Origin: Rhodoferax sp. | Lineage (GTDB): Bacteria; Pseudomonadota; Gammaproteobacteria; Burkholderiales; Burkholderiaceae_C | NCBI RefSeq assembly: GCF_018063565.1 | Contig: NZ_JAGPBB010000046.1 | Coordinates: 1 to 33,512, forward strand | Direction: 5' to 3' | DNA length: 33,512 bases | Translations under genes and position numbers: made by a program | Shown: in pieces, positions 1 through 33,512 of the stretch | How the letters are laid out: each line of letters begins with the position of its first letter | Position numbering within the stretch: position 1 is the first letter of the stretch | The notes under the pieces: generated by a model | Told to the model about the DNA's origin: nothing | Seen by the model: only the letters and a program-made list of their open reading frames with translations | Databases searched by the model: none

Positions 1-2033
1 GTGGCAAAAAAGAGGTGACAGGCGCAAACGTGCTGTTAACGATTTTTGGCGAGAAAGCCTCTCATGCGGTGTATTACCTGCACCAGCAGGGGGTGACCCG
101 ACTGGATGTCGTGAACTTTATAGCCCATGGCATCAAGAAGAGTGATCCGCCCGAGCCGACCAAGGCCAGCGAGAGCCCGGCTGAGGCTGAAGAAGGCGGT
201 TCGGAAAAGAACGAAAAGGCGTCGCCACTCGAGCAATACACCCAGAATCTCAATCAGTTGGCCAAAGATGGCAAGATCGATCCGCTGATCGGACGCGAGT
301 ACGAGGTGGAACGGGTCATTCAGATTCTGTGTCGCCGCCGCAAGAACAATCCGCTGCTGGTGGGTGAAGCGGGGGTGGGCAAAACTGCCATTGCCGAGGG
401 CCTGGCCTGGCGCATCACGCAAAAAGACGTGCCTGAAATTCTGGCCGAATCGATCGTGTATTCGCTCGATATGGGCGCACTGCTGGCCGGAACCAAGTAC
501 CGCGGCGATTTTGAGCAACGTCTCAAGGGCGTTTTGAAGTCGCTCAAGGACAAGCCCAACACCATTTTGTTCATCGATGAAATCCACACGCTGATTGGGG
601 CCGGTGCGGCGTCGGGCGGCACGCTCGATGCATCCAACCTTCTCAAACCGGCGCTCAGCACCGGTGCACTGAAATGCATTGGTGCGACCACCTTCACGGA
701 GTACCGTGGTATTTTCGAGAAAGACGCAGCGCTGTCGCGACGCTTCCAGAAAGTCGATGTGCTGGAGCCGACCGTGGAGCAGACGGTTGAAATTCTCAAA
801 GGGCTGAAATCACGTTTTGAGGAACACCACAGCGTCAAGTACGCGGCGGCCGCTTTGCAGGCTGCGGCCGAACTCAGCGCCAAGTACATCAATGACCGTC
901 ATTTGCCGGACAAGGCGATTGATGTGATCGATGAGGCGGGTGCCGCGCAGCGTATCTTGCCGGCGTCCAAACGCAAGAAGATCATCAGCAAGGCCGAAGT
1001 GGAAGAGATTGTGGCCAAGATTGCCCGCATACCGCCGGCCAATGTTTCCAACGACGACCGTGGCAAGCTCAAGACGTTGGAGCGGGACCTGAAGAACGTG
1101 GTCTTTGGTCAGGACAAGGCCCTTGACATGCTGGCCTCCAGCGTGAAGATGGCGCGCTCAGGCCTGGGCAAGGGCGACAAGCCGATTGGTGCGTTTTTGT
1201 TCAGTGGTCCCACCGGGGTCGGCAAGACGGAAGCCGCCAAGCAACTTGCTTACATCATGGGCATTGAGTTGATCCGTTTCGACATGAGCGAGTACATGGA
1301 GCAGCATGCGGTGAGCCGACTCATTGGCGCGCCACCCGGCTATGTCGGTTTTGACCAGGGTGGCCTGCTGACCGAGGCCATCACCAAAAAACCACACTGT
1401 GTCTTGCTGCTGGACGAGGTCGAAAAAGCACACCCGGCCATTTTCAACGTGCTGCTGCAGGTGATGGACCACGGCACGTTGACCGACAACAACGGTCGCA
1501 AGGCCGATTTTCGCAATGTCATCATCATCATGACCACCAACGCCGGTGCCGAGACGATGAACAAGGCCAGCATCGGCTTTACCAACCCGCGTGAAGCCGG
1601 TGACGAAATGGCTGATATCAAACGCCTGTTCACGCCTGAGTTCCGCAACCGGCTTGATGCCATCGTCAGCTTCAAGTCGCTCGATGAAAACGTGATCTTG
1701 CGCGTGGTTGACAAGTTCCTGCTGCAATTGGAGGCGCAACTGGCCGACAAGAAAGTGGAAGTGACCTTCACTGACAAGTTGCGCCAACACCTCGCCAAAA
1801 AGGGTTTTGACCCCTTGATGGGGGCTCGACCGATGCAGCGACTCATTCAGGACACCATTCGGCGCGCACTGGCCGATGAATTGTTGTTTGGCCGACTGAT
1901 GGACGGTGGTCGCCTGACGGTTGACCTGGACGACAAGGACATGTCCAAAACCGAAGTTCTGCTTGAGATCACGCCGTTGCCGAAGAAAGAGGGCAAATCC
2001 AAGCCTGAAACCCAGGAAGCGGCGACCAGTTGA
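1..2033 (+). CDS. clpA: ATP-dependent Clp protease ATP-binding subunit ClpA (5' end missing)
   Basis: ClpA is the AAA+ unfoldase that feeds substrates, including N-end-rule proteins delivered by ClpS, to the ClpP peptidase in the cytoplasm. The gene is cut by the left edge. The frame is open from base 3, and the apparent GTG start at 15 is an internal valine, because the residues before it match the end of the ClpA N-domain. The first AAA module has Walker A GEAGVGKT at bases 363-386 and a FIDEIH Walker B. The second has GPTGVGKT at 1206-1229 and [11 protein letters not shown]. An IGF tripeptide shortly before [10 protein letters not shown] fits the ClpP-docking loop, which separates ClpA from ClpB. 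The stop codon overlaps the proposed TTG start of the next gene. clpS would be expected upstream, outside the window. Confidence 0.96.
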
Positions 2034-2953
2034 GTCCCAGCGGTCCGGGCCGCAATACCACTTGGTATTGTGGCGTCTGTTCCATGGTGCTGGTGGCGTT
2101 TCTCGCGGCGTGTGCCCAGGCGCCACAACGCGAACCGGTGCTCGCTGCACCACCGATTTCCGCGATCAAAAAGCAGCCCCGGTTGGGGTTGGCGCTGGGT
2201 GGCGGCGCGGCGCGTGGTTTTGCCCATATTGGCGTGCTTCAGGTTCTTGAAGAAGCCGGGTTGGCACCTGACCTGGTGGTTGGCACCTCCGCCGGAAGTG
2301 TGGTGGCAGCCTTGTACGCCAGTGGCAAATCAGGACGCGAATTGCAGTTGATTGCTGAGTCGATGGAAGAAGCCTCGTTCTCAGACTGGCGCCTGCCTCT
2401 GTTTAAACCCGGTTTGCTGCGCGGAGAGGCGCTGGCACGGTTCATCAGTGACCAGGTTCGGGGTCAACAAATTCAGGAACTTCCCCGACCATTGGGGGTG
2501 GTGGTCACGGATCTGCAAAGTGGTGCAGGCGTGTTGTTTCAACGTGGTGATACCGCAACGGCGGTACGTGCGTCGAGTGCGATTCCCGCTGTGTTTCAGC
2601 CAGTGACGATTGCCGGGCGGGATTACGTTGACGGTGGTCTGGTATCGCCGGTACCAGTGGTGTTCACCAAAAAAATGGGGGCTGACCTGGTGGTTGCGGT
2701 CGACATTTCGGGAGACCTGCAGGGCAATGCGGGTCAGGACATGTTTCAGATTTTGATGAAAACTTTCGCCATCATGGGCAAAAGTCTGACTGCTTTTGAG
2801 CTGCAAAAGGCCGACTTGGTGGTGAGACCAGCGACCACGGGCTTGTCCAGTGCCAGTTTTGCGTCACGGAGCAACGCCATACAGTCCGGTCGGCAGGCCA
2901 TGTTGGCGGCATTGCCGGCGCTACGCCAACTGATTGCCCAGCGCAGCAACTGA
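2030..2953 (+). CDS. Patatin-like phospholipase, probable lipoprotein (RssA-like)
   Basis: This is a patatin-family serine hydrolase that probably acts on phospholipids or other acyl esters at the cell envelope. The glycine-rich oxyanion-hole motif GGGAARG lies at bases 2198-2218. The nucleophile elbow GTSAGS has its serine at 2288-2290, and the catalytic-dyad aspartate of DGG is at 2630-2632. A short hydrophobic stretch ending in the lipobox-like FLAAC suggests lipid attachment near residue 28. The TTG at 2030 overlaps the clpA stop and has AGGAAG upstream. The alternative ATG at 2084 would leave a very short, uncharged signal segment. The length of 307 residues is normal for the family. The substrate is unknown, and the link to ClpA may be transcriptional only. 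Confidence 0.85.
   Translation: MSPSGPGRNTTWYCGVCSMVLVAFLAACAQAPQREPVLAAPPISAIKKQPRLGLALGGGAARGFAHIGVLQVLEEAGLAPDLVVGTSAGSVVAALYASGKSGRELQLIAESMEEASFSDWRLPLFKPGLLRGEALARFISDQVRGQQIQELPRPLGVVVTDLQSGAGVLFQRGDTATAVRASSAIPAVFQPVTIAGRDYVDGGLVSPVPVVFTKKMGADLVVAVDISGDLQGNAGQDMFQILMKTFAIMGKSLTAFELQKADLVVRPATTGLSSASFASRSNAIQSGRQAMLAALPALRQLIAQRSN
2053..2070. promoter_or_regulatory. Perfect 8-bp inverted repeat at the clpA/patatin junction
   Basis: The arms CAATACCA (2053-2060) and TGGTATTG (2063-2070) are perfectly complementary around a CT spacer. The element lies just after the clpA stop. It is inside the patatin gene if translation starts at 2030, and in its leader if it starts at 2084. It could be an operator or an RNA hairpin near the start. 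There is no T-tract, so it is not an obvious terminator. Function is inferred only. Confidence 0.4.
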
Positions 2954-2984
2954 AAAAAAAGGGTTGGTCTTGCGACCAACCCTT
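2953..2984 (-). terminator. Rho-independent terminator, strongest on the minus strand
   Basis: An 11-bp perfect stem (AAGGGTTGGTC, 2959-2969, and GACCAACCCTT, 2974-2984) encloses the four-base loop TTGC. The run of eight A at 2953-2960 becomes a U-tract after the hairpin in minus-strand transcripts, so the classical terminator reads in the direction of the phasin gene, about 180 bp beyond its stop. Read forward, the hairpin directly follows the patatin stop but has no downstream T-run. It may therefore help end both convergent transcripts. Confidence 0.75.
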
Positions 2985-3161
2985 AAGGGATCCCTGAACC
3001 TGAAGGTTTCGAAAGGACCCGAGGAGACAAACGGTACGGTTGTGAAGGAAGCCTTTAAATCAAGCTGCTAGAGCTAGTATCTCAGGGTTTTCCCTTGAAC
3101 TATAGAGGCAAAGCATTAATTTTTGACTTGTCTTCAAATTTGCCACATTTCTAGCAAGGGC

Positions 3162-3704
3162 TTAACGCTTCTTGCTGCTGGTTTTGGTGGTGCTGGCAGC
3201 GGTATTGGTCACAGCGGCAAAATTGGCTTCTGCGACATCAGTGGCTTGTTTGACCGCTTTTTGCACAGATTCCAGCGCCGTGTTGGCTGCAGCGACTGCG
3301 CTTTTCATCACCGAAACCGCAGTTTCGCTGCCAGCCGGTGCATTCTTGGCAGCCGAGTCGATCATACCGGCCAACTTTTGTTGCGCTTCAGCAGCTTGGC
3401 TCTCAAAGGCTTTGGTGAACTCGCCTGTGGTTCCAGTGGCGATCTCATAGAGGTGGCGGCTGTAAGCTGCTGTCTTTTCAGCCAGCGGTTGCAGCAGGCT
3501 CGATTGCAGGGCCAGCAGCTCTTGCGCATCTTTGACGCTCAGCAGGGCCTTGGCGTTTTCGCCGGACTCGGCCAAGGCCGCTTTTGATGCGCTCATGTTC
3601 AGTTCGACGATCTTCTCAACGCCCTCAAAGGCTTTGGCGGTCAAACCGAGCAGGGTTTCAACGTTGGCTTTTTGAGCGGCCAGTACTTGTTCAACAGTCA
3701 TCAT
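3162..3704 (-). CDS. phaP: Phasin (polyhydroxyalkanoate granule-associated protein)
   Basis: Phasins coat polyhydroxybutyrate granules and control their number and size. The 180-residue product is almost entirely predicted amphipathic helix, rich in Ala, Glu, Lys and Gln. It begins with the phasin-family N-terminal pattern ([20 protein letters not shown]) and ends in a flexible Ala/Thr/Ser segment with a basic KKR tail. There are no cysteines and no signal peptide. An AGGAGA ribosome binding site precedes two adjacent ATG codons at 3704 and 3701, and either could be used. The gene is monocistronic, converges on the patatin gene, and has a strong promoter with repeated TTGCA operators upstream. 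These features fit a PhaR-repressed gene induced when polymer accumulates. Confidence 0.88.
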
Positions 3705-3762
3705 GGTGGTTTCTCCTGGTAGTTAAAAAGTTTTCTGCCCCGGTACCGCGATGTGCGGAAAT

Positions 3763-3835
3763 GTTGCAGTGCAGCAAGCTCGAATTATAGGGAGATGTTG
3801 CAATGCAGCAAGCCCTTTTTGTTGCATTGCAACAA
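3763..3835. promoter_or_regulatory. Three TTGCA inverted repeats, probable PhaR operators
   Basis: Site 1 is GTTGCAGTGCAGCAAG (3763-3778), at the predicted transcription start. Site 2 is GTTGCAATGCAGCAAG (3797-3812), over the -35 box. Site 3 is TTGTTGCATTGCAACAA (3819-3835), a perfect 8+1+8 palindrome upstream. Sites 1 and 2 share 15 of 16 bases. PhaR-type repressors of PHB metabolism are known to bind TGC/GCA-rich inverted repeats at phasin promoters. Identity of the regulator here is inferred from the target gene and motif character. Site 3 also lies in the upstream region of the divergent lut operon. Confidence 0.6.
3784..3811 (-). promoter_or_regulatory. Sigma-70-type promoter of the phasin gene
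   Basis: On the minus strand a perfect TATAAT -10 box (3789-3784) lies 16 bp downstream of TTGCTG (3811-3806), a fair -35 match. Transcription would start near 3777, leaving a leader of about 70 bases before the AGGAGA site. Two of the three inverted repeats nearby overlap the -35 box and the predicted start point. Confidence 0.6.
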
Positions 3836-3941
3836 TTTGGAGATGTTTTTCTAATAATCAGGGTTTTTCGCTACGGAACGCCAAGTCAAGGCTATGAAAA
3901 TCACGCAACAATGCGGCAATCATGAACCGGAGACAAAAAGC

Positions 3942-4754
3942 ATGGCGTGTTCCATCGGCCTCGAACGTTCCTATCCCGGCAAACCCGACGATGTCTACCT
4001 CTTTGCGACCTGCCTGATTGATCAGTTCATGCCGCAGGCGGGCATGGACAGCGTGTTGTTGCTGGAGCGAGAGGGCATTCGGGTGCATTACCCGGCCGCG
4101 CAAACCTGTTGCGGACAACCTGCGCATAGCAGCGGATACCCGGACGAGGCCCGCGCTGTGGCCTTGCAACAGCTGAATCTGTTTGTAGAACCTTGGCCGG
4201 TGATTGTGCCCTCAGGCTCCTGCGGCGGCATGATTCGTCTGCACTATCCGCATTTGTTTGCGGATGATCCGGTGTTACATGCGCGCGCACTGGCCCTGTC
4301 GGACCGGGTGTTTGAATTTAGTGAGTTCCTGGTTCATGTCTTGAATTTTTCGCACCAGGATCAGGGTGATCCGTGCCGAGTGGCCCTGCACACCTCTTGT
4401 CATGCGCGGCGGCAGATGGGGTCGCACGAAACCAGCGCCGCGTTACTCGCCACGCTTGAGCGGGTGCGGGTGGTGGAGCAGGAGCGCATCGAAGAGTGTT
4501 GCGGTTTTGGTGGAACCTTCTCGCTGCTGCACCCCGAAATTTCAGAGGCCATCGTCACCGACAAGGTGGCCAGCATCAAGGAAGCGGGTGCCCAGCAGGT
4601 GGTGAGTGCCGATTGTGGATGTCTGCTCAATATCACCGGTCGCGCAGCGCGTCAGGACGAATTGGCGGGTCGCAGGGTGGTCTCGTTGCCGGGTCAACAT
4701 CTGGCGAGTTTCTTATGGCAACGCACCCAGCCGATGAAAGGTGCCACAGCATGA
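3942..4754 (+). CDS. lutA: L-lactate utilisation protein LutA (CCG-domain iron-sulfur protein)
   Basis: LutA is the CCG-domain (heterodisulfide reductase-like) subunit of the LutABC complex, which oxidises L-lactate to pyruvate at the membrane. The cysteine-rich motifs appear in the expected order: TCCGQPAH, SGSCGGM, HTSCHARRQMG, then ECCGFGGTFS near the C-terminus. I prefer the ATG at 3942, with GGAG nine bases upstream, giving 270 residues. An ATG at 3894 would add 16 residues with a weaker ribosome site. The protein is somewhat longer than typical LutA (about 240 residues) because of an N-terminal lead-in before the family start. The ATGA overlap with the next gene indicates translational coupling. 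Confidence 0.9.
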   Translation: MACSIGLERSYPGKPDDVYLFATCLIDQFMPQAGMDSVLLLEREGIRVHYPAAQTCCGQPAHSSGYPDEARAVALQQLNLFVEPWPVIVPSGSCGGMIRLHYPHLFADDPVLHARALALSDRVFEFSEFLVHVLNFSHQDQGDPCRVALHTSCHARRQMGSHETSAALLATLERVRVVEQERIEECCGFGGTFSLLHPEISEAIVTDKVASIKEAGAQQVVSADCGCLLNITGRAARQDELAGRRVVSLPGQHLASFLWQRTQPMKGATA

Positions 4755-5425
4755 GCGCACGCGAAGCGATTCTGGGCCGATTGCGGGCAACGTCGATGCC
4801 GGACCTGCCAGAGTTGCCAGACGTTTCCAGCTGGTACACCGGGCAGGGACGGGGTGAAGACCGGGCGCAGAGAGTGGTCCGCCTGTGTTCGGCCATGCAG
4901 GCGGTGAAAACCGAGATTCACGCGGTCACCGCAGGCAACTGGGTTGATCAGTTGCTGCGGGTGGCTGCGCTCAAAGGGCTGCGGCGGATGCTGATTGGTC
5001 AGGGCACGGCGCACGGCGATGCGCTGGCGGCACAGGCCGGTTCGCAACTGGAGATCATTCGCTATGAGCAGGCCATCGAATCCTGGCGCGATCGGCTGTT
5101 TGATGACGTGGACGCCTCGCTGACCATGGCGCGTGGCGCGATCGCCGAAATTGGCAGCCTGATCGTCTGGCCGACACCGGCTGAACCACGGCTGATGTCG
5201 CTGGTACCGGCCACCCACTTTGTGTTGCTCGACGAAGACACGGTGCACGCCGATTTTTATACCGCCTTGCGGCAGGAGGGCTGGGCGCAGGGCATGCCAA
5301 CCAATGCCTTGCTGATCAGCGGACCGTCCAAGACCGCCGATATTCAGCAAACGCTCGCGTATGGTGCGCATGGCCCTCGCGAACTGGTCGTGCTGCTGCT
5401 AGGTCATACCGGAGGCTACGCATGA
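4751..5425 (+). CDS. lutC: L-lactate utilisation protein LutC (LUD domain)
   Basis: This is a 224-residue LUD-domain (former DUF162) protein, the small subunit of the LutABC lactate-oxidation complex. The N-terminus MSAREAILGRLR is typical of LutC. The central part contains the LUD pattern with ARGAIAEIGSLIVWPTPAEPRLMSLVP, abbreviated here around positions 5131-5211, followed by HFVLLDEDTV. The open frame continues upstream, but the ATG at 4751 overlaps the lutA stop and gives the family-typical start. The gene ends in another ATGA overlap with lutB. The gene order lutA-lutC-lutB differs from the A-B-C order of Bacillus. Confidence 0.88.
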   Translation: MSAREAILGRLRATSMPDLPELPDVSSWYTGQGRGEDRAQRVVRLCSAMQAVKTEIHAVTAGNWVDQLLRVAALKGLRRMLIGQGTAHGDALAAQAGSQLEIIRYEQAIESWRDRLFDDVDASLTMARGAIAEIGSLIVWPTPAEPRLMSLVPATHFVLLDEDTVHADFYTALRQEGWAQGMPTNALLISGPSKTADIQQTLAYGAHGPRELVVLLLGHTGGYA

Positions 5426-6855
5426 GCAAGGTGATTGCCATCAACCCGACACAGGATTTCAAGCAGCGCACGCGCCACGTGCTCAACGATCCGGCGCAGC
5501 GCAAGAATTTTCGTGGTGCCATGGACTTCTTGCAGGCGAAACGACGCACTCAGTTCCCGGATCAGGAGGAGCGCGAGGGTCTGCGTACTCTGGGTGAGCA
5601 GATCCGGCGCTACAGTCTTGCGCACCTGCCGCGCTTGCTGGAGCAACTTGAATCGCGCCTGACGGCCAACGGTGTGCAAGTGCACTGGGCACAAACCCCG
5701 GATGAAGCCAATGCCATTGCACTGGGTATTGCGCAGCGTGTGAATGCCAAACATATCATCAAGGGCAAGTCGATGGTGAGTGAGGAAATTGGCTTCAACC
5801 ACGCCATGGAAGCAGCGGGGATTGAAGCCTTTGAGTCAGACATGGGCGAGTACATCGTGCAGCTGGCCGGCGAGGCACCCTCACACATCATCATGCCGGC
5901 CATTCACAAGACCAAACAGGCGATTGCGCAACTGTTTGCCGAAGAAGTGCCCGGGGTGAGTTACACCGAAGACGTGGACGCACTGATCCAGATTGGCCGA
6001 CGTGTGTTGCGGCGAAAATTTGCCGATGCCGACATTGGTCTCTCAGGTGTCAATGTGGCGGTCGCAGAAACTGGTACCTTGTGTCTGGTGGAGAACGAAG
6101 GCAATGGCCGCATGTGCACCACGGTGCCCAGGGTGCACATTGCCATCACCGGCATCGAGAAAGTGGTCGAGAGACTGGAACATGTGCCGCCTTTGCTGAG
6201 TTTGCTGACCCGCTCGGCCACCGGGCAGCCGGTGACAACCTACGTCAATATGATCAGTGGGCCACGCCAACCGGGCGAGAAGGATGGTCCGCAGGAAGTC
6301 CATCTGATCCTGCTCGATAACGGACGAACCCAGGCCTACGCCGATCCGGGGCTGCGGGCGACGCTGCAATGCATTCGCTGTGGTGCGTGCATGAACCATT
6401 GCCCGGTGTATGCGCGAATTGGTGGTCACGCTTACGGCACCACCTACCCGGGTCCGATTGGTGCCATCGTGTCGCCCCACATGCTGGGTCTGGATGTGAC
6501 CTACCCGCTGGCGTTTGCCTCCACCTTGTGTGGTGCATGCGCCGAGGTGTGCCCGGTCAAGATTCCCATCACCGATATCCTGGTGCGCTTGCGCAATGAG
6601 GCACAGGCCCGACCGGACAGCGACAACGCCAGCCTACGTGGCAGTGGTGCCGCGCGCAGCATGAGTGTTTCAGCGGTCTGGCAGGTCTGGTCGCAGGTTT
6701 ACAGCCGCTTGGGCCTGTACAAACTGGCGTCCTGGTTCATGAGTCGTGGCCGCGCCTTGTCGCCGTCCGAGCAAGGGGCCTGGACACGCAGTCGCACACC
6801 GCTGGTTCCGGCGCCGCGACGATTGCGCGATATGCTCAAGGATCGCAATCCTTAA
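5422..6855 (+). CDS. lutB: L-lactate utilisation iron-sulfur protein LutB
   Basis: LutB is the large subunit of the lactate dehydrogenase complex, with an N-terminal LUD domain followed by a ferredoxin-like segment with two [4Fe-4S] clusters. The LUD part includes GKSMVSEEIGFNHAMEAAG and the AVAETGTLCLVENEGNGRM region. The cluster motifs are CIRCGACMNHCPVY (around base 6370) and CGACAEVCPVKIP (around 6533). The length of 477 residues is normal, and the C-terminal tail matches the LutB/YkgF family. The start overlaps the lutC stop. With LutA and LutC it probably passes lactate electrons to the quinone pool. Confidence 0.93.
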   Translation: MSKVIAINPTQDFKQRTRHVLNDPAQRKNFRGAMDFLQAKRRTQFPDQEEREGLRTLGEQIRRYSLAHLPRLLEQLESRLTANGVQVHWAQTPDEANAIALGIAQRVNAKHIIKGKSMVSEEIGFNHAMEAAGIEAFESDMGEYIVQLAGEAPSHIIMPAIHKTKQAIAQLFAEEVPGVSYTEDVDALIQIGRRVLRRKFADADIGLSGVNVAVAETGTLCLVENEGNGRMCTTVPRVHIAITGIEKVVERLEHVPPLLSLLTRSATGQPVTTYVNMISGPRQPGEKDGPQEVHLILLDNGRTQAYADPGLRATLQCIRCGACMNHCPVYARIGGHAYGTTYPGPIGAIVSPHMLGLDVTYPLAFASTLCGACAEVCPVKIPITDILVRLRNEAQARPDSDNASLRGSGAARSMSVSAVWQVWSQVYSRLGLYKLASWFMSRGRALSPSEQGAWTRSRTPLVPAPRRLRDMLKDRNP

Positions 6856-6881
6856 GAGTTTGTTCTTTACAACTGATTTTT

Positions 6882-7607
6882 ATGACTTCTGTCCTACAAC
6901 TTTCTGAGCAAGCCGGCGTGGTTGAGTCGGCCATCACGTCGCGCATGTCTGCGCGCGCCTATACCGGCCAACCGGTGGCACGGGAAACCCTGGAGCACCT
7001 GCTGGAAGTGGCCAGCCGTTCGCCGTCAGGCACCAACACCCAGCCTTGGAAGGTTTATGTGTTGCAAGGTGCCAGCCGCGATGCGCTGGTTGACAAAGTC
7101 TGTGCCGCCCATGATGCGTTGCGCGCCGACCCTTCACTGGCTGCCCAGTACCGTGAGGAATACGACTATTACCCGGAACAGTGGGTCAGTCCCTATATTG
7201 ACCGGCGCCGCGAAAACGGCTGGAGCCTCTATGGTCTGCTCGGCATCACCAAAACCGACAAGGACAAAATGCACTTGCAGCATCAGAGGAACTACCGTTT
7301 CTTCGATGCACCGGTGGGCCTGATGTTCACCATTGACCGCGTCATGGGGCGTGGTTCATTGCTGGATTACGGCATGTTTCTGCAAAGCCTGATGGTATGT
7401 GCCCGCGCACACGGCCTGCATACCTGCCCGCAGGCCGCCTGGAACGGCTTTTCCAGCATTGTGCTGCCGCACCTGGGTGCCGGTCCGGGCGAAATGTTGG
7501 TGTGTGGCATGGCGCTGGGGTATGCTGATGCCGACGCACTGGTCAATCGCTTTGTCACGCCCCGCGTGCCGGTCAGTTCGTTCACCCATTGGGTCAACCG
7601 GAGTTAA
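6882..7607 (+). CDS. Nitroreductase-family flavoprotein (NfnB/FRase type)
   Basis: This is a 241-residue FMN-dependent reductase of the nitroreductase superfamily, expected to act as a cytoplasmic homodimer using NAD(P)H. The N-terminal pattern SRMSARAYTGQPV and the FMN-contacting RSPSGTNTQPWKVYV are clear, and the C-terminal part includes GLHTCPQAAW. No strong ribosome binding site precedes the ATG at 6882, which lies 27 bases after lutB. The stop overlaps the start region of the roadblock gene (TAATG at 7605-7609), tying it to the downstream signalling operon. The true substrate (nitroaromatic, quinone or enone) cannot be read from the sequence. Confidence 0.88.
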   Translation: MTSVLQLSEQAGVVESAITSRMSARAYTGQPVARETLEHLLEVASRSPSGTNTQPWKVYVLQGASRDALVDKVCAAHDALRADPSLAAQYREEYDYYPEQWVSPYIDRRRENGWSLYGLLGITKTDKDKMHLQHQRNYRFFDAPVGLMFTIDRVMGRGSLLDYGMFLQSLMVCARAHGLHTCPQAAWNGFSSIVLPHLGAGPGEMLVCGMALGYADADALVNRFVTPRVPVSSFTHWVNRS

Positions 7608-7609
7608 TG

Positions 7610-7972
7610 ATGCGCACCGATATGTTTCAGCAGTCGCTTGAAGACTTGAATGGTTCAACGGCCGATATTGAAGCCTGCGCGCTGATCTCGACAGACGGAC
7701 TGATGATTGCATCGGCGCTGCCGCAGGGGATGGACGAGGACCGGATTGGCGCCATGTCGGCGGCCCTGCTGTCGTTGGGCGAGCGGACAGCCCGTGAGCT
7801 CAGTCGCGGCAAGCTGGAGCGGGTGCTGATCCAGGGCGAACGCGGCTACGTGATCATGAGTGCGGCTGGCCCGGAGGCGGTGCTGACGGTGCTGGCCAAG
7901 TCGAACGCCAAACTCGGTCTGATTTTTCTGGACATCAAGCGGGCGGCCGAGTCGCTGTCCAAAATGATTTGA
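7610..7972 (+). CDS. Roadblock/LC7 domain protein (MglB-like)
   Basis: This is a 120-residue single-domain roadblock/LC7 protein. Family members such as MglB dimerise and regulate small Ras-like GTPases or act as scaffolds. The recognisable core runs from IEACALISTDGLMIASALP through the helix with GAMSAALLSLGERTARELSRG to VLTVLAKSNAKLGLIFLDIKRA. ATG codons at 7607 and 7610 are both in frame. The second has GGAG six bases upstream and is preferred. No MglA-type GTPase is encoded in the window, which is unusual for an MglB-like protein and raises the possibility of another partner. It is the first of six closely spaced genes. Confidence 0.88.
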   Translation: MRTDMFQQSLEDLNGSTADIEACALISTDGLMIASALPQGMDEDRIGAMSAALLSLGERTARELSRGKLERVLIQGERGYVIMSAAGPEAVLTVLAKSNAKLGLIFLDIKRAAESLSKMI

Positions 7973-7983
7973 CGAGGTGCAGC

Positions 7984-8481
7984 GTGACACTGTGCGACAT
8001 GTCCGAACCCGCAGCCCCATCGACCTGCTGTGAACTCAACTATTGCGATGGTAGTCAGCGCAAGGTCTACACGACCGACCTCGAGGTGATGTTTCCCTTG
8101 GGGCACCTGATTGTTTCGCGCACCGATCTGGCGGGCATCATCACCCACGCCAACGATGCGTTTGTCGAGATGAGCGGCTACACCCGTGACGAGCTTTTGG
8201 GTGCACCGCACCATATCCTGCGGCACCCCGACATGCCCAAGCTCGCGTTCAAAGGCTTGTGGGACGACATTTCGGCCGGGAAAAAATGGCATGGTTACGT
8301 CAAGAATCTGCGCAAGGATGGCGCCTTTTATTGGGTCTATGCCACCGCCGTTCCCAACATTCGTGAGGGTGTCATCGTGGGTTACACCTCGGTGCGGCGC
8401 AAACCGTCTCGTACCAAGGTCAACGGCCTGATTCCGCTGTATCGGCAATGGCTGGAACAGGAAAAGGCGGCACCAAGATGA
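7984..8481 (+). CDS. Stand-alone Aer-type PAS domain protein
   Basis: This is a 165-residue PAS protein closely resembling the FAD-binding sensor domain of the aerotaxis receptor Aer. It has THANDAFVEMSGY, then RHPDMP (Arg80, His81, Asp83) and Trp93, residues whose Aer counterparts are associated with FAD binding, then the NLRKDGAFYWVYATAVP strand. Unlike Aer it has no HAMP, membrane or methyl-accepting signalling domain, and nothing follows the PAS fold but a short tail. The GTG at 7984 follows GAGGTG, and an ATG at 7999 is an alternative. The stop overlaps the next start (ATGA). I infer a soluble redox or oxygen sensor acting through protein contacts with its operon partners. Confidence 0.87.
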   Translation: MTLCDMSEPAAPSTCCELNYCDGSQRKVYTTDLEVMFPLGHLIVSRTDLAGIITHANDAFVEMSGYTRDELLGAPHHILRHPDMPKLAFKGLWDDISAGKKWHGYVKNLRKDGAFYWVYATAVPNIREGVIVGYTSVRRKPSRTKVNGLIPLYRQWLEQEKAAPR

Positions 8482-9224
8482 TGAACTTCCTGATAGCGCC
8501 GGATTTTTCACCCGAACACTTTGCCAGCTGGCACTTGCTCAATACGGTGGTGCAACGGCGATCGGGCGTCCATCTGCATTTGTTGACACCGACCAGTGCG
8601 CAGGAACAGGCGGAACTGCTGGCCGCGGGCCAGGCCGATATGGTGTACGCCAACCCCTTTGACGCATCCGACCTGATCCGTACCCGAGGCTATGTGCCCT
8701 TGGCGCGGCCGGTGCAGCGGTTTGACGAAATGGTCATCGCCACCGCTGCGCAATCCGGACTGAAAGCGCTGGAGTCCCTGCAACCTGGATGCCGGATTGC
8801 CGTCACTGAAAATCGGGATGTGCGTCTGATCGGCCTTCGCTTGCTGGAGCCTGCCGATCTCGACGAGTCGCTGATTGCGTGGGTCCCGGTGGATAGTTAC
8901 CAGGCGGTGGCCCGTAAGGTGATCAAAGGTGAGGTGGACGCGGGGTTTTTTCTGGCCGATGCGTTTGCGTCATTGACCCGTTTGACGCGCAGTCAGATGC
9001 AAGTTCTGGTGGAAAGCGCCATTCACGATATTTCACACGTTTTATTGGCTCTACCTCAATCTGGTATTGATTTTGAAGCTATTAAAAAAGTATTTTGTGA
9101 GATGGGTCAAATGACTGGAGACCAGGACTTGCTGCTGTCATTGGGATTGCCGCACGGCTTTGAACCGATGACGCAGGAGCAGGCTGAATTCATGATTGAC
9201 CTCATGGAAACCTTGCTCGATTGA
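8478..9224 (+). CDS. PhnD-like periplasmic-binding-protein fold, no signal peptide
   Basis: The 248-residue product has the two-lobed binding-protein pattern of the phosphate/phosphonate (PhnD-like) family. After the first strand come LLTPTSAQEQAELLAAGQAD, MVYANPFDASDL, then GCRIAVTENRDVRLIGLRLL and a hinge-crossing VARKVIKGEVDAGFFLADAF. The start MMNFLIAPDF leads straight into the first beta strand, so there is no export signal and the protein should stay in the cytoplasm. The nearest operon genes are signalling proteins rather than an ABC permease. It may bind a small cytoplasmic ligand and report it. An AT-rich patch at about 9028-9110 differs from the GC-rich surroundings but keeps the frame. 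Confidence 0.78.
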   Translation: MMNFLIAPDFSPEHFASWHLLNTVVQRRSGVHLHLLTPTSAQEQAELLAAGQADMVYANPFDASDLIRTRGYVPLARPVQRFDEMVIATAAQSGLKALESLQPGCRIAVTENRDVRLIGLRLLEPADLDESLIAWVPVDSYQAVARKVIKGEVDAGFFLADAFASLTRLTRSQMQVLVESAIHDISHVLLALPQSGIDFEAIKKVFCEMGQMTGDQDLLLSLGLPHGFEPMTQEQAEFMIDLMETLLD

Positions 9225-9235
9225 GGGTTTGGCCG

Positions 9236-9817
9236 ATGTTCAACCCGCCGCTACCCGACGTGCAGCGCCACGCCTTCAGAGCCCACACCCGGCGTATGTT
9301 GCATGCACAGCGCGACACTGCACGCCATGCGGCGCGTGTTGAGGCGGCGCTGGCACTGCCCGGCGCCGAGCCGGTCCAGGGTGCGCTGGCAGATCTGTTC
9401 TGTGTTTTTGGTTCGGCGCATGCTGACTGCAAGCGCCAGGCCCTCAGCATGGCACAAAGCCGATTGGCAGCGCATGTTGTCAACTGGTTTGCTTCGCAAG
9501 TGGAGGCGCCGGCCTTGCCAGTTGTTTCGGCACTGGCGACACGCTGGAGTGTGCTCGCGGTCGTATCGGCGAACATTTCGACGCGGGCGCGCCGCTGCAG
9601 TGCGGACGATTCCCGCGTCCTGGCCGTCCAGGTGGTGGAAGCGTTCAAGTCTGCGGACCAGCAAGCCCAGCAGACTTTTTTTCACCATTGTTTGACCTGC
9701 CACGACAACCTGGCATTCATGCTGGCCCGGCGTCAGTTGCTCAAGCTGGCAGACACTTTGCCACCGGCGTGGGAGGCGGTCAGTTGTCAGCTTGAGTCGG
9801 CACGGGTGGGCTCATGA
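9236..9817 (+). CDS. Uncharacterised helical protein of the roadblock operon
   Basis: I do not recognise this 193-residue protein. It appears nearly all alpha-helical, rich in Ala, Arg and Gln, with no signal peptide or membrane segment. The ATG at 9236 has GAGGG eight bases upstream, which supports it over the TTG at 9221. The gene starts 11 bases after the binding-protein gene and overlaps the next gene by ATGA, so it is firmly part of the operon. A CLTCH sequence at residues 152-156 resembles a heme c site, but the protein has no export signal. A scaffold or adaptor role is possible but only guessed from context. Confidence 0.7.
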   Translation: MFNPPLPDVQRHAFRAHTRRMLHAQRDTARHAARVEAALALPGAEPVQGALADLFCVFGSAHADCKRQALSMAQSRLAAHVVNWFASQVEAPALPVVSALATRWSVLAVVSANISTRARRCSADDSRVLAVQVVEAFKSADQQAQQTFFHHCLTCHDNLAFMLARRQLLKLADTLPPAWEAVSCQLESARVGS

Positions 9818-10695
9818 AGGTGTATCTGGTGGGCATGGTCAGTCGCGACCAGGCAGCGTTCGACCTGTTTATGAAGCGACATTTTCCTGACTGGCGCTGG
9901 CAGGCGGTGGACGCTGCATCGGAGCGGGTGCCAGCGGTTGCGGCGGGCTCAATTTGCTTGCTTGATCTGGCCGCAATGGGCATGGCACGCCATTCGATCG
10001 CGGCACAGACGCAGTTGCTGGCCTGGGTCGGGGGCCAGCCGGCGGTATTACTGCTGTCCAGGCACGATGTATCGTGGCAGGCTGCCTGTCAGGCACTTGA
10101 ACCGCAACCCTGGCAGTGGCTGGGCAAGCCGTACAACGCCGAGTCCATGCGTGCCGCCTTGGAGCTTGCCGCACGCCTGATCCAAACGCCCGCTGTGACA
10201 CAACAGCCGATTCCCACGACGCCAGCAGGGGGCAAGATCAGTCCCGAAGTGAACCCGCTGCCATTGTCCGTCGCCCCGCCGCCCGCTGTGGTCATTACTG
10301 CCGCGTCGGACACTGCTGCGCCAGGTTTGGATGTCGAAGAGTTGGCGCAACGGCTGGCGGCGAGCCCGCTTGACCGATTCGTGTTGTTGCGCAAGATGCT
10401 CGTTGGCCTGCAGCAGTCACAGGCGTTCGAACTGCGGTTTACCGTGCAGCATCTCTTGCTGGTGCATCCGCTACATGCCTGGGTGGCTGGCAACATGCCA
10501 TTGTCGGTGGTGCAACGGGTGTGCACCAGTGATGCGTTGGCCCGTTCGATCACATTGAAAATCATGACTCCCGCTGAAGCCGAGCAACGGGTGCTGCAAC
10601 TCGGTCTGGCTCCACAGGAGCTCGGCATTTTTCTGCTGGCGCTGGCCGATGCGGTGCTGCCCCAGGTGTCCAACTCAAGCACAATGGCGACATGA
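9814..10695 (+). CDS. Degenerate receiver-like protein with C-terminal helical domain
   Basis: The 293-residue product begins with a response-regulator-like fold of about 125 residues: strand KVYLVGM, CLLDLA with Asp51, LLLS with Ser82, and GKPY with Lys105-Pro106 before a helix. The acidic pair normally found after strand 1 is missing, so phosphorylation is doubtful and it may be a pseudo-receiver. A Pro/Ala-rich linker (about residues 125-170) leads to a helical C-terminal domain of about 120 residues that I do not recognise. It contains no clear DNA-binding or enzymatic output. The start and stop both overlap neighbours by ATGA, indicating coupled production with the flanking proteins. Confidence 0.7.
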   Translation: MKVYLVGMVSRDQAAFDLFMKRHFPDWRWQAVDAASERVPAVAAGSICLLDLAAMGMARHSIAAQTQLLAWVGGQPAVLLLSRHDVSWQAACQALEPQPWQWLGKPYNAESMRAALELAARLIQTPAVTQQPIPTTPAGGKISPEVNPLPLSVAPPPAVVITAASDTAAPGLDVEELAQRLAASPLDRFVLLRKMLVGLQQSQAFELRFTVQHLLLVHPLHAWVAGNMPLSVVQRVCTSDALARSITLKIMTPAEAEQRVLQLGLAPQELGIFLLALADAVLPQVSNSSTMAT

Positions 10696-11309
10696 CGACA
10701 AGCAAAAATGCATGGTTCACACTGACGCCCGCCGGGGCGATCCGTGCCTTTGGTCAGGTCGAGCCAGATCGGGTGGCACAGCAGTTGCAGGTGTTGCTGA
10801 GCGGTGAGCATACGCTCGATCTGACCCGCTGGACTGAACTCAGCGATGTGGATGATGCCGATGTAGCCCGCCACGAGGCCAGCGCCTGGGTGCAGCGTTT
10901 GCCGCGCCCGTTGCAGGGGCCGGATGCCAAGCTGGACGATTTTCTGCAGTTTGTGATTGCCGGGCTGTCTGCGGAGCGCCGTGTGGTTCTGGCCTCAGAC
11001 AGCGGCTTTTGTCTGGGGCGTGCTGGATTCGAGCAAGACGAAGCCGATGTGCTCAGTGCGGCCGCTGCCGACTATGGTGCGTTTGCCGAGCGCCAGGCCC
11101 GCCGAGGGTGGGGTGGGGCGGGTGCCTATGTGGCATTTCACGCCGATCCGCACTTTCTGCTGCCGACGTTTGCCTTTGTACCCTTATGGGTGGATGGCAC
11201 CGGTTACTGGTTGATCATGGCCGGAGAGCCCTTGCTCAACTGCCCGGCGCTGGTGGAGCTGCTGTGGGGTCTGAAAGTGGCCGGTACCCGGTTTGCCGCG
11301 GGATCCTGA
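10692..11309 (+). CDS. Second, divergent roadblock-like protein
   Basis: This is a 205-residue protein. Its C-terminal half resembles a roadblock/LC7 fold: the strand RRVVLASDSGFCLGRAGF, the helix DEADVLSAAAADYGAF, and final strands with YWLIMAGEPLL and the closing helix PALVELLWGLKVAG. The N-terminal part of about 75 residues is an extension without a recognised domain. The resemblance is by pattern only and weaker than for the 7610 gene. It is the last gene of the coupled set and stops 22 bases from the convergent bamC stop. A heterotypic pair of roadblock proteins bracketing sensor modules suggests a complex, which is an inference. Confidence 0.6.
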   Translation: MTTSKNAWFTLTPAGAIRAFGQVEPDRVAQQLQVLLSGEHTLDLTRWTELSDVDDADVARHEASAWVQRLPRPLQGPDAKLDDFLQFVIAGLSAERRVVLASDSGFCLGRAGFEQDEADVLSAAAADYGAFAERQARRGWGGAGAYVAFHADPHFLLPTFAFVPLWVDGTGYWLIMAGEPLLNCPALVELLWGLKVAGTRFAAGS

Positions 11310-11331
11310 CCTTTTTTGACCCTCAGGGTTG

Positions 11332-12432
11332 CTATTTGAGGTCTTCTGCCAGCACCGACACAATCCGCTGTGCTTCTGCCTCTGGCGCTGCGGAACCATC
11401 TGCGTTTTGCACCGACACCGTGCTCTGGTTGTTCTGGCTCACCACGGATACACGGTATTTTTTTGGCGCACTTTCGGCTTTGCTGGTACCCAGCAGTTTG
11501 CCAAAGAAGCCGGGTTCGCTCTTGTCCGCCACCGGCACGACGTAACGAACAAAATAGTAACCCTTGCTACGGTCGCGGTCTTCGACGGTGAAGTTGGTGC
11601 GATCAAGTGACAGACCGACTCGGCGCCAGGCGCGATCAAAACCGTCATCGACGACCAGCGCTGGCTGGCCATCCACCTTGACCACTCGTGACACGGTTTT
11701 GGGCACACTGCTGGCCACCAGCGCTTGCGACTGCTCTTGCGACACGCCAAGTTTGACCATCAGGCGGCGCAAGAACTCAGCTTCCAGTTCAGGGTCTGCC
11801 GGGCGCGGTTGCCACACTGTCCGGTCTTTCTGCGCGCTGTCGTACACCTCAATCATGCCGCGGTGGCTGATGAAGACGTCGGTGCCACCCGCCGGATTTC
11901 GCTCCAGCCGAGTGCGGAACTTGTCGCGCTCGCCGGTCGAGTACAGGTTGTCGATCAGCTTCCCTAAGGTGTTGCGGATGAAATCCTGCGGCAATTTGGC
12001 CCGGTTCTCTGCCCAGTCGGTTTCCATAATGCCCAGATTGGCCTGATCCATCGCCAGCAAGAAACCACTGTCGTGCCAGAAGTCCTTCACCGGCTCCCAC
12101 AATTTGTCCGCTGGCCGGTCGATCACCAGCCAGCGCTGATTGCCTGAACGCTCGATACGTACATCGCCCACCGTGGTGAGACTGGTGGGCAGCGCCTGCG
12201 TGCTGGCTTGACCTATTTTGAAGCTGTTGGCGGTAATGACAGAGCCCGGCACGGTGTAACGACTGTCGCGCGTGAGTTGCGTCAGGTCCGGCGGAATCTC
12301 CAGGGTCGGTGCCTTATTGCCCGCACTTTTGTAATCGACTTTGTCACCCTCTAGGGTCGAGCAGGCGCCCAGTGCCAGCGTCAGGCCAAGCAGCAGGAAT
12401 CGGGAGGAATGGTTCACAAAGGTCCTTTGCAT
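11332..12432 (-). CDS. bamC: Outer-membrane assembly lipoprotein BamC
   Basis: BamC is a lipoprotein subunit of the beta-barrel assembly (BAM) complex. The N-terminal signal ends in the lipobox LGAC with the lipid-carrying Cys24. It is followed by the conserved LEGDKVDYKSA and the PTLEIPPDLTQL segment that in E. coli binds BamD. Two helix-grip domains follow, and the length of 366 residues is slightly longer than the E. coli protein. It lies 17 bases downstream of dapA, reproducing the widely conserved dapA-bamC order. The ribosome site is not strong. The final residues end in EDLK at 11335-11346. Confidence 0.93.
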   Translation of the reverse strand: MQRTFVNHSSRFLLLGLTLALGACSTLEGDKVDYKSAGNKAPTLEIPPDLTQLTRDSRYTVPGSVITANSFKIGQASTQALPTSLTTVGDVRIERSGNQRWLVIDRPADKLWEPVKDFWHDSGFLLAMDQANLGIMETDWAENRAKLPQDFIRNTLGKLIDNLYSTGERDKFRTRLERNPAGGTDVFISHRGMIEVYDSAQKDRTVWQPRPADPELEAEFLRRLMVKLGVSQEQSQALVASSVPKTVSRVVKVDGQPALVVDDGFDRAWRRVGLSLDRTNFTVEDRDRSKGYYFVRYVVPVADKSEPGFFGKLLGTSKAESAPKKYRVSVVSQNNQSTVSVQNADGSAAPEAEAQRIVSVLAEDLK

Positions 12433-12449
12433 GAAAAATCAACAACTCT

Positions 12450-13343
12450 CTACAACACGGCAGCGGCCCGCAGTGCCTCTTCAACCAGCGCTTCAGCGGC
12501 GCTGCTTAAAGGAGTCATGGGCAGGCGCAAGGTGGGGCCACATTTGCCCATACGCGCCATCGCCCATTTCACTGGAATCGGGTTGGCCTCCACAAACAGG
12601 TTCTTGTGCAGCGGCAGCAGCCGAAACTGGATCGCCATCGCCGTTCTCACATCACCCGCCATGGCCGCCACACACAGTTCGTGCATCAGGCGTGGGGCCA
12701 CGTTGGCCGTGACGCTGATGTTGCCATGTCCACCACACAACATCAGTGCGACCGCCGTCGGGTCATCTCCGGAATAAATGGCAAAACCCTTGGGTGCCTC
12801 ACGGATCAACCACTGCGCCCGGTCGATATTGCCAGTGGCTTCCTTGATGCCGATCACTCCGGGCAGGTGCGCCAGGCGCAGCGCGGTTTCCAAACTCATG
12901 TCGGCCACCGAACGGCCGGGTACGTTGTACAGCACCATGGGCAGGTCAACCGCTTCGGCGATCGCCTTGAAGTGCTGGTACTGGCCTTCTTGTGTTGGTT
13001 TGTTGTAGTACGGCACCACTTGCAACTGGCAGCTTGCCCCCACCTGTTTGGCAAAAGTGGCCAGTTCGATTGCCTCGGCAGTGCAGTTGGAGCCGCAACC
13101 TGCCATGATCGGAACCCGACCGGCCGCCTGCTCGACCGAGACGCGGATGATCTCGCAGTTTTCAGCCATGCTCACCGTGGGTGACTCACCCGTGGTACCC
13201 ACCACCCCGATGCAGTCGGTGCCCTGTTCGATATGCCAGTCGATCAGCTTTCGCACACCCGGGTAATCAACACGGCCGTCGGGCAGCATGGGGGTGATCA
13301 TGGCAACAATGCTGCCGGTGATGGATGGCGTCTGGGATGTCAT
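12450..13343 (-). CDS. dapA: 4-hydroxy-tetrahydrodipicolinate synthase
   Basis: DapA condenses pyruvate with aspartate semialdehyde, the committed step of lysine and diaminopimelate synthesis in the cytoplasm. The 297-residue sequence has the class I aldolase features: GTTGES with Thr50-Thr51, YYNKP, Tyr139 in LYNVPGR with Arg144, and the Schiff-base Lys167 in GIKEAT. The GDD motif of the substrate loop also appears (SGDDPTAV). The length matches the family. Transcription probably begins farther upstream with the methyltransferase and MFS genes, since the gap to the methyltransferase stop is only 27 bases. Confidence 0.96.
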
Positions 13344-13370
13344 GGGTGCGGCTCGGTTCAGGGTAGCGCG

Positions 13371-13964
13371 CTATTCTAGCGAGAGTGCGGGACACGGCGA
13401 TCCGTCGCCCGGGCTTGAAACCCCAGGCCGCAACGCCGCAATCCGCTGCACCAGTCGAGAAGGTTGCGCCAAATAGCCATTCTCGTAGGCAACGATGTGC
13501 AAGTCCCGACAGACTTCGAGCAACTCACCGGGCCGCAGCAAAAAGTCGGAACGTGACGGTTTGCCAAACTGGGCGTTGCCCAGCGCAAAGGTCTCATAAA
13601 TCAGCAAGCCACCCGGTGCCACACTGGCGAGCAAGGCGGGCCAGAGCGGACGCCACAGATAGTTGGTGACCACCAGCACATCGAAAGCTTGGGGTTTTCC
13701 CTGCTGAATCAATGGCCAGGGCTGTGCTTCCAGGTCAGCCTTGATCACGCGCCCAAAATTTGCTGCCGATTCCAGTGCGTCAGTGCTCCGGTCGATACCG
13801 GTCACGACATGGCCACGTTGCGCGAACCAGCGCATGTGACGCCCGGTACCACATGCCACATCAAGCACCTGGCTGCCCGGTACCGCCAGCGCGGACCAGC
13901 GTGCCACCCAGTCAGAAGCAGATCCCGGCACTGCCGCTGCCACAGGGTTCAAAAGCAGGTCCAC
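13371..13964 (-). CDS. Class I SAM-dependent methyltransferase
   Basis: This is a 197-residue methyltransferase with the SAM-binding motif I VLDVACGTGRH, a following acidic GIDRS at the end of strand 2, and a motif II-like FDVLVVTNYLWRPL. It belongs to a family often found near dapA in beta-proteobacteria. The substrate is unknown. The longest frame starts with GTG at 13964, which overlaps the end of the 41-residue peptide gene. An internal GTG about 21 bases later would give a start closer to the domain. No strong ribosome binding site identifies either, so translation may be coupled to the upstream peptide. Confidence 0.8.
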   Translation of the reverse strand: MDLLLNPVAAAVPGSASDWVARWSALAVPGSQVLDVACGTGRHMRWFAQRGHVVTGIDRSTDALESAANFGRVIKADLEAQPWPLIQQGKPQAFDVLVVTNYLWRPLWPALLASVAPGGLLIYETFALGNAQFGKPSRSDFLLRPGELLEVCRDLHIVAYENGYLAQPSRLVQRIAALRPGVSSPGDGSPCPALSLE

Positions 13965-14074
13965 AACTGGTTGGCGATGGTCATCAGGAACTCGGGCCGC
14001 CCGTACAGATAAAAAATGCCGGCAAGCGCCGCCGATAAAGCGCTCGCAGCGATTATTTTTTTGATTGGTGTCAT
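13949..14074 (-). CDS. 41-residue single-pass membrane peptide
   Basis: Between the MFS gene and the methyltransferase lies a small frame encoding 41 residues. It has a basic start (MTPIKKII), a hydrophobic Ala/Leu-rich segment with GIFYLYGRPEFL, and an ending in ANQLWTCF. The start lies four bases after the MFS stop and the end overlaps the methyltransferase start, so it fills the gap precisely. The pattern of one membrane helix followed by a P-E-F-L-x-x-x-A-N-Q-x-W-x-C-F tail resembles small proteins I recall from other proteobacteria, but no function is known to me. The ribosome site is weak. Confidence 0.6.
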   Translation of the reverse strand: MTPIKKIIAASALSAALAGIFYLYGRPEFLMTIANQLWTCF

Positions 14075-14078
14075 GAGC

Positions 14079-15302
14079 TCAGGTGCCCTGAGGCAAAGGC
14101 GCGCGCTTGATCGGCGCTTCTTTGATGGGCAGATTCAGCAACGCGGCCATCACCCCCAGGGCGATGGCGAGGTACCAGACAACGTCATAACTACCGGTAC
14201 GGTCGTACAACACCCCGCCCAGCCAGACGCCCAGAAAGGAGCCGATCTGATGACTGAAAAATACAAAACCGCCCAGCATCGACAAATGTGCCACGCCAAA
14301 AATCTGCGCCACCGTGGCATTGGTCGGCGGCACGGTGGACAACCACAGCAGCCCCATGACGGCTGAAAACAGGTAGACACTGACGTCCGACAAGGGCACC
14401 AGCAGGAAGATGCTGATCACAACCGCACGCGCGAGGTAGATGAAAGCGAGGATATTCTTCTTCTGCAGGCGCTGCCCCAGCACGCCTGCGATGTAGGTGC
14501 CAAACACGTTGAACAACCCAATCAGGGCCAGCGAATAACTTGCCACCTGTGCCGGCAGGTTGTGATCCTTGAGGTAACTTGGCATGTGCACACCAATGAA
14601 CACCACCTGGAAGCCGCAGACAAAATAACCCGCCATCAGCAACTGAAAGCTGCGGTAAGCAAAAGCCTCGCGCAAGGCCTGGACAATGGACTGCTCGCGA
14701 AAGTGCCCGGCACCGCCACCGCGAAAATCCGGCTCGCGCAGCCACCAGGCCAGCGGCATCATCAACAGTGAGGCGGCGGCAAGCACCACCAACGCCTGTT
14801 GCCAACCCAGGCTGCTAATGAGAAAACCCTCGGTAGGCACCATCAAAAACTGGCCAAATGAGCCTGCTGCCGCGGCAATGCCCATGGCCCAGGAACGTTT
14901 GCTGGCGTGTACATTGCGCCCGATCACGCCATACACAATGGCGTAGGTGGTGCCGGCCTGTGCCATGCCGATCAGCACCCCAGCCGTCAATGCAAACATG
15001 CCGGGGCTGGTGGCGTAGGCCATGCCCAGCAAGCCAAACGCGTACAACACCGCACCCGCCACAATCACCCGAAAGGCACCAAACCGGTCGGCCAACATGC
15101 CGGCAAAAATGCCTGCAAAGCCCCACACCAGATTTTGCATGGCCAGGGCGAAGGCAAAGGTCTCGCGGCTCCAGTTTTGCTCCTGGGTGATGGGTTGCAG
15201 CCACAAACCAAAGCCATGGCGGATGCCCATTGACACGGTGACGATGGCCGCGCCACACATCAACACCTGGGCGGTAGAGAGAGTTTTCTGTTCTTCTGGC
15301 AT
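14079..15302 (-). CDS. Major facilitator superfamily transporter
   Basis: This is an inner-membrane MFS permease of 407 residues with about twelve predicted membrane helices and a central cytoplasmic loop rich in charged residues (REPDFRGGGAGHFREQ). The loop after helix 2 carries GMLADRFGAFRV, the MFS signature between helices 2 and 3. Overall it resembles the monocarboxylate/oxalate-formate-type (OFA-like) group, but the substrate cannot be fixed. The ATG at 15302 gives a start just before helix 1. A longer reading to 15746 would run into parE on the other strand and is unlikely. It is divergent from parE. Confidence 0.85.
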   Translation of the reverse strand: MPEEQKTLSTAQVLMCGAAIVTVSMGIRHGFGLWLQPITQEQNWSRETFAFALAMQNLVWGFAGIFAGMLADRFGAFRVIVAGAVLYAFGLLGMAYATSPGMFALTAGVLIGMAQAGTTYAIVYGVIGRNVHASKRSWAMGIAAAAGSFGQFLMVPTEGFLISSLGWQQALVVLAAASLLMMPLAWWLREPDFRGGGAGHFREQSIVQALREAFAYRSFQLLMAGYFVCGFQVVFIGVHMPSYLKDHNLPAQVASYSLALIGLFNVFGTYIAGVLGQRLQKKNILAFIYLARAVVISIFLLVPLSDVSVYLFSAVMGLLWLSTVPPTNATVAQIFGVAHLSMLGGFVFFSHQIGSFLGVWLGGVLYDRTGSYDVVWYLAIALGVMAALLNLPIKEAPIKRAPLPQGT

Positions 15303-15335
15303 GGGTGGAATATAGCCAATCGGCGCGGCCAATGC

Positions 15336-15348
15336 TGCCTTAAAGGCA
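15336..15348. promoter_or_regulatory. Inverted repeat between the MFS gene and parE
   Basis: TGCCTTAAAGGCA is a perfect 6+1+6 palindrome in the 121-bp divergent intergenic region, 33 bp before the MFS start. It could be an operator for the transporter gene. I do not recognise the binding protein. No convincing -35/-10 pair was found for parE, which also lacks a clear ribosome binding site. Confidence 0.3.
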
Positions 15349-15423
15349 TGCAGGCACTTAATTGGTGGTTGATATGGTTTTATATCCAGTGGTTTTGCAT
15401 CATCTTGATTACAATGCCCGCCC

Positions 15424-17394
15424 ATGGCGACCAAACCCACCCCGGAATATTCTGAAAACTCGATCCGCGTGCTCAAGGGCCTGGAGCCCGTCAAGCAGCG
15501 CCCGGGCATGTACACCCGCACCGACAACCCGCTGCATATCCTGCAAGAGGTACTCGACAACGCCGCCGACGAGGCGCTGGCCGGCCACGGCAAAAAGATC
15601 AAGGTCACGGTGCATACCGACGGCTCGGTCAGCGTTGAGGACGATGGACGCGGCATTCCGTTTGGCCTGCACCCGACCGAAAACGCGCCGGTGATCGAAC
15701 TGGTGTTTACCCAATTGCATGCAGGTGGCAAGTTTGACAAAGGCAAGGGCGGGGCTTACAGCTTTTCCGGCGGCTTGCACGGCGTGGGCGTGAGTGTTAC
15801 CAACGCGCTGAGCGTGCGCCTGGAAGCCACCACCTACCGCGAACAACAGGTGGCGCGGCTGGTGTTCGCGGGTGGTGAGGTGGTCGAACCGTTAAGCCTG
15901 CGCCCGGCGGGGGACGGTGAGCGCCGCTCCGGCACCTGCGTGCGGGTCTGGCCGGACGCCAAGTATTTTGAGTCAATGACGATACCCATGTCGCATCTGG
16001 AGCACCTGCTACGCAGCAAGGCAGTGTTGATGCCCGGTGTGACCGTGAGTCTGACCCAGGAAAAGACCAGAGAAACCCAAACCTGGGTATACAAAGGCGG
16101 TCTGCGCGACTACCTGACGCAAACCCTGCCCGGTGAACCGGTCATTCCGCTGTTTGAGGGTGAGGGTTTTGCCGATGCCCAGCACGAGAGTTTTGCCGAA
16201 GGCGAGGGCGTGGCCTGGTGCGTGGCATTCACCGAAGACGGCCAACCGGTGCGCGAAAGCTACGTCAACCTGATTCCCACGACGGCTGGCGGCACCCACG
16301 AGTCAGGACTGCGCGATGGGCTGTTTGCTGCGGTCAAGAGTTTTGTCGACATGCATTCATTGCTGCCCAAGGGCGTCAAGCTGCTGCCCGACGATGTGTT
16401 TGCCCGGGCCAGCTATGTGTTGTCGACCAAGGTGCTGGACCCACAGTTTCAGGGCCAGATCAAGGAGCGGCTCAACTCGCGCGACGCGCTGCGGCTGGTC
16501 TCCAGCTTTGTGCGCCCGGCGCTCGAGCTCTGGCTGAACCAGAACGTGGAGTACGGCAAGAAGCTCGCCGAGATCGCCATCAAGGCCGCCCAATCGCGGC
16601 AAAAGGCCGGACAAAAGGTGGAAAAGCGCAAAGGGTCCGGGGTGGCGGTGCTGCCTGGCAAGCTGACCGACTGTGAAAGCCGCGACATCGCGCAAAACGA
16701 GGTGTTTCTGGTGGAAGGCGACTCAGCGGGCGGCAGCGCCAAAATGGGGCGCGACAAGGAAAGTCAGGCGGTGTTGCCCTTGCGTGGCAAGGTGCTCAAT
16801 ACCTGGGAAGTTGAGCGCGACCGGCTGTTTGCCAATACCGAAATTCACGACATCGCGGTGGCCATCGGTGTGGATCCACATGGGCCCAACGATTCACCCG
16901 ACTTGAGCGGCCTGCGCTACGGCAAGATATGTATCCTGAGTGATGCCGACGTGGATGGCTCGCACATTCAGGTCCTGCTGCTGACGCTGTTTTTCAAGCA
17001 CTTCCCAAAACTCATCGAAACCGGTCACATCTATGTGGCGCGCCCTCCGCTGTTTCGGGTGGATGCCCCTGCGCGCGGCAAAAAGCCGGCGTCCAAAGCC
17101 TATGCACTCGACGAAGGCGAGTTGACCGCCATTCTGGACAAGTTGCGCAAGGAGGGTGTGCGTGAAAACGCGTGGGCCATCAGCCGCTTCAAGGGACTGG
17201 GTGAGATGAACGCCGAGCAGTTGTGGGACACGACGCTGAACCCGGACACGCGGCGGCTGCTGCAAGTGGGTTTGGGCAATCTGGATACCCGGCAGACCGC
17301 GGAGTTGATGACCAAACTGATGGGCAAGGGCGAGGCGGGGGCGCGGCGGGACCTGATGGAGTTGCATGGGGATTCGGTGGAGGTCGATGTTTGA
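15424..17394 (+). CDS. parE: DNA topoisomerase IV subunit B
   Basis: ParE is the ATPase subunit of topoisomerase IV, which unlinks daughter chromosomes. The GHKL ATPase part contains EVLDNAADEAL, DDGRGIPFG and the ATP-lid GGLHGVGVSVTNALS. The TOPRIM part has EGDSAGGSAK (from residue 431) and DADVDGSHI (from residue 507), which bind magnesium at the cleavage site. The length of 656 residues and the GRGIPFGLHP variant are ParE-like, since GyrB is much longer. The partner parC starts about 3.7 kb downstream rather than directly adjacent. Confidence 0.95.
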   Translation: MATKPTPEYSENSIRVLKGLEPVKQRPGMYTRTDNPLHILQEVLDNAADEALAGHGKKIKVTVHTDGSVSVEDDGRGIPFGLHPTENAPVIELVFTQLHAGGKFDKGKGGAYSFSGGLHGVGVSVTNALSVRLEATTYREQQVARLVFAGGEVVEPLSLRPAGDGERRSGTCVRVWPDAKYFESMTIPMSHLEHLLRSKAVLMPGVTVSLTQEKTRETQTWVYKGGLRDYLTQTLPGEPVIPLFEGEGFADAQHESFAEGEGVAWCVAFTEDGQPVRESYVNLIPTTAGGTHESGLRDGLFAAVKSFVDMHSLLPKGVKLLPDDVFARASYVLSTKVLDPQFQGQIKERLNSRDALRLVSSFVRPALELWLNQNVEYGKKLAEIAIKAAQSRQKAGQKVEKRKGSGVAVLPGKLTDCESRDIAQNEVFLVEGDSAGGSAKMGRDKESQAVLPLRGKVLNTWEVERDRLFANTEIHDIAVAIGVDPHGPNDSPDLSGLRYGKICILSDADVDGSHIQVLLLTLFFKHFPKLIETGHIYVARPPLFRVDAPARGKKPASKAYALDEGELTAILDKLRKEGVRENAWAISRFKGLGEMNAEQLWDTTLNPDTRRLLQVGLGNLDTRQTAELMTKLMGKGEAGARRDLMELHGDSVEVDV

Positions 17395-17568
17395 CCATTG
17401 TTTTGATCGTTGCCTGCGGTGATTGAATATGGACTTGATGCCTGAAGTGCCAATGCAGTGGCCAGATCATTTGCAGCACCGGGCAAACTGCCAATGTGTA
17501 CTGCACACGACGATGCGCACACGCATGCCCTGCGCGTCGGAAAACTTGCACCTGAAGATTGCGATGCC

Positions 17569-19062
17569 ATGACGTTCATGATCAGCAAGATTCCAATGTC
17601 TTATCCAAAGAGAGCACTCGCGATGCTGCTCCTGGGGGCCGCCATGGCAGCGCATCTCTCGTCATATGCCCAAAGCCTGATGACCAAGCCTTGCCACTTG
17701 CCTGGCATGCGTGACGCGGTGTTGTGCGGTACGCTTTCCCGTCCCCTCAATCCCGAAGATCCGCAAGGCAGGCGCATCAGTATTCACATTGCGCTCATGC
17801 CATCCAAAGCGCGTGAAAAACTTCCCGATCCCATCTATGTGCTGGCGGGTGGACCGGGACAAAGCGCCATCGACCTGATGCCTGCAATGCAAGGTACGTT
17901 GTCGCGACTGAACAACCGGCGCGATCTGGTGTTTGTAGATCAACGTGGCACAGGAAAAAGTGCGCCACTGACATGCGGCCAGGAAGCACGGCTCAGTCTG
18001 TCGGAGGTTCTGGACCCAGGCCAGTTGCCGGCTCGCATGGCCAGATGCCTTGATGCACTGGAGAAGCTGCCCCATGGCGACCTGCGCTACTACAGCACCA
18101 CGATTGCCATGCACGATTTGGATGCTGTGCGGACTGCACTGGGGCAGGGGCAGATCAACCTTGTCGGCGCATCGTATGGCAGCCGCGCCGCCCTTGAGTA
18201 TTTGCGCCTGTTCCCGCAGCACGTGCGCCGAATGGTGATTGATGGCGTGGCCCCGGCCACCATGTCGTTGACCCAATCGATGGCCGATGATGCCAACACC
18301 GCCTGGAAAGCGCTGGTTGCCGACTGTGGTGCCGACGCAGGCTGCGTCAAGCGCTACCCCGCGCTGGCCCTGCAGTGGGAAAGAATGTTCACCGCATTGC
18401 CCCAAACCGTGACCGTCAACAACCCGCTGACCGGCGCGCGTGAACAGCTCATTCTGACGGCTCCCATGGTGGCGGGTATGGTGCGTGGCCCGCTTTATGC
18501 CCCCCAGTTGGCGGCTGGATTGCCGAATGCCGTCAGCGAAGCAGCGCAAAAGAACTGGACTCCGCTGATTGGTTTGGCCAGTACCAACCTCAGTCGTGCA
18601 GGTGGCAGCCTGGCCATGGGACTGCACTTTTCCGTGATTTGCGCCGAAGACCCGCTGCGTGAGGCGTCGGCGACAACCGCCGGTCGATTTGCCGGCGTCA
18701 TGGACAGGTCTTACCAAGCGGTGTGCGCGTCCTGGCCCAAGTCCAAAGTCGATCAGGGGTTTTACACGCTGCGCGCCAGCCCTGCGCCAGTGCTGATGTT
18801 CAGCGGTGGTGTCGACCCGGCAACCCCACCGCGTCATGCGACAGAAGTTGCCAATGCAATGGGCGAGAAGGTTCGCCACATCGTCGTGCCCAACGCCGGG
18901 CATGGTATCTTGAGGCTGGGCTGTGCCAGTGACATCGTCTTCAAGTTCATTGACCACAAGCAGGATGCGCCGGCCCTGAAAGTGGACGCCGCCTGTCTTT
19001 CCAACATCCCGCGCCCCAAAGCATTTGTACCCCTGAGTGCCGCGCTGGAGGGCGGGTCATGA
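17569..19062 (+). CDS. Exported alpha/beta hydrolase of the TAP (tripeptidyl aminopeptidase-like) family
   Basis: This predicted secreted alpha/beta hydrolase has the proline iminopeptidase/TAP pattern: LAGGPGQSA near the N-terminus, DQRGTGKS, the nucleophile elbow GASYGS with its serine at bases 18172-18174, the late acid in GGVDPATPP and the histidine in PNAGHG. A signal peptide (basic KR, hydrophobic AMLLLGAAMAA, then SYA) precedes the mature part. ATG codons at 17569, 17578 and 17596 are all possible starts, and the frame is open farther upstream but without family similarity. The stop overlaps the ABC ATPase start, so hydrolase and exporter are co-translated. The substrate is probably a peptide or ester and remains unknown. 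Confidence 0.82.
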   Translation: MTFMISKIPMSYPKRALAMLLLGAAMAAHLSSYAQSLMTKPCHLPGMRDAVLCGTLSRPLNPEDPQGRRISIHIALMPSKAREKLPDPIYVLAGGPGQSAIDLMPAMQGTLSRLNNRRDLVFVDQRGTGKSAPLTCGQEARLSLSEVLDPGQLPARMARCLDALEKLPHGDLRYYSTTIAMHDLDAVRTALGQGQINLVGASYGSRAALEYLRLFPQHVRRMVIDGVAPATMSLTQSMADDANTAWKALVADCGADAGCVKRYPALALQWERMFTALPQTVTVNNPLTGAREQLILTAPMVAGMVRGPLYAPQLAAGLPNAVSEAAQKNWTPLIGLASTNLSRAGGSLAMGLHFSVICAEDPLREASATTAGRFAGVMDRSYQAVCASWPKSKVDQGFYTLRASPAPVLMFSGGVDPATPPRHATEVANAMGEKVRHIVVPNAGHGILRLGCASDIVFKFIDHKQDAPALKVDAACLSNIPRPKAFVPLSAALEGGS

Positions 19063-19835
19063 TTCGGGTTGAACATTTGAGCAAACAGTTTGTGCAGCCC
19101 AAGCGTTTTCGAGTGGCTCCAACCGTGGTGCAGGCTGTGCGGGACATGAACTTTGCGGCAGACAATGGCTGCATCACCGGCCTGCTCGGGGCCAACGGTG
19201 CGGGTAAAACCACCACGCTGCGCATCGTGGCAGGTTTGTTGGCAGCCGATGGTGGCCAGGTTTTGATTGACGGCATTGATGTGCGGGAGAACCCGCGCGC
19301 CGCGCTGTCACGCATCGGCTGTCTGAGCGACTCACGTGGCCTCTACCCGCGCCTCACGGCCCGTGAAAATGTCATTTACTATGGCCGCATGCAAGGACTC
19401 ACGCAGAGCGCTGCCTACCTGCGTACGGACGCCTTGGGCGAACTGTTGGACATGAAGGAACTGCTTGACCGCCGCACCGAGGGCTTCAGCCAAGGCGAAC
19501 GCATGAAGACCGCCCTGGCGCGGGCGCTGATCCACAATCCGCCGAACCTGCTGCTCGACGAGCCGACCAATGGGCTGGATGTGGTGGCTACCCGCCGCCT
19601 GCGTGAGGCGCTGCGCCATCTGGCCTCGCCGCAAGGGGGGAACAAATGTATCGTGTTTTCCACCCACATCATGCAAGAGGTCGAGCGATTGTGCAATGAA
19701 GTGAGCGTGGTGGCCGCCGGACAGGACGTGGCCCGGGGCTCAGTGCATGCCCTGTGCGAACAGACCGGGTGCCCCGATTTTGAGGACGCATTTGTCGCCC
19801 TGGCATTTGCCCAGGGCAGGGGATCGAGCGAATGA
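19059..19835 (+). CDS. natA: ABC transporter ATP-binding protein, NatA type
   Basis: This is a 258-residue ABC ATPase with Walker A GANGAGKT beginning at residue 44, a slightly unusual signature FSQGERMKTALARAL, Walker B NLLLDEPTNGLD and a switch histidine in FSTHIMQEVERL. It resembles NatA, the ATPase of the NatAB sodium exporter, and other ABC-2 exporters. The NatA name shows family only, because transported solutes vary. It overlaps both neighbours by ATGA (19059-19062 and 19832-19835), so hydrolase, ATPase and permease form one translational unit. Confidence 0.85.
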   Translation: MIRVEHLSKQFVQPKRFRVAPTVVQAVRDMNFAADNGCITGLLGANGAGKTTTLRIVAGLLAADGGQVLIDGIDVRENPRAALSRIGCLSDSRGLYPRLTARENVIYYGRMQGLTQSAAYLRTDALGELLDMKELLDRRTEGFSQGERMKTALARALIHNPPNLLLDEPTNGLDVVATRRLREALRHLASPQGGNKCIVFSTHIMQEVERLCNEVSVVAAGQDVARGSVHALCEQTGCPDFEDAFVALAFAQGRGSSE

Positions 19836-21007
19836 ATGCCGCACTGAGAGACAGCTGGATTGTTTTTCGCAAAGAGATCGTCGATAGCATGCGGGATCGC
19901 AAAACCTTGATGATGATTTTTCTGACGGCCGTCCTGATCGGCCCGGTCATGCTTGTGGCCATGTCCTTTGTGGTGAGCCAACAGGAAGAGAAGGCCGAAC
20001 GCCGCGAGGTATGGGTCGCCGGCCTGGAGCATGCCCCGGAACTGCACAACTACCTTCTGCGTCAAGGCATGAAGGTGAACCCCGCTCCTTCCGACTTCGA
20101 GTCGCAGTTGCGGGACTCCCGCTTGGGCGAGTCGGTCATATGGGTCGCCGAAGATGATCAGGAGAGACAAAGCAGTGGCCAGTCCCCCGAGCTTCGGGTG
20201 GTGTTTGACTCGGCCAACCGTCAGTCGACAGTCCTGGTGGGACGCAATGTGGCGCTGCTGGAAGGCTTTAACCGTGAGCAAGGTCTGCTGGAGCTGAGCA
20301 CCCGAGGTGTGGCGCCAGCGGTGTTGCAACCGTTTCGCATTCAGGAGCGCAACCTGGCCAGTGCACAAAGTCGCTCCTCCCAACTCACGGCCATGGTGCC
20401 ATGGATGGTGATGATGGCGGTGCTCTTTGGTGGGCTGACCGTGGCGCTGGACACCACCGCTGGGGAGCGCGAGCGCGCTTCGCTGGAGCCTCTGCTCACC
20501 AACCCCATTTCGGTCTTTTCGCTGGTGCTTGGCAAGTGGCTGGCAACGGCGGTCGTGGCCATGTCCATTGCTGCCATCAGCGTTTCAAGTTTCTTTCCGG
20601 CCAGGATGTTGATTCAAAGTGAGTCCCTGCAGGCCATGTTCCGGTTCGGATCAAGCGAGGCGATCCTGTTTTTGCTCATGCTGCTGCCATTGGCCGCTGC
20701 GGTGGCCGCCGTACTGATGCTGGTCGCCATTCACGGTCGCAGCTACAAAGAGGCCCAGAGTCGTTCCACGGTGGCGCTGCTGGCCTTCCAGTTGGCGCCA
20801 ATGATCGCCATCATGGACTTCTCAGGCGAACGACCTTGGCACTTGCTGGTGCCCAGCCTGGCGCAACAGACGGTAATGCTGCGAGTGCTTCGCGGTGAAG
20901 AACTGCTGTGGCAACACCTGCTGGTGCCAACTGGCATCAGTCTGGCCCTGACGACCGTGTGTTTGGTCGTCTTGGCCCGACGGATGAAAAGTCTGGCGAT
21001 TCGCTGA
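19832..21007 (+). CDS. natB: ABC-2 type permease, NatB type
   Basis: This is a 391-residue ABC-2 membrane subunit. One membrane helix near residues 25-50 (LMMIFLTAVLIGPVMLVAMS) is followed by a large extracytoplasmic domain of about 140 residues and then five or so helices, including MVPWMVMMAVLFGGLTVAL and ILFLLMLLPLAAAVAAVLML. The cytoplasmic stretch DTTAGERERASLEPLLTNPI is characteristic of the NatB/ABC-2 family. It pairs with the upstream ATPase to form an exporter. A sodium, drug or peptide substrate cannot be separated by sequence alone. About 100 bp without a recognisable gene separates it from parC. Confidence 0.83.
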   Translation: MNAALRDSWIVFRKEIVDSMRDRKTLMMIFLTAVLIGPVMLVAMSFVVSQQEEKAERREVWVAGLEHAPELHNYLLRQGMKVNPAPSDFESQLRDSRLGESVIWVAEDDQERQSSGQSPELRVVFDSANRQSTVLVGRNVALLEGFNREQGLLELSTRGVAPAVLQPFRIQERNLASAQSRSSQLTAMVPWMVMMAVLFGGLTVALDTTAGERERASLEPLLTNPISVFSLVLGKWLATAVVAMSIAAISVSSFFPARMLIQSESLQAMFRFGSSEAILFLLMLLPLAAAVAAVLMLVAIHGRSYKEAQSRSTVALLAFQLAPMIAIMDFSGERPWHLLVPSLAQQTVMLRVLRGEELLWQHLLVPTGISLALTTVCLVVLARRMKSLAIR

Positions 21008-21109
21008 ATGCCGCTCTCCCGAAGTCAAATTGGGCAAAGAAGTGCCTTCAGGCCAAGCCAGTGTCTCCTGTTAAGCTATCTAGATTAGAGCAAAATATCC
21101 AATCAATCC

Positions 21110-23509
21110 ATGATCGACGTCCTCCTGACCGACCCGCCATCACCCGCCCTGCCCGATGGTGACGAGACCCCCAGCCTGGCCAGTTACGCCCAGCGCGCTT
21201 ACCTTGAATACGCCCTGAGCGTGGTCAAGGGCCGCGCTTTGCCCGACATCACCGACGGCCAGAAACCGGTGCAGCGGCGCATTCTTTATTCCATGAGCCG
21301 CATGGGCCTGGGCTTTGGCGGCACCAACGGCAATGTCGGTGCCAAACCAGTGAAAAGCGCGCGCGTGGTCGGCGATGTGCTGGGTCGCTATCACCCACAC
21401 GGCGACAGCGCCGCTTATGACGCCCTGGTACGCATGGCGCAAGACTTTTCGCAACGCTACCCGCTGATCGATGGTCACGGCAACTTTGGCAGTCGCGATG
21501 GCGACGGTGCGGCGGCCATGCGCTACACCGAAGCGCGTCTGGCCAGGATCAGCAGCCTGCTGCTCGATGAAATTGACGAAGGGACGGTCGACTTTGTGCC
21601 GAACTACGATGGCTCCACCGAAGAGCCGCGCCTGCTGCCCGCGCGCCTGCCGTTTGCGCTTCTTAACGGCGCCAGCGGCATTGCCGTGGGCCTGGCCACC
21701 GAAATCCCCAGCCACAACCTGCGCGAGGTGGCCGATGCCTGCGTCGCGTTGATCAAGACGCCTGAGCTGGGCGACGTCGAACTGTTCACGCTGATCCCCG
21801 GGCCTGATTACCCCGGTGGCGGCCAGATCATCAGCAGTGCGGATGATATTGCCGAGGCCTACCGCAGCGGCCGCGGATCGCTCAAATGCCGCGCCCGCTG
21901 GAAGATCGAAGACCTGGCGCGCGGCCAGTGGCAACTGGTGGTGACCGAACTGCCACCAGGTGTCAGCACCCAGCGCGTGCTGGAAGAAATCGAGGAAATC
22001 AGCAACCCCAAGGTCAAGGCTGGCAAGAAAGCACTCAGTCTGGAGCAAAACCAGGCCAAGGCCACGCTGCTGGCAGTACTGGACGGCGTGCGCGACGAGT
22101 CCAGCAAAGATGCCGCCGTCCGTCTGGTGTGTGAGCCCAAAACCAGTCGCATCGGCCAGCAGGAGCTGATCAACACGCTGCTGGCGCATACCAGTCTGGA
22201 GACCACCAGCCCGATCAACCTGACCTTGATCGGGCTGGATGGCCGACCCACGCAAAAGTCCTTGCGACAGATGTTCACCGAGTGGATTGCATTCAGGCAG
22301 AGCACGATCGAGCGGCGCACGCGCCATCGCTTAGGCAAGGTACTGGACCGCATCCACATCCTGGAGGGACGGGCTCTGGTGCTGCTCAACATCGACGAGG
22401 TGATTGCCATCATCCGCCAAAGCGACGAGCCCAAAGCGGCGCTGATCACGCGTTTTCACCTGAGCGACCGGCAGGCCGAGGATATTCTGGAAATCCGCCT
22501 GCGCCAACTGGCGCGGCTGGAAGCCATCAAGATCGAACAGGAACTCAGCAGTTTGCGTGGTGAGCAGCAGAAGCTCGAGGAGATTTTGGCCAGCCCCGCC
22601 GCCTTGCGCCGCCTGATGATCAAGGAAATCGAAGCAGACGCCAGAACCTTTGCCGACCCCCGTCGCACGCTGATCCAGGCTGAGAAAAAAGCCGTCCTGG
22701 AAGTCAAGGTTGTCGACGAGCCGGTGACGGTGGTGGTCAGCCAAAAGGGCTGGGTGCGGGCGCAGAAAGGCTGGGCCAAGGACAAGGCGACTGCGGCGAG
22801 CGCAACGCCCAGTGTCAACCCGGCGGCAGACTACAGTTTCAAGTCGGGCGACACGTTGTACGGCACGTTTGAGTGCCGTACCGTTGATACCCTGCTGGCC
22901 TTTGGCTCCAATGGTCGTGTCTATTCCGTACCGGTGTCGGTGCTGCCGGGTGGGCGCGGTGACGGCCAACCCATCACCAGCCTGATCGAGCTCGAAGTCG
23001 GTACCCAGTTGCTGTATTACTTTGCCGGACCGATGAGCGCCAGTCTGTTGTTGTCAGGTTCTTCGGCCTATGGTTTCATCGCCCCAGTGGACAACATGGT
23101 CAGCAAGTTCAAGGCGGGCAAAGCCTTCGTCACCGTCAATGACGGTGAAACCTTGTGTGCGCCATCGGTCGTGCTGTGTGACTCGGGCAGTCAGCCATGG
23201 CCGTTGGCCACCCATGTGGCCTGTGCATCCACCGGCGGGCGCATTTTGACGTTTGCACTGAGTGAGCTCAAAACCATGGCCAACGGTGGGCGTGGTCTGA
23301 TGCTGATCGACCTGCAGGACAAGGACACGCTGGCCGGCGCCGCCGCTTACAGCCGCAGCATCCGCATTGACGGTGTTGGGCGGGGTGGCAAGCCGCGTGA
23401 CGAAACGCTGGAGATTCGCAGCCTCAACAACGCGCGTGGTCTGCGGGCGCGCAAAGGCAAGTTGGCCGATCTTGGCTTCAAACCGACCGCGATCACCCGG
23501 ATTGAATGA
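21110..23509 (+). CDS. parC: DNA topoisomerase IV subunit A
   Basis: ParC is the DNA-cleaving subunit of topoisomerase IV. The catalytic tyrosine is Tyr139 in AMRYTEARL. The quinolone-determining region reads [13 protein letters not shown], with Ser100 and Asp104 at the positions of E. coli Ser80 and Glu84, so no classical resistance change is evident. The winged-helix domain, the [17 protein letters not shown] tower start and a C-terminal beta-pinwheel part with degenerate repeats follow. The length of 799 residues is slightly longer than in E. coli. The ATG at 21110 has no strong ribosome binding site. The gene converges on the LysR gene with 48 bp between stops. Confidence 0.95.
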
Positions 23510-23557
23510 CACAACAGGATGCAGCAGGTTTTCATCAAATGAACTTTTGTTGAGACC

Positions 23558-24466
23558 TCAATGCCCCAGCAGTTCGGTCAAGGTCTGCTTGATCAGCGTG
23601 AGTGTGGCTTGCTGCGTCAGGGTGGCCGGGCGCAGCGAGCTGGTGGCGGCCGACACTTTGGTGCGCAACACAGGCGCAATGATGTTGCGCACCTGATAGG
23701 CACCGGGGTGCGCTGCATTGGCGACGGCATTGCGTGGCAGCACGGCGCTGCCAACACCGTCTGCCACCAGGTCCAGGATGGCCGGTACGCCATCGATCTC
23801 GAGGGCAATTTTCAGGCGGCAGCCAATGTTGGCCATCTCTGACTCCACTTGCATTCGCACGGCATTGGGTCGGCTGGGGATCACCAGCGGCAACTGCGCC
23901 AACTCCCTGAGCATGACTGGCGTCACCACGCTGTCGTCCACCGACCCGGGTGGGCGGCGCTGAACCAGCAGCAGGTCTTCTTCCAGCAAGGGCGTGATTT
24001 CGGTCTCCGCCGTGGGTTGTGCGTTGTACAGCACGGCAATGTCAAGCCGCCCGGCAATCAACGAGCCTTGCATCGCCACCGACAGACCTTCACTGATAGA
24101 AATCGTGGCATCCGGTAACTTGGCTCTGAAGGCGCGGGTCAGTGGCACCGTCAACGCTCGCGCCAGGCTGGTGGGCAAGCCCACCGCCACCCGTCCGGCG
24201 AGTGATCCGCGCACCCGTCCCAGCTCCTCGTAGGCCCGCTCCACCTGGTGCAGGATGCCACGGCCATGCGCCAGCAGCAATGTGCCAGCTTCAGTTGGCA
24301 ATGCGCCGCGGCCATTGCGGATCAGCAGCGCTTGTCGCAACTCCACTTCCAGCAGGCGCACCTGGCGGCTCAGCGCTGGTTGGGCCACATCCAGTGCAAT
24401 GGCGGCGCGCGTAAAACTACCGAGCTCGGCCACGCGCACAAAATATTCCAGTTGTTTCAGATCCAT
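23558..24466 (-). CDS. LysR-family regulator, probable controller of the aromatic cluster
   Basis: This is a 302-residue LysR-type regulator. The N-terminal winged helix (MDLKQLEYFVRVAELGSFTRAA, positions 24466 downward, with the recognition helix AQPALSRQVRLLE) is typical. The C-terminal effector-binding domain contains VGLPTSLARALTVPLTRAF and DIAVLYNAQP, resembling the NAC/CynR-like branch. It is divergent from the oxalomesaconate tautomerase gene, with 155 bp between starts. That arrangement usually means it activates the neighbouring operon and represses itself. The inducer is likely gallate, protocatechuate or a ring-cleavage product, by inference from context. Confidence 0.85.
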   Translation of the reverse strand: MDLKQLEYFVRVAELGSFTRAAIALDVAQPALSRQVRLLEVELRQALLIRNGRGALPTEAGTLLLAHGRGILHQVERAYEELGRVRGSLAGRVAVGLPTSLARALTVPLTRAFRAKLPDATISISEGLSVAMQGSLIAGRLDIAVLYNAQPTAETEITPLLEEDLLLVQRRPPGSVDDSVVTPVMLRELAQLPLVIPSRPNAVRMQVESEMANIGCRLKIALEIDGVPAILDLVADGVGSAVLPRNAVANAAHPGAYQVRNIIAPVLRTKVSAATSSLRPATLTQQATLTLIKQTLTELLGH

Positions 24467-24621
24467 GATGCACAGGGGTGAAGTGATTGCAGCGGGGCTT
24501 GGCCGAAGGCCAGTATCATGAAGTTTTGACCATAGCTGATTTAATATTATGCCTTTCTGTTATATCTGATAGTGGGCAATTTGACTTATCGCAGGCACCG
24601 ATCGCGATCAAAATCCATGCC
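24467..24621. promoter_or_regulatory. Divergent control region of lysR and the aromatic operon
   Basis: The 155-bp region is AT-richer than its flanks. It contains an inverted repeat TGGCC-GAA-GGCCA (24500-24512), a possible -35 TTGACC at 24526-24531 with a weak TATGCC 16 bp downstream, and the 10-bp palindrome GATCGCGATC (24600-24609) just before the tautomerase start. A LysR binding site is expected here, but I cannot name one base for base. Confidence 0.4.
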
Positions 24622-25746
24622 ATGCAAACAGCCATCCCTTGTTCTTTCATGCGCGGCGGCACCTCGCGTGGGCCGTTTTTTATGGCGTCCGATCTGCCGG
24701 ACGATGTCGCCATGCGTGACCGCGTGTTACTGGCCGTCATGGGGTCGCCCGACCAGCGCCAGATTGACGGACTGGGTGGTGCTCACCCGCTGACCAGCAA
24801 GGTGGGTATCGTCAGTCCCAGCCAAACGCCCGGTGTGGCGGTGGACTTTCTGTTTGCACAGTTGCAGCCTGATAAGGACACGGTCGACACCACCCCCAAC
24901 TGCGGCAACATGCTGGCTGCGGTGCTGCCCTTTGCCATCGAGCGTGGACTGGTGGCGGTGCAGGGCGACACCACCACAGCGCGGGTGTTGACGCTCAACA
25001 CCGGCATGCAATGTGATGTCACCGTGCAGACCCGCGGCGATCGCGTCAACTACACCGGCGATGCACGCATCGACGGCGTTCCCGGCCATTCAGCCCCCAT
25101 CACCATCAATTTTCTCGACACGGCCGGCTCCGTTTGCTCGGGCTTGCTGCCCACCGGCCGGGTACGCGACAGCATTGCTGTGGCGGGCGAGGGGTTTGAG
25201 ACTTTCACGCTGGATGTCACCTGTATCGACAACGGCATGCCGCTGGTGATCTTCAAGGCCTGCGATGTCGGCTGCTCTGGCTATGAAAGTGTGGCTGAAC
25301 TCAATGCCAATGACACCTTGAAGCGCCGCATCGAAGCACTTCGCCTGCTGGTTTCCCTCAAGATGGGTCTGGGAGATGTGGCCAAAAAGAACTACCCCAA
25401 AATGACCTTGATCGCATCGCCGCGCGATGGCGGCAGCATCAGCACCCGCAGTTTTATTCCGCATGTTTGCCATGACGCCATCGGTGTGCTGGCCGCAGTG
25501 ACGGTTGGAACCGCCTGTGTGCTTAAAGGCTCGGTCTGCGACGGCGTGGCGGTGATGGGGCAGGGGGGTGACCCGACGGTGTCGGTTGAACACCCCACCG
25601 GGGAGTTCAGTGTGGCGCTCGGTCTTGACCCGACCAACCCGCAAAATGTCACCCAGGCTGCCTTGTTGCGCACGGCGCGTCTGATCATGCGCGGCGAGGT
25701 GATGGTACCTTCAAGTCTCTGGGCCGGAAAAGTGCACCGGGACTGA
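24622..25746 (+). CDS. galD: 4-oxalomesaconate tautomerase (PrpF family)
   Basis: This protein is 374 residues of the PrpF fold. GalD interconverts the keto and enol forms of 4-oxalomesaconate after ring cleavage of gallate, and PmdU-type homologues serve protocatechuate 4,5-cleavage. The family hallmarks CSFMRGGTSRGPFF at the start and TPNCGNMLAAVLPFA are present, as is the glycine-rich MGQGGDPTVSVEHPTGEF near the end. The frame is open from 24487, but the ATG at 24622 gives the typical start. A ribosome site is not obvious. Placement beside LigJ- and LigK-type genes favours this role over PrpF aconitate isomerase, for which no prpB/C/D genes are seen. Confidence 0.83.
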   Translation: MQTAIPCSFMRGGTSRGPFFMASDLPDDVAMRDRVLLAVMGSPDQRQIDGLGGAHPLTSKVGIVSPSQTPGVAVDFLFAQLQPDKDTVDTTPNCGNMLAAVLPFAIERGLVAVQGDTTTARVLTLNTGMQCDVTVQTRGDRVNYTGDARIDGVPGHSAPITINFLDTAGSVCSGLLPTGRVRDSIAVAGEGFETFTLDVTCIDNGMPLVIFKACDVGCSGYESVAELNANDTLKRRIEALRLLVSLKMGLGDVAKKNYPKMTLIASPRDGGSISTRSFIPHVCHDAIGVLAAVTVGTACVLKGSVCDGVAVMGQGGDPTVSVEHPTGEFSVALGLDPTNPQNVTQAALLRTARLIMRGEVMVPSSLWAGKVHRD

Positions 25747-25788
25747 GTAATATTCGCGCACCCTTTCTTTTTTACAACAGGAGACTCC

Positions 25789-26820
25789 ATGAAATTCAAA
25801 GTTAAATCCTTACTGACCCTTGGCGCTTTGGCCACGGCAGCGTTCGCGGTTTCGGCACAGGTCACCCTCAAGGTGCACCATTTCCTGCCAGCGGGCTCGT
25901 TTGCGCAAACCATGTTCATCAAACCCTGGTGCGACAAGATTGCCGTGGATTCGGGTGACAAGATGAAATGCCAGATTTACCCGTCCATGCAGTTGGGTGG
26001 TACGCCGCCGCAGCTGTTTGACCAGGTCAAAGACGGCGTGGTGGACATCGTCTGGGTACTGCCGGGGTACATGGCCGGACGTTTTCCGCTTTCGGAAGTG
26101 TTTGAGTTGCCCTTTATGATGCAAAGCCCTGAGGGCACCAGCAAGGCCCTTTGGGACTTCGTGCACGCCAATCCCAATGTGGCCGCTGAGTTCAAGGATG
26201 TGAAGCTGATCGCTTTGCATGTGCACGGTGATGGTGTGTTCCACATGACCAAAAAACCCGTCAACACCATGGCAGATCTGAAAGGCCTGAAGGTCCGTGC
26301 CCCAACCCGCCAGACCAACAAGCTGCTGGCGGCCCTGGGTGCCACCCCGGTGGCGATGCCCGTACCGCAGGTCAGTGAGGCCTTGTCCAAGTCGGTGATT
26401 GACGGCGCGCTGGTGCCCTATGAGGTGGTGCCTGCGGTGAAGATTCAGGAACTGGCCAAGTTCCACTCCGAGACTGACCCGGTGGCGCCGGCCATTTACA
26501 CCTCGACCTTTATGTTCGCCATGAACAAGGCCAAGTACGACAGCCTGCCAGCCGACCTGAAGAAGGTGATTGACGCCAACAGTGGTTTGGATGTGTCCGG
26601 CACCGCTGGCAAGGCGTTTCTGGCCGCCGATGTGGCCGGGAAAAAGCTCACCGAGAAGAACGCCCACAACGTGATTCCGAGCAGCGAACTGCAAGCCTGG
26701 ATGAAAGCCGGCGAGCAGGTCACCAACGACTGGGTCGCGGATGTGACTGCCAAGGGTGCCGACGGCAAGAAGTTGCTGGCCGACGCCAAGGCGTTGATCA
26801 CCAAGTACGCCCCCAAGTAA
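25789..26820 (+). CDS. dctP: TRAP transporter solute-binding protein (DctP type)
   Basis: This is the periplasmic receptor of a TRAP transporter, 343 residues with an N-terminal signal (MKFKVKSLLTLGALATAAFA, cleavage likely after VSA). The fold shows MQLGGTPPQLFDQVKDGVVDIVW at about residues 64-86, written here by position, and a GLKVRAP segment (around residue 168) in which the arginine normally binds the carboxylate of the ligand. An AGGAG ribosome site lies seven bases before the ATG. Context points to an aromatic acid such as gallate or protocatechuate as the solute. A terminator-like hairpin directly after it probably gives this subunit higher expression than the membrane parts. Confidence 0.9.
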   Translation: MKFKVKSLLTLGALATAAFAVSAQVTLKVHHFLPAGSFAQTMFIKPWCDKIAVDSGDKMKCQIYPSMQLGGTPPQLFDQVKDGVVDIVWVLPGYMAGRFPLSEVFELPFMMQSPEGTSKALWDFVHANPNVAAEFKDVKLIALHVHGDGVFHMTKKPVNTMADLKGLKVRAPTRQTNKLLAALGATPVAMPVPQVSEALSKSVIDGALVPYEVVPAVKIQELAKFHSETDPVAPAIYTSTFMFAMNKAKYDSLPADLKKVIDANSGLDVSGTAGKAFLAADVAGKKLTEKNAHNVIPSSELQAWMKAGEQVTNDWVADVTAKGADGKKLLADAKALITKYAPK

Positions 26821-26834
26821 ACCAAGGTGCGATG

Positions 26835-26872
26835 AGCCTGTGTGGTGTGCCCATGCCACACAGGCTTTTCTT
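26835..26872 (+). terminator. Intra-operon terminator/attenuator between dctP and dctQ
   Basis: A perfect 11-bp stem, AGCCTGTGTGG (26835-26845) and CCACACAGGCT (26856-26866), with a ten-base loop is followed by TTTTCTT. It is a good rho-independent terminator 14 bases after the dctP stop. Since dctQ and dctM need transcripts too, partial read-through is likely, giving excess binding protein over membrane subunits, as known for other binding-protein operons. Confidence 0.8.
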
Positions 26873-26928
26873 CCCGGATTCATCGACCCAATGCGCCCCC
26901 GGCGGGCTGCGTTAAATGAGTTACGTCC

Positions 26929-27492
26929 ATGCAAGAGCCCATCCCTGGTGCTGCACCCGGCAGCGCAACACTGGCCTTCGGCCCCTTGGGACATCTGCTG
27001 TTCAAAGCGTCCAAGGTTTCAGCCATCACGGGCGGGCTGATTTTTGTCGCCATTGTGGTGATGAGCATCATCAGCATCGTCGGGCGAAAGTTGTGGTCTG
27101 CACCGATACCTGGCGATGTGGAAATGCTGCAGATGGCAGCGGCGTTTGCTTCGGCCAGTTTCTTCGCCTATTGCCATCTCAATGGGGGTGACGTGAAGGT
27201 GGATTTTTTCACCGCAAAGGCCAGCCCGGCCACGGTGCATCGGCTCGAAGCCTTTGGCTCGCTGCTGGTTGGCGTGGTGGGCGCCCTGATCACCTGGCGT
27301 GCAGGTGTCGGTGCCCTGTCCATCAAGGCTGCCGGTGAGACCAGCATGATTCTGGGCTGGCCCGTATGGATCGCCCAGATATTGATGGTGCCGGGTTTCC
27401 TGCTGATGGCGCTGGCCGGGTTTTACATGGTGGGTATTCATTTGGGCTTAAGCCGGGTGCATGGCGGTGTGAACAGTGGGGTGAAAGCATGA
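26929..27492 (+). CDS. dctQ: TRAP transporter small membrane subunit (DctQ type)
   Basis: This is a 187-residue membrane protein with four predicted helices: GLIFVAIVVMSIISIVG, the segment around MLQMAAAFASASFFAYC, LLVGVVGALITWR and ILMVPGFLLMALAGFYMVG. The loop HLNGGDVKVDFFTAKASP is typical of DctQ subunits (the H-x-x-V-D-F pattern). It helps the large DctM subunit couple sodium or proton flow to uptake. The ATG at 26929 follows the hairpin by about 56 bases and lacks an obvious strong ribosome site. The stop overlaps the dctM start (ATGA). Confidence 0.88.
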   Translation: MQEPIPGAAPGSATLAFGPLGHLLFKASKVSAITGGLIFVAIVVMSIISIVGRKLWSAPIPGDVEMLQMAAAFASASFFAYCHLNGGDVKVDFFTAKASPATVHRLEAFGSLLVGVVGALITWRAGVGALSIKAAGETSMILGWPVWIAQILMVPGFLLMALAGFYMVGIHLGLSRVHGGVNSGVKA

Positions 27493-28820
27493 GCGGAATT
27501 GCGATTGGCGGCATTATTTTTGCCTGCCTGATGGTGCTGCTGATGGTGCGTGTGCCCATTGGCATTGCCATGTTTGCCATGGGCGCAGCGGGCTACTTTT
27601 ACTTGACGGGCGGCGAAGCCGCGCCGATCCTGAACTTCCTGAAAAACCTGGCATACGCCCGTTTGTCCAACTACGACATTGTGGTGATCCCGCTGTTCTT
27701 GCTGATGGGCCAGTTTGCCACTCACGGCGGTTTGAGCGCTGCCTTGTTCCGGTTTGTCGAGGCCTTTATGGGCCACATGAAAGGTGGCGTGGCGATGGCA
27801 TCCATTGGTGCCTGCGCCGGGTTTGGTGCTATTTGCGGGTCCTCGCTGGCCACGGCAGCGACCATGGGGCAGGTGGCGCTGCCTGAACTGAAGCGTTTTG
27901 GTTATTCCGGATCTCTGGCCACCGGCGCGCTGGCGGCTGGCGGCACGCTGGGCATCATGATTCCGCCGTCGGTGCCACTGGTGATTTATGCCATCCTGAC
28001 GCAGGAATCCATTGGCAAGCTGTTCATGGCGGCGGTGCTGCCCGGCATCATTGCCATGATTGGCTACATGCTGGTCATCAAGATCATTGTCACGCTCAAC
28101 CCCAGTGCCGGGCCGGCCGGTCCTCGTGCCAGCTGGGCCAAACGCATGAAGGCCTTGGCTCAGGTGGCACCAGTGTTGCTGGTGTTTGTGGTGGTCATCG
28201 TGGGTATTTACGGTGGATGGGCTAACCCAACCGAGGCCGCAGCGATTGGTGCAGCGGCTTGTGGGGTGCTGGCGGTGGTGTCGGGCGGCATGCGCACCAA
28301 GGGTCTGATTGAGAGCGCTCTGGGCACGGCGCAGGCGACCGCCATGATCTTTCTGGTGCTGCTGGGTGCTGACATGCTCAACACGGCGCTGGCCTTGTCG
28401 CAAATGCCGGTTGAGCTGGCCGCCTGGGTGCAAGCCAGCCAATTCAGCCCGATGCTGGTGATGGTGGCCATTTTGCTGATCTACATCTTTTTGGGCTGTG
28501 TGATGGACAGCCTGGCGATGATTTTGTTGACCATTCCGATCTTCTATCCGGTCATCATGGGCTTGGACTTTTACGGCCTGTCTGATACCGACAAGAGCGT
28601 CTGGTTTGGTATTCTGGCGCTGATGGTGGTGGAAATTGGCCTGGTGCACCCACCGGTGGGCATGAACGTGTTCATCATCAACCGCCTGGCGCGCGATGTG
28701 CCGCTGGTGGAGACCTTCAAGGGCGTGATGCCGTTCTTGGCCTCTGATTTCATTCGTATTGCGTTGCTACTGGTTTTTCCATCGATTGCGTTGGTGCTGG
28801 TGCGCACCTTTGGCGGCTAA
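27489..28820 (+). CDS. dctM: TRAP transporter large membrane subunit (DctM type)
   Basis: This is the 443-residue translocation subunit of the TRAP system, with about a dozen hydrophobic helices. Family features include the LLMGQFATHGG region, GAICGSSLATAATMG, GALAAGGTLGIMIPPSVPLV, and the late GLVHPPVGMNVFIIN. The start is the ATG at 27489 overlapping the dctQ stop. A longer upstream reading in this frame has no family similarity. With DctP and DctQ it forms a secondary importer, probably for the aromatic acid degraded by the nearby enzymes. Confidence 0.92.
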   Translation: MSGIAIGGIIFACLMVLLMVRVPIGIAMFAMGAAGYFYLTGGEAAPILNFLKNLAYARLSNYDIVVIPLFLLMGQFATHGGLSAALFRFVEAFMGHMKGGVAMASIGACAGFGAICGSSLATAATMGQVALPELKRFGYSGSLATGALAAGGTLGIMIPPSVPLVIYAILTQESIGKLFMAAVLPGIIAMIGYMLVIKIIVTLNPSAGPAGPRASWAKRMKALAQVAPVLLVFVVVIVGIYGGWANPTEAAAIGAAACGVLAVVSGGMRTKGLIESALGTAQATAMIFLVLLGADMLNTALALSQMPVELAAWVQASQFSPMLVMVAILLIYIFLGCVMDSLAMILLTIPIFYPVIMGLDFYGLSDTDKSVWFGILALMVVEIGLVHPPVGMNVFIINRLARDVPLVETFKGVMPFLASDFIRIALLLVFPSIALVLVRTFGG

Positions 28821-28875
28821 TCGGCCAGCTGTGCCCCGGACAAGCATTGAGCTAGACCACTGTTTTATCAATTTG

Positions 28876-28910
28876 TATAGCTGCTAGAACATACAGAATA
28901 AGCGCTAGAG
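28876..28910. repeat. Dispersed intergenic repeat, copy 1
   Basis: TATAGCTGCTAG (28876-28887) and ATAAGCGCTAGAG (28898-28910), separated by ten bases, form a short imperfect palindromic element between dctM and the hydratase gene. The second half recurs exactly at 31277-31289, and AGCTGCTAGA recurs at 3063-3072. I associate this kind of sequence with intergenic repeats in Comamonadaceae genomes. Confidence 0.6.
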
Positions 28911-28937
28911 TCCTATTTCTTATATAGAAAGTCTGCC

Positions 28938-29969
28938 ATGATCATCGACTGCCACGGCCACTACACCACCGCCCCCAAGGCGCTGGAAACCTGGCGCAAC
29001 CAGCAAATCGCCGGCATTAAAGACCCCGGCGTGATGCCCAAAGCATCTGACCTGAAGATCAGCGACGACGAGCTGCGTGAGTCCATTCAGAGCAATCAGC
29101 TGCGTCTGATGACCGAGCGTGGCCTGGACCTGACGCTGTTCAGCCCGCGCGCCAGTTTCATGGCGCACCACATCGGCGACTTTGCGGTGTCGAGCACCTG
29201 GGCCGCCATCTGCAACGAGTTGTGCTACCGCGTCAGCCAGCTGTTTCCTGACCACTTTGTACCTGTGGCCATGCTGCCGCAAAGCCCCGGTGTGGACCCG
29301 GCCAGCTGCATCCCCGAGCTGGAAAAATGCGTCAAGGAATACGGCAATGTCGGTATCAATCTGAACCCGGACCCCAGCGGTGGCCACTGGACCAGCCCGC
29401 CCCTGACCGACCGCGCCTGGTACCCCATTTACGAGAAGATGGTGGAATTTGATATCCCCGCCATGATTCATGTCTCAACCAGCTGCAATGCCTGTTTTCA
29501 CACCACTGGTGCGCATTACATCAACGCCGACACCACCGCCGTGATGCAACTGATTCAGGGCGATTTGTTCAAGGATTTCCCGAGCCTGCGCTTTGTGATT
29601 CCGCACGGCGGAGGTGCCGCACCCTACCATTGGGGCCGCTACCGTGGTCTGGCGCAAGAATTGAAGAAGCCAGTGCTGGCCGAGCACCTGCTGAACAACA
29701 TCTACTTCGACACCTGCGTCTACCACCAGCCTGGCATCGACCTGCTCAATACCGTCATTCCAGTGAAGAACGTGCTGTTTGCCAGCGAGATGATTGGCGC
29801 TGTGCGTGGCATTGACCCCGAAACCGGTCATTATTTTGATGACACCAAGCGTTACATCGAAGCCAGCAAGATTCTGAGTGACGCCGACCGACAGCAGATT
29901 TACGAGGGCAACGCGCGGCGCGTGTTCCCGCGTCTGGACGCGGTACTCAAGGCCAGAGCGGCCAAGTGA
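28938..29969 (+). CDS. ligJ: 4-oxalomesaconate hydratase (LigJ-type amidohydrolase)
   Basis: LigJ hydrates 4-oxalomesaconate to 4-carboxy-4-hydroxy-2-oxoadipate in gallate and protocatechuate 4,5-cleavage. The 343-residue sequence fits the zinc-dependent LigJ branch of the amidohydrolase superfamily. His6 and His8 lie in CHGHY, His178 in MIHVST, His223 in IPHGGG and Glu284 in ASEMIGA. These positions agree with the metal and catalytic residues I recall for Sphingobium LigJ. It lies downstream of the TRAP genes and upstream of the aldolase that uses its product. A GAAAG stretch precedes the ATG. This gene differs from GalB-type hydratases, which have an unrelated fold. Confidence 0.92.
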   Translation: MIIDCHGHYTTAPKALETWRNQQIAGIKDPGVMPKASDLKISDDELRESIQSNQLRLMTERGLDLTLFSPRASFMAHHIGDFAVSSTWAAICNELCYRVSQLFPDHFVPVAMLPQSPGVDPASCIPELEKCVKEYGNVGINLNPDPSGGHWTSPPLTDRAWYPIYEKMVEFDIPAMIHVSTSCNACFHTTGAHYINADTTAVMQLIQGDLFKDFPSLRFVIPHGGGAAPYHWGRYRGLAQELKKPVLAEHLLNNIYFDTCVYHQPGIDLLNTVIPVKNVLFASEMIGAVRGIDPETGHYFDDTKRYIEASKILSDADRQQIYEGNARRVFPRLDAVLKARAAK

Positions 29970-30008
29970 CATTGCAGCGACTTTCATTTCCTCACCCAGG
30001 TGCCCACC

Positions 30009-30560
30009 ATGACCTCCAGCTCCCCTAGGCCCCAAACCGAGCCGGCCAGCGCGCCCATCCACAGCTTTTCGCATTCACACGACGGCATCATCCGGCACCT
30101 GCAGGCCATGGCTGAACTTCCCGAACTGATGCGGGCGGCGGAACGTGCGCGTAAAGTGGCCGAGGACACGCGCAACTTTTTTCGCAACGTGATTTTTGAG
30201 CATCACCAGGAGGAAGAGCGTGCCTTGTTTGAGGCGGTGCTGGCCAGCGCCGATGAAGGTGACGAACTGACCGAGGTCAAAGCCGCCACCGACCGCCTGA
30301 CGCGCGAACACCGCACGGTGGAAGCCTTGTGCAAACACCTGGAGCCGGAACTTAAGAAAATGGCCAAGGGCCAGCCCTGTGACCTCGACATTGCCGGTAT
30401 TGAAACGCTGATTCGCGAGTACAGCGCCCATGCCCGCTATGAAGAGGACGAGTTTCTGCCCAAGTCTGAAGTCATTTTGAGCCGAAACCCGAACCACATG
30501 GCAGCCCTGGGTCTGTCCTTGCATGTGCGCCATGTGTCCATGGACGCCTCGCCCACCTGA
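30009..30560 (+). CDS. Hemerythrin HHE domain protein
   Basis: This is a 183-residue cytoplasmic four-helix protein of the hemerythrin/HHE type, which binds a di-iron centre and often oxygen, nitric oxide or iron. Likely ligands appear in [36 protein letters not shown] and [11 protein letters not shown]. The arrangement is of the bacterial DUF-like HHE class rather than classical hemerythrin, so oxygen carriage is not assured. The ATG at 30009 has CAGGTG eight bases upstream. The gene sits between the LigJ- and LigK-type genes, a place where no catalytic step is needed. A role in oxygen or iron supply to, or protection of, the Fe(II) ring-cleavage dioxygenase is a speculation from position. 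Confidence 0.85.
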
Positions 30561-30573
30561 ACTGGAGCCCCGT

Positions 30574-31257
30574 ATGAACAATCTTGGTATCGTCAAACGC
30601 AACATCAGCCGTGCCGACAAAGCGGCGGTCGACAAACTATCCCGCTTTGGGGTGGCCACCATTCATGAGGCGATGGGACGCGTTGGCCTGATGAAGCCCT
30701 ACATGCGGCCCATCTACGACGAGGCCAGAATCTGTGGCACGGCTGTCACCGTCCTGCTGCAACCCGGTGACAACTGGATGATGCACGTGGCCGCCGAACA
30801 GCTGCAGCCCGGTGATGTGGTGGTGGCAGCCTGCACGACCGACAACGCCGACGGTTTTTTCGGCGACCTGCTGGCCACGTCGTTCAAGGCGCGCGGCGCT
30901 TTGGGCCTGATCATTGACGGCGGTGTGCGCGATGTGAAAGACCTGACCGAGATGAACTTTCCTGTATTCAGCAAAGCCATTCATGCCAAAGGCACCATCA
31001 AGGCCACGCTGGGCTCAGTCAACATCCCGGTGGTGTGTGCCGGTGCCCAGGTTAATCCGGGTGATGTGGTCATTGCCGACATCGACGGCGTGGTGGTGGT
31101 GCCTGCCGAAGTCGCGCAGAAGGTGGCGGATGCGGCCGAGGCGCGCGAAGCGAACGAAGGTGCCAAGCGTGAAATTTTTGCCTCCGGCGTGCTGGGCCTG
31201 GACTATTACAAAATGCGAGAAGGCCTGGCCAAGGCTGGTTTGCGCTATATTGATTGA
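30574..31257 (+). CDS. ligK: 4-carboxy-4-hydroxy-2-oxoadipate aldolase (LigK/GalC/HMG aldolase family)
   Basis: This enzyme splits 4-carboxy-4-hydroxy-2-oxoadipate into pyruvate and oxaloacetate, the last step of the pathway, using a divalent metal. The 227-residue protein is of normal LigK length. It shows [11 protein letters not shown] near residue 25, and IDGGVRD with Arg119 and Asp120, which correspond to the catalytic Arg and metal-binding Asp of the class II pyruvate aldolases. TGGAG six bases before the ATG at 30574 fixes the start over longer readings. The family also includes RraA-like proteins, but the neighbouring hydratase makes the aldolase role clear. Confidence 0.92.
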
Positions 31258-31276
31258 AGCGCGCTGTGCCCAATTG

Positions 31277-31289
31277 ATAAGCGCTAGAG
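31277..31289. repeat. Dispersed intergenic repeat, partial copy 2
   Basis: ATAAGCGCTAGAG is identical to 28898-28910. It lies in the 44-bp gap before the DUF1932 gene. The GAGG at its end lies 11 bases before the ATG and may act as that gene's ribosome binding site, which would be an example of a repeat recruited into expression. Confidence 0.55.
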
Positions 31290-31301
31290 GCCTGAAATAT
31301 C

Positions 31302-32228
31302 ATGAAAAATCCTGCAAGCTGGCGTGTTGGCCTGGTGGGCTATGGCGAGGTCGGTCGCATTCTGGCTGAAGACTTGCGCGCGCAAGGTGTGACGGTCAGT
31401 GCCTACGACCTCAAGCTCGATGACCCGACCACCGCCGGCCCGCTGCGGGCCCACGCGGCGCAGCACGGGGTGGGTTTGATGGCGTCCAGCGCCTCGCTGG
31501 CGGCCATGTCAGACTTTATTGTCAGCGCCGTCACGGCCAGCCAGACTGTCCTGGTAGCGCAGGCTTGCGCGCCTGCTGTGCAGCCTAGCGCATTTTTTCT
31601 GGATTTCAACTCGGCCTCGCCCGGGGCCAAGCAGCGTGCTGCCACCCTGATCGATGGGGCGGGGGGGAAGTATGTGGAAGGCGCGGTGATGACCAGCATT
31701 CCACCCTATCGCATCAAAGTGCCGTTGCTGCTGGGTGGTGCATCGGCGGCAGAACTGTCACCACTGATCAACGCGCTGGGTTTTGCGTCCAAGGTTGCCA
31801 GCAGCCAGCTGGGTGTGGCCAGCGCCACCAAAATGTGCCGCAGCGTGATGATCAAGGGGCTCGAAGCCATGGTCATTGAGAGCTTTACCGCCGCGCGCCA
31901 CTATGGCGTGGAAGACGCCGTGGTGGCTAGCCTGTATGAGACTTTCCCCGGCATCGACTGGGAAAAGCAGGCCGCCTATTTCTTTCAACGCGTCATCGAG
32001 CATGGCCGTCGGCGCAGCGAAGAAGTGCGCGAGGTGGCCGAGACCGTGCGCGACACGGGCCTGACACCCTGGTCAGCCGCCGGCACCGCCGAACGCCAAG
32101 CTTGGGTGGCTGACTGTGCAGATGCCGGTGTTTTTGGTGAAAAAAGCAGACCCGGGTTTGCCCGCAGCGCGGACTGGCGGGTGGAAGCAGACCGACTGCT
32201 CGAGTTCTGCAAGATACCCAAAGGCTGA
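31302..32228 (+). CDS. NAD(P)-binding 6-phosphogluconate dehydrogenase-like protein with DUF1932 domain
   Basis: This is a 308-residue protein of the beta-hydroxyacid dehydrogenase superfamily. The Rossmann motif GLVGYGEVGRIL (Gly-x-Gly-x-x-Gly) starts near residue 10, followed by the SDFIVSAVTASQT strand and DFNSASPGAKQ, a substrate-loop pattern. The C-terminal helical part, around VASATKMCRSVMIKGLEAM with its expected catalytic lysine, matches the DUF1932 family. Such genes commonly travel with LigK and LigJ, but the reaction is not established to my knowledge. It could reduce or oxidise a 2-oxo or 2-hydroxy acid of the pathway. It is not LigC, which belongs to the Gfo/Idh/MocA family. Confidence 0.8.
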   Translation: MKNPASWRVGLVGYGEVGRILAEDLRAQGVTVSAYDLKLDDPTTAGPLRAHAAQHGVGLMASSASLAAMSDFIVSAVTASQTVLVAQACAPAVQPSAFFLDFNSASPGAKQRAATLIDGAGGKYVEGAVMTSIPPYRIKVPLLLGGASAAELSPLINALGFASKVASSQLGVASATKMCRSVMIKGLEAMVIESFTAARHYGVEDAVVASLYETFPGIDWEKQAAYFFQRVIEHGRRRSEEVREVAETVRDTGLTPWSAAGTAERQAWVADCADAGVFGEKSRPGFARSADWRVEADRLLEFCKIPKG

Positions 32229-32264
32229 CGGGCCGGGCTGCTCTTTCAGCCACAGCATCCATCC

Positions 32265-33512
32265 TCACTGCCGGTCCATCGCACGTACTTTGTCGCCACC
32301 CGCTACCGAGTAGGTCATTGGCACTTTGCGCGTGGCCAGAAACTGCTCAAGCGTTTGGCCCCGGAAGGCAGCGTACACCGCTGGGTTGGACACGCCCAGC
32401 ACGGCGGCCATTTTTTCCAGCACAAAAAAGCTGACACCCCGTCGCACCATCTCGATCCACTGGCGACCCCGAATCAGGTCCTTTTCTTCGCCTGTCAGGC
32501 CACACTCGCTGGCCAGGGCTTCGAAGTCGTCCACAAATCGGGCCCGGTGCGCAGGTTTGACCAGATCGTGCAGAAAGGTGTTGATGCGCAGGTTGGCATG
32601 GCTGCGGGCGTGGGTGAACGGATAGGTACCGGTCAGCGTTCCGGCGCCCGCCAGCTCGTAGCCGATGTGCTCACGGTAGGCGTCCACAGCCGCCGCGTCG
32701 GGGGCGGCGCCCTGGTCTTCAAACACCAGCGTGCAGATGTTGGTGACCGATGGCGCATAGGTTGCTTTGTGCACCAGCTTCACCTGCTCGGACAGCGCGC
32801 CGCGCATGATCAGCCACATGATGACCTCGGCACCCTCCATGCCCCCTTTGACGGCGTAATCGGCAATGCGCATATTGACCAGTTGCTCGGGGGCTTTTTC
32901 TAGCAGGTTCAAAAAATCATCGTCCCACGCCTCATTGAGAAAGCCAGCGCGCTCACCGTGCACCTGGTGCGACAGTCCGCCGGTGGCCATGATGGCGACA
33001 TTGAGGTCTTCGGGGTAGCTCTCGATCGCTTTGCGCAAGGTCTTGCCCAGCTTCCACATGCGCTTGGGCGAGGGGATTGGCAACTGCAGCACGCCCACCT
33101 GCAGCGGCACCACCTGGCCCGCCCAGGGGCCGTTCTCATCGCCCAGCATCGACAGGGGTGACAGAAAACCATGGTCCACCGGTTTGCCCTGAAAAAACGA
33201 CATGTCAAACTCATCGGCCACCAGCGACATGGCGATGTGCTGCGACAAGCCCAGATGCCCGCGTGCCGGTGCCACCTCGCGCGGGCCACCGCCCTCATCG
33301 GCCGCTACATACTGGTCGTCAATGCCCAGTACAAAGGCCGAGTAGTGGTCAAAGAAGAAGCTGGTGATGTGGTCGTTGTAGATGGTGAACAGCACGTCGA
33401 TTTTTTTGGCTTTGACCCAGCCCCGGATGGCATCAAAGCCATCAAAAATGGGCTTCCAGGCGGGGTCGTGCTGCTTGCCGGTGTCTTTGGCGTAGCCGAT
33501 GGTGGGGGAGTG
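32265..33512 (-). CDS. galA: Gallate dioxygenase-type extradiol dioxygenase (fused LigB-LigA), start beyond right edge
   Basis: This is a non-haem Fe(II) ring-cleavage dioxygenase in which the catalytic LigB-like domain is followed in the same chain by a LigA-like domain, the architecture of GalA/DesB gallate dioxygenases. The frame runs to the window edge. The GTG at 33395 is internal, since the 39 residues before it match the family from the first metal-binding His (HSPTIGY). Other signatures are YNDHITSFFFDHYS, the catalytic-His region TGGLSHQVHGERAGF, and GMEGAEVIMW with the metal-binding Glu. The LigA-like part covers about the last 120 residues (from EALASECGLTGEE-like sequence onward). 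415 residues are visible and roughly ten are missing. It converges on the DUF1932 gene. A fused protocatechuate 4,5-dioxygenase remains possible. Confidence 0.85.
   Translation of the reverse strand, partial: HSPTIGYAKDTGKQHDPAWKPIFDGFDAIRGWVKAKKIDVLFTIYNDHITSFFFDHYSAFVLGIDDQYVAADEGGGPREVAPARGHLGLSQHIAMSLVADEFDMSFFQGKPVDHGFLSPLSMLGDENGPWAGQVVPLQVGVLQLPIPSPKRMWKLGKTLRKAIESYPEDLNVAIMATGGLSHQVHGERAGFLNEAWDDDFLNLLEKAPEQLVNMRIADYAVKGGMEGAEVIMWLIMRGALSEQVKLVHKATYAPSVTNICTLVFEDQGAAPDAAAVDAYREHIGYELAGAGTLTGTYPFTHARSHANLRINTFLHDLVKPAHRARFVDDFEALASECGLTGEEKDLIRGRQWIEMVRRGVSFFVLEKMAAVLGVSNPAVYAAFRGQTLEQFLATRKVPMTYSVAGGDKVRAMDRQ

Follow-up and report, generated by a model that had tools for sequence, protein, structure and literature searches.

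Roadblock proteins generally bind NTPases and are known above all as GTPase partners. Among described systems, the one closest to the locus analyzed here is the Group 3 MglA neighborhood, which is almost exclusively beta/gammaproteobacterial and in which an MglA GTPase is encoded beside one or two MglB and a receiver-linker-wHTH protein (Wuichet and Sogaard-Andersen 2014, PMC4316618). The G5 motif of this GTPase, DAR, is unusual and was described for Groups 2 and 3. The main text of that paper uses none of the words PAS, phosphonate, sensor or oxygen. The Myxococcus xanthus module of MglA, MglB, MglC and RomR has a similar outline, in that two different roadblocks and a receiver-linker protein accompany a Ras-like GTPase. 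We know of no sensor cassette for this polarity module. The conservons of Actinomycetota (CvnA-D) share with our locus a roadblock and an input protein, together with a GTPase of related type, but their input is the histidine-kinase-like CvnA, whereas the operon described here has soluble, free-standing sensors and no kinase gene. Finally, HGbRL of Methylacidiphilum infernorum is a natural globin-roadblock fusion and so couples a gas-sensing domain to a roadblock; unlike our locus, it is a single fused protein, with another globin type and neither a PAS nor a PhnD partner (PMC4476040). A search of the open PMC literature found no paper on the six-gene set that we describe.

The set lies in a 33,512-nucleotide stretch of a Rhodoferax sp. 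genome, the whole of which we call the window. It occupies positions 7607-11309 of the plus strand, and all six open reading frames are intact:

7610..7972, plus strand: A, an MglB-type roadblock/LC7 protein of 120 amino acids (Pfam Robl_LC7, 1.4e-18; roadblock profile matches)
7999..8481, plus strand: B, a stand-alone Aer-type PAS protein (PAS_3, 3.9e-15; Aer PAS 8dik, 4.6e-36; alternative start GTG 7984)
8481..9224, plus strand: C, a PhnD-fold binding protein (Pfam Phosphonate-bd, 2.1e-38; a further ATG at 8478 gives an ATGA overlap)
9236..9817, plus strand: D, an all-helical protein with no assigned family (AlphaFold2 model)
9814..10695, plus strand: E, a degenerate receiver with a linker and a middle domain (RpfC receiver profile, 2.8e-5)
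10692..11309, plus strand: F, a second roadblock protein by predicted fold, extended at the N terminus by about 77 residues

The ATGA overlaps at 8478, 9814 and 10692 are read directly in the window sequence. An earlier note on this DNA had also counted two gaps of 11 bases; the one between C and D (9225-9235) has that length. A and B are probably 26 bases apart, since relatives of B start near the in-frame ATG at 7999; the distance is 11 bases only with GTG 7984 as the start. The start of A is likely 7610, as its relatives begin with MRTD or alike, with 7607 possible. The reported TAATG contact with an upstream nitroreductase gene is present, the TAA at 7605-7607 touching the ATG at 7607. We dropped the nitroreductase as a part of the system, its relative being present in only 2 of 71 related loci (L006 and L057).

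Pfam searches with the six proteins, taken to E values up to 1, returned no kinase, GTPase, MCP, GGDEF, DNA-binding or transporter-membrane family, as had been noted from the sequence alone. The identities then proposed for the components largely stood: two roadblocks (A and F), a PAS protein of Aer type in its sequence (B), a member of the phosphonate-binding family (C) and a degenerate receiver (E). Conservation is highest for A, with 62-93% identity to the window protein in 25 of 27 aligned relatives and 42% in the other two. Its profile matches the PDB roadblocks 7f8m (1.8e-33) and 9jue (6.6e-28) well and M. xanthus MglB (6h5b) only at 1.1e-3. The likeness to the Myxococcus module, from which the window operon also differs in having no GTPase, is one of outline, with orthology at most a possibility. 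For F, Pfam matches were at noise level and a profile comparison with A failed, and its fold was therefore predicted instead; the model has the alpha-beta-beta-alpha-beta-beta-beta-alpha arrangement of a roadblock. The one or two MglB-type roadblocks of a Group 3 system are thus represented by A, through Pfam, and by F, through its predicted fold.

B matches the PAS domain of the E. coli aerotaxis receptor Aer over residues 37-148 (phmmer, 4.6e-36) and by homology is probably a FAD-type PAS. It ends after this domain at about 160 residues, matches only PAS families in Pfam and, in contrast to Aer, is not fused to a chemoreceptor signaling module. C begins MNFLIAPDF, and in its relatives the start lies at the equivalent position with similar residues; judged by eye, neither the window protein nor its relatives have a leader or signal peptide, and the operon of C contains no transporter gene. 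The C profile matched no PDB chain at 1e-4, and hence gives no basis for inferring a ligand. In a genome-wide search of 22 genomes that have A but no adjoining C, with three further genomes that have C beside A as positive controls, C was absent from 17, while two had a weak C-like protein (46 bits) and three had one at 170-197 bits.

D has no Pfam match and no PDB match better than 0.4. Its AlphaFold2 model (pLDDT 94.6) consists of ten helices, and its best structural matches are partial and of uncertain meaning. Long proteins that stand in the place of D beside E at four loci (L135, L139, L149 and L150) resemble it weakly by BLAST (best E 6e-9). D is possibly a TPR-like adaptor, and the weak matches suggest, without our claiming it, that it is linked to proteins of the TPR or FimV-like kind. 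E gives only noise-level Pfam matches (above 0.05) and a weak match to the RpfC receiver profile (2.8e-5); it retains the beta-3 aspartate (LLDLA) and the lysine-proline pair (GKPY), and the beta-1 acidic pair is missing. The window protein scores 0 for a C-terminal domain that is found in the E proteins of GTPase-bearing relatives. By inspection only, many E proteins end in an amphipathic-looking tail. Because E diverges too fast, it cannot be used as a marker (3 of 300 genomes of the order matched, two of them marginally). Two genes that are split across two reading frames, E of L012 and B of L053, were kept as such in the analysis.

The neighborhood search that the earlier note had called for found the genes co-conserved far beyond the family of the window, contrary to the outcome that the note had named as refuting its proposal. 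Used as the query against 84,980 species genomes in a single scan, C gave 71 loci, and in 63 of these profile searches placed A, B and C together. Gene by gene, the number of loci is 70 for B, 63 for A, 59 each for D and F, 40 for E and 32 for a GTPase gene. This recurrence is far more than expected by chance. The hosts are Burkholderiales, Lysobacteraceae, Moraxellaceae and other gammaproteobacteria, and in the tree the window locus nests among Comamonadaceae loci. The beta and Moraxella types have the gene order A-B-C-D-E-GTPase-F; in the other gammas it is mostly D-E-GTPase-F-A-B-C. Seven Neisseriaceae-type loci have no A beside B-C, and L047 begins at a contig edge; in all four genomes checked (L028, L030, L044 and L051) E-GTPase-F-A is located elsewhere. 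In a sample of 369 genomes of Gammaproteobacteria in the GTDB sense, 60 have an A-type roadblock at 1e-10 and 63 have the family GTPase at 1e-20; A reaches at least 160 bits in 40 genomes, 34 of which match the GTPase by hand count, two of them weakly (G396 and G630).

The seventh gene found in 32 of the 71 loci encodes a small Ras-like GTPase, as identified by fold matches, with DAR invariant at positions 154-156. The E, GTPase and roadblock genes of the relatives correspond to the Group 3 MglA neighborhood, sharing with it the DAR GTPase, the protein of receiver, linker and C-terminal domain, the one or two roadblocks and the taxa (PMC4316618). The composition is thus not wholly undescribed, and the view that no described system has it does not hold for the receiver-like protein and the MglA and MglB homologs. 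Likewise, it is correct that the window operon has no GTPase, but as a trait of the system this absence is derived. The window differs from Group 3 in having neither the GTPase nor the C-terminal domain of E, although its host is, as in Group 3, beta- or gammaproteobacterial.

A GTPase profile searched at E 1e-3 matched 17 of 32 genomes. Without a match were the window genome, which is 92.8% complete, and nine of its sisters (L005, L006, L008-L010, L025, L054, L057 and L058), as well as the genomes of L017, L021, L026, L043 and L070. Across the 41 E-bearing loci, the window included, the C-terminal domain of E accompanies the GTPase: it is present in 29 of 31 GTPase-bearing and 1 of 10 GTPase-less loci (Fisher 1.5e-6, with kinship not corrected). 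The exceptions are L014, with the domain and no GTPase in the locus, and L007 and L012, with a GTPase and no domain; L012 is the locus whose E is split across two frames. L007 lies inside the window clade and retains the GTPase, which hints that the C-terminal domain of E was lost before the GTPase. A tree built by a quick method, with long branches flagged, has six label changes at the locus level; the one in L051 reflects a move elsewhere in the genome rather than a loss. The GTPase appears to have been lost in the window lineage while the rest of the set was retained. Since the defining GTPase was tested for and not found, we regard the window operon as a descendant, not as a strict member, of Group 3.

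Such an operon might be a decaying remnant in which the remaining genes are being lost after the GTPase. The GTPase and the C-terminal domain of E are both gone, E evolves fastest, and L006 has no E gene at all. However, the six genes are intact in the window and conserved over ten genomes, and purifying selection acts on all of them in the clade, with median pairwise dN/dS well below 1: 0.03 for A, 0.15 for B, 0.13 for C, 0.25 for D, 0.36 for E and 0.17 for F (ten clade members and L007, ten sequences for E; synonymous sites are near saturation). Moreover, A evolves at 0.15 times the rate of C in the window clade and at 0.28 times in Psychrobacter, which is also GTPase-less, compared with 0.30-0.46 in three groups that have the GTPase, so that constraint on A is not relaxed in two of the three GTPase-less groups, the third being Lysobacteraceae at 0.62. 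Similar GTPase-less sets are also maintained in Psychrobacter and Lysobacteraceae. We therefore consider decay very improbable. Co-conservation and purifying selection together uphold the earlier proposal that the six genes form a set.

It is also conceivable that the system is not truly GTPase-free and that its roadblocks act on another, unrelated NTPase. NTPase binding is a general property of roadblocks (PMC4316618), the roadblock of L146 is fused to an AAA/STAND-type ATPase, and in L137 and L138 a protein kinase is fused to the GTPase. Nevertheless, the operon of the window clade has no conserved NTPase gene, although the genome-wide search covered this one GTPase family. We rate an alternative NTPase as rather unlikely, though less so than decay. 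Our preferred reading is that the operon is probably a GTPase-less descendant of a Group 3 MglA/MglB system in which sensors feed a roadblock platform.

The role of B and C as inputs is suggested by what stands in their place in relatives. In 40 stretches fetched around matches to A, B-C adjoin A in 12 and another sensor family is found beside A in eight more, giving a recognized sensor in 20 and none in the other 20. A protoglobin-family gene occurs in five (L118, L124, L130, L132 and L136), one of which also has B-C; two of these calls are by Pfam (8.7e-26 and 3.9e-23) and the rest by BLAST cluster. Two stretches have a CZB gene (L126, by Pfam at 1.4e-12, and L151, by cluster) and two a FIST gene (L138, by Pfam, and L152, by cluster and a NosP score of 117 bits, below the cut-off). 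In L121, whose genome has no GTPase, a second PhnD-like gene lies between F and A. That sensors of unrelated fold replace one another at this position is the best indication that B and C feed A, and it supports the idea, already put forward for the window, that the sensors serve the roadblock. The full form of the system would consist of D-E-GTPase-F-A and a sensor cassette, which in the window is B-C. The roadblock platform would be made up of A and F. B, as a FAD-type PAS, and C, as a small-ligand fold, would be free-standing sensors, and the platform, not a kinase, would read their state. Ancestrally, it may have set the nucleotide state of the GTPase, which E and D would have relayed; the activity of type IV pili or the choice of pole is the most likely target.

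The output was proposed to be gene regulation on the basis of the wHTH (PMC4316618), and E could then be a response-regulator-like DNA-binding protein tuned by the GTPase. The fold prediction of a wHTH for the C-terminal region in the same paper speaks for this possibility. We nevertheless hold it to be unlikely: the window clade retains E without that domain, Psychrobacter and Lysobacteraceae loci retain A-B-C-D-F without E, and the tail of E, on inspection only, fits membrane or partner binding. Control of type IV pili or of the cell pole is the output that we favor as the more probable one. In L118, the protoglobin gene is followed on the same strand by genes for PilB (873 bits against a cut-off of 675.65), a member of the PilC/GspF family and a type IV leader peptidase, the first of them 240 bases past it. 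In L119 and L122 the operon includes a FimV/HubP-type protein, with FimV_Cterm above and FimV_core below its cut-off. In Snodgrassella, the mgl system is Group 3 and mutation of an orphan MglB alters soft-agar colony spreading and colonization (PMC11112851). Genomes with a strong A match (at least 160 bits) encode PilB above its cut-off in 36 of 40 cases against 216 of 329 others (252 of 369 overall, hand-counted), a weak excess (Fisher p 0.001, with kinship not corrected) that leaves four strong-A genomes without such a PilB; at a lax threshold PilB is nearly uninformative (342 of 369 genomes). The window genome encodes PilB, and no pilus gene was identified in the surroundings of the operon itself.

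Taken further, interchangeable cytosolic sensors (FAD-PAS, PhnD fold, protoglobin, CZB and FIST) may plug into a roadblock pair instead of a kinase or chemoreceptor, GTPase-free in at least the window clade, where the roadblocks would themselves be the integrators; this broader mechanism we put forward as tentative, and somewhat less probable than the descent proposed above. Full systems and their GTPase-less versions form a natural series in culturable bacteria, and the ligands of the sensors can be guessed and tested (flavin, heme, zinc and small anions). This opens three questions to experiment: which signals Group 3 MglA systems detect, how a sensor reaches a roadblock when no kinase is present, and whether roadblocks are able to signal in the absence of a GTPase. 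Moreover, the orphan MglB of the bee-gut Snodgrassella would gain a setting, if that orphan belongs to this set.

Just upstream of the operon, the window carries a lutB-like gene followed by a nitroreductase gene (5422-7607); both are also present at the related locus L057, and the nitroreductase gene is found at L006 as well. The gene for the PhnD-fold protein, C, is present at three loci in Lampropedia hyalina (L027, L050 and L056), at one of which the gene for the MglB-type roadblock protein, A, is truncated.

At L137 (6033-7622) and L138 (9344-10846, minus strand), an N-terminal Ser/Thr protein kinase domain is joined to the Ras-like GTPase in one protein, and the GTPase ORF of L152 is comparable to these fusions in length. 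The 534-residue protein of L146 (7468-9072) combines an AAA/STAND-type ATPase domain with a roadblock domain at its end. A further, more distant group of GTPase paralogues (L109-L117, ~145-207 bits) has its own roadblock in several genomes.

Outside the proteobacteria, the actinobacterium Tessaracoccus (L070, 7133-8747) has only A, the Aer-type PAS gene B, and C, and a search of its genome found no GTPase of the Group 3 MglA-type family. It is possible that this A-B-C set originated by horizontal transfer.
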